Origin: Caulobacter sp.
GTDB lineage: Bacteria > Pseudomonadota > Alphaproteobacteria > Caulobacterales > Caulobacteraceae
Assembly (NCBI GenBank): GCA_030652755.1
Contig: JAUSPV010000097.1
Coordinates: forward strand, 1-64,000
Direction: 5' to 3'
Length of the DNA: 64,000 nucleotides
A program made the position numbers and the translations under genes. The notes under the pieces are model-generated. The model was not told the DNA's origin, ran no database searches, and saw only the letters and a program-made list of their open reading frames with translations. This document shows, piece after piece, positions 1 through 64,000 of this stretch (the first letter of the stretch is position 1; each line of letters begins with the position of its first letter).

Positions 1-348
<348 letters not shown>

Positions 349-1539
349 ATGTTGAACACGCCCTCGGACCTGGCCGCGCCGGAGTTCCAGCTTCTCGCGG
401 CGTGCGCCCGATGGCCTGCGTCGGCGGCGAGGCGTGAGGCGGTGACGGCGGCGGTCAACCTTCCGCTGTTCGACTGGGCCAAGGTGCTGCAGGCCGTGCG
501 ACGCCATCGCATAGCGGGACTGCTGCGCCATGGCCTGGCCGACGCCAGCATCGCCGTGCCGGACGAAATCGCCCAGGAGCTCGGCCGTCGGGTGCTCACC
601 GACACGCACCACAATCTGCTGATCGTCGGCAGGGCCACCCGGCTGGTCGGCCTCCTCAAGCGGGAGGGCATCGCGCCGGTGGTGCTGAAGGGCCCGCCGC
701 TGATGGCCCAGGCCTACGGCGACCTGACCGTTCGCGCGAGCCATGACCTCGATCTGCTGGTCCCCGTGAAGGACATCCGACGCGCGATCGCGATCTGTGA
801 AGCGGCGGAATACAAGCGGATCCTGCCGCCGCCGAACCTGCCCGACCACGCGATGGAACACTGGCTGGAACTCTGCAAGGACGTCATCTTCCGCGACGAC
901 GTCGGCGTCACGCTGGAGCTTCACCACCGTCCGACGGTGAGCAGGAGCCTGTCCGATCAGCTGAACCTTTCCGGCGGCGTCACCGAAGTGGCCGTGGCGT
1001 CGAGCGCGAGCTTGCCCACGCCACCGCTGGACGCGCTCTACCCCTACCTCTGTATCCACGGCGCTCTCTGCGCCTGGTTCAGGCTGAAGTGGATCGCCGA
1101 TGTGGCCGCGCTTACCGCCGGCCTCTCGGATGATGAGCTGGTCGCCCTGCACAACGAGGCCGCCGCCAGGGGAGCGGCCCGCGCCTCCGCCCAGGCGCTG
1201 CTGCTCATCCAGGCGCTGTTCGGAAGGACGTTGCCCGCGCGGATCCGACCGGACCGCAAGTCGGTGCGGCTCGCGAACTTCGCGTTGCAGGTCATGAGCG
1301 ACCCACTGGAACCTCACCAGCGACGCTGGCGACCGGCCCGGATCCAGCTCGGCCAGCTGCTGCTGACGGAAGACTGGACGTTCCGCCGCGAGGCCGTGAC
1401 AGCATGGTTGATGGACTGGCCGACGGCCTTTCGGATCGGGCTGCCACGGCCGCTGCGGTTCCTCTATCCTCTGATGCGGGCGCCGGCCTGGCTTGTTCGT
1501 CGCGTGCTGCGCCCGATCGCTGGCCCGGCGGACCATTAG
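349..1539 (+). CDS. nucleotidyltransferase family protein (PF14907-like)
   Basis: The 396-residue product looks like the uncharacterised nucleotidyltransferase family NTP_transf_5. The signature is at about residues 105-140: a KGPPL glycine/lysine motif, then an acidic HDLDLLV segment, matching the KG...R...DIDLLV pattern that would bind metal and nucleotide. The remainder is helical with many Arg/Ala residues. Members sit in exopolysaccharide clusters and in some lasso-peptide and other RiPP clusters; the substrate is generally unknown. The gene stands alone between the contig edge and an unrelated catabolic operon, so its partners are probably off the window. The ATG is the first in frame, without a strong ribosome site. 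I am sure of the family and not of the role. Confidence 0.75.
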   Translation: MLNTPSDLAAPEFQLLAACARWPASAARREAVTAAVNLPLFDWAKVLQAVRRHRIAGLLRHGLADASIAVPDEIAQELGRRVLTDTHHNLLIVGRATRLVGLLKREGIAPVVLKGPPLMAQAYGDLTVRASHDLDLLVPVKDIRRAIAICEAAEYKRILPPPNLPDHAMEHWLELCKDVIFRDDVGVTLELHHRPTVSRSLSDQLNLSGGVTEVAVASSASLPTPPLDALYPYLCIHGALCAWFRLKWIADVAALTAGLSDDELVALHNEAAARGAARASAQALLLIQALFGRTLPARIRPDRKSVRLANFALQVMSDPLEPHQRRWRPARIQLGQLLLTEDWTFRREAVTAWLMDWPTAFRIGLPRPLRFLYPLMRAPAWLVRRVLRPIAGPADH

Positions 1540-1754
1540 GCGTCTGGACGCCCTGCGACTGCGCCTGCGCTCCAGCCTTGATCGGCGACCAGAACCTGTC
1601 CCTGACTTCAGGAGGTTGCCGCAGCGAGGTCCACCGGCGGTCGGCTGGCGCTCATCCGGCTCGATCATCTCACATATTGACGTTTTCGTCCGCTCGGCGC
1701 GAGCGATCGATCACGAGCGGCGGGGATCACCCCCTGTCATAGCTTGAGCCGGCA

Positions 1755-1783
1755 TTGCGCGACGAGACCCGCCATGCTATATC
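1755..1783 (+). promoter_or_regulatory. candidate sigma70 promoter of the aromatic catabolic operon
   Basis: TTGCGC (1755-1760), a 17-nt spacer and TATATC (1778-1783) lie in a relatively AT-rich patch just upstream of the dioxygenase gene. Transcription would start near 1790, leaving a leader of only about 20 nt before ATG 1812. No clear ribosome site precedes that ATG. The rest of the 1540-1799 gap shows no gene or repeat that I can support. Confidence 0.4.
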
Positions 1784-1811
1784 GGACTAAATCGTCAAAT
1801 TGTTGGCCGCC

Positions 1812-2738
1812 ATGAACCCCATCAAGATCGAAGATGTCGCCCACGTGCGCTTCCAGGCGCCGGACCTGGCGGAGATGCGCAACTTCCTCGAGGACTTCGG
1901 CCTCGTCATCGTCGAGGCCTGCTCCCACCGTCTGGTCGCGCGCGGCGACGGCCCGGCGCCTGCCGTCCACATCACGGAGCTGGGCGACCCGGGCTTAGTG
2001 GCGCTCGGCCTGCGCGCGGCGTCGCTCGACGACCTGGAGGCGCTGGCGTCGCGGGAGGGTGTAGCCACCGAACCCCTGGACCTGCCAGGCGGCGGGCGGC
2101 GCCTCCTGCTCGCGGATCCCGACGGGCACACCATCGAGGTCGTCGCCGGGCAGGCGCCCGCCGATCCGCTGCCCGCTCCGGGCGCGCAGCCCTGGAACTC
2201 GATCCACGGACGCGAGCGGCTGCGTCAGCCCAAGCGCGTGACCGGCGGGCCGTCCCATGTGGTTCGGTTGGGCCATGTGGTGCTGAACGTGTCGGACTTC
2301 CGCACCTCCGAGCGCTGGTACAAGGACCGCTTCGGTTTCATCACCTCTGACGAGATCCAGCTTACGCCGGAGATCGCCCTGGGCGCATTCCTGCGCTGCG
2401 ACCGGGGCAGCACGCCGACCGACCACCACACCCTGTTCCTGGCGCAGAGCCCCAAGGGGCCAGGGTTCAACCACGCAGCCTTCGAGGTTGCGGACCTGGA
2501 CGATCTGATGCTGGGCCATCAGCGCCTGAAGGAGGCCGGCCGCCACGCCGAGTGGGGCGTCGGACGCCACATCCTGGGCAGCCAGGTCTTCGACTACTGG
2601 CGCGACCCCTGGGGCCACACCCTGGAACACTGGACCGACGGCGATCTCTTCACGGCGGCCGACGGCTCCAACGTCGCCACCTTGCAGGACCTGATGGGTG
2701 TCCAATGGGGCCCGTCCGCACCCCCGACCATGGCCTGA
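1812..2738 (+). CDS. VOC-family extradiol (catechol-type) dioxygenase
   Basis: The protein has two vicinal-oxygen-chelate modules, at about residues 6-115 and 150-280, as in type I extradiol ring-cleavage dioxygenases. The C-terminal module carries the 2-His-1-carboxylate iron ligands: His in GHVVL (about 155), His in FNHAAF (about 221) and Glu in HTLEHW (about 272). The N-terminal module is degenerate, as is usual. Its predicted job is meta cleavage of a catechol-like ring. The ORF track starts at TTG 1800; I prefer ATG 1812, which begins MNPIKIEDVAHV. It is the first gene of an operon with an FAA hydrolase and an MhpA-like hydroxylase, which fits ring hydroxylation, cleavage and hydrolysis. 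The exact substrate cannot be read from the sequence. Confidence 0.82.
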   Translation: MNPIKIEDVAHVRFQAPDLAEMRNFLEDFGLVIVEACSHRLVARGDGPAPAVHITELGDPGLVALGLRAASLDDLEALASREGVATEPLDLPGGGRRLLLADPDGHTIEVVAGQAPADPLPAPGAQPWNSIHGRERLRQPKRVTGGPSHVVRLGHVVLNVSDFRTSERWYKDRFGFITSDEIQLTPEIALGAFLRCDRGSTPTDHHTLFLAQSPKGPGFNHAAFEVADLDDLMLGHQRLKEAGRHAEWGVGRHILGSQVFDYWRDPWGHTLEHWTDGDLFTAADGSNVATLQDLMGVQWGPSAPPTMA

Positions 2739-2752
2739 TCAGGAGACGACCG

Positions 2753-3601
2753 ATGAAACTCGCGACGTTCAACGCCGGCGCCGGTCCGCGGCCGGGTGTG
2801 GTCGATGGGGACAGGATCGTCCCGCTGCACGCCGGCCTGCCGGCCGACATGATCGGGCTGATCGCCGCCTGGCCGGACGTGGCCGCCGAGGTCGGCGCCA
2901 TCGCGGCCGCCGGCGCCGGCGCCCTGCCGCTCGATCAGGTCCGGCTGCTCGCCCCGATCCGTCGGCCCGGCAAGATCATGGCCATCGGCCTGAACTACGC
3001 CGACCATATCGCCGAGAGCAACATGGGCACGCCCGAGCATCAGGTATGGTTCTCCAAGGCCCCGACCAGCGCCAACGGTCCCCACGACGCCATCCAGATC
3101 CCGAAAGTGTCGCAGACCGTCGACTATGAGGCCGAGCTGGTGGCGGTGATCGGTCGCGGCGGTCGCCATATCAGCCGCGAGGACGCGCCGGGCGCCGTGT
3201 TCGGCTACTGCTGCGGCAACGACGCCACCGAGCGCGCCTGGCAGCACCGTACGCCCCAATGGGTCGTGGGAAAGTCGTTCGACACTCACGCGCCGTTCGG
3301 CCCCTGGATCACCACCCCCGACGAGATCGCCGACCCCCATGCGCTGTCGATCCGCTGCCTGGTCAATGGCGAGGTCCGTCAGGACTCGAACACGCGCCAC
3401 CTCGTCTTCGACATCTGGGACCAGATCGCCCACCTCAGCCAGGCCATGACGCTTGAGCCCGGCGACCTGATCTTCACCGGCACGCCGGGCGGCATCGGCG
3501 CGGCGATGAAGCCCATGCGGTTCCTGAAGGCCGGAGATCGCGTGCGCGTCGAGATCGAGGGGCTCGGCGCCCTCGACAACCCTTGCGAACCGGAGGTCTG
3601 A
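2753..3601 (+). CDS. fumarylacetoacetate hydrolase (FAA hydrolase) family protein
   Basis: This 282-residue protein matches the FAH superfamily, whose members hydrolyse C-C bonds or hydrate/decarboxylate ring-cleavage products. Visible family motifs are GLNYADHIAE, the acidic VDYEAEL metal site, GYCCGNDATERAWQ, GKSFDTHAPFGPW and the terminal TGTPGGIG loop. The track ORF begins 201 nt earlier inside the dioxygenase gene. The true start is ATG 2753, with an AGGAGAC ribosome site at 2741 and the typical MKLATF N-terminus. It lies 14 nt after the dioxygenase and 1 nt before the hydroxylase, so it acts on the ring-cleavage product by context. Hydrolase versus decarboxylase/isomerase activity cannot be decided here. 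Confidence 0.88.
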   Translation: MKLATFNAGAGPRPGVVDGDRIVPLHAGLPADMIGLIAAWPDVAAEVGAIAAAGAGALPLDQVRLLAPIRRPGKIMAIGLNYADHIAESNMGTPEHQVWFSKAPTSANGPHDAIQIPKVSQTVDYEAELVAVIGRGGRHISREDAPGAVFGYCCGNDATERAWQHRTPQWVVGKSFDTHAPFGPWITTPDEIADPHALSIRCLVNGEVRQDSNTRHLVFDIWDQIAHLSQAMTLEPGDLIFTGTPGGIGAAMKPMRFLKAGDRVRVEIEGLGALDNPCEPEV

Positions 3602-3602
3602 C

Positions 3603-5105
3603 ATGAGCAGCGAGGCCTTCGACTGCGACGTTCTCGTCGTCGGCCTGGGACCGGTGGGCGCTGCCGTCGCGGCGTTGCTGGCCAGGCGCGGGATCAAGGT
3701 GATGGCCATCGATCGGGACACCGAAATCTATCCGTTGCCCCGGGCCGTGCATTTCGACCACGAGATCATGCGACTGCTGCAGCACCTGGGCGTCGCGGAG
3801 GCGGTGTCTCGGCATGCGCAGGAAGCGCCGGACTACGAATTCCGCAACAGCGCCGGCCAGCTTCTCGCGCGCCTGCAGCCGGCGCCGAGCACCCCCTCGG
3901 GCTGGGCCAGTGGATACATGTTCCACCAGCCCGGCCTTGAGCGGGCGCTGCGCGACCAGCTGGCGGCGGCCGGGAACGCCGATGTCCAACTGGGCTGGCG
4001 CTTTGAGAGCCTGGCGCAGGACCCGCTTGGCGTCACCGCCACGGTGAGCGGACCGGAGGGCCCGGCCCAGATCCGGGCGCGCTACGTTGTTGGTTGCGAC
4101 GGCGCTTCGAGCGCCGTCCGCGGCATGATCGGCGCCAGTCTGTTCGACTACGCCTTCGATGAACCCTGGCTGGTGGTCGACGCTGTCGTCGAGGCCGGCT
4201 GCCGCCTGCCGGAGGTGAACCTGCAGCTCTGTGATCCCGAGCGGCCGACCACCTGCGTCCTGGGGGGGCCGGGCCGCCACCGCTGGGAGTTCATGCTGCT
4301 GCCGGGCGAAACCCCGGAGGCCATGCTGGCCGATGGCAGGGTCGAAGCCCTGATCGCGCCCTGGGACTGCGGCCCTGTCCGGATCGAGCGCAAGGCGGTG
4401 TACCGTTTCCACGGCCTGGTGGCGAACCGCTGGCGGTCAGGACGCGTGCTGCTGGCCGGAGACGCCGCCCATCAAACGCCGCCTTTCGCCGGCCAGGGCA
4501 TGTGCGCGGGCCTGCGGGACGCCTTCAATCTGGCCTGGAAGCTCGACGCCGTGATTTCGGGCGGCGCCGACGAGAGTCTGCTCGACAGCTACCAGAGCGA
4601 ACGGGAACCCCACGTGCGGGCCTTCATCGAGCTGGCCATCGGCATGGGGCGGGTCGTCTGCACCCAGGACCGCGACGCCGCCGCAGCCCGTGACGCCGAG
4701 ATGCTGAGCCGTATGCAATCCGGCGCGCCCGCGCTGCCGCCCCTGGTTCCGCCCCCTTTCACCGTCGGCTGCCTGTTGCCCGGCAGTCCCGCCGCCGGGA
4801 CCGTGTTCCCGCAGCCGTGTGCCGGCCAGGCTCACCAGCGCTGCCGCATGGACGACGTCCTGGGCGACGCTCCCTGCCTGATCACCCGAAGCGCTGTCAG
4901 CACCGTCGCCACGGACGTCCAGCTCCTGCCGATCGAATCTGAACGGCTGGCTCGCTTCCGCGGGGCTCTGGAAGCCTGGCTTGACGAACACGGAGTGGAG
5001 GCGGTTCTGGTCCGGCCGGACCGCTGCGTCTTCGGCGCGGGCGAGCCGCACGAACTGCTATCGGCCTGGCGGCGCGCGTTGTCGCCGATCACCCGCGCCG
5101 CCTGA
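3603..5105 (+). CDS. FAD-dependent aromatic hydroxylase, MhpA-like
   Basis: The 500-residue protein is a class A flavoprotein monooxygenase (PheA/TfdB/MhpA group) that uses NAD(P)H and O2 to hydroxylate a phenolic ring. It shows the Rossmann FAD motif VVGLGPVGAAVAALLARRG near the N-terminus, the GCDGASSAVR motif near residue 165, and the ribityl-binding GDAAHQTPPFAGQGMCAG near residue 285. The C-terminal thioredoxin-like part (about 390-500) is short. MhpA enzymes make the 2,3-diol that an extradiol dioxygenase cleaves, which matches the upstream gene. The ATG follows the previous stop by a single base. The substrate could be hydroxyphenylpropionate or another phenol. Confidence 0.85.
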   Translation: MSSEAFDCDVLVVGLGPVGAAVAALLARRGIKVMAIDRDTEIYPLPRAVHFDHEIMRLLQHLGVAEAVSRHAQEAPDYEFRNSAGQLLARLQPAPSTPSGWASGYMFHQPGLERALRDQLAAAGNADVQLGWRFESLAQDPLGVTATVSGPEGPAQIRARYVVGCDGASSAVRGMIGASLFDYAFDEPWLVVDAVVEAGCRLPEVNLQLCDPERPTTCVLGGPGRHRWEFMLLPGETPEAMLADGRVEALIAPWDCGPVRIERKAVYRFHGLVANRWRSGRVLLAGDAAHQTPPFAGQGMCAGLRDAFNLAWKLDAVISGGADESLLDSYQSEREPHVRAFIELAIGMGRVVCTQDRDAAAARDAEMLSRMQSGAPALPPLVPPPFTVGCLLPGSPAAGTVFPQPCAGQAHQRCRMDDVLGDAPCLITRSAVSTVATDVQLLPIESERLARFRGALEAWLDEHGVEAVLVRPDRCVFGAGEPHELLSAWRRALSPITRAA

Positions 5106-5122
5106 AGGGAAATGAACTGACC

Positions 5123-5749
5123 ATGCTCCGACTGCACCACGCGCCCCTGGCCTGTTCGCTGGCCAGCCGCTTCGCCCTGGCCGAATCCGGTCTGCCGCAC
5201 GAAGTCGCCTTCGTCCGCACCTGGCGGGACGAGCACAAGACCGACGCCTACCGGCGCATCAATCCGCGCGGCAAGGTGCCGGCTCTGGAGACCGATCATG
5301 GGGTGATCACCGAGTCGACGGCCATCCTGCCGTTCATCGCCGATCTGGCGCCCGACAAGGCGCTGCTTCCGCCGGCCGGGACGTTCGAGCGCGCGCAGGC
5401 CCAGTCCTGGCTTTCATTCCTGTCCAGCACGCTGCATGCCTCGCTGGCGGCGGCGATGTTCCCGGCTCCAGGATGCGACAACGACGTGGCGCGCGAGGCC
5501 GCCATCCAGCGCGCCGCCGCCGCCTTCCAGGAGATCGAGCAGCACCTCGACGGCCGTGATCACCTGCTGGGCGCCTTCAGCGTCTGCGATCTCTACCTGC
5601 TGGTCTTCTCTCTCTGGCGCGTCGGCCCCGGCCTGGCGGGACGGCTGCCACCCCTGCCCAACCTCGACCGGTTTCAGCAGATTCACCTTGCGCGCCCCGG
5701 CCTGGCCGCCATGGTCGGCGAGGAGATGAAGCTGAGATCGGAAGCCTGA
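5123..5749 (+). CDS. glutathione S-transferase-like protein (possible maleylpyruvate/maleylacetoacetate isomerase type)
   Basis: At 208 residues it has normal GST length. The N-terminal thioredoxin fold (about 1-78) ends with NPRGKVPALE and ESTAILPFIADL, the cis-proline and glutathione-binding ES motif. The C-terminal half is an all-helical GST domain. GSTs in ring-cleavage operons often perform glutathione-dependent cis-trans isomerisation before hydrolysis by an FAH protein, so an isomerase role is plausible. That is inference from context. The gene follows the hydroxylase by 17 nt with a GAAGGGAAATGA-type leader. Confidence 0.8.
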   Translation: MLRLHHAPLACSLASRFALAESGLPHEVAFVRTWRDEHKTDAYRRINPRGKVPALETDHGVITESTAILPFIADLAPDKALLPPAGTFERAQAQSWLSFLSSTLHASLAAAMFPAPGCDNDVAREAAIQRAAAAFQEIEQHLDGRDHLLGAFSVCDLYLLVFSLWRVGPGLAGRLPPLPNLDRFQQIHLARPGLAAMVGEEMKLRSEA

Positions 5750-5754
5750 CGCGC

Positions 5755-6423
5755 GTGGCGGAGCCAGACAGACGCAATCCCCGGGTTGAGCGGACGCGCG
5801 CCGCCCTGGTCGCCGCCGGGCGACGGCTATTCAGTGAACGCCCGGTGGATGCGGTGACCGTGGATGACATCGTCCAGGCCGCGGCGGTCGGCAAGGGCAG
5901 CTTCTACAACCACTTTCCCGACCGCGAGGCCCTCGTCCGCGCCGTTTCGGCCCAGATCCGCCTCAGCGTCGAGGGCGCGATCGGGGAGGCCAACGCCGAC
6001 GAGCCCGACCCGGCCCGGCGAGTGGTGCGGGCCGTCTGCTGTTACCTGCGTTACGCCGTCGACGAGCCCGAGCCCGCGAGGGTCCTGGTCCGGGTTCACG
6101 GCGGCCATACGTCCCTGGACGCGCCGCTGAACCGGGGCCTTGTGGAGGACATGGAGCGCGGCCTGGCGTCGGGACGCTTCGCCGTGCCGACGATCGAGGC
6201 CGGGGTGCTGTTCGCCTTCGGCGTCGTCCAGCTCTCCCTGGCGCGGTTGGTCCTGGAGCCGACGCCGAGCCTCGCCGTCAGCCTGGCCCAGCAGATGTGC
6301 GCCCTGTTGCTGCGGGGCCTCGGCCTTCCGCCGGCCGAGGCCGACCTCATCGCGGCCCAGGCAAGCGACGACATCGTGCGCCGGGGCGCCTACGCCACCA
6401 CCCATACCGGAGCCGCCCATTGA
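5755..6423 (+). CDS. TetR/AcrR family transcriptional regulator
   Basis: The 222-residue protein has a TetR N-terminal helix-turn-helix at about residues 10-57 (RTRAALVAAGRRLFSE, VDDIVQAAAVGKGSFYNHF) and a helical ligand-binding C-terminus. It starts at GTG 5755, five bases after the GST stop, and its end overlaps the CoA ligase start by 4 nt. It is therefore embedded in the operon and probably autoregulates it. The inducer is presumably the aromatic substrate or its CoA ester. No obvious operator palindrome is visible at the operon promoter. Confidence 0.88.
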   Translation: MAEPDRRNPRVERTRAALVAAGRRLFSERPVDAVTVDDIVQAAAVGKGSFYNHFPDREALVRAVSAQIRLSVEGAIGEANADEPDPARRVVRAVCCYLRYAVDEPEPARVLVRVHGGHTSLDAPLNRGLVEDMERGLASGRFAVPTIEAGVLFAFGVVQLSLARLVLEPTPSLAVSLAQQMCALLLRGLGLPPAEADLIAAQASDDIVRRGAYATTHTGAAH

Positions 6424-7991
6424 CCCCCCGCCCCCTCACCCCTTTCGAGGGCATGGACATCCGCACGCTCATCGACGAGCAGGCCTCCGAGCGCGGCGAG
6501 CGCCCGTTCCTGGTCTGGGAGCCCTTCGAGGGCGCCGGCCGGACCTGGACCTATGCGGACTTCGCGGAGGCCGTGCGGCGGTTCGCGGCCGGGCTCCACG
6601 TTCGCGGCGTCGCGCCGGGCGACCGGGTGATCGTCCACCTCGACAACTGTCCGGAGTCGGTGATCGCCTGGCTGGGCTGCGCCTACGCCGGCGCGGTGGC
6701 GGTGACGACCAACGCCAAGTCCAGCCAGGACGAGCTCGCCTATTTCGCGGACCACAGCGGCGCGGTGGGCGCCATCACCCAGCCGCGGTTCGCCGATCTG
6801 CTGGCCTCGGCCGCGCCGCAGCTTGCCTGGAGGGTGGTCACCGATACCGACAACGGCGCGCCGCCCGGGCCGGTCGCAGCCGGGTTCGAGCCCTTCACCG
6901 CCCTTGATGGCGATCCGGCCGCGCTGCCGGTGCGACCTCACGATCCCTGGGCGCCCTTCGCCATCCAGTACACCTCGGGCACCACCGCCAGGCCCAAGGC
7001 GGTTCTCTGGACCCACGCCAATGCGCTGTGGGGCGCGCGGCTGTGCGCCCAGCATGAGGATCTCCACGCCGACGACATCCACCTGGTGCACCTGCCGCTG
7101 TTCCACACCAACGCCCAGGCCTACAGCGTCCTGGCCTCCCTGTGGGCCGGCGCGGCGGTCGTGCTGACGCCGCGATTCTCCGCCTCGCGGTTCTGGCCGA
7201 TCTCGCTGAAGCACGGGGCGACCTGGACCTCGATGATTCCGTTCTGCGTCAAGGCGCTGGTCGGGCAGCCGGTCCCGCCACGCCACAGCTACCGCTTCTG
7301 GGGCAACGGCATCTGCGAACCGGCCTGGGACCGGCTGTTCGGCGTCAAGACCATCGGCTGGTGGGGCATGACCGAGACCATCGCGCACGGGATCGTCGGC
7401 TCGGCGCACCGGAAGGACGCGCCGATGTCCATGGGTCGCCCGGCGCCCGGATACGACGTCCACGTCCTCGACGACGCGGGGCGCCCCGTCGGACCGGGCG
7501 AGGTCGGCGACCTGCTGGTCGGCGGGATTCGCGGGCTGTCCCTGTTCCTGGAGTACGCCGGCGATCCGGCGGCGACCGCGGCGGCGTTCCGCGAGGATGG
7601 CCTCTTCATCACCGGCGACCGGATCCGGCGCGGCGAGGACGGCTACCTCTATTTCGCCGATCGCTCCAAGGACATGCTGAAGGTCGGCGGCGAGAACGTC
7701 GCGGCGTCCGAAATCGAGAGGGTGATCGCCGGCGTGCCCGGCGTCTCGGAAGTGGCGGTGGTGGGCATGAAGCACGCCATGCTCGACGAGGCGCCCGCTG
7801 CCTTCGTGGTCCCCCTCCCGGGCCACGAGGACGGGCTGGAGGCGCGGATCGGGGCGGCCTGCGAGGACACCCTCGCGGCCTTCAAGCGACCGCACCTGAT
7901 CCGGATCGTCGATGACCTGCCGCGATCCACGCTGGAAAAAGTCGCCAAGGCCGAACTGCGGGCGCTGCTGGCCGCCGAGTCTCCCGGCTGA
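6420..7991 (+). CDS. AMP-dependent acyl/aryl-CoA ligase
   Basis: This is an ANL-superfamily adenylating enzyme. It has the P-loop-like YTSGTTARPKAV (about 180), the WWGMTE motif (about 315), the TGDR motif and the C-terminal hinge DMLKVGGENVAASEIE with a late catalytic Lys (STLEKVAK). Such ligases activate a carboxylic acid to its CoA thioester through an acyl-AMP. Start choice: TTG 6420 has GGAG about 9 nt upstream and overlaps the TetR stop (TTGA); ATG 6453 (MDIRTL) is the alternative. As last gene of the aromatic operon it may activate an aryl-alkanoic acid or the short acid left after ring cleavage. Confidence 0.85.
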   Translation: MTPRPLTPFEGMDIRTLIDEQASERGERPFLVWEPFEGAGRTWTYADFAEAVRRFAAGLHVRGVAPGDRVIVHLDNCPESVIAWLGCAYAGAVAVTTNAKSSQDELAYFADHSGAVGAITQPRFADLLASAAPQLAWRVVTDTDNGAPPGPVAAGFEPFTALDGDPAALPVRPHDPWAPFAIQYTSGTTARPKAVLWTHANALWGARLCAQHEDLHADDIHLVHLPLFHTNAQAYSVLASLWAGAAVVLTPRFSASRFWPISLKHGATWTSMIPFCVKALVGQPVPPRHSYRFWGNGICEPAWDRLFGVKTIGWWGMTETIAHGIVGSAHRKDAPMSMGRPAPGYDVHVLDDAGRPVGPGEVGDLLVGGIRGLSLFLEYAGDPAATAAAFREDGLFITGDRIRRGEDGYLYFADRSKDMLKVGGENVAASEIERVIAGVPGVSEVAVVGMKHAMLDEAPAAFVVPLPGHEDGLEARIGAACEDTLAAFKRPHLIRIVDDLPRSTLEKVAKAELRALLAAESPG

Positions 7992-8015
7992 CGCGCCGGC
8001 CCTGGCCGCGAGGTC

Positions 8016-10046
8016 TCAGGAAGGGTCCTCTGGTCCTTCGTCATCAACCTCGTCCCCCGGGGCCCGGATCGGGCGATAGTCGGCGCCGGTCACGCGGCGG
8101 GTGAACCAGTCCATCTGCACGTCGATCTGGAAGAGTCTGTGGCGAAGCTTGCGGAAATTGTGCGGTTCGCCCGGGGCCAGATAGAGCTCGGTTTCCACAT
8201 TCAGGTCCTTCAGCGCCCGATAGAGCATGATCGACTGGCTGGCGGGCACGCGTTCGTCATCCTCGCCGGCCAGGATCAACACCGGCGTGCGCACCTTGTC
8301 GAGGGCCGCCAGCGGTGAGTTGTCTGTATAGAGGTCACGCCGCGCGGTGGTCCCGTAAGGCGGTGTCTCGAACCATTCCATGCGCTGCCAGCGCGTGTCC
8401 GAGGTCAGGTACATCGACGGCCAGTCGACGACGCCAGCCCCGCTGGCCACCGCCTTGAAGCGGTCGGTGACGGTGATCAGCCGGTTTGTGATGTGTCCGC
8501 CGGCGCTCCAGCCCATCGCGCCAAGCCGGTCCGGATCCACCAGGCCGCGTTCAATCAGATCATCGACGCCGGACAGGACGTCCTTGTCGGCGTGGCGGAA
8601 ATAGTCGCCGTTCATCCCCTGCAGGAAGGCGTCGCCGTAGCCCGTTCCACCGCGGTAGTTCACGCTCAGCGTCATGAACCCCTGGGTAGCGAGCAACGGA
8701 TTGAAGCGGCTGTAGGCGAAGATGTTGAAGACGTCCGACGAGCGCGGCCCGCCGTGGGTCTGGACGATCAAGGGATAGCGCCGGCCCGGCGTCCAGCCGA
8801 CCGGATAGGTCACCAGCCCCTCCAGCGCCTGACCGTCGGCGGCCGTCCAGCGGATCGCTTCCTGGCGCGGCAACAGGAACCGGTCAGCAAGGCCGGCGTG
8901 GACGCGGGTGACGGCGACCGGCCTGGGACGGCGCGGATCAAGCCGGTAGACTTCCGCAGGCGCGGTCGCGGATGCGAGCAGGAAGACAAGGGTGCGACCG
9001 TCTTCGCTGAGCGTCATGTCCTCGGCCGAATGATCGCCGCGAGCCAGCGGGCGGGGCGCCCGTCCGTCAAGGTCAAAGGCGAAGAGTTCGCGGCGCACGC
9101 CGGTGGTGGCAGAGACATAGACCGAGCGCGCGTCAGCCGCCCATTCCGCCGCTTCGATCTCCCACGGCTCCCCGGCCCCGATCTCGCGGAGGCTTCCGTC
9201 GGCCAGACTCATGACAAACAGATTGGGGTTCACGGTGGCGTAGCGGCCACCCTCGGCGTTGGCGATGAACAACAGGCTGCGGCCGTCCGGCGACAGACGC
9301 GGATTTCGCTCCTGATAGTCGTTGTCGGTCAACCGCCGATCCGGCCCACCGCTGGCCTTGAGCCAGAGTTCAGCGCGGGGATTGTCGTCGTTCAGCTTCG
9401 AGGGCGCGCGTCTGTAGAGGATCGTCCGCCCCTCGCCTGAGAGGTCGTAGGCTTCGACGTCAAAGTCGCCGCTGACAACCCGCCGGACCTTGCCGTCGGC
9501 GACCGACATCCGCCACAGGGCGCGTCGCTGACCCGGCGCCTCGAACGGTTCGAGCCTGCCCTTCCGGGCTTCGCGACTGGCCTTCGTCTCCGGTACGTCG
9601 GCCAGGAAGTAAAGTTCGCCGCCATCGGGCGACCAGCGCAGGTCCATCGGCGTGGTCCGGCGCGAGCCGACCCTGCGGGGCTCGCCGCCGTCTATCGGCG
9701 AGACGTAGATCTGCTTCCGCGTATCGCCGCCACGCTTGGCCACGAAGGCGAAGCTCCGGCCGTCCGGGGCCCATTCGGCCGCCGAGGCCGGACCCTCGAT
9801 CATCCGGCGCGGGGCCGCGCCGTCGATCCCAACGCGCCAGATGTCCTCGATGACCTCGTCGGCCTTCCAGTCCGCGCGACCCAGGGTGTAGAGGACCAGG
9901 CGTCCGTCGGGAGAGACCCGCGGACCGGAAACCCGCTGCAACTCCAGCAGATCAATCGCCGTCATCGGTCCCGGCGCCGCTATCGCGGCGGTAGCGACCA
10001 GCGTCGCGGCAAGGACGGCGAGCGCGGCCAGGCGGAGTCGGATCAT
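8016..10046 (-). CDS. S9 family (prolyl oligopeptidase-type) serine peptidase, exported
   Basis: The 676-residue protein begins with a Sec signal peptide (MIRLRLAALAVLAATLVATA, cleaved near AIAA). A seven-bladed WD40/PD40-like propeller covers about residues 30-370, with repeated SPDGR segments. A C-terminal alpha/beta hydrolase domain follows. The catalytic triad is visible: Ser514 in GWSAGGH, Asp597 in GEDDERVP and His629 in GEPHNF. The family cuts short peptides, as acylaminoacyl- or dipeptidyl-peptidases, and includes the isopeptidases that open lasso peptides. It lies directly downstream of a TonB receptor, FecR and ECF sigma on the same strand, so it probably degrades the imported ligand in the periplasm. 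Confidence 0.88.
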   Translation of the reverse strand: MIRLRLAALAVLAATLVATAAIAAPGPMTAIDLLELQRVSGPRVSPDGRLVLYTLGRADWKADEVIEDIWRVGIDGAAPRRMIEGPASAAEWAPDGRSFAFVAKRGGDTRKQIYVSPIDGGEPRRVGSRRTTPMDLRWSPDGGELYFLADVPETKASREARKGRLEPFEAPGQRRALWRMSVADGKVRRVVSGDFDVEAYDLSGEGRTILYRRAPSKLNDDNPRAELWLKASGGPDRRLTDNDYQERNPRLSPDGRSLLFIANAEGGRYATVNPNLFVMSLADGSLREIGAGEPWEIEAAEWAADARSVYVSATTGVRRELFAFDLDGRAPRPLARGDHSAEDMTLSEDGRTLVFLLASATAPAEVYRLDPRRPRPVAVTRVHAGLADRFLLPRQEAIRWTAADGQALEGLVTYPVGWTPGRRYPLIVQTHGGPRSSDVFNIFAYSRFNPLLATQGFMTLSVNYRGGTGYGDAFLQGMNGDYFRHADKDVLSGVDDLIERGLVDPDRLGAMGWSAGGHITNRLITVTDRFKAVASGAGVVDWPSMYLTSDTRWQRMEWFETPPYGTTARRDLYTDNSPLAALDKVRTPVLILAGEDDERVPASQSIMLYRALKDLNVETELYLAPGEPHNFRKLRHRLFQIDVQMDWFTRRVTGADYRPIRAPGDEVDDEGPEDPS

Positions 10047-10067
10047 GCTGTCGGGTTCCGCGAGCAG

Positions 10068-10093
10068 CCGCCGGCGACGGGCGTCGCCGGCGG
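10068..10093 (-). other. intercistronic GC hairpin between receptor and peptidase genes
   Basis: An 11-bp perfect stem (CCGCCGGCGAC / GTCGCCGGCGG) with a 4-nt loop fills most of the 56-nt gap between the TonB receptor stop and the S9 peptidase start. No T run follows in the direction of transcription, so a simple intrinsic terminator is unlikely. It may stabilise the receptor mRNA or lower peptidase expression. Confidence 0.5.
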
Positions 10094-10102
10094 TCGCACA
10101 GG

Positions 10103-13100
10103 TCAGAAGGTCAGTTGCAGGCCGAGGGTGAAGGCGCGGCCGATCACGCCGTAGGTGGCGTTGTAGTTGTAGTCATTGCCGCTGTCTGTTCCGCTTGGCA
10201 GGAAGGGGCCACGGTCGTCGAACACATTCTTGACGGTGCCGAAGACGCGCAGATCCTTGTTCTTCGGCAACGGGAAGAACTTCACGCTGAGGTCATGGCG
10301 CCAGAAGGAATCGACGTTGAGGAACAGGGGATTGGTGATCCCATTGGCCTCCAGACGCGCGGCCATGGCGTTGCTGTCGAGGGCCTCGCCGATGAAGCGG
10401 CCGGTCCACTGCACCGACCACTGACGGTCGCGCCACAGCAGGCTCATCCTGCCTTCATTCTCTGAGGTCCCGACCTCGCCCAGCGAGTTGCTCGTCACCA
10501 CCCCGCTGACGCCGTCGAAGTCCTGCTCCAGCTCAAGGCGTCGGCTGTAGTTGGCGCGGAAGGTGAAGTTTCCGGGGACGTTGAAGTCCTCAAGGTCGAA
10601 GCGATAACGGAGGGCGACATCGACGCCCCGGGCCCGCAGGTCGTTCAGGTTTTCCTGCAGGTTCAGGATCCTGGTGAGCTGACCCGCGGCGTCGCGGGTG
10701 AGGTAGTTGCAATAGCGGCTGTCGAGGCTGTTGGACGAATAGCAGTCGAGCAGGATTTCATTGTTCTCGAGCGCGGCGATCGCGTCGGACACCTCGATTT
10801 CGTAATAGTCGACACTGATCTCGAGATCATCGATGAACCGGGGCCGCAGCACGACGCCCAGGGTCACGGTGTCGGCCGTCTCTTCCTTCAGGTTCGGGTT
10901 GCCGCCGTTCGGCGCGTTGAAGTTGTCGTCGAGCTGCACGAACACGCCGTCGGCGGCGATGGTCGCGGCGATGCCCGGGTCCAGACGGCAATTGGCGGCG
11001 ATGGCCCCAGGCGTCACGGCGGTGACGCCCGAGCAGATATCAATGACGTCATCGAAATCGTCCCGCGGCGGGGAGTACAGCTCTGTCGTGTCCGGCGCGC
11101 GCTGGGCGCGGCTCCAGGTCGCGCGGAAGCGGATGTCCTCGACCGGGGCCCATTGCAGCCCGGCGCGATAGCTGTAGGTCGTGCCTACCGCTTCGAGGTT
11201 GTAGTCGGCCACGCGGATGGCGGCGTTGACCTCGAGGTAGTCCGCGAACGGCATGTCCCGCAGGATCGGAACGGAGGCTTCGAAGAACGCTTCCTTGGCT
11301 TCGATCACCCCGCTGTACTCGGGAATGTAGGCGAAGTTGGTCAGGCCGTTCTGCGTGAGCTCGTCGGTGTCGGTGCTGGTCTTCTCGCGCCGCATCTCGA
11401 AGCCGAAGGCAGTCTCGACCGGGCCGGCCGGCAACTCGAACAGCGTGCCGGTCACGTAGCCTTCGACGGTGTCGAGCCGGTTTTCGGGCCGATACCAGAC
11501 GTTCGCCCTGATGTAGTCGGCCATGTCGTCGGTGATGGAGCCGAGCCCAAACAGGTCCAGCGCCACGCAGCCCTCAGCCCGCGCCGTGGCGTCACGACAC
11601 CGGACGTCCGTTCCGACGCGCTCGGCGTTGAGCGCGTTCTTCACGTTGGACAGGTTCAGGCCATTGTTGCGGGACTGATAGCCCTCGAACTTTCCGTAGC
11701 CATAGGTCACGAACCAGTTCCAGTCGCCAAACACGACCCCCTCGGCGCCGACCCAGCCACGCAGCGTGCGCCGGCGGTTGTAGATTTCCTGCGGACCCAC
11801 CTCGGTCATACGGCGTCGGAAGCTGATGCTTGAGCTGGCCGCGGAAAAGATCTGGGTCGGCACGAACGGGTTGGCCCGGGCGATGTTGCCGATCGTGAAC
11901 TCGTCGTTGATCCCGTAGGCGATGGTGTTGCTCAGCGCGTAGGCCTCGCGCGTCGAGTTCGTCTCGACCTGGGAGGCGAACAGCTGGGTCCAGATCTTGA
12001 CGTTGTCGGACAGATCGTAGGACGCCTTGAACGCGCCGCTCAGGTATTCCGCGGGCGTGATCAGGGTGCCGTTGGTGCGCGTCTCGTAGCCGTTGACGGC
12101 GGTGACGAAGCCGGTGTTGAGGCCAGTATCGTTATAATAGAAGCTGCTGGCCCGGAACCGGCCGCCCGGCGTGTAGGTGCTCAGGTCAGGCGAGCTGAGT
12201 GTGTTGGTGGTCGGGCTGTAGACCACCGACAGCAGGGCGCGGTCGCGCTCGGCCGCGTAGAGGGCGTTCTGGCGCTCGTAGGTGCCGCCGACCATGATCT
12301 TGAGACGATCATCGACGAACTTGCCGCCCCAGGCGCCCGAATATTCGATGGTGCTGCCGCCGCCGTCCTCGGTGACGCCCCCCACGACCCGGCCGCGGAA
12401 GCCGTCATACCGGCTTTCGGTGATGATGTTGACGACCCCGGAAACCGCGTCCGACCCGTAGACGGCCGACGCGCCGCCCGTGATGATCTCGACACGATCG
12501 ACGAAGAACTCGGGGACCGAGCTCAGGCTGACGCTGTTCCGGTTGCCGGCGTTGGAAACCGTCCGACGGCCGTCGATCAGGGTCAATGTGCGGTTCTCGC
12601 CCAGCGAGCGAAGGCTGATGGTGCTGAGGCCGTTGTCCTGGACGGCCGACTGGCTGGTCGAAAGATTGACGCCGATATCGATGCCCGGCAGGTCCGCCAG
12701 GGCGTCGGCCAGGTCGATGTATCCGCCCTCCAGAAGATCTTCCCGCTCGATGTCCGCCATCGGGGTCGGGCTGTCAAAGGTCGTCCGGCGCAGGCGCGAC
12801 CCGGTCACCACCAGCGCCTCCAGCTCCATCTCGGAGCCTTGATCTACGGACGCCGGCTCGGTGGCCGGGGCGGTTCGCTCACTGCGGGCGCCCAGGATGA
12901 TGGCGCCGGAGGCGTCCTGCACGATCTCGACATCGGCGCCGGCGGCGAGACGCCGGGCGGCCTCGAGCGGCGTGTACCGCCCCTTGACCGCCGGCGCGCG
13001 CCGGGCGGCGACCGATTCAGGCGAGAACAGGATGTCGACGCCGGCTTCCTTGCCCAACTCGCGGAGGGCCTCGCCGAGCGGCTGGGCCGGCACGTCGATC

Positions 13101-13201
13101 GCAACCGCCTGCGCCAGGCTGGCGGTGGCGAACATCAGCGCGCCGCCCGAAACAGCGGCCGCCAGCGCAAGGCGCAGCGCGCCCCGAGTTCCCGTTTTCA
13201 T
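10103..13201 (-). CDS. TonB-dependent receptor with N-terminal STN signalling domain
   Basis: The 1032-residue outer-membrane protein has a signal peptide (about 1-32), a secretin/TonB short N-terminal domain (about 33-102, PLGEALRELGKEAGVDILF), a linker with a TonB-box-like LEALVVTGSR, a plug with DRVEIITGGASAVYGSDAVSG, and a long 22-strand barrel ending in the aromatic-terminal LQLTF. An STN domain marks transducers that report ligand binding to FecR in the inner membrane, and the fecR- and fecI-like genes lie immediately upstream. The receptor is large and its barrel does not reveal the ligand. The downstream exported S9 peptidase points to a peptide cargo more than to iron. Confidence 0.93.
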   Translation of the reverse strand: MKTGTRGALRLALAAAVSGGALMFATASLAQAVAIDVPAQPLGEALRELGKEAGVDILFSPESVAARRAPAVKGRYTPLEAARRLAAGADVEIVQDASGAIILGARSERTAPATEPASVDQGSEMELEALVVTGSRLRRTTFDSPTPMADIEREDLLEGGYIDLADALADLPGIDIGVNLSTSQSAVQDNGLSTISLRSLGENRTLTLIDGRRTVSNAGNRNSVSLSSVPEFFVDRVEIITGGASAVYGSDAVSGVVNIITESRYDGFRGRVVGGVTEDGGGSTIEYSGAWGGKFVDDRLKIMVGGTYERQNALYAAERDRALLSVVYSPTTNTLSSPDLSTYTPGGRFRASSFYYNDTGLNTGFVTAVNGYETRTNGTLITPAEYLSGAFKASYDLSDNVKIWTQLFASQVETNSTREAYALSNTIAYGINDEFTIGNIARANPFVPTQIFSAASSSISFRRRMTEVGPQEIYNRRRTLRGWVGAEGVVFGDWNWFVTYGYGKFEGYQSRNNGLNLSNVKNALNAERVGTDVRCRDATARAEGCVALDLFGLGSITDDMADYIRANVWYRPENRLDTVEGYVTGTLFELPAGPVETAFGFEMRREKTSTDTDELTQNGLTNFAYIPEYSGVIEAKEAFFEASVPILRDMPFADYLEVNAAIRVADYNLEAVGTTYSYRAGLQWAPVEDIRFRATWSRAQRAPDTTELYSPPRDDFDDVIDICSGVTAVTPGAIAANCRLDPGIAATIAADGVFVQLDDNFNAPNGGNPNLKEETADTVTLGVVLRPRFIDDLEISVDYYEIEVSDAIAALENNEILLDCYSSNSLDSRYCNYLTRDAAGQLTRILNLQENLNDLRARGVDVALRYRFDLEDFNVPGNFTFRANYSRRLELEQDFDGVSGVVTSNSLGEVGTSENEGRMSLLWRDRQWSVQWTGRFIGEALDSNAMAARLEANGITNPLFLNVDSFWRHDLSVKFFPLPKNKDLRVFGTVKNVFDDRGPFLPSGTDSGNDYNYNATYGVIGRAFTLGLQLTF

Positions 13202-13243
13202 GCAGTACCCCCGAATTGCCCGATTCCGGACTTCGGAAGGTCT

Positions 13244-13279
13244 GACGACCGCAGCACGGTTTTCCTCAGCAAGTTTTTT
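13244..13279 (-). promoter_or_regulatory. candidate ECF-sigma (FecI-type) promoter of the TonB receptor
   Basis: Reading on the minus strand, the 77-nt gap upstream of the receptor contains an A tract, GGAAAA (13260-13265) and CGTC (13244-13247). These elements resemble promoters used by FecI-like ECF sigma factors in front of TonB receptors. The FecR stop codon overlaps the A tract. The assignment rests on motif resemblance only. Confidence 0.35.
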
Positions 13280-14208
13280 CAGACGGCGCTGGCGCGGCCG
13301 ATGACCAACGCGCCCCTGCCGTCGTGAACCTTCAGGTCGAGCAGCAGGGCCACGGACCGGGCGAAGGCCTCGTTGTCTCCGGTCTTGTAGACTCCGCTGA
13401 TGCGCAGCCCCCCCAGCGCGGGATCATCGACCTCGATCCGACGGCGGCTGTAGCGGTTCATCTCGCCAAGCGCCTCGGCCAGGGTCTCGTTCTCGAAGAC
13501 GACGCGACCGAACCGCCAGGCCGTGGCGGTCTGGACATCGGTCTCTTCCCGCCGGGCGCCGTGGCCGGGCGATGCCACGACCTTCTGCCCGGCGGCGGCC
13601 AGCGTGCGGCTGTCCGGCCTGCCCGCCGGCATCATGATCACCGCGCCCTGGACGGCGACGACCGAGACGGCTCCAAGGCGCAGGCGGACGTCGAAGGCGT
13701 CGCCGTCGTCGCCGATGATCTGCTGCTCGGCCGCGGAGACGACAAACGGGCGCGTCGGGTCCCCGGCGGCGCGGAAGAAGGCCCTGCCCTTGACCAAGGT
13801 AACGCGGCGCTGACGCCCATCCACCTTGACCCGCACGCTGCTCTCGGCGTCGAGGAAGATCGACGATCCGTCATCGAGGGCGATGGTCCGGGTCTCGCCG
13901 ACCTCCGTGGCGTACACGGTCGGCGCGCTGACGAACCAGGCCGCGCCGACCGCGGCCAGCACGCCGGCGCTGGTCAGCACCAGCCGCCGGTCGACCATCG
14001 CCCGGCGTCGAATGACCTGATCCCCACGCAGCGCTCCGGCCATCTCGAAGGTGGCCGTGACGGCGTCAAACGCGGCGCGATGCGCGTCGGACCGCCGCAG
14101 CCATACCTGAAAGGCGGACTCATCCAGGGCGTCCCGATCGTCGCGCCGCAGCCGGGCGAGCCAGGCTGCGGCCTCCTCCCGGATCGTGTCGGTCCGCGAT
14201 GACGTCAT
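13279..14208 (-). CDS. FecR family anti-sigma/signal-transducing protein
   Basis: The 309-residue protein has the layout of FecR regulators. A cytoplasmic N-terminal DUF4880 domain comes first (about 8-50, EEAAAWLARL...FQVWLRRSDAHRAAFD). One transmembrane helix follows (about 71-95, LVLTSAGVLAAVGAAWFVSA), then the periplasmic FecR domain (about 100-190, GETRTIALDDGSSIFLDAES), and a C-terminal STN-interacting region with the family pattern ENETLAEALGEMNRYSRRRI. It should bind the receptor's STN domain outside and the ECF sigma factor inside. The sigma gene ends 7 nt upstream, so the two are co-transcribed. Confidence 0.92.
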   Translation of the reverse strand: MTSSRTDTIREEAAAWLARLRRDDRDALDESAFQVWLRRSDAHRAAFDAVTATFEMAGALRGDQVIRRRAMVDRRLVLTSAGVLAAVGAAWFVSAPTVYATEVGETRTIALDDGSSIFLDAESSVRVKVDGRQRRVTLVKGRAFFRAAGDPTRPFVVSAAEQQIIGDDGDAFDVRLRLGAVSVVAVQGAVIMMPAGRPDSRTLAAAGQKVVASPGHGARREETDVQTATAWRFGRVVFENETLAEALGEMNRYSRRRIEVDDPALGGLRISGVYKTGDNEAFARSVALLLDLKVHDGRGALVIGRASAV

Positions 14209-14215
14209 GATCAGG

Positions 14216-14704
14216 TCACCACTGCTCGGTCCATCCCGTCAGGAACAGAGCCGCTTTCGCCACATGCTTCTCGACCGCGCTCACCGAAATGCCGAGGCGG
14301 TCGGCGATCTCCCGATACTTCAGCCCCTCAAGCCGGTGAAGCAGAAACACCTCCTGCGTTCGGGGACTGAGGCGCTGGAGACCGGCCTTCAGACGGGTCA
14401 GACGCTCGCGCGCCTGCAGAACCTCATCCTGAAGCGGCAGGCTGTCGGAAACTTCCGCGTGATCGGCGACCACCACGTCCTCGTCCCGCCGCTTCCGGCG
14501 ACGACGCTCGTCGATGGCCAGGTTGACCGCCGTGCGGGCGACAAAGGCGTCGGTATTCAGGATCGGCCGGGCGCCCGCACGATACTCCATGGCGCGCAGA
14601 TACGCGGACTGCAGCACGTCCTCGGCGCCGGCCGGATCGCGCGTGATCCTGGCAATTTTCCGCAGGAGCGCCGACCACCGCCGTCGCCCTCCCGTCTCGT
14701 CCAC
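14216..14704 (-). CDS. ECF sigma factor, FecI-like
   Basis: The 162-residue protein has sigma region 2 at about 15-75 (DPAGAEDVLQSAYLRAME, then NTDAFVARTAVNLAIDERRR) and region 4 at about 105-155 (LSPRTQEVFLLHRLEGLKYREIADRLGISVSAVEKHVAKA), with no region 1 or 3, as in ECF sigmas. It is the first gene of the sigma-FecR-receptor-peptidase series and should direct polymerase to the receptor promoter when FecR is signalled. The start is GTG 14704 after GGGGACAACGG; an earlier in-frame start is not supported. Confidence 0.9.
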   Translation of the reverse strand: MDETGGRRRWSALLRKIARITRDPAGAEDVLQSAYLRAMEYRAGARPILNTDAFVARTAVNLAIDERRRRKRRDEDVVVADHAEVSDSLPLQDEVLQARERLTRLKAGLQRLSPRTQEVFLLHRLEGLKYREIADRLGISVSAVEKHVAKAALFLTGWTEQW

Positions 14705-14732
14705 CCGTTGTCCCCGTCATGACGCGGATCGA

Positions 14733-14761
14733 ATTGGCGGAACGAACAGTGCAGCTGTCAA
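14733..14761 (-). promoter_or_regulatory. candidate housekeeping promoter of the ECF sigma gene
   Basis: On the minus strand a perfect -35 box TTGACA (14761-14756) is followed after 17 nt by GCCAAT, a weak -10. Transcription would start near 14726, about 20 nt before the GTG start. This would give basal sigma expression independent of the sigma factor itself. Confidence 0.4.
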
Positions 14762-14800
14762 GTGTATGCCGGCGCAGCCGGGTCATCGGCCCCGCGAAAC

Positions 14801-15529
14801 TCAGCCAAGGGTACGCAGATGCGCCAGGCTGGTCTCCACGCTCGGCCACCAGGGGGCGGGTGGAAAGTCGTGTTCCACGAAGTAGTGCTCGGCGCCGGCG
14901 ACGTCGGCGGCCTGGATCAGGTCCGAGAAATCGAAGGTCCCAGCCCCGACGTCAGCCATCCTGCCATCGGGGGCCATATCCTTGAGGTGAACCAGCTTTA
15001 CGCGCCCGGCCATTCGCTCGATGAACGCCCTGGGGTCTTCGCCGCCCTTCGTGAGCCAGTAGACGTCGAGCTCGAAGTCAACGAAATCGGGGTCGGTCTC
15101 GGCTACCAGCCGGTCGAAGGGCCGGACGCCGTCGACCGCCTCGAACTCGAAGTCGTGGTGGTGGTAGGCGACCCGCAGCCCGTCCGCCCGCGCGCGCTTC
15201 GCGAAGGCGCCCAGCGTCGAGATGACCGAGGACCAGTCACGCTGGTCCGGCATGACATAGGGCATCACCAGGTAGCGGCAGCCGAGGGCCTTGGCCATCG
15301 CCAGCACGGCGTCCGGCTGCTCGGCCATATCGGTCAGGCCCGCATGGGCCGAGGGACAGTCGAGCCCGATCTCCCGCATGCGCGCCGCGAATCCGGCGAA
15401 GTCGGAGCCGAGCGGGGCTGCAAACTCCACCGCGTCATAGCCGATGTCGCGGATGCGCCCGAGCGTGCCCAGCGGGTCCGCCGCGAATGGCTTGCGCAAG
15501 GTGTAGAGTTGAATGCCGATCGGTCTCAC
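14801..15529 (-). CDS. sugar phosphate isomerase/epimerase-like TIM-barrel protein
   Basis: The 242-residue protein belongs to the xylose-isomerase-like TIM barrel family (AP_endonuc_2). Expected features are the N-terminal GIQLYTLR strand, GYDAVEFAAP, the histidine strand VAYHHHDFEFE, the metal-ligand strand VDFELDVYWLTKGGEDP and VKLVHLKDM. Such proteins isomerise or epimerise sugars or keto-sugars with a divalent metal. The track start at 15568 would run 35 nt into the upstream GMC gene. GTG 15529 lies just after that stop and gives the normal N-terminus, so I use it. It is the last gene of the operon. Confidence 0.82.
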   Translation of the reverse strand: MRPIGIQLYTLRKPFAADPLGTLGRIRDIGYDAVEFAAPLGSDFAGFAARMREIGLDCPSAHAGLTDMAEQPDAVLAMAKALGCRYLVMPYVMPDQRDWSSVISTLGAFAKRARADGLRVAYHHHDFEFEAVDGVRPFDRLVAETDPDFVDFELDVYWLTKGGEDPRAFIERMAGRVKLVHLKDMAPDGRMADVGAGTFDFSDLIQAADVAGAEHYFVEHDFPPAPWWPSVETSLAHLRTLG

Positions 15530-15533
15530 AGGC

Positions 15534-17222
15534 TCACAGGCCTCCCTGTTCCAGAAGATCGGCCGCATGGTGCGCCGCCCTTGCGGCGATGGCCATGTAG
15601 GTCAGCGAGGGGTTCACCGACGCGCTGGAGGTCATCACCGCGCCGTCTGAGACAAAAAGGTTGGGGACCTCGTGCGCCTGGCCCCAGCCATTGAGCACCG
15701 AGGTGGCCGGATCCCGGCCCATGCGGGCCGTCCCCATCTCGTGGATGCGGTCGCCGGGCGGCGTCAGCTGCTCGGCGGCCTCTTCCCAGGGTGTGATGTC
15801 GACGCAGCCGACGGCCCGCAGCATGTCGGCCGCGTCCCGCGCCGCCGCGCGCATCATCGCGTACTCGTTGGGGCCGTGGCTCGCCGCGATGATCGGCACC
15901 GGAATCCCCCAGCTGTCCATGCGGACGGCGGAGAGGGTCACCCGGTTTTCGGGATCGGGCAGCACCTCGCCGAACGGCAGGAGCGAGAAGTGCCAGCCGT
16001 GGAGCCCCTCGTCATCGCCACCGCCGACGCCCTGGGCGAAGCTTTCCGCGCGCCGCGAGCGGGCCGCGCCGCCCTGCATGCCGAACCCGCGCAGGTAGGG
16101 CTTGTCGCCCTCGGTGACGTTGCCGTAGCGGGGCACATAGATGCCGGTCGGCCGATCCCGCTGGTCATGGACACCCGCGAACCCCGGCATCTTGCCGACG
16201 ATGTTCTTGCTGCTGACGTGATCCATCAGGTTGCGGCCGACCTGGTCGCTGCCGTTGGCGAGGCCGCGCGGAAACGCGTCCGATCGGGAGTTCAGCAGCA
16301 GGGCGGCGGTGTTGATCGCCGAGGCGTTCACGAAGACCATCCGCGCCTCGAAGATCTCGCCCCCCTTGTCCAGCCGGTTGATCGTCCGCACGCCCGTCAC
16401 CCGGCCGGTGGCCGGATCATGGATGACGCTCTCGACGACCCGGTCGGTCAGGACGGTCAGGTTGCCGGTGTTGAGCGCCGCCGGCAGCGTCGCCGCCTGG
16501 GTCGAGAAATAGCTGCCCAAAGGACAGCCGTGATGGCACCGCACATGCTGCTCGCACCGCTTGCGGCCGAGGTCCATCTGCGGCTTGGCGACGCGACTGA
16601 GGTGAGCCGCCCGCCCCATGATCATCCGTCGCGTGGGCCAGTCGGCCTCGATCCTCGCCTTGGCGGCCAGCTCGACATCGTTGAACGGAAAGGCCGGCAG
16701 GAAGTCGCCGTCCGGCAGCTGCTCAAGGCCGTCGAAGTCGCCGCTTATCCCGGCGAAGGCCTCGACGTGATCGTACCAAGGCTCAAGGTCCCCGTAGCGG
16801 ATCGGCCAGTCAACGCCGTGACCATCCTGCAGGTTCGAGAGAAAGTCCTGCGGGCCCCATCGGTAGGACTGCCGGCCCCAGGTCAGCGACCGTCCGCCCA
16901 GCTGATAGCCCCGGATCCAGCGATAAGGCTTGCCGGGCGCGGTCTCATAGGGATGGTCGTGATCGCTGGCCCAGAAGGCCTTGTTGGAGTTGAACAGCGC
17001 GTAGGAGACCCCGACATGGTAGGGGTAGTGCAGGTCCCGCTCCGCTTCCGGGATCTGGTCGTCCCGCCGCCGGAGCTTGGCGGCCTGATCGTGGCTGTAG
17101 CCCGATCCGTGCGGCACATCAGGACCCCGCTCGAGCATCAGGACCTTAAGGCCGCGCTCGCAGAGCTCCTTGGCGACCCAGCCGCCGGTGATGCCGGAGC
17201 CGACGACGATGGCGTCGAACAT
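15534..17222 (-). CDS. GMC family FAD-dependent oxidoreductase (3-keto-sugar/glycoside dehydrogenase type)
   Basis: The protein of about 562 residues begins with the FAD-binding VVGSGITGGWVAKELCERGL typical of the large subunit of glucoside 3-dehydrogenases and related GMC enzymes. Other markers are the Cys pattern CEQHVRCHHGCPLGS (about 205-220), HEMGTARMG near the C-terminus and the catalytic NPSLT segment with downstream alanine-rich helix. It has no signal peptide. The usual gluconate-2-dehydrogenase-subunit-3-like small subunit and cytochrome c are not next to it. ATG 17222 shares one base with the upstream stop (TGATG), implying translational coupling. Its likely role is C3 oxidation of a sugar, followed by the isomerases and dehydrogenase of the operon. 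Confidence 0.85.
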   Translation of the reverse strand: MFDAIVVGSGITGGWVAKELCERGLKVLMLERGPDVPHGSGYSHDQAAKLRRRDDQIPEAERDLHYPYHVGVSYALFNSNKAFWASDHDHPYETAPGKPYRWIRGYQLGGRSLTWGRQSYRWGPQDFLSNLQDGHGVDWPIRYGDLEPWYDHVEAFAGISGDFDGLEQLPDGDFLPAFPFNDVELAAKARIEADWPTRRMIMGRAAHLSRVAKPQMDLGRKRCEQHVRCHHGCPLGSYFSTQAATLPAALNTGNLTVLTDRVVESVIHDPATGRVTGVRTINRLDKGGEIFEARMVFVNASAINTAALLLNSRSDAFPRGLANGSDQVGRNLMDHVSSKNIVGKMPGFAGVHDQRDRPTGIYVPRYGNVTEGDKPYLRGFGMQGGAARSRRAESFAQGVGGGDDEGLHGWHFSLLPFGEVLPDPENRVTLSAVRMDSWGIPVPIIAASHGPNEYAMMRAAARDAADMLRAVGCVDITPWEEAAEQLTPPGDRIHEMGTARMGRDPATSVLNGWGQAHEVPNLFVSDGAVMTSSASVNPSLTYMAIAARAAHHAADLLEQGGL

Positions 17223-18001
17223 CACGCCGCTCCCTTTGTTTGCGCAGTGTCTTCGAACTGGACGATGGCGGCCCGCAGCGCCGTGATCGGATCGCCGCGC
17301 GGCACGAATTCATGGCCGACCCAGCCCTGGTAGCCCAGATGCCGCAGCAGGCCGGCGATGGCCGGCCAGTGGATCTCCTGGCGGTCGTCCAGGTCGCGGC
17401 GGCCGGGCGCGCCGGCGGTGTGCACATGGCCGATCAGGTCGAAGTTGGCCCGGATGGTCCGGCTGAGATCACCCTCCATCAGCTGCATGTGATAGCCGTC
17501 GTAGAGGAGCCGCAGGGCTGGCGATCCCACGCCCCGAACCACTTCCGCGCCGAAGGCCGTGCGATCACATTGGTGGCCCGGATGGTCGACCTTGCTGTTG
17601 AGCAGCTCCATCAGCAGCCGCACGCCGGCCTGTTCGGCATGGGCCACGACGGGGGCCAGGCCTTCGATGCAGGCCTGTATCGCGGGCCCGTCAGCGCCGT
17701 CGCCGATACGGTTGCCGGAAAAGACGATGACAGACTCGCACCCGCCGGCGGCCGCCGTGTCGATGCTGCGGCGGACTTCGTCGGTCAGGGCCGCATGCCG
17801 TGCGGGGTCATTGAACCCGGTCTCCAGCGTGTGACCCGTCAGGCTGACCAGCGACAGTCCGGCGTCGCGGGCTACCGGCCACAGCGCCTCGGGCAGCATC
17901 TCCACGCCCTGCGCGCCGGCCGCCGCCGCCTCCCGCAGCAGGGTGGCGGGATCGACCTCGCGGCCCGCGGTGAACGACCACCAGGCGAAACTCTGCCGCA
18001 T
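17222..18001 (-). CDS. hydroxypyruvate isomerase-like TIM-barrel protein
   Basis: This protein of about 259 residues resembles the Hyi branch of the sugar isomerase superfamily. It shows [10 protein letters not shown] at the N-terminus, QGVEMLPE, the CESVIVFSGNR strand, LLMELLNSKVDHPGHQCD, the LYDGYHMQLMEGD segment, and the C-terminal GHVHTAGAPGR and GWVGHEF. Hyi enzymes interconvert hydroxypyruvate and tartronate semialdehyde, but many operon paralogues act on larger keto-sugars, so the substrate is open. The ATG overlaps the preceding stop (TGATG) and has AGGAG 8 nt upstream. Confidence 0.82.
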   Translation of the reverse strand: MRQSFAWWSFTAGREVDPATLLREAAAAGAQGVEMLPEALWPVARDAGLSLVSLTGHTLETGFNDPARHAALTDEVRRSIDTAAAGGCESVIVFSGNRIGDGADGPAIQACIEGLAPVVAHAEQAGVRLLMELLNSKVDHPGHQCDRTAFGAEVVRGVGSPALRLLYDGYHMQLMEGDLSRTIRANFDLIGHVHTAGAPGRRDLDDRQEIHWPAIAGLLRHLGYQGWVGHEFVPRGDPITALRAAIVQFEDTAQTKGAA

Positions 18002-19149
18002 CACGCGTTCTCCTCGTCCAGCGCCATCCAGCGGCCGTCGGCCGCCGCGCTGCGCACGGCGGCGTCGATGAACCGCACGCCTTCGACACCGGCGCCCACT
18101 CCGGGCAGGTCCAGCGCGGTCGCGGGCGGCGGCTGCCCTGTCTTGTGCGCCGAGACCAGATCCGCCGCGTCGGCGTAGATTCGCGCGAAGCCTTCAAGAT
18201 AACCCTCGGGATGTCCCGCCGGGATGCGCGTCGCCGCCTGGGCCGCCGCCGACAGGCCGGGCCCGCCGCGCCGCAGGATCCGCGGCGGCTCGCCGAGCGG
18301 CGTGTAGCGCAGGATGTCCGGATCCTCCTGCGACCACTCCAGCCCGCCGGTCTCGCCATAGATCCGCAGCCTCAGGCCGTTCGCCGCCCCGACCGCCACC
18401 TGGCTGGCCCAGAGCTGCCCCCGCGCGCCGCCGGCCCAGCGGAGGCGAAGCTGCACATCGTCGTCGAGCAGACGCCCCTCCACGAAGCGGGACGTCTCGG
18501 CGCTGACCTGGTCCGCCGCCGCACCGAGGACGAAGGTCGCCAGGTGGTAGGCATGGGTGGCGATGTCGCCCAGCGCGCCGCCAGGCCCCGCCCGCTCAGG
18601 ATCGCCCCGCCAGTCGGCTTGCTTGTTGCCCGGCAGCGGCGTGGCCAGCCAGTCCTGCGCATACTCGGCCTGGACCACCCGGATCGCGCCCAGCGTTCCG
18701 GCCGCCACCATGGCCCGCATCTGCCGGACCATCGCATAGCCGCTGTAGTTGTGGGTCAGCACCAGCGGGGTCCCGGTCCGCGCCACGGCGTCGGCCAAAT
18801 CCAGCGCATCGGCCAGACCGGTGGTCAGCGGCTTGTCGCAGATCACCGCGATCCCGGCCTCGAGAAAGGCCCTCGCCGGCGCATGGTGCAGGTGGTTTGG
18901 CGTGACGATGGCCACCGCGTCGATGCGGTCCGGCCGAGCGGCCTCGGCCTGCGCCATGACCCGCCAGTCGCCGTAGCAGCGGTCTTCGCCCAGGCCGAGA
19001 CCCTGCCCGAAGGCCCGCGAACGTCCGGCGTCGCCGCTGAACGCCCCGGCGACCAGCGTCCAGCGATCGTCGAGCCGGGCGGCCATGCGATGCACCCCGC
19101 CGATGAAGGCGCCCTCGCCGCCGCCGATCATCCCCAGCGACAGGCGCAT
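18001..19149 (-). CDS. Gfo/Idh/MocA family oxidoreductase
   Basis: The 382-residue protein has an N-terminal NAD(P) Rossmann domain (about 1-125: [34 protein letters not shown], then CDKPLTTG at the EKP position) and a C-terminal alpha/beta domain with [16 protein letters not shown], which holds the conserved His pair. The family oxidises or reduces ring hydroxyls of sugars and inositols, and in 3-keto-glycoside pathways it exchanges 3-keto and 3-hydroxy forms. It lies 1 nt from the upstream isomerase and overlaps the next gene, so it is firmly part of the sugar operon. Confidence 0.87.
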
Positions 19150-19150
19150 C

Positions 19151-20200
19151 TCAGCGATCGAGGCCCAGCAGCCGGCGATTGGCCGCCGCGTCGACGTCGG
19201 TGGCGAGGAAGTCGTCGAAGCTCTTGCCGGTCACGGTGATGATGTGGTCGCGGATGAAGGTCGCGCCTTCCCGGGCGCCGTCCTCCGGCGCCTTGAGCGC
19301 GCACTCCCATTCCAGCACCGCCCAGCCCTGATAGCCGTACTGCGCGAACTTCGAGAAGATCGCCTTGAAGTCGATCTGGCCGTCGCCCAGCGAGCGGAAC
19401 CGGCCGGCCCGCTCTTTCCACGGCGCGTAGCCGCTGTAGACGCCCTGCCGCCCGGTCGGCCGGAACTCGGCGTCCTTGACGTGAAACATCCGGATCCGCT
19501 CGTGGTAGAGGTCGATGTACTCGAGGTAGTCGAGCTGCTGCAGCAGGAAGTGGCTGGGATCGTAGAGCAGGCAGGCGCGGGGATGATGATCCACGCGGTC
19601 CCAGAACATCTCCACCGTCGTGCCGTCGAACAGGTCCTCGCTGGGATGAATCTCGTAGCAGAGGTCGACGCCCGCCTCGTCGAAGGCGTCGAGGATCGGC
19701 CGCCAGCGCCGGGCCAATTCGTCGAACGCCTCCTCGATCAGCCCGGCCGGCCGTTGCGGATAGGGATAGAGGTAGGGCCAGGCCAGCGAGCCCGAGAAGG
19801 TGACGTGGGCGTCCAGCCCCATCCGCCGCGAGGCCTTCGCCCCCAGCAGAACCTGCTCCACCGCCCAGGCCTGCCGCGCCGCGGGGTTGCCCCGCACCCG
19901 CGCCGGCGCCGAGCCGTCGAACATCTCGTCATAGGCCGGATGCACCGCGACCATCTGGCCCTGGGTATGGGTGGAGAGCTCGGAGACCTCAAGGCCGGCG
20001 GCGGCGAGGACGCCCTTCACCTCGTCGCAGTAGACGTCGCTCTCGGCCGCCAGCTTCAGGTCGAACAGCCGCCGGTCCCAGGTCGGGATCTGCACGCCCT
20101 TGTATCCGAGATCGCCGGCCCAGCGGGCGATGGCCTCCAGGCTGTTGAACGGCGGTTCGTCGCCCGCGAACTGCGCCAGAAAAATCGCCGGGCCCTTCAT
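19151..20200 (-). CDS. sugar phosphate isomerase/epimerase family protein
   Basis: The 349-residue TIM-barrel protein is larger than its two paralogues in the operon. Motifs include GYKGVQIPTWD, ELSTHTQGQMVAVHPAYD, DLCYEIHPSEDLFDG, CLLYDPSHFLLQQLDY and RIRMFHVKDAEF, giving the Glu/Asp/His metal-site pattern of the family. It is the first gene of the minus-strand operon and begins 178 nt from the divergent symporter gene. By context it rearranges an oxidised sugar. There is no signal peptide, so it acts in the cytoplasm. Confidence 0.85.
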   Translation of the reverse strand: MKGPAIFLAQFAGDEPPFNSLEAIARWAGDLGYKGVQIPTWDRRLFDLKLAAESDVYCDEVKGVLAAAGLEVSELSTHTQGQMVAVHPAYDEMFDGSAPARVRGNPAARQAWAVEQVLLGAKASRRMGLDAHVTFSGSLAWPYLYPYPQRPAGLIEEAFDELARRWRPILDAFDEAGVDLCYEIHPSEDLFDGTTVEMFWDRVDHHPRACLLYDPSHFLLQQLDYLEYIDLYHERIRMFHVKDAEFRPTGRQGVYSGYAPWKERAGRFRSLGDGQIDFKAIFSKFAQYGYQGWAVLEWECALKAPEDGAREGATFIRDHIITVTGKSFDDFLATDVDAAANRRLLGLDR

Positions 20201-20284
20201 GCAACCTCCCTTGAGGGGCCGCCTGCATCGGACCGCCCGTTCCCTGTTCGTTGAAAGCTAGCATGCGCGGAGGCTTTGGCGAGC

Positions 20285-20298
20285 GGGTCGTTCGACCC
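20285..20298. promoter_or_regulatory. inverted repeat in the divergent promoter region (possible operator)
   Basis: GGGTCG-TT-CGACCC forms a 6-bp dyad in the 178-nt space between the divergent sugar operon and the symporter gene. A TTGACG box lies about 15 nt further right. The position is suitable for a regulator controlling both directions, but no regulator gene is adjacent, and short GC dyads are common in such DNA. Confidence 0.25.
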
Positions 20299-20378
20299 CG
20301 GCCAGCTTGCGGTTGACGCGGGGACCATCCGCACGGCGAACTTCGCATACCGCGACTCCGCGGGCCCGGGGGGAAGCG

Positions 20379-21830
20379 GTGCAGAACGATCTGATCCAGT
20401 GGGCCGTCTTCATCGGCCTGACCGTCCTGATGGCCGTGCTCACGGGCTGGCAGGTGTCGCGGATGGGCGGCCGGTCGACCGACTCGAACCGCGAGTACTT
20501 CCTGGCCGGCGGCAACCTGACCTGGCCGTTCATCGCCGGCTCGATCACCCTGACCAATCTCTCGACCGACCAGCTGGTCGGCATGAACGGCAACCAGATG
20601 CTGCTGCTGGCCTGGTGGGAGCTGTCGGCGATCGTCGGGCTGCTGATGCTCTGCTGGATCTTCCTGCCGATCTATTACCGCAACAACTGCACCACCACGA
20701 CCGAGCTTCTGGAACGGAAGTATGGCTCCAAGCACCTGCGGGCCGTGGTGTCGGTTCTGTTCCTGCTCGGCAACGTGTTCATCTACCTGCCGATCATGCT
20801 CTACACCGGCTCGCTGTTCCTCAAGACGATGTTCGGGGTCGACATCCCGCTGATCGCCATCGCCGCGGTGATGGCCGTTCTCGGCGGCGCCTATGCGATC
20901 AGCGGCGGGCTGCGGGCCGTCGCGGTCTATGACACGATCTCCGGAATCGGCATTCTCGCCATGGCGCTGCTGGTCATGGTGCTGGCGATGGCGGCCATCG
21001 ACTTCGACTTCAGCGGCATTCCGCCCGAGCGCCTGAGCATGATCGGCGGCAAGGACTCCCCCATCCCCTGGCAGACCCTGCTGACCGGGATGATCTTCAT
21101 CCAGATGTTCTACTGGAGCACCAACCAGACCATCACCCAGAGGGCGATGGCGGCGCCCAGCCTGCGGGAGGGGCAGAAGGGCGTTCTGGCGGCGGCGGCG
21201 ATCCGCCTGCTGATCATCCCTGCCATCGTTGTCGTGCCGGGCGTTGCGGCCTACAAGCTGTTCGGCGATGCGGGCGACGCGACCTACGGGCGGATTGTCG
21301 CGACGGTGATGCCCGGCTGGCTGTCCGGCGCCTTCGCCGCCTTCATGGCCGCCGCCCTGCTGACCAGCTACACCTCGGTGCTGAACTCGTCGGTGACCCT
21401 CTACGTCTGCGACCTGCATGAGAAGTTCATCGCCGAGAAGCCGAACGTCGCCCGGCTGAACACCATCATCTCCCTGGTTTTCCTGGTGCTGTCGGTCCTG
21501 CTGGTCCCGATCTACATGGGCGCCGACTCCATCATCAATCTGGTGCAGCAGCTCAACGGCCTGCTGTCCATGCCGATCCTCTCGGCCTTCATCGTCGGCC
21601 TGATGTTCCGCAACGTGGACGCTCGCGCCGTCATGGGCGCCGTCGTATTCGGGACGCTGCTCTACGCGGGTTTCACCTTCGTCTGGACGCCCACCCACTA
21701 CATCCACCTGATGGTCATAACGCTGGCCGCCTGCGTCGCCTTCGCGCTCGGCGTCAACCGCCTGGCGTTCGGCAAGCGAGCGGTGCTGGTCGATTCGGTG
21801 AGAAGGCGCCTGGGCCGGAAGCCCGGCTGA
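20379..21830 (+). CDS. sodium/solute symporter family (SSS) transporter
   Basis: The 483-residue integral membrane protein is built of about 13 hydrophobic helices and carries SSS landmarks: NREYFLAGGNLTWPFIAGSITLTNLSTDQLVG near the N-terminus, with the sodium-site helix, and WSTNQTITQRAMAA in mid-protein. These match the SLC5/SGLT-like sugar branch. The track start at 20307 is too early; GTG 20379 sits right after GGGGGGAAG. It is divergent from the sugar isomerase/GMC operon and is the natural inner-membrane importer for that operon's substrate. Confidence 0.9.
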   Translation: MQNDLIQWAVFIGLTVLMAVLTGWQVSRMGGRSTDSNREYFLAGGNLTWPFIAGSITLTNLSTDQLVGMNGNQMLLLAWWELSAIVGLLMLCWIFLPIYYRNNCTTTTELLERKYGSKHLRAVVSVLFLLGNVFIYLPIMLYTGSLFLKTMFGVDIPLIAIAAVMAVLGGAYAISGGLRAVAVYDTISGIGILAMALLVMVLAMAAIDFDFSGIPPERLSMIGGKDSPIPWQTLLTGMIFIQMFYWSTNQTITQRAMAAPSLREGQKGVLAAAAIRLLIIPAIVVVPGVAAYKLFGDAGDATYGRIVATVMPGWLSGAFAAFMAAALLTSYTSVLNSSVTLYVCDLHEKFIAEKPNVARLNTIISLVFLVLSVLLVPIYMGADSIINLVQQLNGLLSMPILSAFIVGLMFRNVDARAVMGAVVFGTLLYAGFTFVWTPTHYIHLMVITLAACVAFALGVNRLAFGKRAVLVDSVRRRLGRKPG

Positions 21831-21894
21831 CCGGGCGCCAGACTAGGACGTCACGCGATCCCGCCCGCGACCTCGTGATCCTGCCTGGCCAAAG

Positions 21895-21925
21895 ATATTC
21901 ACTAGCGTGATAGTCAGTGTTGACG
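21895..21925 (+). promoter_or_regulatory. 31-bp dyad operator, copy A, upstream of TonB receptor
   Basis: ATATTCAC, 10 nt and GTCAGTGT form an imperfect dyad that runs into TTGACG, a likely -35 box. A second copy at 29739-29769 (minus strand) matches at 25 of 31 positions without gaps and lies upstream of the MFS-esterase operon in the same relative orientation. The site is about 75-100 nt before the receptor start. Overlap with the -35 box suggests repression, but the regulator is not identified. Confidence 0.6.
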
Positions 21926-21997
21926 ACCGCATGAGTGCGTGTCAGCTTCCGGTCATGCGCCGAAGAGCGCTCGCCGTTAGGGGCACCGGGAGGGACC

Positions 21998-24151
21998 ATG
22001 AAGATTCAAGCATTGCTGCTGAGCGCGTCCGTAATGACGCTGGGTTGGTGCGGGACCGCCGCGGCGCAGACGCCGGCGCCTCCGCCGGCGGCCGCGGCCG
22101 AAACGCAGGAGTTGGACGAGCTCGTCATCACCGCCGAGCGGCGCAGCTCCAACCTGCAGACGACGCCTATTTCGGCGACCGTGATGAGCGGCGCCGCTCT
22201 TGAGGCGAAAGGGATCACGACGGTCGACCAGCTGCAGTTCGCGGTGCCCGGCGCCGTCATCAACAACTTCGGTCAGGGCATCGACTTCAACATCCGCGGC
22301 ATCGGCAAGGCCGAGCACAATTCCCAGACCCTGACGGGCGTCATCACCTACCGCGACGGCGTGGCGACCTTCCCCGGCTACTTCATGGGCGAGCCCTACT
22401 ACGACATCGCCAGCCTCGAAGTGCTGCGAGGGCCGCAGGGCACGTTTGTCGGCCAGAACGCCACAGGCGGCGCCGTGTTCGTGACGTCGAACAATCCCAT
22501 CATCGGCGGCGGTTACACCGGCTACATCGCCGGCCAGATCGGCAACTATTCGGACATCGCCGCCCAGGGTGCGATCAACCTGCCGATCAGCGACACCTTC
22601 GCCGCGCGGATCGCCTTCAACGCCGAGCGCCGCGACAGCTTCTGGGACGTGAGCGGGCCGGCCAGCGGCAATGACGGCGTGCGGACCAACAGCGTGCGCC
22701 TGGGCCTTCTATGGACCCCGACCGAAGCCCTGACCGTCAACTTCAAGACCGACTACAACCACCTCGACTACGGCGGCTACCCGTCCGATCCCGTGAATTC
22801 GACGAACGACCTGTTCGACATCACCGCCAACGGCGACATGGCGGCGCGGGACTGGTTCGTGCGGTCGGTGCTGAAGGTCGACTACGTGTTCGACAACGGC
22901 GTCACCCTGCGCTCGGTCAGCGGCTACCAGGACGGCAACACCTACTACACGGCCGATCTGGACGGCACGAGCGTCGGCAACCGGACCTTCACCGACTCCG
23001 TCGACGAGACGATCTGGTCCCAGGAGATCAACCTGATCTCGCCCGGCGACGGCCCGATGTCATGGGTGCTGGGCCTCTACCACCAGTCGGACGAGCTCGA
23101 CTTCCTGCCGGGCGAGTTCGTCATCGGCCTCCCGGCCGGCAATCCCTTCAGCGAGTATGTGCTCCAGGGCACGAACCCGAAGGAAACAAGCGCGGTCTTC
23201 GGCCAGGTGACCTTCAAGCTGCCGCAGCGCTTCGAACTGCAGGTCGGCGCGCGCTACTCGGAATCGAAGACGAGTAACGACATCACCATCATGCAGTACG
23301 GCACGCCGATCGCGCAGAAGCAGTCGGCCTCGTCGGACAACATCTCCGGCAAGGTGTCGCTGAGCTGGACCGTCGACGACCACAACTTCCTCTATGCCTT
23401 CGTCGCGACGGGCTACAAGCCGGGCGGCCTGAACGTGCCGGTGGGCTTCGGCGCCCCGGACCCGTTTGAGCCGGAGAAGGTCACGAACTACGAACTGGGC
23501 TGGAAGGCGGGCTTCCTGGGCGGCCGGCTGCGCACCCAGATGAACGTCTATTACAACGACTACGAAAACTTCCAGGTGACCATCGGCTACCCGATTCTGC
23601 CGATCTTCGGCTATGGCCTCAACACGCCCGAGCCGTCGACGATCTACGGCTTCGAAGCCCAGCTGGAGGCGGTGTTCGGCCCCCTGTCGGTCGACGCCGG
23701 CATGGGCTGGATGAAGAGCGAGATCGGGGAGTTCTACGCCACCGACCCGCGCGGAGCGACCTTCACCGCCTGTGATCCGGCTACGGGTCCGGTCAGCGCA
23801 AGCTGCCTCAATCTCGAGGGTCGCGAACAGAGCTACGCGCCGGAGCTGACCTTCAACATCGGAGCCCAGTACCGGTTCACCCTGGCCAACGGCGACAGCA
23901 TCACGCCGCGCCTCAACTACGGCTATGTCTCCGAGCAGTGGGCGACCCTCTTCCAGAACGTGGCGCGGGGCGACCGGATCGAGGAGCGCAACGTCTTCAA
24001 CGCCCAGCTGGCCTGGCGGAGCGGCGACCTGGTCACAACGCTCTATGCGACCAACCTGACCGACGATCGCTACGTCGCCGCCATCAACTCCGGGCTACGG
24101 TTCGCCGGCCCGCCACGGCAGTTCGGCCTTCGCGTCATGAAGGTCTTCTAG
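21998..24151 (+). CDS. TonB-dependent receptor
   Basis: The protein of 717 residues has a Sec signal peptide (MKIQALLLSASVMTLGWC...AAAQ), a TonB-box-like LDELVITAERR, a plug domain to about residue 190 (ISATVMSGAALEAKGI, IRGIGKAEHN, EVLRGPQGTFVGQNATGG) and a 22-strand barrel with terminal phenylalanine (VMKVF). There is no STN domain. ATG 21998 follows GGGAGGG; the track start at 21935 is upstream. This sphingomonad/Caulobacter receptor class imports diverse organic molecules. It stands between the sugar symporter and a CoA ligase, but its promoter motif is shared with the downstream MFS-esterase operon, which links it better to that system. Confidence 0.92.
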   Translation: MKIQALLLSASVMTLGWCGTAAAQTPAPPPAAAAETQELDELVITAERRSSNLQTTPISATVMSGAALEAKGITTVDQLQFAVPGAVINNFGQGIDFNIRGIGKAEHNSQTLTGVITYRDGVATFPGYFMGEPYYDIASLEVLRGPQGTFVGQNATGGAVFVTSNNPIIGGGYTGYIAGQIGNYSDIAAQGAINLPISDTFAARIAFNAERRDSFWDVSGPASGNDGVRTNSVRLGLLWTPTEALTVNFKTDYNHLDYGGYPSDPVNSTNDLFDITANGDMAARDWFVRSVLKVDYVFDNGVTLRSVSGYQDGNTYYTADLDGTSVGNRTFTDSVDETIWSQEINLISPGDGPMSWVLGLYHQSDELDFLPGEFVIGLPAGNPFSEYVLQGTNPKETSAVFGQVTFKLPQRFELQVGARYSESKTSNDITIMQYGTPIAQKQSASSDNISGKVSLSWTVDDHNFLYAFVATGYKPGGLNVPVGFGAPDPFEPEKVTNYELGWKAGFLGGRLRTQMNVYYNDYENFQVTIGYPILPIFGYGLNTPEPSTIYGFEAQLEAVFGPLSVDAGMGWMKSEIGEFYATDPRGATFTACDPATGPVSASCLNLEGREQSYAPELTFNIGAQYRFTLANGDSITPRLNYGYVSEQWATLFQNVARGDRIEERNVFNAQLAWRSGDLVTTLYATNLTDDRYVAAINSGLRFAGPPRQFGLRVMKVF

Positions 24152-24174
24152 CGCGATTACCTCCCGCGCATTTG

Positions 24175-24214
24175 GGCTGGCCGTCTGGCGGACACCAGGC
24201 GGCCAGCCACTTTT
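24175..24214 (+). terminator. rho-independent terminator after the TonB receptor
   Basis: A 14-bp stem (GGCTGGCCGTCTGG / CCAGGCGGCCAGCC, one T-G wobble) with a 6-nt loop is followed by ACTTTT, 23 nt after the receptor stop. It is a clear intrinsic terminator separating the receptor from the CoA ligase gene. Confidence 0.85.
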
Positions 24215-24253
24215 GATTTACAGGCGATCCCGTGTCGCCAAGCCGAGAACTGA

Positions 24254-25861
24254 GTGATCCGCGCTATGCAGTCCTACGCCCTGACGGTCGACAAGTTCCT
24301 CGACCACGCCGCCAAGTGGACAGGGACGCGCGAAGTGGTGACGGCGGGCGCGGGCCGGATCAGCTACGCCGCGCTCAGGGAGCGCAGCAACCGCATGTCG
24401 GGCGCCCTCGCCCATCTCGGCCTCGTTCAGGGCGATCGGATCGCGACCCTGGCCTGGAACACCCAGCACCATGTCGAGGTCTACTTCGCCGCCATGGGCG
24501 CGGGCTTCGTCTGCCACACCCTCAATCCCCGCCTGACCATCGAGCACCTGGCGGCCATGATCAACGAGGCCGAGGACCGGGTCCTGGCCGTCGCCTCCAA
24601 CCTGTCGTCGGTGCTCGACGCCCTGCTGCCGCTGTGCCCGCTCGTGAAGCATGTGGTGCTGATGGACGAACCCGCCGAGGACGCGCCCGTCGAGTCCCCC
24701 TACGCCGCGGAGGCCTGGGCCCTCGAGGCGCTGCTTGAGGCCCATGGCCGCCCCGTGACCTGGGGCGACTTCAGCGAGCAATCCGCCGCCGGGCTTTGCT
24801 ACACGTCTGGCACGACGGGCCGGCCCAAGGGCGTGCTCTACACCCACCGCTCCAACTACCTGCACACGCTGCGGGCGTTGCAGGCCGACGCCTTCGCCCT
24901 GACCGCCGCCGACTCCGTCCTGGTGGCGGTGCCGATGTTCCACGCGAACGGCTGGGGCCTGCCCTTCGCCGCGCCGGCCGTCGGGGCCAATCTGGTCTTG
25001 CCCGGCCGGGACACCGACGGCGCCAGCCTGACCAGGCTGCTGCAGGATGAACGGGTCACCATCGCCGCCGGGGTGCAGACGGTCTGGCTGGGGGTGCTCG
25101 ATCACCTCGACGCCACCGGCGGAGACGTTCCCGATCTGAAGCGGGTGATCATTGGCGGGTCGAACTGTCCCGACGCGCTGATTCGGCGCATGGAAGAGCG
25201 GCTGGGCGCCACGGTCCAGACCAGCTGGGGCATGACCGAGCTTTCCCCCCTCGGCACTGTCGCGCCGCCCGCTTCGGGACCTGCATCGGCGCGCGGCGCT
25301 GGCCGACCGGTCATCGGCCTCGACCTCAAGCTTACCGACGCGGATGGCCGGACGCTGGAGCAGCAGAGGGACGTCGTCGGCCATCTGAAGGTCAAGGGCG
25401 CCAGCGTCGTCGACCGCTACTACAAGGCCCAAGCCGACGCGCTGGACGCCGAGGGCTATTTCGACACCGGCGACCTGGCGCGCATCGACCAGGCCGGCAA
25501 CCTGACCATCTGCGGGCGGTCCAAGGACCTGATCAAGTCGGGGGGCGAGTGGATCAATCCGGCCGAGATCGAGGACATCATCGGCCGCCACCCCGCCGTC
25601 GGCCTGTCGGCGGTCATCGGCCGCCCGGACGCGAAGTGGGGCGAACGTCCGGTCCTGATCGTCGAGCTTCGGCAGGGCCTTTCCGTCGATGACCAGGCGC
25701 TGCTCACCGCACTGAAGGGCCGGGTCGCCGACTGGTGGTTGCCTGATCAGATCGTGCAGATCGGGGCCATGCCCCTTGCCGCGACCGGGAAAATTGACAA
25801 GAACCGGCTACGTGCCGACTACGGAAGCGACGGCGTCGTGGGGAAGACCTCCGGGTCGTGA
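24254..25861 (+). CDS. long-chain fatty-acid-type AMP-dependent CoA ligase
   Basis: The 535-residue ANL enzyme has YTSGTTGRPKGV (about 180), SWGMTELSPL (about 320), YFDTGDLARID, and the hinge GRSKDLIKSGGEWINPAEIED with catalytic Lys in ATGKIDKNRL. The SGGEWI hinge is typical of medium/long-chain acyl-CoA synthetases. The start is GTG 24254 or ATG 24266 (MQSYALTVDKFL); the family often has a few residues before MQ, so I keep GTG. It overlaps the downstream TetR reading frame and is probably controlled by that regulator. The substrate is a carboxylic acid, perhaps released by the nearby esterase. Confidence 0.87.
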   Translation: MIRAMQSYALTVDKFLDHAAKWTGTREVVTAGAGRISYAALRERSNRMSGALAHLGLVQGDRIATLAWNTQHHVEVYFAAMGAGFVCHTLNPRLTIEHLAAMINEAEDRVLAVASNLSSVLDALLPLCPLVKHVVLMDEPAEDAPVESPYAAEAWALEALLEAHGRPVTWGDFSEQSAAGLCYTSGTTGRPKGVLYTHRSNYLHTLRALQADAFALTAADSVLVAVPMFHANGWGLPFAAPAVGANLVLPGRDTDGASLTRLLQDERVTIAAGVQTVWLGVLDHLDATGGDVPDLKRVIIGGSNCPDALIRRMEERLGATVQTSWGMTELSPLGTVAPPASGPASARGAGRPVIGLDLKLTDADGRTLEQQRDVVGHLKVKGASVVDRYYKAQADALDAEGYFDTGDLARIDQAGNLTICGRSKDLIKSGGEWINPAEIEDIIGRHPAVGLSAVIGRPDAKWGERPVLIVELRQGLSVDDQALLTALKGRVADWWLPDQIVQIGAMPLAATGKIDKNRLRADYGSDGVVGKTSGS

Positions 25862-25908
25862 CCGCCCACGCGAAGCCAGCGGCTGCAAGGCGTGAAGAGG
25901 TCGACTTG

Positions 25909-26580
25909 ATGTCAGAGGGTTCAACGGCGAAGCGGGTGCGCCGAAGCAAGGCGGAACAGCGCGCGGAGACCCTTGAACAGATCCTGGACGCGGCGGAGTA
26001 CCTGTTTTCCCTGCAGGGCCTGCACGGTGTGACGCTGCGCGATGTCGCGCAGCGCGTGGGCGTCCACACGACGCTCCTCCACTACTACTTTCAGGACAAG
26101 CCGACCCTGTTCGAGGCTGTGTTCGCCCGCCGGGCGAGCGTGACCAGCGGCCGACGGATGGAAGCGTTGGACCTGTACGCGGCGGAGGCCGGCGACAAGC
26201 CCACCGTCGAAGGCGCGCTGCATGTATTCCTGGACACCGATCTTGATCTCTACATCGAGGGCGGCGAGCCCTGGATGAACTACGCCGCCTTCTGCGCCCG
26301 CGTGAGCAACACGCCCGAAGGGGCCGTGCTGATGGACGTGCACTTCGATCCGGTGGTTCTGAAGCTGGTCTCGATCCTCAAACGCGCCCTTCCCGACACG
26401 CCGGAAGAGGACATTTTCTGGGGCTACCACTTCGTCACCGGCGCGTTGATGAACACCCTGGCCCGCAGCGGCCGGATCGACCGCCTGTCCGGCGGCCTGT
26501 GCCGCTCCAACGACTTCGAGGCGGTCAAGAAGCGCATCGCCAAATTCATGGCCGCGGGCTTCCACGCGCTGAAAGACTAA
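25909..26580 (+). CDS. TetR/AcrR family transcriptional regulator
   Basis: The protein of 223 residues has an N-terminal helix-turn-helix at about 15-62 ([39 protein letters not shown]) and a C-terminal ligand domain resembling the TetR_C_33/CecR-like group. The track start GTG 25858 overlaps the ligase stop. ATG 25909 is preceded by GAAGAGG at good spacing, so I prefer it. The gene is transcribed with the CoA ligase and could control it, or the dyad site shared by the TonB receptor and MFS promoters. Neither is shown by sequence. Confidence 0.85.
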
Positions 26581-28229
26581 TCGCAGGCCTGGTCGCGCGG
26601 CGGGAGCGGCGGTGAGACGAGTCCCATGTTCCAGTTCCAGACCAGGTCGCCCTTGGCGCGGCGACGGCAAACGACTTCTTCGTGCAACGCGTACATGCCC
26701 GGGAACAGGTTGGCCGAGACGCGGGGCGTGTCCTGGAATGCCATGAAGGCGCCCTGTGATCCGAACGCCGGCCAGTCAGGCGCATCGCTCGCCGTCGGCC
26801 GACCGGCGCGCATGAAACTGGTCCAGTAGGCGGTCATCGCCGCCGAGAACTTCGCCTCGGCCGGCGTGCGCGGCGCCTTGGGCCAATAGGGCGGCGTGCG
26901 GTTGAGCGTGCCAAACACATAGGGCAGCTCGGCGGCGTGGAAGGCGCGCAGGCCCAGGCTGTCGGCGGCCGGAAAGCCGTGGTCGAAGATGTAGAAGTAG
27001 GACGGCTGCCCCAGCGCGGTCTGCTTGCGGACCAGCCGCTCGGCGGTCCAACCGTAGATGACGTCACGGGTCGAGGCGAGAATACTGCTTTCCATGTCCC
27101 GGGCCGGATAGAGCCGCAGGTACGCGTCCGCGAGGTCGCCGTAGCGCTCTCGGATCGTCTTCTCGTACATCGAGGCGAGCGCCGGCGTCGGCGGCGCCAG
27201 GAAGCGCAGCGACCGGATCTCGCCGCTGTTGAAACCCGCGAGCACCGGTACGGGCGCCTGCTCGCCCCGGTCGAAAACCTCGACGAGTTGACGGGGCAGG
27301 AACCGTCCGTCGACGACGCCGAACGGCGCGAAGCCGGCGCCAGCGGCGTCCTTGGTCAACCGGGTCGCGTCCATCGCACGCAGGGCGGCGACATCGGGCG
27401 CCTGGAGCTTGGCGGACAGCGCCACGCCGCTCTCCTCGGCCGGCGCTTCCCCGAACGCCCGCGCCTTCAGGGAAGGCGTGGAGATCATGTAGGCGCTCTG
27501 GGCGATGGCCTTGGAGAACAGGCCGCGCGCGGGCGGCGAGGCCATCAGGTAGAGGACGCTGAGCGCGCCGGCCGACTCGCCGGCGATGGTCACGTTCGAC
27601 GGATCGCCACCGAACGCCTCGATGTTGCGCTGGACCCAGCGCAGCGCCTCGATCTGGTCCTGCAGGCCATAGTTCCCCGAGACGCCGAGCGGCGACTCCG
27701 CGCTGAGCCCGGGGTGAGCAAGGTAGCCGAGGGCCCCGACCCGGTAGTTGATCGAGACGACGACGACCCCCTGCCCGGCCATCTTCGAGCCGTCGTAGAT
27801 CGCCTCGTGGCCGAAGCCGCCCCAGAGCGACCCGCCGTGAATCCAGACCATGACCGGGGCCTTGCTCGCGGTGGACGGCGTCCAGATGTTGAGCGTGAGG
27901 CAGTCCTCGCTCATCTCGCCCGGATCGTTGGAGTAGATGTTCCAGGCGCTGGCCGCCTTGTTCTGGATGCAGGCGTGCCCGAACGCCGAGGCGTCCCGGG
28001 TCCCGGCCCACCGCGGCATCGGCCGGGGCGGAGTCCAGCGGGCGGCGCCAACCGGCGGCAGGGCGTAGGGCAGCCCCTTGAAGACGCTCACGCCCCGCTC
28101 CGTGACGCCTGAGACAACGCCGGCAGGTGCTTCGACGACCGGGCGAGGCTGAGCGGCCGTAGCCGGGGAACCGGCGGCGAGAGCCGCCGCCGTGGCGGCG
28201 CAGAGCGCCAGGAGGCGAAGGCGATTCAT
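26577..28229 (-). CDS. type-B carboxylesterase/lipase family hydrolase, exported
   Basis: The 550-residue alpha/beta hydrolase starts with a signal peptide ([20 protein letters not shown]...ATAA). It shows the carboxylesterase type-B hallmarks: [14 protein letters not shown], the [11 protein letters not shown] signature (about 100), the oxyanion [10 protein letters not shown], the nucleophile elbow GESAGALSV (Ser about 215), and a late His in [11 protein letters not shown]. It hydrolyses esters in the periplasm or outside. The ATG overlaps the MFS stop by 4 nt, so the two form an operon, and its 3' end overlaps the convergent TetR gene by 4 nt. A likely role is ester cleavage before uptake. 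Confidence 0.88.
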
Positions 28230-29560
28230 CCGGCGGCCGCTCCAGCTTGTCGGTCTTCCTTCCGCAGCACCCGCGCCAGCCAGACAAACAGGCCGATGGC
28301 GACGAGGTAAACCGGCGCCAGGGCGACGAAGGCCAGTTGCAGGGAGTTGTCGGGGTGGCTGGCGCGCAGGGCGTCGCTGACAAATCCGACGAAGGTCGGG
28401 CCCAGGCCCATGCCGGTCAGATTCATGATCAGCAGCAGCAGTGCGCCGGACATCACCCGCTGGTGAGGCGCCACCTCCTGCTGGACAAGGGTCACCGCCG
28501 AGGACAGGTAGAAGTAGTTCAGGAAGGTCGGGCCGACGAGGAACATCAGCGCCATCGGCCAGGTCGGCGCCCAGACGAAGCCCAGGAACGGCAGGATTGC
28601 CAGCGTGAGGCTGATGGCCGGAATGGTCGCGTACGCCACCTTCGACCGCCGCGTGAACATGTCGATCACCCGGCCGGAGACATAGATCCCGCCGCCCATG
28701 CCGAATATGACAACGAGCGCGTACCAGAGCGACACGTCCTGCAGCGTCATGCCCTTTTCCCGCATCAGGAAGAGGGTGGTGAAGTTGCCCGCGCCGTAGG
28801 TGACGATCTGGGTCACGCCGCTGGCCACCGCGATCAGGACCAGGGTCGGCCTGGAGAAGAACATTTTCACCGTCGCCATGAACCCCGCTGCTTCCGGCGT
28901 CGCCGGAGCCAGGGCGGCCGTCAGCGGACCGTCAAGCCCGCCCCGCCGCGGCTCCGGGACGAACCGAAGCACCGCCAGCGCCGCGACGACGCCTACGCCG
29001 CCGAGCAGCAGGAAAGCCAGCCGCCAGTCGTAGGCCGCGGCGATGGCCGCCCCGAAGGCCACGCCCAGCGCCTGGCCGATCGGCGGGCCGAGGTTGAAGA
29101 GACCAAAGGCCGTGCCGCGCTGGCCCGGCGGGAAGTAGTCGGAAATGATGGCGTAGGACGGCGGCACGCCCCCGGCCTCGCCGACGCCAACGGTCATGCG
29201 CGCGACGACCAGCTGGCCGTAGGTCGCCGACAGACCGCAGCCCATGGTCGCCACGCTCCACAGCGCGCAGGCGAAGGCCAGCACCTTGACCCGGTTGGTG
29301 CGGTCGGCGAGCCAGCCGACCGGGATCGAGATCGTGCAGTAGAAGAGCGCGAAATACAGGCCGCCGATCAGACCTAGCTGGCCGTCGGTGACGCCGAGAC
29401 TGTCCTGGATCGGCTTGGCCAGGATCGACAGCAGCTGGCGGTCCAGGAAGTTGAGGACATAGACGAAGCAGAGCATGCCGAGCACGAACCACGCGCGCCC
29501 GTCGGGTCGTGGATGGGTCGTGACGGTGTCGGCCAATCCGTGAGCACTTTGCGTCGCCAT
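28226..29560 (-). CDS. MFS transporter
   Basis: The 444-residue protein has 12 predicted membrane helices and the major-facilitator loop motif [20 protein letters not shown] between helices 2 and 3. The N-terminus [28 protein letters not shown] is typical of the spinster/ACS-like carboxylate transporters common in sphingomonads. It is the first gene of a two-gene operon with the exported carboxylesterase, and its promoter region holds copy B of the 31-bp dyad shared with the TonB receptor. It probably imports the acid or alcohol freed by the esterase. Confidence 0.88.
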
Positions 29561-29738
29561 GGCCTAGACGCCCGGTGAGCAGGCAGGGGAACAGGTCGGG
29601 ATCGGTTCCGGATAGCGGGCCGCCCCCCCGCGCGCGCGCGTCCGCGCGACCGTGCAATCGTCCATCCGGCTCGCTCCCCCTGGGACACCGATCATTCGCG
29701 GCGGTGTTGCGGTCACCATGCAGCGGACAGGCCCCGAC

Positions 29739-29769
29739 CGTCAATACTCACTATCGCGTGCGTGAATAT
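29739..29769 (-). promoter_or_regulatory. 31-bp dyad operator, copy B, upstream of MFS-esterase operon
   Basis: On the minus strand this reads ATATTCAC, 10 nt, GTGAGTAT, then TGACG: an inverted repeat with 7 of 8 arm positions matching. It agrees with copy A (21895-21925) at 25 of 31 positions and points toward the MFS start about 180 nt away. The rest of the 29561-29915 gap contains no supportable gene. Confidence 0.6.
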
Positions 29770-29848
29770 ATGCCCCTCGCCGCCCGCTTGCCCGGGCGCT
29801 CCCCGGGACGGAGGCAGCACGATCAGCGCCCGCCCCGCCGCCAACGCT

Positions 29849-29896
29849 TTGACCTGGCGCGGCGGGCGTGGCATACAGTTTATAACGCGTTATAAA
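29849..29896 (+). promoter_or_regulatory. promoter overlapped by an 18-bp perfect palindrome
   Basis: TTGACC (29849-29854) is a good -35 box, and a -10-like CATACA/TACAGT lies 17-19 nt further on. Directly over and after the -10 is TTTATAACGCGTTATAAA (29879-29896), a perfect 18-bp palindrome in otherwise very GC-rich DNA. Its position 20 nt before the first gene of the amidohydrolase operon is classic for a repressor operator. The TetR gene at 33655 is the nearest candidate regulator. I see no second copy in the window. Confidence 0.65.
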
Positions 29897-29915
29897 ATTA
29901 CTCAGGGGACGAAGC

Positions 29916-30122
29916 GTGGCGCTTTCCAGACATCGTCGGTTCGTGACGCCGGCTGCGGATGAAACCATCGAAGCGCTCGCGGCGCGGGCCCTGCCGGACC
30001 GGCCGGTTGATGCGGCCGTCGACGAGATCAAGAGCTACAACATGCATATCTTCGTCATGCGCCGGCCGGCCGGCCTGCTGCTGGGCAGCGACGTGGTCTT
30101 CGTGGAACCGCCGCTGCAATGA
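29916..30122 (+). CDS. unrecognised 68-residue protein, first gene of amidohydrolase operon
   Basis: I do not recognise this family. The GTG start follows CAGGGGACGAAGC, and the stop overlaps the next ATG (ATGA), so it is translated as part of an operon. The N-terminal third is basic (ALSRHRRF), the middle acidic and helical (ADETIEALAARALPDRP), and the C-terminal third hydrophobic and beta-like (MHIFVMRRPAGLLLGSDVVF). There is no signal peptide or clear membrane helix. Given its size and tight linkage to a second small protein and an amidohydrolase, it may be a subunit or accessory factor. That is inference. Confidence 0.65.
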   Translation: MALSRHRRFVTPAADETIEALAARALPDRPVDAAVDEIKSYNMHIFVMRRPAGLLLGSDVVFVEPPLQ

Positions 30123-30355
30123 GCGGCGACGGCGGACCCTGCCCCCCGACCGAAGCGGTCATCGTCGGCGCCGATCTGGCGGCCGGCCATGACGGCGCGG
30201 CCGAGCTGGTGCTCCGCATCCGATATGCCAACGGCGTGGTCGGCAACGTCCTGCTCGATGCGGACGCCGGCTACGCGCTGATGCGCAATTGCGACATCGA
30301 CAGCCTCGACGGCCTGGCGGGCCAGTCCTGGCGAAAGATCCTCGAAGGAGTCTGA
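30119..30355 (+). CDS. unrecognised 78-residue protein, second gene of amidohydrolase operon
   Basis: I do not recognise this family. The 78 residues look like a compact globular domain: a beta segment AVIVGADLAAG, then ELVLRIRYANGVVGNVLLD, then YALMRNCDIDSLDGLAGQSWRKILEGV. There is no signal peptide, membrane helix or metal-binding cysteine pattern. The ATG overlaps the stop of the preceding small gene, and the amidohydrolase GTG begins 2 nt after its stop, preceded by GAAGGAG within this gene. Coupled translation on both sides suggests stoichiometric production with the enzyme. Confidence 0.7.
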   Translation: MSGDGGPCPPTEAVIVGADLAAGHDGAAELVLRIRYANGVVGNVLLDADAGYALMRNCDIDSLDGLAGQSWRKILEGV

Positions 30356-30357
30356 AC

Positions 30358-32022
30358 GTGTACGACATCGTGATCCGTAACGGCCTGGTGGTGGACGGCG
30401 ACGGCGAGGCCGGGGTCCTGGCAGACGTGGCGATCGAGAACGGCAGGATCGCCGCCATCGGCGCCGTCACCGGCGAGGCGCGGCGGACCATCGACGCCAC
30501 CGGCCGTGTCGTCGCCCCGGGCTTCATCGATCCGCACACCCACTTCGACGCCCAGCTGCTCTGGGACGGCCAGGCTCGTCCGGCGCTGGAGCATGGTGTC
30601 ACTTCGGTCATCCCGGGCAACTGCTCGCTGTCGCTGGCGCCGCTGCGCGCGGCGGACCGGGCGACCGTGGTGGGCATGTTCCAGCAGATCGAGGAAATGC
30701 CGCCGGAGGCCTTCACCGAGAAGTACGCGAAGTGGACCTGGGAAGACTTCGCCGGCTACTGCGCCACGATCGAGCCTGACCTGGCGATCAACGTCGCCCC
30801 GCTGGTCGGCCACAGCCTGATCCGCCTCTGGGTAATGGGTCCCGACTCCCAGCAGCGGGCCGCCACGCCGGCCGAGATCACGGCGATGCAGGCCCTGCTC
30901 CGGCAGTGCATGCGCGACGGCGCCATCGGCCTGTCGACCAGTTTCGTCGACGTCGACGCCAACGGCCGGCCGGTGCCGAGCCGCTTCGCCCAGTTCGACG
31001 AGCTGGACGCGCTCTGCCAGGTGCTGGGCGAGGAAGGCGGCCGCATGCTGCAGGTGGTGCCGGAGTTCTACGACGCCGACATCACCATCGCCCGCATCGA
31101 CCAGCTGGCCGAGCTGTCCTTGAAGCACGGCATCCCGACGACCTTCTCGCCGGTGTTCGATTCCAACGCGACGCCCAAGGCCGCCCCCAGGATCCTCGAC
31201 CGGGTGGCCGAGCAGGTCGCCCGCGGCGCGCGCGTCTGGCCGCAGATGCAGACGCGGCCGATCGACATCAGCTTCTCGCTGCTCAATCCGTCCCTGTTTC
31301 TGGCCCGCCTTCCCCGCTGGGTGCGGGTGCTGCGTCAGCCGCTTGAGAAGCGTCTCGCGGCCCTGGAGGACGCGGAAACCCGCCGGATGATGATCGCCGA
31401 CTGTGGCGCGGACGGCGGCGAGGCCATGTTCGGCGGCCTGGTCGTGCGCGGCGGCGACAGGGCGCCGCAGGCCTACGTCGGCCGGCGCCTTGGCGACATC
31501 GCCCGCGAGCGCGGCGAGGGCGCGGCTGAAGCGGTGCTCAACATCTCCCGCGAGAACGGCCTGGACGTCGCCTTCCTGGCCGCCAACGGAGGACACCACG
31601 ACACCGCCCGTATCGGCCCGATGCTGGCCAACCCGCTGGTCCATATCGGAGCCAGCGATGGCGGCGCCCACCTGGCCTCGTTCTCGACCTACGGCGACAC
31701 CGGCTACCTGTTCAGCGAGTTTGTCCGCAAGTCCGGGGACTTCACGCTGGAGCAGGCGGTCAAGAAGATCACCGCCGACACCGCCGACATCTGGGGGCTG
31801 AAGGATCGCGGGCGGCTCAAGCCCGGCCTCGCCGCCGACATCGTGGTTTTCGACGCCGACACCATCGACCGGCTGGAGGAACGGGCGGTGCACGACGTGC
31901 CGGGCGAGGGCCTGCGCTACATCCGCTCGGCGACGGGTGTCGACGTGGTGCTGGTCAACGGCGCCGTCGCCTGGGCCCACGGCGCCTACACCGACGCCCG
32001 CTCCGGCGCGATCTGCGGCTGA
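30358..32022 (+). CDS. D-aminoacylase-like amidohydrolase
   Basis: The 554-residue protein belongs to the N-acyl-D-amino-acid deacylase branch of the amidohydrolases. It has a split beta-sandwich at both ends (YDIVIRNGLVVDGDGEAG, later LKPGLAADIVVFDADTID), the metal motif DPHTHFDAQLLWD (about 58-70), PGNCSLSLAP with the Cys ligand position, and GASDGGAHLASF with the late Asp. The two central His ligands I expect from classic D-aminoacylases (THMR-like and SHLK-like motifs) are replaced by LQVVPEFYD and FSPVFDSN, so it is a divergent subfamily. GTG 30358 is used; the track start at 30289 lies inside the preceding small gene. The substrate is unknown. Confidence 0.82.
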   Translation: MYDIVIRNGLVVDGDGEAGVLADVAIENGRIAAIGAVTGEARRTIDATGRVVAPGFIDPHTHFDAQLLWDGQARPALEHGVTSVIPGNCSLSLAPLRAADRATVVGMFQQIEEMPPEAFTEKYAKWTWEDFAGYCATIEPDLAINVAPLVGHSLIRLWVMGPDSQQRAATPAEITAMQALLRQCMRDGAIGLSTSFVDVDANGRPVPSRFAQFDELDALCQVLGEEGGRMLQVVPEFYDADITIARIDQLAELSLKHGIPTTFSPVFDSNATPKAAPRILDRVAEQVARGARVWPQMQTRPIDISFSLLNPSLFLARLPRWVRVLRQPLEKRLAALEDAETRRMMIADCGADGGEAMFGGLVVRGGDRAPQAYVGRRLGDIARERGEGAAEAVLNISRENGLDVAFLAANGGHHDTARIGPMLANPLVHIGASDGGAHLASFSTYGDTGYLFSEFVRKSGDFTLEQAVKKITADTADIWGLKDRGRLKPGLAADIVVFDADTIDRLEERAVHDVPGEGLRYIRSATGVDVVLVNGAVAWAHGAYTDARSGAICG

Positions 32023-32045
32023 TCGGCGACAGGAGAGACGATCCC

Positions 32046-33554
32046 ATGACCGAATCCGTCCTCGTCGTCGGCGCCGGCATCGCCGGGCTGTGCAGCGCCC
32101 TCGCCCTTGGCCCCACGGGGCGGGAGGTGACCCTGGTCGAACGCGACGCCCCTCCGCCGGAGGGCGACGCCGACGCCGCCTTCCGCGACTGGAAGCGCAC
32201 AGGGGTCGGCCACCTGCGCCAGAGCCACGCCTTCCTGGCGCGGCTGAGCCTGCTGCTCAAGGCCGACCATCCCAGGCTGCTTGAGGCGCTGGCGGCCTTC
32301 GGCGTGCGTGAACTGCCGTTCGAGGCGATGCTCACCGAGGCCCAGCGCAAGGACTACCGGCCCGAGCCGACCGACGCCGACCTGACCATCATCACCAGCC
32401 GCCGCACGACGCTGGAACTGGTCATGCGCCGCTATGTCGAGACCCTGCCCAACGTGACCATCCGTTCGGGCGTCTTCGCCCGCCGGCTGATCACGCGGAC
32501 CGCCGCCGACGGGACCCTCAGCGTCGTCGGGCTGGCCGGCGAGACGAGCGAAGGCCCTGTCGAACTGTACGCCGACATCGTCCTGGACGCGGCCGGCAAG
32601 GGCGGGGATTTCACCGACCAGCTGGTCGCCGAGGGCGCGACGGTGCGCGAAAACAGCGAGTCGGCGGGCATCCTCTATTTCACCCGCCACTACCGCCTGA
32701 AGCCCGGCCGCAGCGAGCCGCCGCGCATTGGCAACCCGCCGCCCAACGGCGACCTGGGCTTCCTGAAGTTCGGCGTGTTCCCGGCGGACAACGGCTGCTT
32801 CTCGATCACCATGTGCGCGCCGGAAATCGAGTACGAGATCCGCAAGGCCATCGTGAATCCTGACGTCTTTCAGGCGATGACCACCATGCTGCCCGGCCTG
32901 CGCCCCTGGACCGATCCCGAGCTTGCGGAGCCGACGACCAAGGTCTTCGGCATGGGCGACCTGCAGGCCCGCTGGCGTGACCTTGTCGTCGACGGCAAGC
33001 CGGCCGCGCACGGCTACTTCGCCATCGGCGACAACCTGATCCGCACCAATCCGCTGTACGGGCGGGGCTGCTCGTTCGCCGCCGTGGCCGCCTACCAGCT
33101 GCGCGACGTGCTCGACCAGTCCGCCGACCCGGTAGAGCGCGCCCTGACCTATCACCAGGCGATCCAGACCGAGCTGAAGCCCTTCTTCGACCTGATGAAC
33201 AAGCAGGATCGCGCCGCCCTCCGCCGCGCGAAGGCCGCCCTGACGCCCGGCTACAAACCGTCGCTGAAGGCCAGACTGGCGCGGAGCTTCGCCGAGGACG
33301 CCGTGACGATCGCGCTCCGCTGCGACACCGGGCTGCTGCGGCAGGGCATGCGCGGCTTCCACATGCTGGAGCACCCGGAAGCCTGGATCAAGAAGCCCGG
33401 CAACATGGCGAGGATCCTGATGTACTGGGCGCGCGGGCGGAAGCGGAACGCATCGGCCTATCCGCCCAAGCCGGGACCCGAGCGCGAGGAGATGATGCGC
33501 GGCCTCGGCCTCGACGCCCAGGCCGACATGATCCCGGCCCGGCAGGCCGCCTGA
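32046..33554 (+). CDS. FAD-dependent oxidoreductase (geranylgeranyl-reductase/halogenase-like fold)
   Basis: The 502-residue flavoprotein has the N-terminal FAD motif VLVVGAGIAGLCSALALGPTGREVTLVERD, a central beta-sheet substrate domain and the GYFAIGDNLIRTNPLYGRGCSFAAVAAY region that binds the FAD ribityl chain. I see no halogenase GWxWxIP motif, so a hydroxylase or dehydrogenase/reductase role is more likely than halogenation. It follows the amidohydrolase by 23 nt with AGGAGAGACGATCCC before the ATG, so it probably acts in the same pathway. No signal peptide is seen. Confidence 0.78.
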   Translation: MTESVLVVGAGIAGLCSALALGPTGREVTLVERDAPPPEGDADAAFRDWKRTGVGHLRQSHAFLARLSLLLKADHPRLLEALAAFGVRELPFEAMLTEAQRKDYRPEPTDADLTIITSRRTTLELVMRRYVETLPNVTIRSGVFARRLITRTAADGTLSVVGLAGETSEGPVELYADIVLDAAGKGGDFTDQLVAEGATVRENSESAGILYFTRHYRLKPGRSEPPRIGNPPPNGDLGFLKFGVFPADNGCFSITMCAPEIEYEIRKAIVNPDVFQAMTTMLPGLRPWTDPELAEPTTKVFGMGDLQARWRDLVVDGKPAAHGYFAIGDNLIRTNPLYGRGCSFAAVAAYQLRDVLDQSADPVERALTYHQAIQTELKPFFDLMNKQDRAALRRAKAALTPGYKPSLKARLARSFAEDAVTIALRCDTGLLRQGMRGFHMLEHPEAWIKKPGNMARILMYWARGRKRNASAYPPKPGPEREEMMRGLGLDAQADMIPARQAA

Positions 33555-33654
33555 CACGGTCAGCCTATCCCTTTAGCCCCGTCGCGCGGGCTGACGGACC
33601 GGGCCGGCTGTGCCAAAGGAGCTATGCGCCACGGGCGCGGCCACGGGACGGGGC

Positions 33655-34323
33655 ATGAGCAGCAGCAAGCGCGAGGAAGGCAAGGAAGCCCGGCGCCGAC
33701 GCATCGTCGAGGCCGCCCGGGCGCTGATCCGCGAAACGGGCGACACCGGCCTTTCGATGCGCGCTATCGCGGCCCGCGCCGAGGTCAGCCTGGCGACGCC
33801 CTACAACCTGTTCGGATCCAAGCGCGGCGTGGTCATGGCCGTGCTGGAGGACGCCCGCGAATTCCAGGCGAAGTTCGCCACGCTGAAGAATCTGACGGCG
33901 GTGGAGCGCATCTTCAGCGCGCTGAGCATCACCTTCGCCTACCACGTCCAGGATCCGGAGTTTTACCGCACGCTCTGGGCCTCGCTGCTCGATCCCCGCG
34001 GCGGCGACGCCGAGCTACGCGCCGAGCTGATCACGCCGCAGAACACCCAGTTCTGGCGCGGACTGCTTGAGGAGGCCCGGCGCGAGGGCGCCATCGCCGA
34101 CGACATCGACATGGATCTGCTGCAGCAGGCCCTGAATGGCCGGTTCGCCGCAGTGATGCTGAACTGGGTCATGGGCGGGAGTTCGGTCCGCGAACTCGAG
34201 CCCGCCGCCTGTTTCGGATACGCCTCAACCCTGTGCGCCAGCGCGTCCGACGGCTTCCGGCCACATATCCGGCGCCGCATGCTGGACTTCCAGGCCGAGC
34301 TCCTGGCCGTCACGGAAGCCTGA
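33655..34323 (+). CDS. TetR/AcrR family transcriptional regulator
   Basis: The protein of 222 residues has a helix-turn-helix at about 10-58 (RRIVEAARALIRETGDTGL, MRAIAARAEVSLATPYNLFGSKRG) and a variable helical C-terminus. The track start at 33610 is upstream; ATG 33655 follows GGGACGGGGC and begins MSSSKREEG. It lies 100 nt after the FAD oxidoreductase and may be the last gene of that operon or have its own promoter. It is the best local candidate to bind the 18-bp palindrome at 29879. The downstream TonB receptor has separate Fur-like sites. Confidence 0.85.
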   Translation: MSSSKREEGKEARRRRIVEAARALIRETGDTGLSMRAIAARAEVSLATPYNLFGSKRGVVMAVLEDAREFQAKFATLKNLTAVERIFSALSITFAYHVQDPEFYRTLWASLLDPRGGDAELRAELITPQNTQFWRGLLEEARREGAIADDIDMDLLQQALNGRFAAVMLNWVMGGSSVRELEPAACFGYASTLCASASDGFRPHIRRRMLDFQAELLAVTEA

Positions 34324-34373
34324 GCCGACACGGCCGCGGCGCCGACATCCACACACCGCGCCACAAGTGCTAT

Positions 34374-34388
34374 TGCGAGTCACTTTCA
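34374..34388. promoter_or_regulatory. candidate Fur box (half-conserved)
   Basis: TGCGA-GTCAC-TTTCA matches one arm of the TGCGA-N5-TCGCA iron-box pattern seen at 34433 and 43578 and has a weaker second arm. It lies 59 nt upstream of the perfect box, so the two could form a tandem site. Confidence 0.35.
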
Positions 34389-34432
34389 TTTCTAATTGAC
34401 CCACCACCCCCGCTGGCGTATCGGCCTGATAT

Positions 34433-34447
34433 TGCGATTGACTCGCA
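34433..34447. promoter_or_regulatory. candidate Fur box upstream of heme-type receptor
   Basis: TGCGA-TTGAC-TCGCA is a perfect 5-bp dyad with a 5-nt spacer, extended by T on each side (TTGCGA...TCGCAT). It resembles alphaproteobacterial Fur/iron boxes and ends 33 nt before the receptor ATG, inside an AT-rich promoter patch. Confidence 0.6.
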
Positions 34448-34480
34448 TTACTAGTTCACCACATCGCCTAGGGGGCGCTC

Positions 34481-36673
34481 ATGACTTTCGGACCAACCCT
34501 GCGCCGCGCCTTGTTCGCCGGCGCGGCAGCCCTGTCCCTGACCGGCGGCGGCGCCCATGCGGCGGAGACAGCCGCCGAAGCCGGCGCCACGGTCGATGCG
34601 GTCATCGTCACGGCCACGCGCACCGAGAAGGCCGCCGACGAGGTTCCGGTGACCGCATCGGCCATCACGTCGGACGAGATCGACGACCGGCTGGTCGGCG
34701 ACATCAAGGACCTGATCAAGTTCGAGCCCGGCGTCGCGGTTCGCTCCGCCCCGGCCCGCTTCAACGCCGCCCTGTCCGGCACGGGCCGAGATGGTAACAG
34801 CGGCTTCAACATCCGGGGCCTGGAAGGCAATCGCGTGCTGATCCAGATCGACGGCATTCGCCTGCCCGACTCGTTCGGCTTCGGCGCCCAGGCGGTGGGT
34901 CGGGGCGACTACGCCGACCTCGACATGATCAAGTCTGTCGAAATCGTCCGCGGTCCGGCCTCCGCCCTCTATGGTAGCGACGGTCTCGCCGGCTCGGTCA
35001 GCTTCTTCACCAAGGACCCGGAGGATTTCCTGCGGGGCGACCGCACCTTCGCCGCCCAGGCGCGCGCGGGGTATGCCAGCGCCGACGAAAGCACCTATGG
35101 CAATCTGCTGCTGGCCGGCGTCTTCGGCGACTGGCAGGCCATGGTCAGCTACACCCGTCGCCAAGGCTCCGAACAGGAGACGCAGGGACGCGACGGATCA
35201 TCAACGGCGACCCGCACGGTCGCCAACCCCCAGGACTTCACCGCCAACTCGGTGCTGGCCAAGCTGGTGTTCGACCCCGCCGAAGGCCACAGCTTCCGCC
35301 TGACCTGGGATCACCTCGACCGCGAGGTCGACAGCGACATCCTCAGCGCCGTGAGCGCCACCACACTGTCGGTGCTGACCCATGACGAGACCGACCGCGA
35401 CCGGGTCAGTGTCGACTACCGCTTCACCGGCGGCGAAGGCCTGATCAGCCAGGCGCGTCTCGGCGCCTACGTCCAGACCGGCGAGACGACCCAGTTTACC
35501 GCCGAGGATCGCACCTCGACCGACCGCACCCGCCTGAACACCTTCGACAACGAGGTTTGGGGTGTCAGCGGCCAGATCGACAGCCGGTTCTCCACCGGCT
35601 CGGTCGAGCACTACATCGCCTGGGGCGGCGACTGGTCGGTGACCCGTCAGGAGGGCATCCGGAGCGGCACGGCGCCCACCCCGCCCGACGTCTTCCCAAC
35701 GCGCGCCTTCCCCAACACCGACTACACGCTCGTCGGCCTGTTCGTGCAGGACGAGATCAGCCTGTTCGACGGCAAGCTGGCCCTCTTCCCGGCCCTGCGC
35801 TGGGACTGGTACGAGCTCGACGCCCGGGCAGACGCCCTCTACGTCGGCGCCCCTAAGGACAGCAGCGACTCCCACCCCTCGCCCAAGCTGGGCCTGGTGT
35901 GGAGCGCCACCGAAAACCTGAAGGTGTTCAGCAACATCGCCGCCGGCTTCAAGGCTCCGGCGCCGTCGCAGGTCAACAACGCCTTCAGCAACCCGACCCA
36001 GGGCTATATCTCGGCCCCCAACCCCGACCTGAAGCCGGAGACAAGCGAGACCTTCGAAATCGGGCTGCGGTGGAAATCCGGACGGCTCGCGCTGGAAGGC
36101 GCCGTCTTCGCCGGCCGCTACGAAGACTTCATTTCACAGGAAGTGGTCGGCGGCAGCTTCACGCCCGTGGATCCGGCGGTGTTCCAGTACATCAACCTCG
36201 GCGAGGTCGAGATCAGCGGGGTCGAGGCTCGCGCCCGTCTCTCGCTGGACGAGGGATGGACGCTGATCGCGGCGGCCTCAAGCGCGAGCGGCGACGCCAG
36301 AAGCGGCGGCGTTTCCGCACCCCTGGCCAGCATCGAGCCGGTCAAGATCAGCCTCGGCGCGGGCTGGCGCGATCCGGCCGGCCGCTTCGGCGGCCAACTC
36401 AGCGTTGTTCATTCGGCCAGGAAGGACGCTGACCGGGTCGGCACGACCTGCACGCCGAGCTGCTTTGTCCCGCCGGCCTTCACGCTGATCGATCTGACCG
36501 GCTACTGGAACCTGACCGGGCAGGTCACCCTGCGCGGCGGCGTCTTCAACCTGACCGATGAAAAGTACTGGTGGTGGAGCGACGCCCGCGGGCTGTCCTC
36601 CACCTCGGCCGCTCGCGACGCCTACACCCAGCCGGGGCGGAACATCGGCCTCTCCCTGACCCTCAAGCTGTGA
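34481..36673 (+). CDS. TonB-dependent heme/hemoglobin-type receptor
   Basis: The 730-residue outer-membrane protein has a signal peptide (MTFGPTLRRALFAGAAALSL, cut near AHAA), a TonB box (DAVIVTATRTEK), a plug (GNRVLIQIDGIRLPDSF, VEIVRGPASALYGSDGLAGS) and a barrel. In the barrel, GFKAP followed some 25 residues later by NPDLKPE matches the FRAP/NPNL signature of heme receptors. This fits the TonB-hemoglobin/transferrin/lactoferrin receptor family. It is preceded by candidate Fur boxes and followed 8 nt later by a DUF6607 gene, so the pair is likely co-expressed under iron limitation. Confidence 0.88.
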   Translation: MTFGPTLRRALFAGAAALSLTGGGAHAAETAAEAGATVDAVIVTATRTEKAADEVPVTASAITSDEIDDRLVGDIKDLIKFEPGVAVRSAPARFNAALSGTGRDGNSGFNIRGLEGNRVLIQIDGIRLPDSFGFGAQAVGRGDYADLDMIKSVEIVRGPASALYGSDGLAGSVSFFTKDPEDFLRGDRTFAAQARAGYASADESTYGNLLLAGVFGDWQAMVSYTRRQGSEQETQGRDGSSTATRTVANPQDFTANSVLAKLVFDPAEGHSFRLTWDHLDREVDSDILSAVSATTLSVLTHDETDRDRVSVDYRFTGGEGLISQARLGAYVQTGETTQFTAEDRTSTDRTRLNTFDNEVWGVSGQIDSRFSTGSVEHYIAWGGDWSVTRQEGIRSGTAPTPPDVFPTRAFPNTDYTLVGLFVQDEISLFDGKLALFPALRWDWYELDARADALYVGAPKDSSDSHPSPKLGLVWSATENLKVFSNIAAGFKAPAPSQVNNAFSNPTQGYISAPNPDLKPETSETFEIGLRWKSGRLALEGAVFAGRYEDFISQEVVGGSFTPVDPAVFQYINLGEVEISGVEARARLSLDEGWTLIAAASSASGDARSGGVSAPLASIEPVKISLGAGWRDPAGRFGGQLSVVHSARKDADRVGTTCTPSCFVPPAFTLIDLTGYWNLTGQVTLRGGVFNLTDEKYWWWSDARGLSSTSAARDAYTQPGRNIGLSLTLKL

Positions 36674-36681
36674 ACCTGACC

Positions 36682-37674
36682 ATGCCCAAAACCATGCTCA
36701 TCAAGACTGTCGCCTTCGCGGCGCTCGGCGCCGTCCTGCTGGTCACGCCACGGGCCGCCCTCGCCCAGGCCACGCCCGCCTCCGCCGCGCGGGTCCTCCC
36801 GGCCTTCGAACAGGATCGTCAGGCGGTCCTGGCCATGGCAGGAGAGTTCAAGGTCCGCTTCGACTTCCGTGAAACCGCCGCCTTCGTCGCCGACTACACG
36901 CCCATCGCGCCCAAGGTCAGCGGTGGCTACGAAGTCGTTCGCGTGATCGAGGACAGCGGTCGGGTCATCCGCCTGCAGCATCTGCTGGTGGTGGACGGCG
37001 GCGACGGCAAGCCAATGGTCATCAAGCACTGGCGCCAGGACTGGGCCTACGAGCCTGCCCGGATTCTGACCTACGCCGGCCCCGGCAAGTGGGTTCTGAA
37101 GGACATTCCCGAGGCCGCCCGCAAGGGTCGCTGGTCGCAGACCGTCTGGCAGACAGACGACTCGCCCCGCTACGGCGGCCTCGGCCGCTGGACCTTCGAG
37201 GACGGCGCCACCCGTTGGATCAGCGAGGAGACGCCCCGTCCGCTCGCGCGCCGCGACGCGGTCCGCAAGCCGGTCTACGGCTGGTACGTCGGGACCAACC
37301 GGCATGCCCTGACCCCGGCCGGCTGGATCCACGAACAGGACAACGCCAAGATCGGCCTGCGGGACGGCAAGAGCGTCACCTTCGTCCATGAGGTGGTGCT
37401 CAATACCTACAGCCGCTTCGGCGGCTTCGATGTCGCCGCCGCCGACAGCTACTGGGCCGGGACCCGGGAGTATTGGGCCGAGGTGCGCAAGGCCTGGGAC
37501 GAAGCCGCGGCGAAGGGCAAGGGGATCAGCCTGGAAGAGGAAGCCGAGGCAGGTTCGGTTACCGGTCCAACCCTTATGGGTCTCGCCGACGAGATCCTGA
37601 AGGGCGAGAAGACGACCAAGGCCGCCATCGCCGAGGCCCGTCAGGTCATCGCCGAGGAGACCGGAGGACTGTAA
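36682..37674 (+). CDS. DUF6607 family exported protein
   Basis: The protein of 330 residues has a signal peptide (MPKTMLIKTVAFAALGAVLLVTP...ALAQ). It then shows the conserved blocks of the DUF6607 family: VRFDFRETAAF, LQHLLVV, IKHWRQDWAYEP, WSQTVWQTDDSPRYGG, NRHALTPAGWIHEQDNAK. The function of DUF6607 is not known; as I recall it, members occur next to TonB heme or iron receptors in Bacteroidetes and alphaproteobacteria. The track start at 36571 lies inside the receptor gene; ATG 36682 is the real start. It is probably periplasmic or surface-exposed and serves the adjacent heme-type receptor. Confidence 0.85.
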   Translation: MPKTMLIKTVAFAALGAVLLVTPRAALAQATPASAARVLPAFEQDRQAVLAMAGEFKVRFDFRETAAFVADYTPIAPKVSGGYEVVRVIEDSGRVIRLQHLLVVDGGDGKPMVIKHWRQDWAYEPARILTYAGPGKWVLKDIPEAARKGRWSQTVWQTDDSPRYGGLGRWTFEDGATRWISEETPRPLARRDAVRKPVYGWYVGTNRHALTPAGWIHEQDNAKIGLRDGKSVTFVHEVVLNTYSRFGGFDVAAADSYWAGTREYWAEVRKAWDEAAAKGKGISLEEEAEAGSVTGPTLMGLADEILKGEKTTKAAIAEARQVIAEETGGL

Positions 37675-37704
37675 GCCGCCTCATCCGCGTCGAGATACGG
37701 AAAC

Positions 37705-37734
37705 GCCCGCGGCCGGAAGGTCGCGGGCTTTTTT
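37705..37734. terminator. intrinsic terminator between convergent genes
   Basis: GCCCGCGGCC-GGAA-GGTCGCGGGC forms a 10-bp stem with one wobble pair and is followed by TTTTTT. It closes the receptor-DUF6607 operon on the plus strand and may also serve the convergent siderophore-receptor operon. Confidence 0.88.
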
Positions 37735-37783
37735 GTCTGTCCATCGGATGGTCCCCGGCCGAAGCCGGGGATCGCCCGAACCG

Positions 37784-39910
37784 TCAGAAGCGACGCGTCA
37801 GGCTGGCGACCACCACCCGGCGCGTGCCGTAGAAGCAGTTGCTGTAGCTGTAGCACCGCGCCACGTATTCCTTGTCGGCCAGGTTGCTGGCGGTGAGCGC
37901 CAGGCGCCAATCATCGCGGTCGTAGTGGATCGAGCCGTCGAACAGCATGACGGACGGATTGATCATGACCGTTGTGAAGTAGGATTCCGGCAGGTTGCCG
38001 GCGCTCTTGCTCAGGTAGCGCGCGCCAAGGCTGGCCCCGAGGCCGGCGAACGGACCGTCCTGGAAGGTCCAGTCGATCAGGGCCGACAGCTTGTGTTCCG
38101 GCGTCACGGGCAGCTCGGCGCCGAGCTCGTAGGCCGCGCCCTCGGTCACCTCGGAATCGCTCCAGGTGTAGGAGGCGTTGAGACTGAGGCGCTCGTTGAA
38201 GCGGCCGACGACCTCGAACTCCAGGCCCTTGACCTCGACCTCGCCGACCTGCGCCTGGAAGCCGATGTTCACGGGGTCATCGGTGAGGACGTTCTGCTGC
38301 GTGATCTTATAGGCGGCGGCGGTGGCAAACAGCTTCACGCCCTCGGGCAAGCCGCGGCCATCCCACTTCACACCGGCCTCGATCTGCTCGCCGGTGGTCG
38401 CCTCGAAGGGATCGCCGCCGAAGCCAGCCCCGGCCACGGGCTGGAACGACCGCGCCCAGGAGACGTAGGGCGTGACGCCGTTGGCGAAGACGTAGGAGGC
38501 GCCGGCGCGCCATGACGCCTCGCCGTCATCGGTCTCGGTGTTGGCAAGCCGGTCCTGGGTCTGCACCCAGTCATAGCGGGCGCCCAGGGTCAGGATCAGG
38601 CCGCCCCCGATCTTGATCTGGTCCTGGGCGTAGAGGCCGGTCTGCTTCTCCTCGTAGCTGGAGAAGGTCACCGGCGGCAGGTTGGGAATGGCCAGGCCGT
38701 AGACCGGCGCGAAGACATCGATGTTGGGCATGCCGAAGCCAAAAGCGCTGGCGCCGACATAGTCGTAGTTGCGGTGGTCCAGCCCGAGCAGAAGGTTGTG
38801 GCTGACGCGGCCGGTCTCGATCTTCCCGGTCAGGCGGCTGTCAACGCCGAAGGTCTCGACCTCCTCGGCGAAGGAGAAGCTGTACCGGGAGACGGTTCGG
38901 TAGTCGTCCGGAACGCCGTTGAAGTCGGCGTCGACGAAGCCATTGCCGCCGATCCCTCGCTGATCGCCGTCGAGGCTGGTGAACTTGACGTTCTGCTCGA
39001 AGTCCCAGCTGTCATTGATCTGGTGGCTCAGCTCGTAGCCGAGGCCCCAGTGGGTGCGAACAAAGCGGTTGTAACTGGTCTCGCCGAGATTGGCGTCCGA
39101 GCCGATCTCACCCAGCGGATTGGCGAGCAAGGTGCCTTGGGAGGGCAGAAAGCCGCCGCCATCGCCACTGACCGTGTCGTCCTGCCAGAAGCCCAGGACC
39201 GTGATCCTGGTGTCGGCGCCGAGGCCGAACGAGACGGCCGGGGCCAGGAAGCTGCGCTCGACACCGACGCCGCGCACCTGGGTGCCCTTGTCGCGGTAGA
39301 GACCGGTCAGGCGGGCGCTGACGCCCGGCGCGACTTCGCCGGTGATGTCGCCGTTGACCTGCCAGTGGTCGTTGTTGCCGATCTCCGCCCCGAACTCGCC
39401 GCCGAAATCGTCGCGCGGCCGGCGGCTGGTGACGTTGACGATCCCGCCCGGAGGGGCCGAGCCGTACAGGAACGAGGCCGGGCCCTTGAGGATCTCGACG
39501 GTCTGCGCGCCGTAGAGGTCGAGGCCGGTGTTGGTGATCGAACCGATCGAGGCCTGGATGCCGTCGATGTACTGCACCGGATTGAACCCGCGCACGGTCA
39601 GCCAGTCGACACGCTCGTCGGGGCCGTAGTTCTCGCCATTCACGCCGGCAGTGTAGCGGACCACCTGGCTGAGCGTGTTCCAGTCGAGCAGGTCGATCTG
39701 GTCGCGCGAGATGACGGTGATCGACTGCGGATTCTCGACCAGCGCGATTCCGGCCTTGCCGGCCGCGACGCTGCCCTGGGGAACATAGTCGCGGGCGGTG
39801 ACGATCAGGCCCTCGACGTCGGTGTCCTGGGCAAGGGCGGGCATGGCGGCGGCGAGCGCGGCGGCGGAGACGCCGGCCAGGGCGAGACAGCGCAGCAGAG
39901 GGTGGTTCAC
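37784..39910 (-). CDS. TonB-dependent siderophore-type receptor
   Basis: The 708-residue protein has a signal peptide (MNHPLLRCLALAGVSAAALAAAMPALAQ), a TonB box (EGLIVTARDY) and the plug of the TonB-siderophore family: NPQSITVISRDQI, DWLTVRGFNPVQYIDG, VEILKGPASFLYGSAPPGGIVN. The barrel ends with ASLTRRF. The FhuA/FhuE-like plug motif argues for ferric-siderophore import. It is the last gene of a minus-strand operon with a PepSY membrane protein and a small membrane protein, an arrangement typical of siderophore uptake with inner-membrane or periplasmic reduction. A candidate Fur box lies ahead of the operon. Confidence 0.92.
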   Translation of the reverse strand: MNHPLLRCLALAGVSAAALAAAMPALAQDTDVEGLIVTARDYVPQGSVAAGKAGIALVENPQSITVISRDQIDLLDWNTLSQVVRYTAGVNGENYGPDERVDWLTVRGFNPVQYIDGIQASIGSITNTGLDLYGAQTVEILKGPASFLYGSAPPGGIVNVTSRRPRDDFGGEFGAEIGNNDHWQVNGDITGEVAPGVSARLTGLYRDKGTQVRGVGVERSFLAPAVSFGLGADTRITVLGFWQDDTVSGDGGGFLPSQGTLLANPLGEIGSDANLGETSYNRFVRTHWGLGYELSHQINDSWDFEQNVKFTSLDGDQRGIGGNGFVDADFNGVPDDYRTVSRYSFSFAEEVETFGVDSRLTGKIETGRVSHNLLLGLDHRNYDYVGASAFGFGMPNIDVFAPVYGLAIPNLPPVTFSSYEEKQTGLYAQDQIKIGGGLILTLGARYDWVQTQDRLANTETDDGEASWRAGASYVFANGVTPYVSWARSFQPVAGAGFGGDPFEATTGEQIEAGVKWDGRGLPEGVKLFATAAAYKITQQNVLTDDPVNIGFQAQVGEVEVKGLEFEVVGRFNERLSLNASYTWSDSEVTEGAAYELGAELPVTPEHKLSALIDWTFQDGPFAGLGASLGARYLSKSAGNLPESYFTTVMINPSVMLFDGSIHYDRDDWRLALTASNLADKEYVARCYSYSNCFYGTRRVVVASLTRRF

Positions 39911-39933
39911 TTCGGTATCCTTGGTTTTCAGGT

Positions 39934-40119
39934 TCAGGTGCGGCGGGCCTTCAGGGCCCAGATGATGACGAGGACAGGCGCGGCGAGGCCGGCCCAGGAG
40001 ATCCAGTCGCGAATGCCGTCGCCCAGCAGGGCGCTGACCAGTCCGATGAGGCTGGCCAGGGCGATCGCCAGCGGCGCGCCGAAGGTGTGCAGGAGGCTCC
40101 CGCGGCCGGGCTTGCTCAC
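39934..40119 (-). CDS. small two-helix membrane protein (61 residues)
   Basis: This gene is hidden in the track as the tail of a 260-residue ORF. The real unit starts at GTG 40119, overlapping the PepSY gene stop by 4 nt (GTGA), and ends 23 nt before the siderophore receptor. It has two hydrophobic segments, FGAPLAIALASLIGLVSALL and WISWAGLAAPVLVIIWAL, separated by GDGIRDW, with a basic end KARRT. I do not know the family by name. Small proteins of this kind are common beside PepSY/receptor genes and may help the PepSY membrane protein. Confidence 0.75.
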   Translation of the reverse strand: MSKPGRGSLLHTFGAPLAIALASLIGLVSALLGDGIRDWISWAGLAAPVLVIIWALKARRT

Positions 40120-41267
40120 AGAGCCGCCTCCGGGGCGGCGACGCCGCCGCTCCGCAGCTCGCGCAGTCGAGCGTCCAGCGGCGCCCGGCGCTTGTCCAGC
40201 CAGAGGTACAGCCCGCTGCCCAGTATGATGATGGTGATGATGTCCAGCACCGCCCAGAGGATCTTCAGCGGCAGTCCGCCGTAGTCCCCGAAATGCAGCG
40301 GCTGCGAGAGCAGAAGGGCCTGTGCGTACCAGGGCATCTTGCGCATGGCGGTCAGGTCGCCGGTTTCGGCGTCGACCAGCGCCGGCGTCAGCAGGGTCTT
40401 GGTCAGCGGTGTGTCGCCCTGCATGAAGACGGCGTAGTGGTGCTTGCTGCTGAAATAGCCTCCGGGGAAGGCCACGAACTGCGGCCGCATGCCGGGCGCA
40501 GCGGCCCTGGCGGTCGCGACGGCGGCGTTGATGGAGCCGAGCCTGCGCGGATTCACCGGCGCCATGGTCTTGTAGGGCGCCGTCATCTCGGCCAGCTGGG
40601 TAGCCTGCCAGATCTGGATGATCGGCTGCGACAGGGTGTTGATCACGCCGGTCAGGCCGACCACGCTGACCCAGGCCAGCGTCACGATGCCGAGCAGGTT
40701 GTGATAGTCGAGCCACTTGAGCCGCCGGGAGCGGCTAGTCCGCACCGTGCCGAAGTCCAGCTTGGCCATGAAGGGGCGGTAGACGACCACGCCCGACACC
40801 GTGGCCACGAAGAAGAGCAGTCCCATCAGGCCCATGAACAGCAGGCCGGGCAGACCCAGGAACAGGTCGGTGTGCAGGCGCAGGATGAACTCCATCACGC
40901 CGCCGGCCGGCGCGGTCACGACCTCGCCGGTGCGCTGATCCAGGGACTGGAACTGCATGGCGGCCTCCGGCGCGTCGGGGCGCGGACCGGTCGTGACGTT
41001 CACGACCGGACGGTCCTCGTCAAAGCTCATGAACAAGCCGACCTCGCCGGGCCGGTTGGCCAGGGCCCTGGCCATGATCTCATCGAGGTCGAGCAGCCGG
41101 TCACTCGCCACGGGCTTCAGCTCGCCATGCGCGCCGCTCAGCTCGTCGATCTCGTGTTCGAAGATCAGCGGCAAGCCGGTGACGCACAGCAACAGCAGGA
41201 ACGCCGTGCAGATCAGGCTCGTCCACTTGTGGACGAGGTACCAGGCGCGGATCGTTCCGCGAGTCAT
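40116..41267 (-). CDS. PepSY-associated membrane protein (iron-uptake reductase-like)
   Basis: The protein of 383 residues belongs to the PepSY_TM (PiuB-like) family. It has an N-terminal helix after an HKW motif (AWYLVHKWTSLICTAFLLLLCVTGLPLIF), a periplasmic PepSY part, an HTDLFLGLPGLLFMGLMGLLFF helix, WLDYHNLLGIVTLAWVSVVGLTGVI with a His likely to bind heme, and a C-terminal helix. Some relatives reduce ferric siderophores. The track start is TTG 41273; ATG 41267 has GGAG 7 nt upstream and is preferred. It heads the operon with a small membrane protein and a siderophore receptor, so it probably releases iron from the imported siderophore. Confidence 0.87.
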   Translation of the reverse strand: MTRGTIRAWYLVHKWTSLICTAFLLLLCVTGLPLIFEHEIDELSGAHGELKPVASDRLLDLDEIMARALANRPGEVGLFMSFDEDRPVVNVTTGPRPDAPEAAMQFQSLDQRTGEVVTAPAGGVMEFILRLHTDLFLGLPGLLFMGLMGLLFFVATVSGVVVYRPFMAKLDFGTVRTSRSRRLKWLDYHNLLGIVTLAWVSVVGLTGVINTLSQPIIQIWQATQLAEMTAPYKTMAPVNPRRLGSINAAVATARAAAPGMRPQFVAFPGGYFSSKHHYAVFMQGDTPLTKTLLTPALVDAETGDLTAMRKMPWYAQALLLSQPLHFGDYGGLPLKILWAVLDIITIIILGSGLYLWLDKRRAPLDARLRELRSGGVAAPEAAL

Positions 41268-41291
41268 GGGCAAGCTCCGCGCGCGCCGGGA

Positions 41292-41312
41292 TGAGAATGC
41301 GAACGCATCTCA
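41292..41312. promoter_or_regulatory. candidate Fur box upstream of PepSY-receptor operon
   Basis: TGAGAATGCGAACGCATCTCA is a near-perfect 21-bp dyad (TGCG-AA-CGCA core with TGAGA/TCTCA flanks, one base offset). It is similar in form to GAGAATG-type Fur sites. It lies 25 nt before ATG 41267, a position suited to iron repression. Confidence 0.5.
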
Positions 41313-41382
41313 GATGCACTAGGCGGGATGCCCCACGCTGACAAGTGCCGCGGTGCAACATGTCGCGGTTGCCGACGCGAGA

Positions 41383-42021
41383 TCAGGGAACGAAGGCCAG
41401 ATAGACTCCGAGGAACACGGCCAGACTCGCCGCCGTCAGGACCAGGCTGGTCTTCAGCCGGAAGCGCAGGCTGAAGAAGAGCACATAGCCGATCAGCGAC
41501 AGGGCCAGCACCAGAACGGCGGTGACATCGATCAGCAGGCGCCACGCCGCGCCGGCGTTCGCGCCCTTGTGCAGGTCGTTGACGATGCTCGTCGCCGTCG
41601 CCGACTGGATCGTCGCCTCGGCGAGCCCTGTCTCGAGGTTCAGGATGACGTCCGTCGCGCCGGTGACGCCCTCGAGGCGTAGCATCGCTTCTCCGTCGAG
41701 CAGTTCGCCGCTTTTGTAGGCGCCGCGCAGTTTGACCCGGCGCGTGACGGCCTCGGCAAGCGCCCGAGGCGCGTCAGCCGCCTTCAGCGCGGCGGAAATG
41801 TCGGCTCCGGGGATCTGGGCGGTCACGGACTGCTCGGCCGGCGCCTCGCCCTGCAGCCAGGTCGGATGGTTCAGCAGGATGCCCGTGACGCTGAAGAACA
41901 TCAGCGCCAGGAACGCGAAGGCCGAGATGTAGGCGTGCAGCATCCGGCTGGTGCGGTAGAAGCCGCCCTTGTCGAAGCCTTTCCTCCCGGGGCGGGCGGA
42001 GGTCGCGGTCTCGGCCTTCAC
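41383..42021 (-). CDS. PepSY-associated TM helix protein
   Basis: The 212-residue protein resembles the short PepSY_TM-like family. Helix 1 is SRMLHAYISAFAFLALMFFSVTGILLNHPTW with the conserved His and NHP. A periplasmic domain of about 110 residues follows, then NDLHKGANAGAAWRLLIDVTAVLVLALSLIGYVLFF and a last helix. The conserved histidines fit heme-mediated electron transfer across the membrane. The ATG overlaps the upstream ApbE-DUF2271 stop by 4 nt, so the two are made together, probably as a transmembrane electron route with a flavinylated partner. Confidence 0.82.
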   Translation of the reverse strand: MKAETATSARPGRKGFDKGGFYRTSRMLHAYISAFAFLALMFFSVTGILLNHPTWLQGEAPAEQSVTAQIPGADISAALKAADAPRALAEAVTRRVKLRGAYKSGELLDGEAMLRLEGVTGATDVILNLETGLAEATIQSATATSIVNDLHKGANAGAAWRLLIDVTAVLVLALSLIGYVLFFSLRFRLKTSLVLTAASLAVFLGVYLAFVP

Positions 42022-43490
42022 CGCTTCTTCCCGTAGCGCAGCGTCACGCCGCCCAGCTCGTCCTTGCCGGCGATGGCGCTGGTAACCGGAGCAACGCGCA
42101 GGTCGAGATCGGTCGACAGATAGCTATGGCCGCCATGTTCACGGACGGCTTCGACATGGATCGTGTACCGGCCCTGGGCCACCGGCCGTCCGGCCTGGTC
42201 CATGCCATCCCACACAAGGCTGTAGCGCCCCGGGGCGCGGGTCGGACGCGCGACACTTTCCACACCGGGCGTCTTGCGGCCGTAGCGTCGCCAGAAGACG
42301 TAGTTGTCCGGGATCCATTTGGGATTGTCCCCCAGCATGGTGATCACCCGCACCAGCTGCTTGTTCTCGTCGGTGATCCAGACGGCGACGTAGGGCGAGC
42401 GATAGTTGCCGACGGCGATCTTTGGAATCTCGTAGCCGATGGCCACCTCGAACCCCTTGGGCCAGGCCGGGCCGTCGGCGACGCGGATCAGCCGGGCCCG
42501 GGGCTCCTCCGGCGCATCGACCAGAGACCGCCATCCCGCCGACGCCAGTCGGCGGCCGTCGGCGGTCTGGATCAGCGCCTCGACACCCGCTGTGGCGTCG
42601 GCCAGTGCGATCGCGCGTCGGGGCGCCATCACAGCGAAGGCTGTGGAGAGGGCGTCCGCTTCCGCCGCCGTCCGCGCCGTGACACAGGCGGCCAACACCC
42701 CCTCGGCGGGACGACCGGTGACGGGATCCAGCAGATGGCCGGCGGGCGTCCCGTCCACGACATGGTCGCGGGCGCCCCGTCCGCTGAAGGCCACGGCGCC
42801 GTCCGACAGTGTCAGGACCGCCAGGGGCGCGGCATTGTCGGCGACATCGCAACCGTCAGCGACGCCGATTCGCCACCCCGCACCGCCGGGCGAGGCGCCC
42901 CAGCACCGCAAGTCTCCGCCCAGATCGACCATGACCCCGGCCACGTCCGGAGACGCCGCGCGGGCCGCGGTGACGGCCCGGTCGATGACGTGGCCCTTGG
43001 CGACCCCGTCGAGGTCCACAATCATTCCCACCGGCCGCCGCACCGTGCGCCTGGCGGGGTCCAGAGTCAGAGCGGCGGGCAGCTGTCGCGCGTCATCCGG
43101 CGTCCCGGCTCGCCACGCCAGCGTGACCGCGCCCAGCCGGGCGTCGAACGCCCCGTCGGTCCCTGCCCGCCAGGCTTCTGCGCTGCTCAGCAGCGAGAAC
43201 AGTTCAGGGGACGCCACATGCACGTCGCGGGCGTTCAGAGCCGACAGCTCGCTGTCGGCGCGCCAGCCGCTGAAGATGCGGTCCAGTCGGTCAATCTCGG
43301 CCCGAATGGCGTTCGCGGCCAGGGTCGCCGCCACCTCGGTCCGGGCGACGACCGTCACGTCCAGCGAGGTTCCCAACACGTGGTCGTCGTGGAGCCGCCA
43401 GACGGGCGTCACCTCCGAAGTCGCCGGCGGAACCGCCGCGACAGGCGCAAGGCCGGCCAGACCCATGAGCAGGGTCGGTGAGATCGACAT
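42018..43490 (-). CDS. ApbE FMN-transferase fused to a DUF2271 domain, exported
   Basis: The protein of 490 residues has a signal peptide (MSISPTLLMGLAGLAPVAAV). An ApbE-type FAD:protein FMN transferase domain spans about 35-320: RIFSGWRADSELSALNA, GVAKGHVIDRA, MVDLGGDLRCWG, and ADALSTAFAVM with the metal Asp. A C-terminal DUF2271 domain spans about 335-490: YRSPYVAVWITDENKQLVRVITMLG, SLVWDGMDQAGRPV. DUF2271 proteins are usually encoded separately beside PepSY-TM and ApbE genes, so the fusion in one uninterrupted frame is notable. ATG 43490, with GGAG 7 nt upstream, is preferred over the track start. It is probably periplasmic and attaches FMN to an electron-transfer partner. Confidence 0.87.
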   Translation of the reverse strand: MSISPTLLMGLAGLAPVAAVPPATSEVTPVWRLHDDHVLGTSLDVTVVARTEVAATLAANAIRAEIDRLDRIFSGWRADSELSALNARDVHVASPELFSLLSSAEAWRAGTDGAFDARLGAVTLAWRAGTPDDARQLPAALTLDPARRTVRRPVGMIVDLDGVAKGHVIDRAVTAARAASPDVAGVMVDLGGDLRCWGASPGGAGWRIGVADGCDVADNAAPLAVLTLSDGAVAFSGRGARDHVVDGTPAGHLLDPVTGRPAEGVLAACVTARTAAEADALSTAFAVMAPRRAIALADATAGVEALIQTADGRRLASAGWRSLVDAPEEPRARLIRVADGPAWPKGFEVAIGYEIPKIAVGNYRSPYVAVWITDENKQLVRVITMLGDNPKWIPDNYVFWRRYGRKTPGVESVARPTRAPGRYSLVWDGMDQAGRPVAQGRYTIHVEAVREHGGHSYLSTDLDLRVAPVTSAIAGKDELGGVTLRYGKKR

Positions 43491-43577
43491 CGGGTCACTC
43501 CAGAATGGCGTCGCAGCGGATGGGGAAGCCCGGAGCGGCGCCGGCGGACCATAGAAACTCATTCCATCGATTGCAAC

Positions 43578-43592
43578 TGCGAGCCATTCGCA
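43578..43592. promoter_or_regulatory. candidate Fur box between divergent ApbE-DUF2271 and DUF4198 genes
   Basis: TGCGA-GCCAT-TCGCA has the same 5-5-5 dyad form as the site at 34433, including identical arms. It lies in the 158-nt divergent region, 87 nt from ATG 43490 and 56 nt from TTG 43649, and could control both directions. A further TGCGA half-site occurs near 43623. Confidence 0.6.
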
Positions 43593-43648
43593 CTAATCAA
43601 CGACGCGCCGGGCCACGCCATTTGCGAGCCCTGAAGGGAGACGAGCCG

Positions 43649-44539
43649 TTGATCACCAGGGACCTGATCGTGAAAAGCGCCATCGCCGCGCTGCTGACCG
43701 CCGCCGCCGTGGGGTTCGCGGCCGGGCCGGCCCTGGCGCATACGCCCTATATCGTGCCGGTCACCTTCGCGCCGGACCGCGACTGGGTCGGCGTCCAGGG
43801 CGGCATGTCCGAGGAAGCCGCCTTCGTTCCGGATTTCGCGATTCGCGGGGCGGGCGACTGGGTCGTGACGGGCCCCGACGGCGTCCAGACCAGAGCCGCG
43901 CCCACCACGCTCAAATCCGCCAACATGCTCGACGCCGCCCTGCCGACCGAAGGCACCTACAGAATCAGCACCGGTGAGCGTCCGGGCCGCGCGGGCAAGG
44001 CGGCGAAGGTCGGCGGCGTCTGGCGCGCCGTGCGCCCCGCCCCCGCCGCCGGCGCGCCCGCCGGCCCGGCCCGCCCGATGGAGGACGACGCTGGGGGCGG
44101 CGCCGGTCCGATCAACGCCGTCGACGTGCCGGCCGGCGCCGAGATCATGGACACCCAGAGCTATCTGATCGCCGAAACCTACGTCAGTCGCGGCGCGCCC
44201 ACGCCCGGCGCGCTCAAGCCCGTCGGAAGAGGGCTCGAGCTGGAGCCGATCACCCATCCCAACGAGATCTATCTCGACGACGGGTTCACCTTCCGGGTCA
44301 CGGTCGACGGCAAGCCGGCGTCCGGCCTGCGCGTCACCGCCTATCGCGGCGGAGAAACCTACGACGGCGAACGCACCGCCATCGAGGCGACTACCGATGC
44401 CGACGGCAAGGCGTCGCTCGGCTTCGCGAAAGCCGGCGCCTACTTGCTCGAAACCCACTACCCCGACGCGCCACCAGCCAGCGCCGCGCCGGCCTCAAAG
44501 ACCTGGGTCTATACGCTCAGCTTCGAGGTCACGCCCTAG
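43649..44539 (+). CDS. DUF4198 domain-containing exported protein
   Basis: The protein of about 296 residues has a signal peptide (KSAIAALLTAAAVGFAAGPALA) followed by the mature HTPYIVPVTFAPD start typical of DUF4198 proteins, and ends with an immunoglobulin-like module (FTFRVTVDGKPASGLRVTAYRGG, TDADGKASLGFAKAGAYLLE). An Ala/Pro/Gly-rich linker near residue 135 (RPAPAAGAPAGPARP) separates the two parts. DUF4198 proteins occur beside TonB receptors and metal uptake genes; their role is unclear. The start is TTG 43649 after GGGAG, with GTG 43670 as alternative; the track start at 43478 is too early. The gene is divergent from ApbE-DUF2271 across a candidate Fur box. Confidence 0.8.
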   Translation: MITRDLIVKSAIAALLTAAAVGFAAGPALAHTPYIVPVTFAPDRDWVGVQGGMSEEAAFVPDFAIRGAGDWVVTGPDGVQTRAAPTTLKSANMLDAALPTEGTYRISTGERPGRAGKAAKVGGVWRAVRPAPAAGAPAGPARPMEDDAGGGAGPINAVDVPAGAEIMDTQSYLIAETYVSRGAPTPGALKPVGRGLELEPITHPNEIYLDDGFTFRVTVDGKPASGLRVTAYRGGETYDGERTAIEATTDADGKASLGFAKAGAYLLETHYPDAPPASAAPASKTWVYTLSFEVTP

Positions 44540-44650
44540 CGGCAAGATTCCTCACCCGTCTGACCCAGCGTCAGCGTGGGCCCGTCCGGATAAACCGGGT
44601 AGGGATCAACACCGCGCCCGCGCAGACGGGCCGGAGGAGGCCGCACCCGA

Positions 44651-45730
44651 ATGTCCGCCAAGCCTGATATCCGCATGCCCGGCGACGTTGACGCCGCCTG
44701 GCTGACCGCCGTGTTGCAGGCCGGCGGCGTCGACGCTGTCGTCAGCAGCTTCACCGCCCGCGGCGTGGGCACCGGCCAGATCGGCGACAGCGTACGGTTC
44801 ACGCTCGAGTACGAGCGCGGCGGCGGGACGGCGCCGGCCTCGCTGGTCGGCAAATTCCCCGCCGCGGGCGACGAAAGCCGCGCCACCGGCGTCGCGCTCG
44901 GCAACTACATTCGCGAGGTGCGTTTCTACCAGCAGCTGGCGCCGAAGGCCCTGATCCACACCCCGCGCTGCTACTTCACCGACGTCGATGAGGCGACCAG
45001 CGCCTTCGTGCTGATGATGGAAGACCTCGCGCCGGCCGAACAGGGCGACCAGCTGGCCGGCGTCACCCTGGACCAGGCGCGGCTGGTGGTCGTCGAGGCG
45101 GCCAAGCTGCACGCATCGCACTGGGGCGATGAGAGCCTGGACGCCCTGCCCTGGGTTTCGGGATCCAGCGCCGCGCCGCCGAGCGTGGCCAACGACGAGA
45201 TGGTCGGCCAGCTCTGGGCCGGATTCAAGGATCGCTACGGTCCGCAGATGCGCCCCGAATGGGCGGCGGTCGGGGACCGGATCGCGTCGCGGTTCACCGA
45301 GCTCGGCACGCGGCACGACGGGCCGCGCTGCCTCACGCACAACGACTTCCGCCCCGACAACATGATGTTCGGCAATGCCGCGGGCGGCTATCCTGTGACG
45401 GTGCTGGACTGGCAGTCGTTCGCCTATGGCGCCGGGCCGACGGACCTGGCCTACTTTCTGGCCGGCGCCCTGCCGGGCGATGAGCGCCGCGCCGCAGAGC
45501 CGGAACTGCTGGCGCTGTATCACCGCACCCTGACCGCGCACGGCGTCACCGACTACAGCGAGGCCGACCTGGCCCGGCACTATGGTCAGGGGGCCTATCT
45601 GCTGTTCATGACCGCCTTCTTCGCCGCCATGATCGTCACCCGCACCGAACGCGGCGACGCCATGTTCCTGCGAATGCTGGGCGGCGCAGCCGAACACATG
45701 CTCGATCACGACCCGCTGGTCCGGTCCTGA
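44651..45730 (+). CDS. phosphotransferase family protein (ecdysteroid-kinase/APH-like)
   Basis: The 359-residue protein has a protein-kinase-like fold of the APH/EcKinase group. It shows the N-lobe segment VRFTLEYERGG...LVGKFPA with the ATP-binding Lys, the FVLMMEDLAP hinge, the catalytic CLTHNDFRPDNMMFG (Asp about 232) and VLDWQSFAYG with the DFG-like metal Asp. These enzymes phosphorylate hydroxyl groups of small molecules such as sterols or antibiotics. The ATG follows GGAGGAGG. It precedes a P450 and CoA ligase region, so it may phosphorylate a hydroxylated terpenoid or sterol. The substrate is inferred only from context. Confidence 0.8.
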   Translation: MSAKPDIRMPGDVDAAWLTAVLQAGGVDAVVSSFTARGVGTGQIGDSVRFTLEYERGGGTAPASLVGKFPAAGDESRATGVALGNYIREVRFYQQLAPKALIHTPRCYFTDVDEATSAFVLMMEDLAPAEQGDQLAGVTLDQARLVVVEAAKLHASHWGDESLDALPWVSGSSAAPPSVANDEMVGQLWAGFKDRYGPQMRPEWAAVGDRIASRFTELGTRHDGPRCLTHNDFRPDNMMFGNAAGGYPVTVLDWQSFAYGAGPTDLAYFLAGALPGDERRAAEPELLALYHRTLTAHGVTDYSEADLARHYGQGAYLLFMTAFFAAMIVTRTERGDAMFLRMLGGAAEHMLDHDPLVRS

Positions 45731-45779
45731 CGCCCCTGCCCCCGGCCTGATCAGGGCCAAGGCTGACGCGCCCCTTGTG

Positions 45780-45793
45780 GAACAGCGTTCGAA
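45780..45793. promoter_or_regulatory. shared motif GAACAGCGTTCGAA upstream of the P450 (copy 1)
   Basis: This 14-mer differs by one base from GAACGGCGTTCGAA at 47908 in front of the CoA ligase. It contains GAAC-N3-GTTC followed by the palindrome TTCGAA. It ends 39 nt before the P450 ATG. The TetR gene lying between the two targets is the likely binder. Confidence 0.5.
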
Positions 45794-45832
45794 GCGCCTT
45801 GCTGCTGGCAATATAAGCTTCGGGAGCAGACA

Positions 45833-47098
45833 ATGAGCGACGGATCAGTGGATCTGAGCGGTATTCGGGACGCCATCTATGCGGCCCCGCTGGAGAGCCT
45901 CGACCCGGCCCAGCCGGCGCTGTTCCAGGCCGACACCGTCTGGCCGATCTTCGAACGGCTCCGCCACGAGGACCCCGTCCACTTCACCGAGGGCGGCGAG
46001 TTCGGACCCTACTGGTCGATCACCAAGTACAACGACATCATGGCGGTCGACACCAACCATCAGGTGTTCTCGTCGGACTTCCTGCTGGGCGGCATCACGA
46101 TCGGAGGCGGCAACGCCAACTTCGAGCCCCTGCCGATGTTCATCGCCATGGATCCGCCCCGGCACGATGTCCAGCGCAAGGCGGTCAGTCCGGCCGTCTC
46201 GCCCGGCAACCTGCAGATTCTCGCGCCGCTGATCCGCGAGCGGGCCGGCGCCATCCTCGACAGCCTGCCGATCGGCGTGGAGTTCGACTGGGTCGACCTG
46301 GTCTCCAAGGAACTGACGGCCATGACGCTGGCCACGTTGTTCGACGCTCCGCAGGAGGACCGCCGCAAGCTGCCCTACTGGTCCGACGTCGTCACCGCCG
46401 TGCCGATGCCCGGTGGTCTCGTCGAGACGTTCGAGCAGAAGCTGGAAATCTTCGCCGAATACCAAGCCTACTTCAACGAGCTGTGGAACCGGAAGGTCAA
46501 CGCCCCGCCGGCTGGCGATCTGATCTCGATGCTGGCGCACCATCCGGACACCCGGAACATGGCCCCACGCGAGTACTTCGGGAACGTGGTGCTGCTGACC
46601 GTCGGCGGCAACGACACCACCCGCAACACCATCTCGGGCTCTGTGTTCGAGCTGAACCGCAACCCCGACCAATACGCCAAGCTGCGGGCCAACCCCGACC
46701 TGATCTCTTCGATGGTTTCGGAGACCATCCGCTACCAGACGCCGCTGGCCCACATGCGCCGCACGGCCGTGGAGGACATCGAGTTCCAGGGCAAGCAGAT
46801 CCGCAAGGGCGACAAGGTCGTCATGTGGTACGCCTCGGGCAACCGCGACGAGACGGTCATCGAGAACCCGAACGCCTACATCATCGACCGGGAGCGGCCC
46901 CGGCAGCACATCTCGTTCGGCTTCGGCATCCACCGCTGCGTGGGCAATCGCCTGGCGGAGCTGCAGTTGCAGATCATCTGGGAAGAGATCCTCAAGCGCT
47001 TCCCGGAGATCATCGTCACCGGCGAGCCCAAGCGCAGCTACTCGGTGTTCGTGCGGGGCTTCGAGACGCTGCCGGTGATGATCCCCCGCCGACTCTAG
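45833..47098 (+). CDS. cytochrome P450, CYP153-like
   Basis: The 421-residue P450 has the I-helix VGGNDTTRNTISGS (about 255), the ExxR motif ETIR, the PERF-type region and the heme-thiolate loop FGFGIHRCVGNRLAELQLQIIWEEIL (Cys about 366). VGGNDTTRN, FGFGIHRCVGNR and the N-terminal EFGPYWSITKYNDIMAV are characteristic of CYP153 enzymes, which hydroxylate the terminal carbon of alkanes, fatty acids and terpenoids. The usual ferredoxin and ferredoxin reductase genes are not adjacent, so redox partners must come from elsewhere. A motif shared with the nearby CoA ligase promoter and a TetR gene just downstream suggest joint control. Confidence 0.9.
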   Translation: MSDGSVDLSGIRDAIYAAPLESLDPAQPALFQADTVWPIFERLRHEDPVHFTEGGEFGPYWSITKYNDIMAVDTNHQVFSSDFLLGGITIGGGNANFEPLPMFIAMDPPRHDVQRKAVSPAVSPGNLQILAPLIRERAGAILDSLPIGVEFDWVDLVSKELTAMTLATLFDAPQEDRRKLPYWSDVVTAVPMPGGLVETFEQKLEIFAEYQAYFNELWNRKVNAPPAGDLISMLAHHPDTRNMAPREYFGNVVLLTVGGNDTTRNTISGSVFELNRNPDQYAKLRANPDLISSMVSETIRYQTPLAHMRRTAVEDIEFQGKQIRKGDKVVMWYASGNRDETVIENPNAYIIDRERPRQHISFGFGIHRCVGNRLAELQLQIIWEEILKRFPEIIVTGEPKRSYSVFVRGFETLPVMIPRRL

Positions 47099-47109
47099 GC
47101 GACCGCGCC

Positions 47110-47697
47110 CTACTCGGGGTGATCGATGAGGTAAGCCCCGCCGGCAAAGAGCTTCTGCAGCAGTTCCGGCGGCGGTTGGCCGCCCGGGTGCGACGCGATG
47201 ATCGCCGCCATCCCCCGACCGAGCGCCCACAGGGCGTAGGCGGCGTTCTCCTGGTGCCGGGGCGGGATGCGCTCGTCGGCCTCGACGGCTGTCTTGTAGG
47301 CCAGGAACATGCGGTGCTCGGCCTCGCGCAAGGTGTCATGGCGGGCCAGCAGCCGCTCGCTGCACATCAGCGAGAACAGCGACGGGCGTGACTGCGCGAA
47401 GGCGAAGAAGGCCCGGGCGCCGGCGCGCATCGGCGAGACGGACGGGTGGATCGCCTGGCTGCCCTCGATGTCTCGGCGCAGGTCCTCATAGCCCATCAGC
47501 GCCAGGCTGAGCAGCAGCGCCTCCTTGCCCGCGAAGTAGTGGTAGATCGAGGCCAGACCGATGCCCGCCGCCTCGGCGATGGCCCGAAGGTTGAGCTCGT
47601 CCGCGCCCTGTTCGGCCAGAATGGTCGCCGCGGCGGTCAGGGCCCTGGCCTTCACACCGGGGACATCGTGGGCGGTTTGCCGGAGCGTTCGCGTCAT
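47110..47697 (-). CDS. TetR/AcrR family transcriptional regulator
   Basis: The 195-residue regulator has the HTH at about 14-60 (ALTAAATILAEQGADELNLRAIAEAAGIGLASIYHYFAGKEAL) and a WHG/TetR_C-like effector domain. It is convergent with the P450 gene (11-nt gap) and divergent from the CoA ligase gene. Near-identical 14-mers in front of both the P450 and the ligase make it the probable regulator of CYP153-dependent oxidation. Its ligand may be the alcohol, acid or CoA ester formed. Confidence 0.88.
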   Translation of the reverse strand: MTRTLRQTAHDVPGVKARALTAAATILAEQGADELNLRAIAEAAGIGLASIYHYFAGKEALLLSLALMGYEDLRRDIEGSQAIHPSVSPMRAGARAFFAFAQSRPSLFSLMCSERLLARHDTLREAEHRMFLAYKTAVEADERIPPRHQENAAYALWALGRGMAAIIASHPGGQPPPELLQKLFAGGAYLIDHPE

Positions 47698-47907
47698 CCG
47701 GCGACAATTGCGTCACGCGGGCGGGAGTCAAGCGGCATGGGCCGCGGCGCCCGCTTGATCCCGAGGTCTGCTCTTGCACCCATTGTTCTAGAGCTCCGGC
47801 CGCGCGGGCAGAATCGCGCGACCGTCGTGGATACTGGCAACGATTCCGAGAGCGCTCGCGCAGAAAGCTGTGCATACCCGGCCTTCTAAAGCGTGCTGAC
47901 AGTTGCC

Positions 47908-47921
47908 GAACGGCGTTCGAA
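47908..47921. promoter_or_regulatory. shared motif GAACGGCGTTCGAA upstream of CoA ligase (copy 2)
   Basis: GAACGGCGTTC is itself an 11-bp palindrome and runs into GAACGTTC, another palindrome, so the site is strongly dyadic. It differs from the P450-side copy at 45780 by one base. It sits in the 277-nt region between the divergent TetR and CoA ligase genes, which holds no other supportable feature. Confidence 0.55.
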
Positions 47922-47974
47922 CGTTCCAGACTTGAGACGCGCCGGGAGTCGTCGGTCTACGTGGAGGAATTCTG

Positions 47975-49561
47975 ATGGAGCCCGCCGGGTCCGGACATGA
48001 TCTTGGCCCTCGTCTGGACGAGGCGGCGCTGTGCGGCATGACGCTGGCGGTGTGGGCGGACGTACAGCCTGAGAACACCGCCATCTTCGATCCGGACGGC
48101 GCAACGCACAGCTTCGCCAAGGTCAACGCCAACGCCAACCGGCTGGTTCGGCTGCTGCGTTCCAGGGGTCTGGGCGTCGGGGACTCGGTGGCGCTGGTCT
48201 GCACCAATCGCGCCGAGTTCGTCGAGGTTCTGGCCGCGACACTCCGCTGCGGGATGCGGCTGACGCCGGTGAACTGGCACCTGTCGGCGGACGAGATCGC
48301 CTACATCATCCAGGACTGCGAGGCCAAGGCGCTGATCTCCGACGCCCGGGTGACGACCGTCCCGGAGGCGGTCGCGCGCCTGCCGGTCATCACCACCAGG
48401 CTGGCCGTCGGCGGCGCAATCGAGGGCTTCGAATCCTACGACGACGCCATCGCAGCCTTCGACGGGTCCGACATCGCCGACCCGTCGCTCGGCAACAGCA
48501 TGATGTACACCTCCGGCACCACGGGCAGGCCCAAGGGCGTGTTCCGGCCCAACCCGGCGGTGACGCCCTACGTCACCTACCAGATGCGCGGCTACGATCC
48601 CCGGGCCTCGGTCCAGATGTGCGCGGGACCCGGCTACCACGCAGCCCCGCTGGTCTTCGACATCCGGGCCGCCATGGGCGGCGGCGCGGCGCTGGCCTTC
48701 ATCGACCGCTGGGACTCCGAGCATGTGCTGCGGACCATCTCGGAGCGGCGCGTGACGCACTTCCACATGGTGCCGATCATGTTCCAGCGGCTGCTGGCGC
48801 TGCCGGACGACGTCAAGGCGCGCTACCCGGTCGACCACGTCCAGTTCATCATCCACGGGGCCGCGCCCTGCCCGCCCGAGATCAAGCGGGCGATGATCGA
48901 CTGGTTCGGCCCGGTGCTGACCGAGTATTACGCCGGCTCCGAGGGCGGGGCCGGGTTCCTGATCGACTCCCATGAGTGGCTTGCCAAGCCCGGCAGCGTC
49001 GGCAAGCGCCCGGCCCTGCTGCAGGTCAGGATCCTCGATGAAGCCGGGCGCGACCTGCCCAACGGCCAGTCCGGCGCCATCTACCAGCAGCTGCCGCCGG
49101 GCGGCGCCTTCACCTACTTCAAGGACGAGGCGAAGACCCGGGCCTCGCGGGTCGACGACTTCTTCACCATGGGCGACGTCGGCTACTTCGACGAGGACGA
49201 CTACCTGTTCCTGACCGGCCGCAACGCCGAGACCATCATTTCCGGCGGGGTGAACATCTACCCGCAGGAGATCGACAACGAACTGGTCAAGCATCCCGCC
49301 GTGGCGGACTCCGCCACGGTTGGCGTGCCGCACGACGAATGGGGCGAGCAGGTGAAGGCCGTCATCCTGCTCAAGCCCGGCCATGATCCAAGCGAGGCGC
49401 TGGCCGACGAGATCCTGGCCTTCGCACGCGGCAACCTGGCCAGCTTCAAGGCGCCGCGCAGCCTCGATTTCGCCGCCGAGCTTCCGAGGTCCGAAGCCGG
49501 CAAGATCCAGCGCAACAAGGTGCGCGCGCCCTATTGGGAAGGACGCGCGCGCCAGATCTGA
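47975..49561 (+). CDS. acyl-CoA synthetase (AMP-dependent, FadD-like)
   Basis: The 528-residue ANL enzyme has MYTSGTTGRPKGVF (about 175), the EYYAGSEGG motif (about 310), YFKDEAKTR, DVGYFDEDDYLFLTGR and the hinge NAETIISGGVNIYPQEIDNEL, with the catalytic Lys region RSEAGKIQRNKV. The AGSEGG variant is common in synthetases of terpenoid/sterol and fatty-acid side-chain degradation. The ATG has GGAGGAATTCTG upstream. It begins an operon with two acyl-CoA dehydrogenases and an MFS transporter, and should activate the acid produced after P450 and aldehyde oxidation. Confidence 0.88.
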   Translation: MEPAGSGHDLGPRLDEAALCGMTLAVWADVQPENTAIFDPDGATHSFAKVNANANRLVRLLRSRGLGVGDSVALVCTNRAEFVEVLAATLRCGMRLTPVNWHLSADEIAYIIQDCEAKALISDARVTTVPEAVARLPVITTRLAVGGAIEGFESYDDAIAAFDGSDIADPSLGNSMMYTSGTTGRPKGVFRPNPAVTPYVTYQMRGYDPRASVQMCAGPGYHAAPLVFDIRAAMGGGAALAFIDRWDSEHVLRTISERRVTHFHMVPIMFQRLLALPDDVKARYPVDHVQFIIHGAAPCPPEIKRAMIDWFGPVLTEYYAGSEGGAGFLIDSHEWLAKPGSVGKRPALLQVRILDEAGRDLPNGQSGAIYQQLPPGGAFTYFKDEAKTRASRVDDFFTMGDVGYFDEDDYLFLTGRNAETIISGGVNIYPQEIDNELVKHPAVADSATVGVPHDEWGEQVKAVILLKPGHDPSEALADEILAFARGNLASFKAPRSLDFAAELPRSEAGKIQRNKVRAPYWEGRARQI

Positions 49562-49617
49562 CCGGGCCGGCGACGGCCTTTCCACACAGAACAAGACGAA
49601 CGTCCAGGAGCAGAGAC

Positions 49618-50817
49618 ATGGCCGATTTTGGCAGTACGGACGCGGAAGCCTTCCGCGCGGAGGCGCGGGACTGGCTCGCCGCCAACTTCCCGACATCCCT
49701 CGTCGGGGTGGAGGTGGCGATGATCAACGCCACCGGACCGGTCGAGGGCGACGCCCTGTTGTGGAAGCAGCGGGTGGGCGAAAAGGGCTGGGGCACGCCG
49801 ACCTGGCCCAAGGAATACGGCGGCGGCGGGCTGACCCCGGCGCAGGCGCGCATCCTGCAGCAGGAAATGAACCGCATCGGCGCCCGCAATCCGATCGGCG
49901 GCATGGGCATCATGATGTTCGGCCCGACCCTGCTGGAGTACGGCAGCGAGGCGCAGAAGCAGCGGCACATCCCGCCGATCTGCCGGGGCGAGATCCGCTG
50001 GTGCCAGGGCTATTCCGAGCCGGGCGCCGGCTCCGACCTCGCCGCGCTGCAGACCCGGGCCGAGGACATGGGCGACCACTTCCTGGTCAACGGCCAGAAG
50101 GTCTGGACCTCCGGCGCCCAGTACGCCGACTGGTGCTTCTGTCTGGTGCGCACCGATTTCACCACCAAGCACGAGGGCATCTCCTTCGTGCTGTTCGACA
50201 TGAAGACGCCAGGCGTCGAGGTGCGGCCGATCCAGCTGATCAGCGGCAATTCGCCCTTCTGCGAGACCTTCCTGACCGACGTGAAGGTGCCCAAGGAAAA
50301 TCTGGTCGGCCCGCTGAACGGCGGCTGGACCATCGGCAAGCGGCTGCTCCAGCATGAGCGCAACAGCCTGTCGGGCGGCGGCGGTTCGGCCGGACGGTTC
50401 GCATCTGGAACCTCGCTGGACAAGCTGGCGAAGACCTATGTCGGCGTCGACGAGACCGGCCGCATCGCCGATCCGGACCTGCGCTCGCGGATCATTCGTC
50501 ACCAGATGGAGGCCAAGGCCTTCATGCTGACCCTGATGCGCGCCCAGGCCGAGGCCAAGGGCGGGGGAGGGCCGTCGAACGCCACCTCGATCATGAAGAA
50601 CGTCGGCTCCAAGGTCGGCCAGGATCGCGCCGAACTCGCTGTCGAGATCATGGGCGCCCAGGGCCTGGGCTGGGAGGGCGAAGGCTTCACCGACAAGGAG
50701 CTGGAGCAGACCCGCAACTGGCTGGGCGGCAAGGCCACCACGATCTACGGCGGCTCCGCCGAGATCCAGAACAACATCATCGCCAAGCGTATCCTTGGCC
50801 TTCTTGATCACCAGTAG
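49618..50817 (+). CDS. acyl-CoA dehydrogenase family protein (larger subunit of a likely pair)
   Basis: The protein of 399 residues has the acyl-CoA dehydrogenase layout: an N-terminal helical domain, the WCQGYSEPGAGSDLAAL flavin/substrate segment (about 130), a beta domain with VNGQKVWTSGAQ, and a C-terminal helical domain ending TTIYGGSAEIQNNIIAKRILGL. This resembles the catalytic-type subunits of alpha2-beta2 dehydrogenases of sterol and terpenoid side-chain breakdown. ATG 49618, after GGAGCAGAGAC, is the start; the track ORF begins within the ligase gene. It is followed 12 nt later by a second, smaller paralogue. Confidence 0.88.
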   Translation: MADFGSTDAEAFRAEARDWLAANFPTSLVGVEVAMINATGPVEGDALLWKQRVGEKGWGTPTWPKEYGGGGLTPAQARILQQEMNRIGARNPIGGMGIMMFGPTLLEYGSEAQKQRHIPPICRGEIRWCQGYSEPGAGSDLAALQTRAEDMGDHFLVNGQKVWTSGAQYADWCFCLVRTDFTTKHEGISFVLFDMKTPGVEVRPIQLISGNSPFCETFLTDVKVPKENLVGPLNGGWTIGKRLLQHERNSLSGGGGSAGRFASGTSLDKLAKTYVGVDETGRIADPDLRSRIIRHQMEAKAFMLTLMRAQAEAKGGGGPSNATSIMKNVGSKVGQDRAELAVEIMGAQGLGWEGEGFTDKELEQTRNWLGGKATTIYGGSAEIQNNIIAKRILGLLDHQ

Positions 50818-50829
50818 GGAGCGCGCGAC

Positions 50830-51966
50830 ATGGCCGTTCTGACCGAAGAACAATCGATGCTGCGCGACGCCGCGAAGGCGTGGGTGCAGGAAAAGGCGCC
50901 CGTCGGCGCGCTGCGCAAGGCGCGGGACAGCGGCAGCCTGCTGGGCTACGCGCCGGAAGCCTTCGCCGACATGGCGGCCATGGGCTGGGCCGGGGTTGTG
51001 ATCCCGGAAACCCACGGCGGTTCCGAATTCGGCTACCTGAGCCTCGGCCTGGTGCTCGAGGAACTCGGCCGGACCCTGGCCGCCTCGCCGCTGGCGGTGT
51101 CCTCCATGGCCGCGGCCTATGCCCTGGTCCGCGCCGGAACCGATGCCCAGAAGGAAACCTGGCTGTCGGCCATCGCCGCCGGCGAAGCCGTCGCCGCGCT
51201 CGCCGTGGATGAAGGTCCGCGTCACGACCCGGTGCGGACCGCGCTGAAGGCCGAGGCGGCGGCCGGCGGCTGGCGCCTGTCCGGCGCCAAGGCGTTCGTG
51301 GCCGAGGGGATGGCGGCGACAGTCTATATCGTGGCTGCCCGCACCGCCGGTTCGCCCGGGGATGAAGCGGGGATCTCCCTGTTCCTCGTACCAGCCGATG
51401 CGAAGGGCCTCACCCGGTCGCCGCGCCACCTGGCCGACAGCCGCGACTATGCGGCCCTGACCTTCGACGGGGTCGAGGTCGGCGCCGACGCTGTGCTGGG
51501 GACCGCCGGAGAGGGCTACGCCCCGCTCGAGCGGACGCTGGATGTCGCCCGTATCGCCGTCTCGGCCGAGATGCTTGGAATGGCTTCCCAGGCCTTCGAC
51601 GTCACGCTGGACTACCTCAAGACCCGCGTGCAGTTTGGCCAGACCATCGGCAGCTTCCAGGCGCTGCAGCACCGGGCGGCAAAAATGTTCAGCGAACTGG
51701 AGCTGGCCCGGTCCTGCGTCGAGGCGGCACTCGCCGCGATCGACCAGGACGCCGACGACCTGGCCCAGCAGGCAGCCCTGGCCAAGGCCGTGGCCGGCGA
51801 CACCCTGAACCTGATCTCCCGCGAGATGGTCCAGATGCACGGCGGCATCGGCATGACCGATGTCCACGACGCCGGCCTCTATCTCAAGCGCGCCCGGGCG
51901 GTGGAGACGCTGTTCGGCTCGACGGCCTGGCACCGGGACCGCTGGGGCAGGATGCAGGGCTATTGA
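50830..51966 (+). CDS. acyl-CoA dehydrogenase family protein (smaller subunit of a likely pair)
   Basis: The 378-residue paralogue begins MAVLTEEQSMLRDAAKAWVQEKAP and ends with EMVQMHGGIGMTDVHDAGLYLKRA. The middle flavin region is degenerate (ALAVDEGPRHDP in place of the SEP-GSD motif of its neighbour). Unequal adjacent pairs like this typically form heterotetramers in which one subunit supplies most of the active site. The spacing of 12 nt and shared operon support a pair. It should introduce a double bond into a branched or cyclic acyl-CoA. Confidence 0.86.
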   Translation: MAVLTEEQSMLRDAAKAWVQEKAPVGALRKARDSGSLLGYAPEAFADMAAMGWAGVVIPETHGGSEFGYLSLGLVLEELGRTLAASPLAVSSMAAAYALVRAGTDAQKETWLSAIAAGEAVAALAVDEGPRHDPVRTALKAEAAAGGWRLSGAKAFVAEGMAATVYIVAARTAGSPGDEAGISLFLVPADAKGLTRSPRHLADSRDYAALTFDGVEVGADAVLGTAGEGYAPLERTLDVARIAVSAEMLGMASQAFDVTLDYLKTRVQFGQTIGSFQALQHRAAKMFSELELARSCVEAALAAIDQDADDLAQQAALAKAVAGDTLNLISREMVQMHGGIGMTDVHDAGLYLKRARAVETLFGSTAWHRDRWGRMQGY

Positions 51967-52005
51967 CCCACAACCCCTTCAGTAGCGTGCGGAGTTCAAC
52001 CGGCC

Positions 52006-53322
52006 ATGGATGAGCCGGCCAAGGCGGACGCGGCGGATCCCGCCGTCGCGTCCGACGATCTGGCGACCCGCGAGGCCGCCTACGAGACCTTCATCTGGGC
52101 CAATCTGCGCCGGAACTACATCGGCAACTTCGTGCACGGCATGCTGGGCATGACGGGCTTTCGCCTGATCAACGCCCCAACCTTCATGCCGGCCTATCTG
52201 CACCTGATCTCCGGCTCGAATACCGTGGTCGGGCTGGGCCTGGCGCTTCAGCAGATGGGCGGAATCATCTCGCCACTGGTGGCCGGCGCGGCCATCGAAC
52301 ACCGGCCGAAGATCATGCCGATGGCCATCGTGCTGGGCAGCCTCGGCCGGCTGGCCATCCTGGGCATGGCGCTGACCGGCTGGTTCCTGCGCGACCAGGC
52401 GCAGGTCCTGACGCTTCTGATGTTCGTCTTCCTGTTCGGCGTCTTCATGGGGGCCCAGCGGGTGGCCTTCACCCTGCTGATGTCCCGGGTGATTCCGATC
52501 AGCCTGCGCGGACGGCTGCAGGCCTGGCGCAATGCGGTCGGCGGGCTGATCGCGGCGATCCTGGCCTACGTCTCGGGCAAATACCTCATCGGCGCCAATG
52601 TGCTCGGCAACGGCTACGCGACCACCTTCATTCTGGCCTTCTTCCTGACCAGCGCCGGCCTGTGGTTCCTGCAGCACCAGATCCGCGAGCCAGTCCCGCC
52701 AACCATCCGCGAGCCCGTCAGAATGCGCGACCGGATGCGGGACATCCCGGGCCTGATCGCCGCCAATCCGGACTATCGTTGGTTCCTGATCATGCAGATG
52801 CTGGCGACCTCGGCCCGGATCGCCACGCCCTTCTACATCCTGCATGTCGGCGCCACGATGCATCTGGACGGCGCGACGCTGGGTCTGCTCACGCTCGCCT
52901 ACCTGGGCGCCGACACCGTCTCCAATATTGCCTGGGGATACCTTGGCGACCGGTCGGGCTTCCGGGTCGTGCTGGTGCTGTCGATCGCGATCTGGATCGC
53001 CGCGACCCTGCTGTTGCTGACCATGAGCGCGCCGTGGGCGGTGTTCCTGGCCTTCTTCGGACTCGGCGCGGCGCTGGCCGGCTACATGATGGCGTCCAAC
53101 ACCATGATCCTGGAGTTCGGGCATCGCGACGATCTGTCGATGCGGATCGGCATCTCGGCGACGGCCGAGGGGGTCACAGCCACGATCGGACCGCTGATCG
53201 GCGGCGCCGTCGCCGACCTGCTCGGCTACAACGTCGTCTTCGGCGCCTCGCTGGGTCTGCTGGCCGCCGCCCTGCTCACCCTGACCGTGATCAAGGATCC
53301 GCGCCGCAGCGCCGTCAGGTGA
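52006..53322 (+). CDS. MFS transporter
   Basis: The 438-residue protein has about 12 hydrophobic segments, starting with RRNYIGNFVHGMLGMTGFRLINAPTFMPAYLHL and GLGLALQQMGGIISPLVAGAAIEHRP, and a second half with YLGADTVSNIAWGYLGDRSGFRVVLVLSI resembling the MFS loop motif. The first 40 residues are acidic and cytoplasmic. It is 39 nt behind the acyl-CoA dehydrogenase pair on the same strand and may import the operon's substrate. Its last 8 nt overlap the convergent acyl-CoA dehydrogenase gene. Confidence 0.85.
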   Translation: MDEPAKADAADPAVASDDLATREAAYETFIWANLRRNYIGNFVHGMLGMTGFRLINAPTFMPAYLHLISGSNTVVGLGLALQQMGGIISPLVAGAAIEHRPKIMPMAIVLGSLGRLAILGMALTGWFLRDQAQVLTLLMFVFLFGVFMGAQRVAFTLLMSRVIPISLRGRLQAWRNAVGGLIAAILAYVSGKYLIGANVLGNGYATTFILAFFLTSAGLWFLQHQIREPVPPTIREPVRMRDRMRDIPGLIAANPDYRWFLIMQMLATSARIATPFYILHVGATMHLDGATLGLLTLAYLGADTVSNIAWGYLGDRSGFRVVLVLSIAIWIAATLLLLTMSAPWAVFLAFFGLGAALAGYMMASNTMILEFGHRDDLSMRIGISATAEGVTATIGPLIGGAVADLLGYNVVFGASLGLLAAALLTLTVIKDPRRSAVR

Positions 53323-54508
53323 GTTCCTCGGACGAGTAGCCCAGGATCTCGCGGGCGATGATCAGCCGCTGGATCTGGCCGGTGCCCTCGTAGATGTCGC
53401 TGATCCGGCCGTCGCGAAGGAACTTCTCGACCAGGTGGTCGTGGCTGACCGACATGCCGCCCAGCAACTCCATGGCCGCCTGCGGGATGGTCCGGCAGAC
53501 CTCGCCGCCCTTGGCCTTGCAGATCGAGCTCTCGAGATTGTTGGGCTTGCGCACGTCGTTCAGCCAGGCGGCGTGCAGCACCGACAAGGTGGCGGCCTCG
53601 GTGTCGGCCTCCATCTCGATCAGCCGCTGCTCCGGCGCGCTGCGCTGGTTGTAGCTGCGGGTCCAGTCGACCTCGACCCCCTCCTCCGCCAGAGCGGCCC
53701 TGGCGAAGTCGAACGCGCCCTTGGCCTTGGCCACGCCCCCCGAAGCCACGGCCGGGCGGGTCATGTTGAAGGTCTTCATCACCCCCTTGTAGCCGGCCGA
53801 GCCGCCGTCCTTGGGCACGGTCTCGTCGCCGCCCAGCAGGGCGTCGCGCGGCACGCGGCAGTCGCGGAAGCTGTAGGCCGCGGTGTCCGAGGAGCGGATG
53901 CCGAGCTTCTTCTCCTGGCGGACCAGTTCGAAGCCAGGCGCGTCCTTCAGCACCAGGAACGACTTGATGCCGGCTCGGCCCGCCGACTTGTCGATGGTCG
54001 CCCAGACGATGGCGCCGTCGCATTTGACCCCGTCGGTGACGAAGATCTTGTCGCCGTTGATCACCCATTCGTCGCCGTCGAGCCGGGCCGTCGCCTGGAT
54101 AGCCTTTGTGTCGGAGCCGACGTTCGGTTCGGTGATCGACATGGCGAGGAACAGGTCGCCCCACTTGGCCTTCTGCTCGGGCGTGCCGGCCGACTGCAGG
54201 GCGGCGTTGCCCAGGCCGCTGGCCCGGCCGGCCGGCATGGCGAGGCCAAGGCCCCGGGTCACGCCGGTGGTAGAGCCGCGCGCGATGCTGACCGCCATCA
54301 TGAAGGTCATCATCGGGGTGTCGCCCGGCTGGCGCTGGCCGAAGAGCGGGAAGACCTCCTCGAAGCCACGCTCGCCTTCCAGCCGCGTCGGCGGCGTCTC
54401 GTGCTCGTGGTCCTCGTAGTAGCGGGTGTGCCGTGACGTGGACTCGCCGACCTCGACGACCTTGTCGAGGATCTGCTGGTCGATGGCGGAGAGACGGAAG
54501 TCAGCCAT
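53315..54508 (-). CDS. acyl-CoA dehydrogenase family protein
   Basis: The 397-residue protein has the SITEPNVGSDTKAIQ flavin motif (about 135), INGDKIFVTDGVKCDGAIVWATI in the beta domain, DCRVPRDALLGGDE, and a C-terminal ISDIYEGTGQIQRLIIAREILGYS where EGTGQIQR is the family's C-terminal signature. Homologues oxidise medium or branched acyl-CoAs. It is the fourth and last gene of a minus-strand operon (dehydrogenase, aldehyde dehydrogenase, dehydrogenase, dehydrogenase) and lies 12 nt from the upstream paralogue, suggesting another subunit pair. Confidence 0.87.
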   Translation of the reverse strand: MADFRLSAIDQQILDKVVEVGESTSRHTRYYEDHEHETPPTRLEGERGFEEVFPLFGQRQPGDTPMMTFMMAVSIARGSTTGVTRGLGLAMPAGRASGLGNAALQSAGTPEQKAKWGDLFLAMSITEPNVGSDTKAIQATARLDGDEWVINGDKIFVTDGVKCDGAIVWATIDKSAGRAGIKSFLVLKDAPGFELVRQEKKLGIRSSDTAAYSFRDCRVPRDALLGGDETVPKDGGSAGYKGVMKTFNMTRPAVASGGVAKAKGAFDFARAALAEEGVEVDWTRSYNQRSAPEQRLIEMEADTEAATLSVLHAAWLNDVRKPNNLESSICKAKGGEVCRTIPQAAMELLGGMSVSHDHLVEKFLRDGRISDIYEGTGQIQRLIIAREILGYSSEELT

Positions 54509-54520
54509 GATCGAGGCTCC

Positions 54521-55633
54521 CTAGACCGAAACCGGACCGTCGAGGACGGTCAGCGTGCGCGCGTTGCGAAGCCACATTTCCAGCGGCAGGTCGCGGATGA
54601 AGCCGTGGCCGCCGAAGATCTGCAGCGCATCGTCGGCGATCTTCACCGCCTTTCGACGGACATAGTCCTGGGCCAGCACCGACGCCTTCACGGCGCCCGG
54701 ATCGTTGTGCTCCAGCAGGCTGGCGGCCTTCCAGACCATCCAGCGCATCGTCTCGCACTCGATATGCATGTCGGCCAGCATGAAGGCGATCGACTGCTTC
54801 TTGCCGATCGGCTCGCCGAAGGCGACCCGCTCCTTGGCGTAGGGAATGGCGAAGTCGGTCGCCTGGCGGCACAGTCCGACAGCCACCGCCGCGGCGCCGA
54901 CGCGGGCCTGGCTGATCAGCCGCGCCGCGTCGATGCCGGCGTCGCCGCCGAGGCGGGCCGACCCGGGCAGCTCGACATTGTCGAGCGTGATCTTGCCCTT
55001 CGGCAGAGGTTTCAGCCCCTGGGTGCCGTTCTCAGGCACGACGGACAGGCCGGCCGTGTCACGCGGAACGATGTAGGCCTGCACCGCGCCCAGGCCCGCA
55101 CCGCCCTCGTCGCGCGCCAGCACCAGGAACGTGTCCGCCCGGTCGCCCAGGGGAACGAGTCGCTTCTCGCCGTTCAGGACAAAGCCGTTGCCCTTGCGGG
55201 TCGCCGTCGTGCGCTGGGCCTCGGCGGCGAAGCCGAACTGGCTCTCCTGCACGGCCAGGCTCGCCGCCACCGGCGTCGCGCCGGCGAAGCGGGGCAGGTG
55301 CTCTGCCTTCTGCTCCTCGGTTCCGAAGTCGATCAGGGCGCTCACGAACTGGCCCGGCGCCATGATGGCCGCCGCCTGGCTGGCGCAGCCGCCGCCCAGC
55401 GCTTCCAGCGCCACGGCGTTGGTCATGCAGGAGCGGTCGCCGCCGCCCCCGCCGTAGGCTTCCGGGATCGCCGCGGCGATCAGGCCGAAGTCCCAGCCCT
55501 GCTGGATGATGGTCGCCGGCATCTCGCCGGCCTCGTCGATGGCCCGCGCCCCCGGCGCCAGCACCTCGGCCGCGAAGCCCTGAAGCGCTTCGCGGATCAT
55601 CGACTGCTCTTCGTTGAGCTCGAACGTGATCAT
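54521..55633 (-). CDS. acyl-CoA dehydrogenase family protein
   Basis: The 370-residue protein begins MITFELNEEQSMIREALQGFAAEVLAP. It carries SLAVQESQFGFAA at the flavin-binding position, lacking the usual EP-GSD, and ends IFGGHGFIRDLPLEMWLRNARTLTVLDGP. The degenerate flavin motif beside a canonical partner (53315-54508) again resembles an unequal heteromer. The ATG has AGGAGACAACA upstream. It belongs to the minus-strand operon with the aldehyde dehydrogenase. Confidence 0.86.
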   Translation of the reverse strand: MITFELNEEQSMIREALQGFAAEVLAPGARAIDEAGEMPATIIQQGWDFGLIAAAIPEAYGGGGGDRSCMTNAVALEALGGGCASQAAAIMAPGQFVSALIDFGTEEQKAEHLPRFAGATPVAASLAVQESQFGFAAEAQRTTATRKGNGFVLNGEKRLVPLGDRADTFLVLARDEGGAGLGAVQAYIVPRDTAGLSVVPENGTQGLKPLPKGKITLDNVELPGSARLGGDAGIDAARLISQARVGAAAVAVGLCRQATDFAIPYAKERVAFGEPIGKKQSIAFMLADMHIECETMRWMVWKAASLLEHNDPGAVKASVLAQDYVRRKAVKIADDALQIFGGHGFIRDLPLEMWLRNARTLTVLDGPVSV

Positions 55634-55730
55634 TGTTGTCTCCTGCCCGACCCAAGGGATGACAGGGAGACGGGCCTCAAGGCAAGGGGTCGCGGCGGAT
55701 TCCAGGAGGAACCCGCCGCGACCGATCGCG

Positions 55731-57149
55731 TCAGCCCTTCCGGACCACGATGGTCTGGGTGTTGGTGTACTCGAGCAGGCCGTCGATGCCGTTCTCGACG
55801 CCCAGGCCTGACTGCTTGTGGCCAGCGAAGCTGACCAGCGGGCTGAGGTGCTGGGTCTCGTTGATCCACACCGTGCCGGTCTGCAGCCGCTCGCCGACCG
55901 CCAGGGCCGCGTCGATGTCCGAGGACCAGACCGAGCCGCCCAGGCCGTACTCGCTGGCGTTGGCCCGTTCGAGCGCCTCCTCGATGCTGTCGACCTTGAG
56001 CAGCGGCAAGACCGGGCCGAACTGCTCCTCCTGGACGATGCGGGCGTTCTCCGGCGGATTGTCGAGGATGGTGATCGGCACGAAGTAGCCGGGCGCGGTC
56101 GAGGCCTCGCCGCCGATCAGGAACGGATAGCCGTTGGCCTTGGCGTCGGCGATCAGCTCCAGCACGCGCTGGTACTGCTGCTTGTTCTGGATCGGACCCA
56201 GCTGGGTGCCCTGCTCGGCGCCGTCGCCCATCTTCACCGTGGCGGCGTAGTCGACGATGGCCTTCTTGAGCGGCTCGTAGACGTCCTTGTGGACGTACAT
56301 CCGCTTGCTGGCGATGCAGATCTGGCCGGTGTTGCGGAAGGCGGCCCAGAACAGCTGCTCGGCGACCTTCTCGACGTCGACATCGGGCATGACGATGGCC
56401 GCGTCGTTACCGCCCAGCTCGAGCGTGATGCGCTTGAGACTGTCGGCGGCGCTGGCCATGACCTTGCGGCCGGTCTGGGTCGAGCCGGTGAAGCTGATCT
56501 TGTCGATGCCCGGATGGCCGGTCATCCAGGGGCCGAGACTGTCTCCGCCCGACACGACGTTGAGCACGCCGGGCGGCAGGACAGCCCGCGCCAGTTCGCC
56601 GATCTTCAGCGTGGTCAGCGGCGTGAACGGCGAGGGCTTCAGCACGATGGTGTTGCCGGCCATCAGCGCCGGAGCGACCTTGAACATGGCCAGGATCACC
56701 GGGAAGTTCCAAGGTGCGATGGCCCCGACCACCCCGATCGGCACGTGGCGGGTGATGCTGCGGCGGACGTCGGTGTCCTCGTTGACCGTCTCCGGCAGGT
56801 CCAGCGTCGAGGCTCCCTGCAGCCAGCCTGCGCCGCCGAGCACGTCGTTCATGGCGTCGGCGTGCGGCTTGCCCTGCTCGCGGGTCAGCAGGCGCTTGAG
56901 GCCTTCGGCGTTGGCGGCGATGGCGCCGGCCAGGGCCAGCACGGCCTTGCGGCGCTCGGCGATCGGGGTCGCGGACCAGGCCGGGAAAGCCGCGCGGGCG
57001 GCGGCGACGGCCTCGTCCAACTGTTCCTTCGAACAGTCGGGCGCCTGGGCGATGACCTGCTCGTTGGCGGGGTTGAGGACGTCGAAGGTCCCGGCGCCGG
57101 CGACGGCCTTGCCGCCGATGGTCATGCTGTAGTCGGTGTCGAAGTCCAT
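55731..57149 (-). CDS. aldehyde dehydrogenase family protein
   Basis: The protein of 472 residues is an NAD(P)-dependent aldehyde dehydrogenase. It shows VVGAIAPWNFPVILAMFKVAPALMAGNT (about 150), ISFTGSTQTGRKVM, the catalytic Glu in LELGGNDAAIV (about 250) and the nucleophile Cys in NTGQICIASKR (about 283), with the EEQFGPVLPLL segment later. ATG 57149 (MDFDTDYSM) is preferred; the track start adds 46 unlikely residues. Standing between acyl-CoA dehydrogenase genes and near a CYP153-like P450, it probably oxidises the aldehyde made from a terminal alcohol to the acid that the CoA ligase activates. Confidence 0.9.
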   Translation of the reverse strand: MDFDTDYSMTIGGKAVAGAGTFDVLNPANEQVIAQAPDCSKEQLDEAVAAARAAFPAWSATPIAERRKAVLALAGAIAANAEGLKRLLTREQGKPHADAMNDVLGGAGWLQGASTLDLPETVNEDTDVRRSITRHVPIGVVGAIAPWNFPVILAMFKVAPALMAGNTIVLKPSPFTPLTTLKIGELARAVLPPGVLNVVSGGDSLGPWMTGHPGIDKISFTGSTQTGRKVMASAADSLKRITLELGGNDAAIVMPDVDVEKVAEQLFWAAFRNTGQICIASKRMYVHKDVYEPLKKAIVDYAATVKMGDGAEQGTQLGPIQNKQQYQRVLELIADAKANGYPFLIGGEASTAPGYFVPITILDNPPENARIVQEEQFGPVLPLLKVDSIEEALERANASEYGLGGSVWSSDIDAALAVGERLQTGTVWINETQHLSPLVSFAGHKQSGLGVENGIDGLLEYTNTQTIVVRKG

Positions 57150-57165
57150 GGGTCGTTCTCCCTGC

Positions 57166-58398
57166 TCAGAGCCCCAGCACGGCCTTGGCCATGATGTTGC
57201 GCTGGATCTCGTTGGTGCCGGCGTAGATCGAGCCGGCGCGATCGTTGAGGTACTTGGGTGCCACGGTCCAGCTGTACTCCGGGCCAACCCCGTCGTTGTA
57301 GCGCGGCGGCGTGAAGCCCGGCGTCGGGCCGCCGGCGGAGACCATGTGCGGCTGATGAACAGCGGCGTAGCGACCGGCGGCGGCCAGGGCGATCTCGGTG
57401 AGGCGCTGGCTGAGTTCGGTGCCGACCGTCTTCATCATGGAGGACTCCGGACCCGGCGCCTGGCCCACCGACAGCGCCGACATGACGCGAAGCTCCACCG
57501 CCTCGAGCGCATCGACCTGGACGGCGGCGTCCGCCAGCTGGCGGCGCAGGGCCAGCCCTTCGCCGGTGGGGTCGCCGTGGGCGTACTCGGCCTCAAGGAT
57601 GTGGGCGATCTTCGCCATCCGCCCCCGAAAGCCGGGCGTGTAGGCGCTGCCGCCCCGCTCGAACTGCATCAGGTGCTTGGCCACGGTCCAGCCCTGGCCG
57701 ATCGGTCCGACGGCGTTGGCCTTGGGCACGCGGACGTCGGTGAAGAAGACGTGGTTCTGGATATGCTCCCCCGACAGCGAGATGATCGGCGTCACCTCCA
57801 CGCCCGGCGTGGTCATGTCGATCAGCAGGAAGGTGATGCCCTTCTGCGGGATGTCCTCACGGGTGGTGCGGACCAGGCAGAAGATCCAGTTGGCGTGGGC
57901 GGCGTGCGTCGTCCACAGCTTGTGGCCGTTGCAGATGAAGTGGTCGCCGTCGTCCTCCTCCGCGCTCATCTGCAGGGTCGCCAGATCCGAGCCTGACTGC
58001 GGCTCCGAATAGCCCTGGCACCAGAAGTCCTCGCCGCTGAGCATGCGCGGCAGAAAATACGCCTGTTGCTCGGGCGTGCCGTGGCCGATCAGGACCGGGC
58101 CGCACATGCCGATGCCCATCGGCGAGAGCGGCGGCGCCCCGGCGGCGGTCAGTTCGGTGGCGAAGATGTAGCGCTGGGTGACCGACCAGCCGCAGCCGCC
58201 GAACTCGACCGGCCAGGCCGGAACCAGCCAGCCCCTGGCGTGCAGGATCTTCTGCCAGGCCATCTGGGTCTGATGGTCGCCATAGACGCTGGTCAGGCGC
58301 GAGCCGGCCAGCCGCAGCTCCGGCGTCAGCGACGCATCAAGGAACGCGCGAACCTCGTCGCGGAATGCCCGGTCCTGGGGACTCCATTCGATTCTCAT
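57166..58398 (-). CDS. acyl-CoA dehydrogenase family protein
   Basis: The 410-residue protein has an intact flavin motif WCQGYSEPQSGSDLATLQ (about 130), NGHKLWTTHAAHANWIFCLVR, TDVRVPKANAVG and the C-terminal SIYAGTNEIQRNIMAKAVLGL. It resembles the paralogue at 49618-50817 in length and motif and is probably a related large subunit. It is the first gene of the minus-strand operon, 16 nt ahead of the aldehyde dehydrogenase, and starts about 100 nt from the end of the LysR gene. Confidence 0.88.
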   Translation of the reverse strand: MRIEWSPQDRAFRDEVRAFLDASLTPELRLAGSRLTSVYGDHQTQMAWQKILHARGWLVPAWPVEFGGCGWSVTQRYIFATELTAAGAPPLSPMGIGMCGPVLIGHGTPEQQAYFLPRMLSGEDFWCQGYSEPQSGSDLATLQMSAEEDDGDHFICNGHKLWTTHAAHANWIFCLVRTTREDIPQKGITFLLIDMTTPGVEVTPIISLSGEHIQNHVFFTDVRVPKANAVGPIGQGWTVAKHLMQFERGGSAYTPGFRGRMAKIAHILEAEYAHGDPTGEGLALRRQLADAAVQVDALEAVELRVMSALSVGQAPGPESSMMKTVGTELSQRLTEIALAAAGRYAAVHQPHMVSAGGPTPGFTPPRYNDGVGPEYSWTVAPKYLNDRAGSIYAGTNEIQRNIMAKAVLGL

Positions 58399-58497
58399 CC
58401 GTCGCTCCCTGCCTGACGCGTTGGCTCGCGTCTGATCTTGCGCGAACTCTGACGCCTTGCCCCAACGTCCGACCAGAGGGTTTGTCGGGCGCGGCGC

Positions 58498-59400
58498 TCA
58501 GCTACGGGAAGACAGCCGCCGCGCCAGGAACTCGGCCAGCACCTCAACCCGCGCCGGTCGCGGCCCGCCCGGCGGCATGACCAGATGCAGCGCGATCGGC
58601 GGCGGCGACCAGTCCTCCATCACCGCCACCAGCTCGCCCGACGCCAGCGCCTGACCGCAAATGAAGTCTGGCTGCAGCGCGATGCCCCGTCCCGCGATCA
58701 GGGCCGGCAGAAGCGCCGTGGCGTTGTTGGCCCGCATCGGCCCGTCGATGCGGATCGACGCCTCCTCCCCCGAAGGATGGATGAAGCGCCAGGTCTCGGG
58801 CGTCGCCAGATAGGCGTAGGCGAGGCAGCAGTGGTCGACCAGCTGGCTGGGATGCCGGGGCGTTCCCTGCCGCGCGAAGTAGGACGGGGCGCCGACCAGG
58901 TGGCGCTTCACCGGCCGCAGTCGCCGGGCCATCAGCGAGGAGTCCGGCAGCGCGGCGATCCGCAACGCCATGTCGAACCCCTGTCCGATCAGGTCCACCA
59001 TAGCGTCGCTGAGGTGCAGGTCGACGAAGACCTCCGGATAGTCAGCCATGAACTCCGGCAGGATCGGCGCAACGTCCGAGAGGCCGAAGGACATCGGGAC
59101 CGCCAGCCGCACGAGGCCCCGCGGCGCCGCCGACTGCTCCAGGGCGTCCGCCTCGGCCGCCTCGCCCTCGGCCAACATCCGTGCGGCGCGCTCGACCAGC
59201 GCCCGGCCAGCGTCCGTCAGGGCCAGCCGCCGCGAGGTCCGGTTGAACAGACGCGCGCCCAGGCGCGTTTCAAGACGGGTGACGGCCTTGGACACCGTCC
59301 CCTTGGACAGCTTCAGGTCTTCGGCCACGGCGGCGAACGACCGCAGCTCCACCACCTTGGCGAAGATCGCCAGCCCTTCGAGATCCGGCAGTCTGGACAT
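58498..59400 (-). CDS. LysR family transcriptional regulator
   Basis: The 300-residue regulator has the N-terminal winged HTH (about 6-63: LEGLAIFAKVVELRSFAAVAEDLKLSKGTVSKAVTRLETRLGARLFNRTSRRLALTDAG, the classic LysR layout) and a periplasmic-binding-like effector domain from about 90. It is divergent from a pirin-WrbA operon across a 107-nt region containing GAAAC/GTTTC repeats. This arrangement is common in proteobacteria, so it most likely controls pirin and WrbA and perhaps responds to quinone or oxidative stress. Confidence 0.9.
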   Translation of the reverse strand: MSRLPDLEGLAIFAKVVELRSFAAVAEDLKLSKGTVSKAVTRLETRLGARLFNRTSRRLALTDAGRALVERAARMLAEGEAAEADALEQSAAPRGLVRLAVPMSFGLSDVAPILPEFMADYPEVFVDLHLSDAMVDLIGQGFDMALRIAALPDSSLMARRLRPVKRHLVGAPSYFARQGTPRHPSQLVDHCCLAYAYLATPETWRFIHPSGEEASIRIDGPMRANNATALLPALIAGRGIALQPDFICGQALASGELVAVMEDWSPPPIALHLVMPPGGPRPARVEVLAEFLARRLSSRS

Positions 59401-59409
59401 GCGTTTTCG

Positions 59410-59433
59410 GAAACAATGAGTTTCAAGAGTTTC
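59410..59433. promoter_or_regulatory. candidate LysR-type operator in the lysR-pirin divergent region
   Basis: GAAAC-N5-GTTTC (59410-59424) is a perfect dyad and is followed after 4 nt by another GTTTC (59429-59433). An AT-rich stretch follows. LysR regulators bind dyads with the T-N11-A pattern, and this site is next to the LysR start, so it is a likely autoregulatory and activation site. Confidence 0.5.
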
Positions 59434-59507
59434 TATTTATGCGCCGATCCTGACGCCTATCTTGTCGTCAAGCAAGAGCGCCGGCGGTCCGGCGCGGAGA
59501 CAGTACG

Positions 59508-60206
59508 ATGATCGTGCACAAACCCTTCGGGACGCTCGGCGGCGCTGACCACGGTTGGCTGAAGGCCAAGCACCACTTCTCGTTCGCCAGCTACCACGAC
59601 CCCCGGAACATGAACTGGGGTTCCCTGCGGGTCTGGAACGACGACGAGATCGCCGCCAACTCGGGCTTCCCGCCCCATCCCCACGCCGACATGGAGATCA
59701 TCACCTATGTCCGCGACGGGGCGATCACCCACCAGGACAGCCTGGGCAACAAGGGACGCACCGAGGCCGGCGACGTCCAGGTGATGAGCGCCGGCAGCGG
59801 CATCCGTCACGCCGAATACAATCTGGAGGCTGAGACCACCCGTATCTTCCAGATCTGGATCCAGCCCAACCGCACCGGCGGCGCGCCGTCCTGGGGCGCC
59901 AAGCCGTTCCCCAAGGGTGACCGGTCCGGAAAGTTCGTGACCCTGGCCAGCGGCTTCGAGAACGACAACGACGCCCTGCCGATCCGCACCGACGCCCGCG
60001 TTCTCGGCGCGACGCTGAAGGCCGGCGAGACCGTCGAATACGCGCTCGACGCCAGCCGCCACGCCTATCTGGTGCCGGCGGCGGGCCGGGTCGAGGTCAA
60101 CGGTCTCACCCTGGAGGCCCGCGACGGCGCCGCCATCACCGACGAAACGTCGATCCGGGTCACCGCCCTGGACGACGCCGAACTGGTCCTCGTGGACGCC
60201 GCCTAG
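59508..60206 (+). CDS. pirin family protein
   Basis: The 232-residue bicupin has the pirin metal ligands: [16 protein letters not shown] (two His, about 57-59) and SGIRHAEYN (His, Glu about 101-103). It also has the N-terminal [15 protein letters not shown] and the [10 protein letters not shown] segment. The length matches YhhW-like pirins, some of which act as quercetin 2,3-dioxygenases while others modulate transcription or enzymes. It is divergent from the LysR gene and 37 nt ahead of WrbA, a unit consistent with quinone/flavonoid or electrophile detoxification. Confidence 0.92.
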
Positions 60207-60243
60207 GCGGCGTCCCTCTTTCCCCGATCCAGCAGGAGCACCC

Positions 60244-60843
60244 ATGCCCAGGATTCTCGTTCTCTACCATTCGGCCTACGGTCACATCGAAACCATGGCC
60301 CAGGCGGTCGCCGACGGCGCCCGCGAGACCGGCGCCCAGGTCGACATCAAGCGCGTGCCCGAGACCGTGCCGGAAGACGTTGCCCGCGCGGCCCACTTCA
60401 AGCTCGACCAGGCCGCGCCGATCGCCACGATCGACGAACTGGCCGACTACGACGCCATCATCATCGGCGTGGGCACGCGGTTTGGCCGGATCAACTCCCA
60501 GATGGCAGCCTTCCTCGACCAGGCTGGCGGTCTGTGGGCCAAGGGCGCGCTGAACGGCAAGGTCGGCGGCGCCTTCACCTCGACGGCCACCCAGCACGGC
60601 GGCCAGGAAACGACGCTGTTCAGCATCATCACCAACCTGCTGCACTTCGGGATGGTGATCGTCGGTCTGGACTACGGCTTCGCCGGGCAGATGAAGCTGG
60701 ACGAGGTCACCGGCGGCAGTCCCTACGGCGCGACCACCATCGCCGGCGGCGACGGCTCGCGTCAGCCCAGCGACAACGAACTGGCCGGCGCCCGTTACCA
60801 GGGCCGCAAGGTCGCGGAGACCGCCGCGAAGCTTCACGGCTAA
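60244..60843 (+). CDS. wrbA: NAD(P)H:quinone oxidoreductase, WrbA type
   Basis: The 199-residue flavodoxin-like protein has the FMN phosphate loop [17 protein letters not shown] at the N-terminus, [24 protein letters not shown], and the [12 protein letters not shown] and [18 protein letters not shown] segments that define WrbA. It reduces quinones by two electrons as a cytoplasmic tetramer. The ATG follows CAGGAGCACCC. Together with pirin and the divergent LysR gene it forms a small quinone-response unit. Length and motifs are typical. Confidence 0.95.
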
Positions 60844-60870
60844 GCAGCCTTCACCTCGGGAAACCGGCTT

Positions 60871-60896
60871 GACCCCGCCTCGCAGGAGGCGGGGTC
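60871..60896. terminator. bidirectional intrinsic terminator
   Basis: GACCCCGCCTC-GCAG-GAGGCGGGGTC is an 11-bp perfect stem with a tetraloop between the convergent wrbA and amidohydrolase-like genes, followed by TTCCTTG on the plus strand. The T tract is imperfect, but stem and position are convincing. Confidence 0.75.
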
Positions 60897-60909
60897 TTCC
60901 TTGTGGAGT

Positions 60910-61953
60910 CTATGGCGTCGACGGCGCCGGATCCTGCCCCAGCCGCAGTCCCATGTTGGCCAGCAGGTATTCCTCGAGGACCGTCGCCGTCGCTTCGCCG
61001 AAGCGCTTCCAGCTCTCGGGCGTGTCGCGTACGCCCTTGAAGTTGGCCTCGATCTGAAGGCCGCAGATCCTGTCGCCGCTCTTGCCGCCGAGCGCCTCCG
61101 CCTCGGCGCCGCAGGTATGACGGCTGGTGTTGTAGCCCCCGGCGAAGTAGCGCGCCGATCCTGGACGCAGGTCCTTGTCGCCCGGAATCGCCGGGAAACC
61201 CGCGCGCGCATACAGAGCGCCGAGGCTCGAGGAGCTCCGCAGCATCTGGGACAGGGTGACGCCCTGCTGCTGCAGCAACGCCCGGATACTCACACGCTCC
61301 CTGAGCGAGTCCTTGCCATCGAGCTCCGTGTCGGATGCATTCAGGTCAGCCGACCTGAGCAGGTAGCCGAGTTCCAGCCGCTGGATCTCGTGGCCGTGGC
61401 CATGGATATCCATGAACCACCCCCGGCCGCTGGTCTTCACGACCTCCGCCTTGGCGACATCAATGAAGGCGTGCCACTCGGCGAAGGCGCGCGCCGCCTC
61501 GGCGTTGCCGCACGCCGCCTCGTCCAGCGGACGGTTCGCGTCGAACTTCCGGCGGGCGAGCCGGTTGATGATCACATGCGGGTAGGTCCCGAAGCGCCGG
61601 AAGTGGGCCTCCCTCATCGCCAGGACGAGCTCGGCGGTGTTGGTGTCGGTCACCAGGACCGCCTCGCCGCCGCAGGACGCCTTGCTGCGATCCGGGATGC
61701 TGTCGGGTCTCAGAGCGCCCCCGTGGGGCGCGGTCAGGATCACCGGCGAGTTCCCGGGGATGTACTGAACGTAGCGGTTCGCGCCGAAATAGGTCTTGCC
61801 GACCCGGTAGGTCGCGGACTCGATCGGCTGCGGCTCGGCCTGCCGGGCGTTCGCCCCGTTGCTGGCGCCGAGCAGACCGCAGGCGACCATGGCCATGCCG
61901 ACGCCCGCGACCCAGGCCGCCCGCTTTCCCGCAAATCCCCACATACCGGACAT
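60910..61953 (-). CDS. N-formylglutamate amidohydrolase-like exported protein
   Basis: The protein of 347 residues starts MSGMWGFAGKRAAWVAGVGMAMVACGLLG, an export signal with either a lipoprotein-like VAC|G site or cleavage near ANA|RQ. The core resembles the FGase family (PF05013): ILTAPHGG (about 70), the metal-like DIHGHGHEIQRLELGY (about 185) and a late GGYNTSRH, with NRLARRKFDANRP between. Cytoplasmic FGases act in histidine breakdown; an exported version must have another substrate. The track start at 62040 adds 29 unlikely residues. No hut genes are nearby. Confidence 0.75.
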   Translation of the reverse strand: MSGMWGFAGKRAAWVAGVGMAMVACGLLGASNGANARQAEPQPIESATYRVGKTYFGANRYVQYIPGNSPVILTAPHGGALRPDSIPDRSKASCGGEAVLVTDTNTAELVLAMREAHFRRFGTYPHVIINRLARRKFDANRPLDEAACGNAEAARAFAEWHAFIDVAKAEVVKTSGRGWFMDIHGHGHEIQRLELGYLLRSADLNASDTELDGKDSLRERVSIRALLQQQGVTLSQMLRSSSSLGALYARAGFPAIPGDKDLRPGSARYFAGGYNTSRHTCGAEAEALGGKSGDRICGLQIEANFKGVRDTPESWKRFGEATATVLEEYLLANMGLRLGQDPAPSTP

Positions 61954-62082
61954 CCCATGACTCACGACGGCCCAACGCGCCGCCTTACCACCATCACGCG
62001 CCCCAGCGTGGTCGCTGACACCCCCCGACCACAACAGCAAAGACAGCCGAGAGGTATAGCTCCGCGCTATGGCGGCTGAAGC

Positions 62083-63246
62083 CTACGGCTTGGCCAGGAA
62101 CTCACGCTTGATACGTTTGGCCATCGACCAGCGGTGGACCTCCGAGGGGCCGTCGTAGACCCGGAAAGCGCGGATATCGCGGAAGATCTGGTGGACGGGC
62201 GTATCGTCGGTCACGCCCGTGCCGCCCAGCACCTGGACGCAGCGGTCGGCGACGCGGAACAGCGCCTCCGACACCGCCACCTTGGCGAGACTGGATTCGG
62301 CCGTGCCCGACCCGTGGCCGCCGGCGTCCAGAACGCCCGCGCACCAGTCGATGGTCAGCTCGGCCTGCTTCAGGTCGATCTCGTTGTCGGCCAGCATGAA
62401 GCCGACGCCCTCGTGGTCGACCAGCGGCTTGCCGAAGGCATGGCGGCGGCAGGCGTACGCGACGGCGATGTCGTGCGCCCGCCGGGCGGCGCCCCACCAG
62501 CGCATGCAGTGGGTCAGCCGGGCCGGGGCCAGCCGCACCTGGGCGTATTTGAAGCCCTCGTTGGCCTCGCCGAGAATCTGGTCGGCGGAGACCCGGACGT
62601 TGTCCAGCTTCACCATGGCGTGGCCGCCCGGCATCGTCCGGTCGATGGTGTCCAGCACCCGGGTGATCGAGATGCCCGGCGCGGTCATCGGGGCAAGGAA
62701 CATGGTCGCCCCATGGTCGGTCTTGGCCATGATGATGGCGTGCGCGGCGCCCTCCGCGCCGGTGATGAGGGTCTTTGCGCCGTTGATGACCCAGTGGTTG
62801 CCGTCCTGCACCGCGGTGGTCTTCATCATCGAGGGATCGGAGCCGGCGCCGCCGTCTGGCTCGGTCATCATGAAGGCGGTGCGGATGTCGCCGGCGGCCA
62901 GCGGGCGCAGCACCTCGTCCTTCTGAGCGACGCTGCCGATCTTCTCGATCAGGCACATGTTGCCCTCGTCCGGCGCCATCAGGTTCAGCGCGATCGGACC
63001 GAGCAGCGAGTAGCCGGCGGCGCGGAAGACGATGGCGATCTCGCGGTGGTTCAGCCCGTGACCGCCGTATTCCACCCCGACATGCGGCGCGAGCAGCCCC
63101 TGGGCCGCAGCCTTGCGCTGAAGCTCGACGCGCAGGTCATCCGACGGACCGTGTTTGTCGATCCGCGGGTCGTGCTCGAAAGGGATAACGTGCTCGTGCA
63201 GGAATGCGTCAACACGGTTGGCGAGGGCATGGGCGCGGTCGGACAT
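62083..63246 (-). CDS. acyl-CoA dehydrogenase family protein
   Basis: The protein of 387 residues has the flavin motif AFMMTEPDGGAGSDPSMMKT (about 125), INGAKTLITGAEGAAHAIIMAKT, DNVRVSADQILGEANEGF, and a C-terminal QVLGGTGVTDDTPVHQIFRDIRAFRVYDGPSEVHRWSMAKRIKR. GPSEVHR replaces the more common GT-EIQR and is characteristic of ACAD10/11-like and sphingomonad acyl-CoA dehydrogenases. ATG 63246 (MSDRAHALANRV) is preferred to the track start. It is separate from the other dehydrogenase operons and faces no obvious partner here. Confidence 0.88.
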   Translation of the reverse strand: MSDRAHALANRVDAFLHEHVIPFEHDPRIDKHGPSDDLRVELQRKAAAQGLLAPHVGVEYGGHGLNHREIAIVFRAAGYSLLGPIALNLMAPDEGNMCLIEKIGSVAQKDEVLRPLAAGDIRTAFMMTEPDGGAGSDPSMMKTTAVQDGNHWVINGAKTLITGAEGAAHAIIMAKTDHGATMFLAPMTAPGISITRVLDTIDRTMPGGHAMVKLDNVRVSADQILGEANEGFKYAQVRLAPARLTHCMRWWGAARRAHDIAVAYACRRHAFGKPLVDHEGVGFMLADNEIDLKQAELTIDWCAGVLDAGGHGSGTAESSLAKVAVSEALFRVADRCVQVLGGTGVTDDTPVHQIFRDIRAFRVYDGPSEVHRWSMAKRIKREFLAKP

Positions 63247-63420
63247 CGAAATCTCTCTGGGCAAGTCAGCGCTGCGCGAGGGCAGGTCGCCTCGCACGGC
63301 AGGGGTTTAGAGGAGGTGGCGCGGAACGGCCATCACCGGTGGCCGCCATTTCCGGAGGTTGACGCAGATCAAGGCGGGGGTTGGGCCATCGCGCCACCTT
63401 GGCGGCACAGGAGACTTCAG

Positions 63421-63558
63421 ATGCTGCAAATCCTCACGGCGCTCCCGCCGATCCACCTCGCCTATCTGGCCACGGCCGCCGCCGCCTTCAGCCTGTTCGG
63501 CGCAACCCTCTGCATTGTCCACGTCTGGACAAACATTCCGACCCGTCGCGGTTCCTGA
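63421..63558 (+). CDS. small single-helix membrane protein (45 residues)
   Basis: This short ORF is hidden in the tail of a longer shadow ORF in the track. ATG 63421 has a good ribosome site (CAGGAGACTTCAG) and codes for 45 residues with one hydrophobic segment (IHLAYLATAAAAFSLFGATLCIVHVW) and a basic tail (PTRRGS). I know no function. It is monocistronic, between the divergent acyl-CoA dehydrogenase and a convergent CoA ligase. The ribosome site and membrane helix support it; its size limits certainty. Confidence 0.5.
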   Translation: MLQILTALPPIHLAYLATAAAAFSLFGATLCIVHVWTNIPTRRGS

Positions 63559-63570
63559 GGCCACGACGCA

Positions 63571-63612
63571 GGTCCCCGGGCCAAGGGCTCCCCCGTCACG
63601 AGTCCGGGGACC
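63571..63612. terminator. long hairpin between convergent genes
   Basis: GGTCCCCGG and CCGGGGACC form a perfect 9-bp stem around a 24-nt loop in the gap between the small membrane ORF and the convergent CoA ligase. There is no T tract, so termination is a guess from position only. Confidence 0.3.
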
Positions 63613-63624
63613 GACCCTTCCCGA

Positions 63625-64000
63625 TCAGTTCACGCGCCGCTCGCGACCGGCCCAGTAGGGTTCGCGGAGCTCGCGGCGCAGGATCTTGCCGGATGGGTTC
63701 CTCGGCAGGGCGTCGATGAAATCCACGCTCTTGGGCGCCTTGAAAGCCGCGATGCGGGTGCGGGCGAAGGCGATGATCTCTTCGGGGGTCGCTGTCATGC
63801 CGGGCTTCAACGCCACCACGGCCTTGACCGCCTCGCCCCACTTCTCGTCGGGGATGCCGATCACCGCGACCTCGGCGACGGCGGGATGGCCGTAGACGGC
63901 GCTCTCGACCTCGGCCGGGTAGATGTTCTCCGCGCCGGAGATGATCATGTCCTTCACCCGGTCGTGGATGAAGAGATAGCCGTCCTCGTCCAGGTAGCCG
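63625..64000 (-). CDS. long-chain acyl-CoA ligase, C-terminal part (cut by window end)
   Basis: The reading frame is open to the right edge, so this is the C-terminal portion of about 124 residues of an AMP-dependent ligase. It contains the hinge [25 protein letters not shown], the [14 protein letters not shown] segment and the catalytic Lys region [19 protein letters not shown]. The N-terminal adenylation domain lies outside the window. The ENIYPAEVE hinge is typical of long-chain or aryl acid ligases. It fits the acyl-CoA theme of the right-hand third of the window. Confidence 0.88.

Follow-up and report, generated by a model that had tools for sequence, protein, structure and literature searches.

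Urease is encoded by two small genes directly upstream of the gene for a roughly 560-residue subunit of the amidohydrolase superfamily, and natural fusions occur. Proteins related to D-aminoacylase are regarded as deacylases that work as a single protein. Among these, PpOngB is reported to be monomeric, with Cys97, His222 and His252 as zinc ligands (PMC12017989). In the literature that we searched, there was no report of small partner genes for the D-aminoacylase group, nor any description of the gene pair or of the operon considered here. We analysed a stretch of 64,000 nucleotides from a Caulobacter sp. (the window) which, as judged from sequence, very probably encodes a three-part enzyme, undescribed in the literature searched, in which a protein resembling D-aminoacylase has two small partners that look obligate.

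Gene layout and conservation of the trio

Three consecutive genes on the forward strand make up the trio. P1 (29916-30122) has a GTG start and encodes a protein of 68 amino acids, a putative small subunit which is tentatively LysM-like. P2 (30119-30355) encodes a second putative small subunit of 78 amino acids and has its ATG start within an ATGA overlap with P1, while P3 (30358-32022), again with a GTG start, encodes a 554-residue member of the amidohydrolase superfamily (PF07969) that is the putative catalytic subunit. Two nucleotides (AC) separate the end of P2 from the start of P3. The sequence and its open reading frames agree exactly with the earlier note, which had described products of 68 and 78 residues that share an ATGA overlap and end 2 nt before an amidohydrolase. 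A Shine-Dalgarno-like AGGGGA (29904-29909, forward strand) is found 6 nt upstream of the P1 start, and the Shine-Dalgarno sequence of P3, GAAGGAG (30344-30350, same strand), lies inside the last codons of P2, 7 nt upstream of the P3 start. A Glu-Gly pair near the C-terminus is conserved in many P2 proteins, which may in part reflect the embedding of this sequence there. We regard P1 and P2 as real genes because they are under purifying selection and have homologues in a conserved order: against eight relatives, dN/dS was 0.14-0.51 for the two genes (0.14-0.35 for P1 alone), and synonymous change exceeded non-synonymous change per site in every comparison.

P2 is present in 35 of 199 Caulobacteraceae genomes, and P1 in 34 of 299 genomes from the order Caulobacterales, where it is spread over four families. 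The 199 Caulobacteraceae genomes contain 36 places encoding a P3 of at least 56% identity, all with P1/P2; by their coordinates, 34 of these lie near P2 on the same contig and the other two (G051 and G046) are split by contig ends. The order P1-P2-P3 was found at every Caulobacterales locus with enough sequence. The survey of operon conservation that the earlier note had called for therefore finds the small genes conserved beside P3 orthologues, not missing from them. Beyond the order, P1 was not found in broad samples of Alphaproteobacteria and Pseudomonadota, nor in 239 genomes of one further alphaproteobacterial family (a search run without a positive control), and in a plasmid collection the P1/P2 pair occurred only in two sphingomonad records. 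The overlap of P1 with P2 is 4 nt at most loci, while the distance from P2 to P3 is mostly between -16 and +29 nt. Translational coupling on both sides, as first proposed, thus holds in the window but is not universal between P2 and P3, which are 150-290 nt apart in one sub-lineage. In one genome (G067), a gene for an Nramp-type metal transporter (L152:2906-4351) lies between the two.

The gene layout is shared with urease UreA-UreB-UreC (gamma-beta-alpha). The proteins themselves do not extend this likeness. Neither P1 nor P2 matched the urease gamma or beta families, even at E-values up to 10, and P3 scored only 14.9 bits (E 0.035) against a cutoff of 23 with PF00449, the N-terminal model of urease alpha.

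Clade specificity, fusion and co-inheritance

We built a maximum-likelihood tree from 63 P3 proteins, of which 43 come with P1/P2. A branch with 100/99 support sets these 43 apart from the rest, and it was recovered in all bootstrap trees (100%). Using profiles built from all members, with filters off, we found no P1 or P2 beside the inspected P3 paralogues at 41-46% identity, nor beside the inspected relatives at 30-36%, a range that includes two proteins from the window's own genome, of which one was inspected. The P3 proteins that accompany P1/P2 have 16 residues that are constant in the clade and never occur outside it. Clade-specific residues near the metal site are P59 and F63, which flank the HxH motif, P86 near C89, and T444-Y445 after D434.

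On a plasmid of Sphingobium sp. TomTYG64, a single gene encodes a 637-residue fusion in which a Gly/Ala/Pro-rich linker joins the P3 domain to a C-terminal P1, and P2 overlaps the stop of this fusion gene. Set against urease, the fusion here is of the form P3-P1, with P1 at the C-terminus. One genome carries two complete trios (L068 and L069) with mutual identities of 54% for P1, 30% for P2 and 59% for P3, and within each trio all three proteins are closest to the same foreign lineages. Pairwise distances for P1 and P2 follow those for P3 with r values of 0.92 and 0.91, respectively, which also reflect shared descent. It follows from the paired duplicate trios and the matching distances that the trio moves and diverges as a unit.

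Plasmid Mpl of Novosphingobium PP1Y carries a divergent P1-P2 pair (L023:9968-10434) with no adjacent P3, and the nearest P3-like gene on this plasmid is only 29.5% identical. The pair adjoins a divergent gene whose product is arylsulfatase-like by eye. An orphan pair on a plasmid, and indeed any pair of small genes with an ATGA overlap, would fit an unrelated two-gene module (for example, one that is toxin-antitoxin-like) placed upstream of P3 by chance. Such a module is, however, hard to square with the strict linkage to one P3 clade, with the fusion to P3, or with the lack of P3-independent spread in the alphaproteobacterial and pseudomonadotal samples; it is already disfavoured and we consider it very improbable.

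Gene order, conservation, clade specificity, fusion and co-divergence are direct observations. The explanation that we prefer, to which we assign a probability of about 0.7, is that P3 belongs to a heteromeric enzyme in which P1 and P2 act as dedicated small subunits, or as accessory proteins bound tightly to P3. The earlier note had named subunits, chaperones and carriers together. An association with P3 is strongly supported, and a subunit role is preferred to that of a chaperone or carrier on account of the P3-P1 fusion, the gene order, and the absence of P1/P2 beside the other inspected relatives of P3. The enzyme would comprise a TIM-barrel catalytic subunit of roughly 555 residues and two partners of 70-90 residues, which translational coupling may deliver in matched amounts. 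P1 would dock in or close to the C-terminal part of P3, where it is covalently joined in Sphingobium, and P2 would sit with P1. Their joint role is probably to stabilise, assemble or gate the mouth of the barrel with its substrate loops. The substrate of the enzyme may be an amide or another polar compound, and the reaction may take place in the cytoplasm. Speaking against a subunit role are the PP1Y pair without an adjacent P3 and the gap or Nramp gene between P2 and P3 outlined above, together with the poor structural model for P1 and the lack of a significant fold match for P2 that are described below.

The active site of P3 and the nature of P1 and P2

P3 matches PF07969 (Amidohydro_3) with an E-value of 1.2e-33 and 117.7 bits, and its nearest solved structures belong to the D-aminoacylase / N-acyl-D-glutamate deacylase / OngB group (1M7J, 3GIP and 9KB3). 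It resembles that group in its Amidohydro_3 fold with an HxH motif (H60 and H62), a Cys (C89) and a catalytic Asp (D434), all of which are invariant in the clade with P1/P2, but differs in lacking the beta-site pair of zinc-binding His residues. No counterpart of His222 and His252 of PpOngB was found in the clade, where the stretch between H152 and H413 has no His that is conserved; this comes from a count of conserved His residues, since this middle region is missing from the profile alignment with the solved structures. Because the two beta-site His of D-aminoacylases are absent, the term 'deacylase' should not be assumed for P3. E236 is a clade-specific acid, and Y238 close to it is likewise specific to the clade. 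It is conceivable, although quite unlikely, that the missing His are replaced by E236 or by residues that the small subunits provide in trans (e.g. the invariant His24 of P2) within a true hetero-oligomer whose active site is unlike that of the D-aminoacylases, which would amount to a three-subunit, urease-like architecture that evolved a second time independently.

As the earlier note had stated, neither small protein belongs to a recognised family: no Pfam or NCBIfam model scored over its cutoff. There was also no convincing relative among PDB sequences, and no match in a PHROGs search for phage-tail-type families. P2 is predicted to fold as three beta strands followed by helices (AF2, pLDDT 77), and H24 and G26 are invariant across its homologues. 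A fold search with this model returned nothing with an E-value below 0.1; the matches were mostly of mandelate-racemase type (E of at least 0.13, TM about 0.3-0.4), and an enolase-superfamily N-terminal cap is accordingly a weak lead, with a structural match that is not significant. The model for P1 is poor (pLDDT 61, falling below 50 in the C-terminal third), with two helices at residues 18-25 and 31-40; the fold of a LysM domain is beta-alpha-alpha-beta. P1 contains a GDTW..IA-like motif, then N and then a final hydrophobic strand, an arrangement that is LysM-like. We did not adopt LysM (PF01476) as its family, as only 2 of 13 members matched and the best of these matches (E 0.11) fell short of the cutoff, which leaves a resemblance of motif. 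A profile-profile comparison of P1 with LysM was not significant (P 0.041, probability 0.7%), and P1 is 67-81 residues long compared to about 43 for a LysM domain.

It might be argued that P1 and P2 are instead assembly factors for P3, either metallochaperones or folding chaperones, which are absent from the finished enzyme. They are small and co-translated and occur with a single clade, P2 has its invariant His and Gly, the usual beta-site His pair is absent from P3, and an Nramp metal-transporter gene separates P2 from P3 in one genome. However, the loss of the His pair does not alone explain P1/P2, because the inspected paralogues of P3 mostly share this loss and yet have no P1/P2. Moreover, a permanent fusion of P1 to P3, as in Sphingobium, is more natural for a subunit, and the Cys/His cluster typical of a metallochaperone is absent from P1 and P2. 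On balance, we think a role confined to assembly unlikely.

Operon companions and a putative operator

The gene order in the window is P1-P2-P3-FAD-TetR and then a TonB-dependent receptor, with genes for an MFS transporter and a carboxylesterase divergent. The FAD gene (32046-33554, forward strand) encodes a FAD-dependent monooxygenase-like protein that is homologous to MonCI and Lsd18 (phmmer 1.4e-17 against MonCI), and it occupies a conserved position either after P3 or after an alpha/beta hydrolase gene. The gene for a TetR-type regulator (33610-34323, forward strand; PF00440, 1.3e-8) is likewise conserved in position. MonCI and Lsd18 are flavin epoxidases of polyether biosynthesis (PMC10560226), but the homology concerns the FAD protein and not P1/P2, and the neighbours that we examined included no recognisable gene of a polyether pathway. 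Downstream of the operon, positions 34481-41273 hold what looks like an uptake cluster, with genes for a DUF6607 protein, a PepSY_TM protein and two TonB-dependent receptors.

Of 24 wider loci, 23 have P3, 15 the FAD protein, 14 the TetR-type regulator and 12 an alpha/beta hydrolase that resembles epoxide hydrolases. The fullest form of the operon is P1-P2-P3-hydrolase-FAD-TetR. The trio is the constant core, whereas the flavoprotein, the epoxide-hydrolase-like hydrolase and the TetR-type regulator are optional. The presence of flavoprotein, hydrolase and TetR genes in one operon, together with the P1-P2 pair that has no adjacent P3 in PP1Y, could mean that P1 and P2 function at a different step of the same pathway, as a substrate carrier to P3 or the flavoprotein or as a metabolite-binding regulator, and that this alone is why they share the operon. 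Against this, some lineages retain the trio alone, beside unrelated genes and without any other operon gene, so that P1 and P2 are tied to P3 and not to its companions. Furthermore, the fusion partner of P1 is P3 as opposed to any other operon protein, and by inspection neither P1 nor P2 has a recognisable carrier-protein motif for the attachment of 4'-phosphopantetheine, lipoyl or biotin. We judge a role in another step to be improbable.

A perfect 18-bp palindrome, TTTATAACGCGTTATAAA (29879-29896; no strand applies), lies 19 nt upstream of P1 and is unique in the window, where shuffling gives an expectation of 0. The related pattern TTnnAACryGTTnnAA is found 19-48 nt upstream of P1 at 14 of the 15 loci that have the FAD gene and at one of the nine that lack it (one-sided Fisher test, about 1e-4, calculated by hand and ignoring relatedness). 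The likeliest reading is that the palindrome is the operator of the operon's own TetR-type regulator. The unit delimited by the earlier note, P1/P2 and the amidohydrolase, was correct as far as it went but incomplete, in that the flavoprotein gene, the TetR gene and the palindrome also belong to it. In the window's lineage, the proposed heteromeric enzyme would be produced from a TetR-repressed operon together with a flavin epoxidase-like oxygenase, beside a gene for an outer-membrane receptor.

If it is true that one clade of D-aminoacylase relatives needs two small partners, then heterologous assays of P3 alone would fail and its annotation would be misleading. The superfamily to which urease belongs would also gain a further, independent example of the recruitment of small subunits. 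It would suggest, too, that the Caulobacterales have an uncharacterised operon for oxidative catabolism or detoxification in which the P3 enzyme is paired with a MonCI-like oxygenase.
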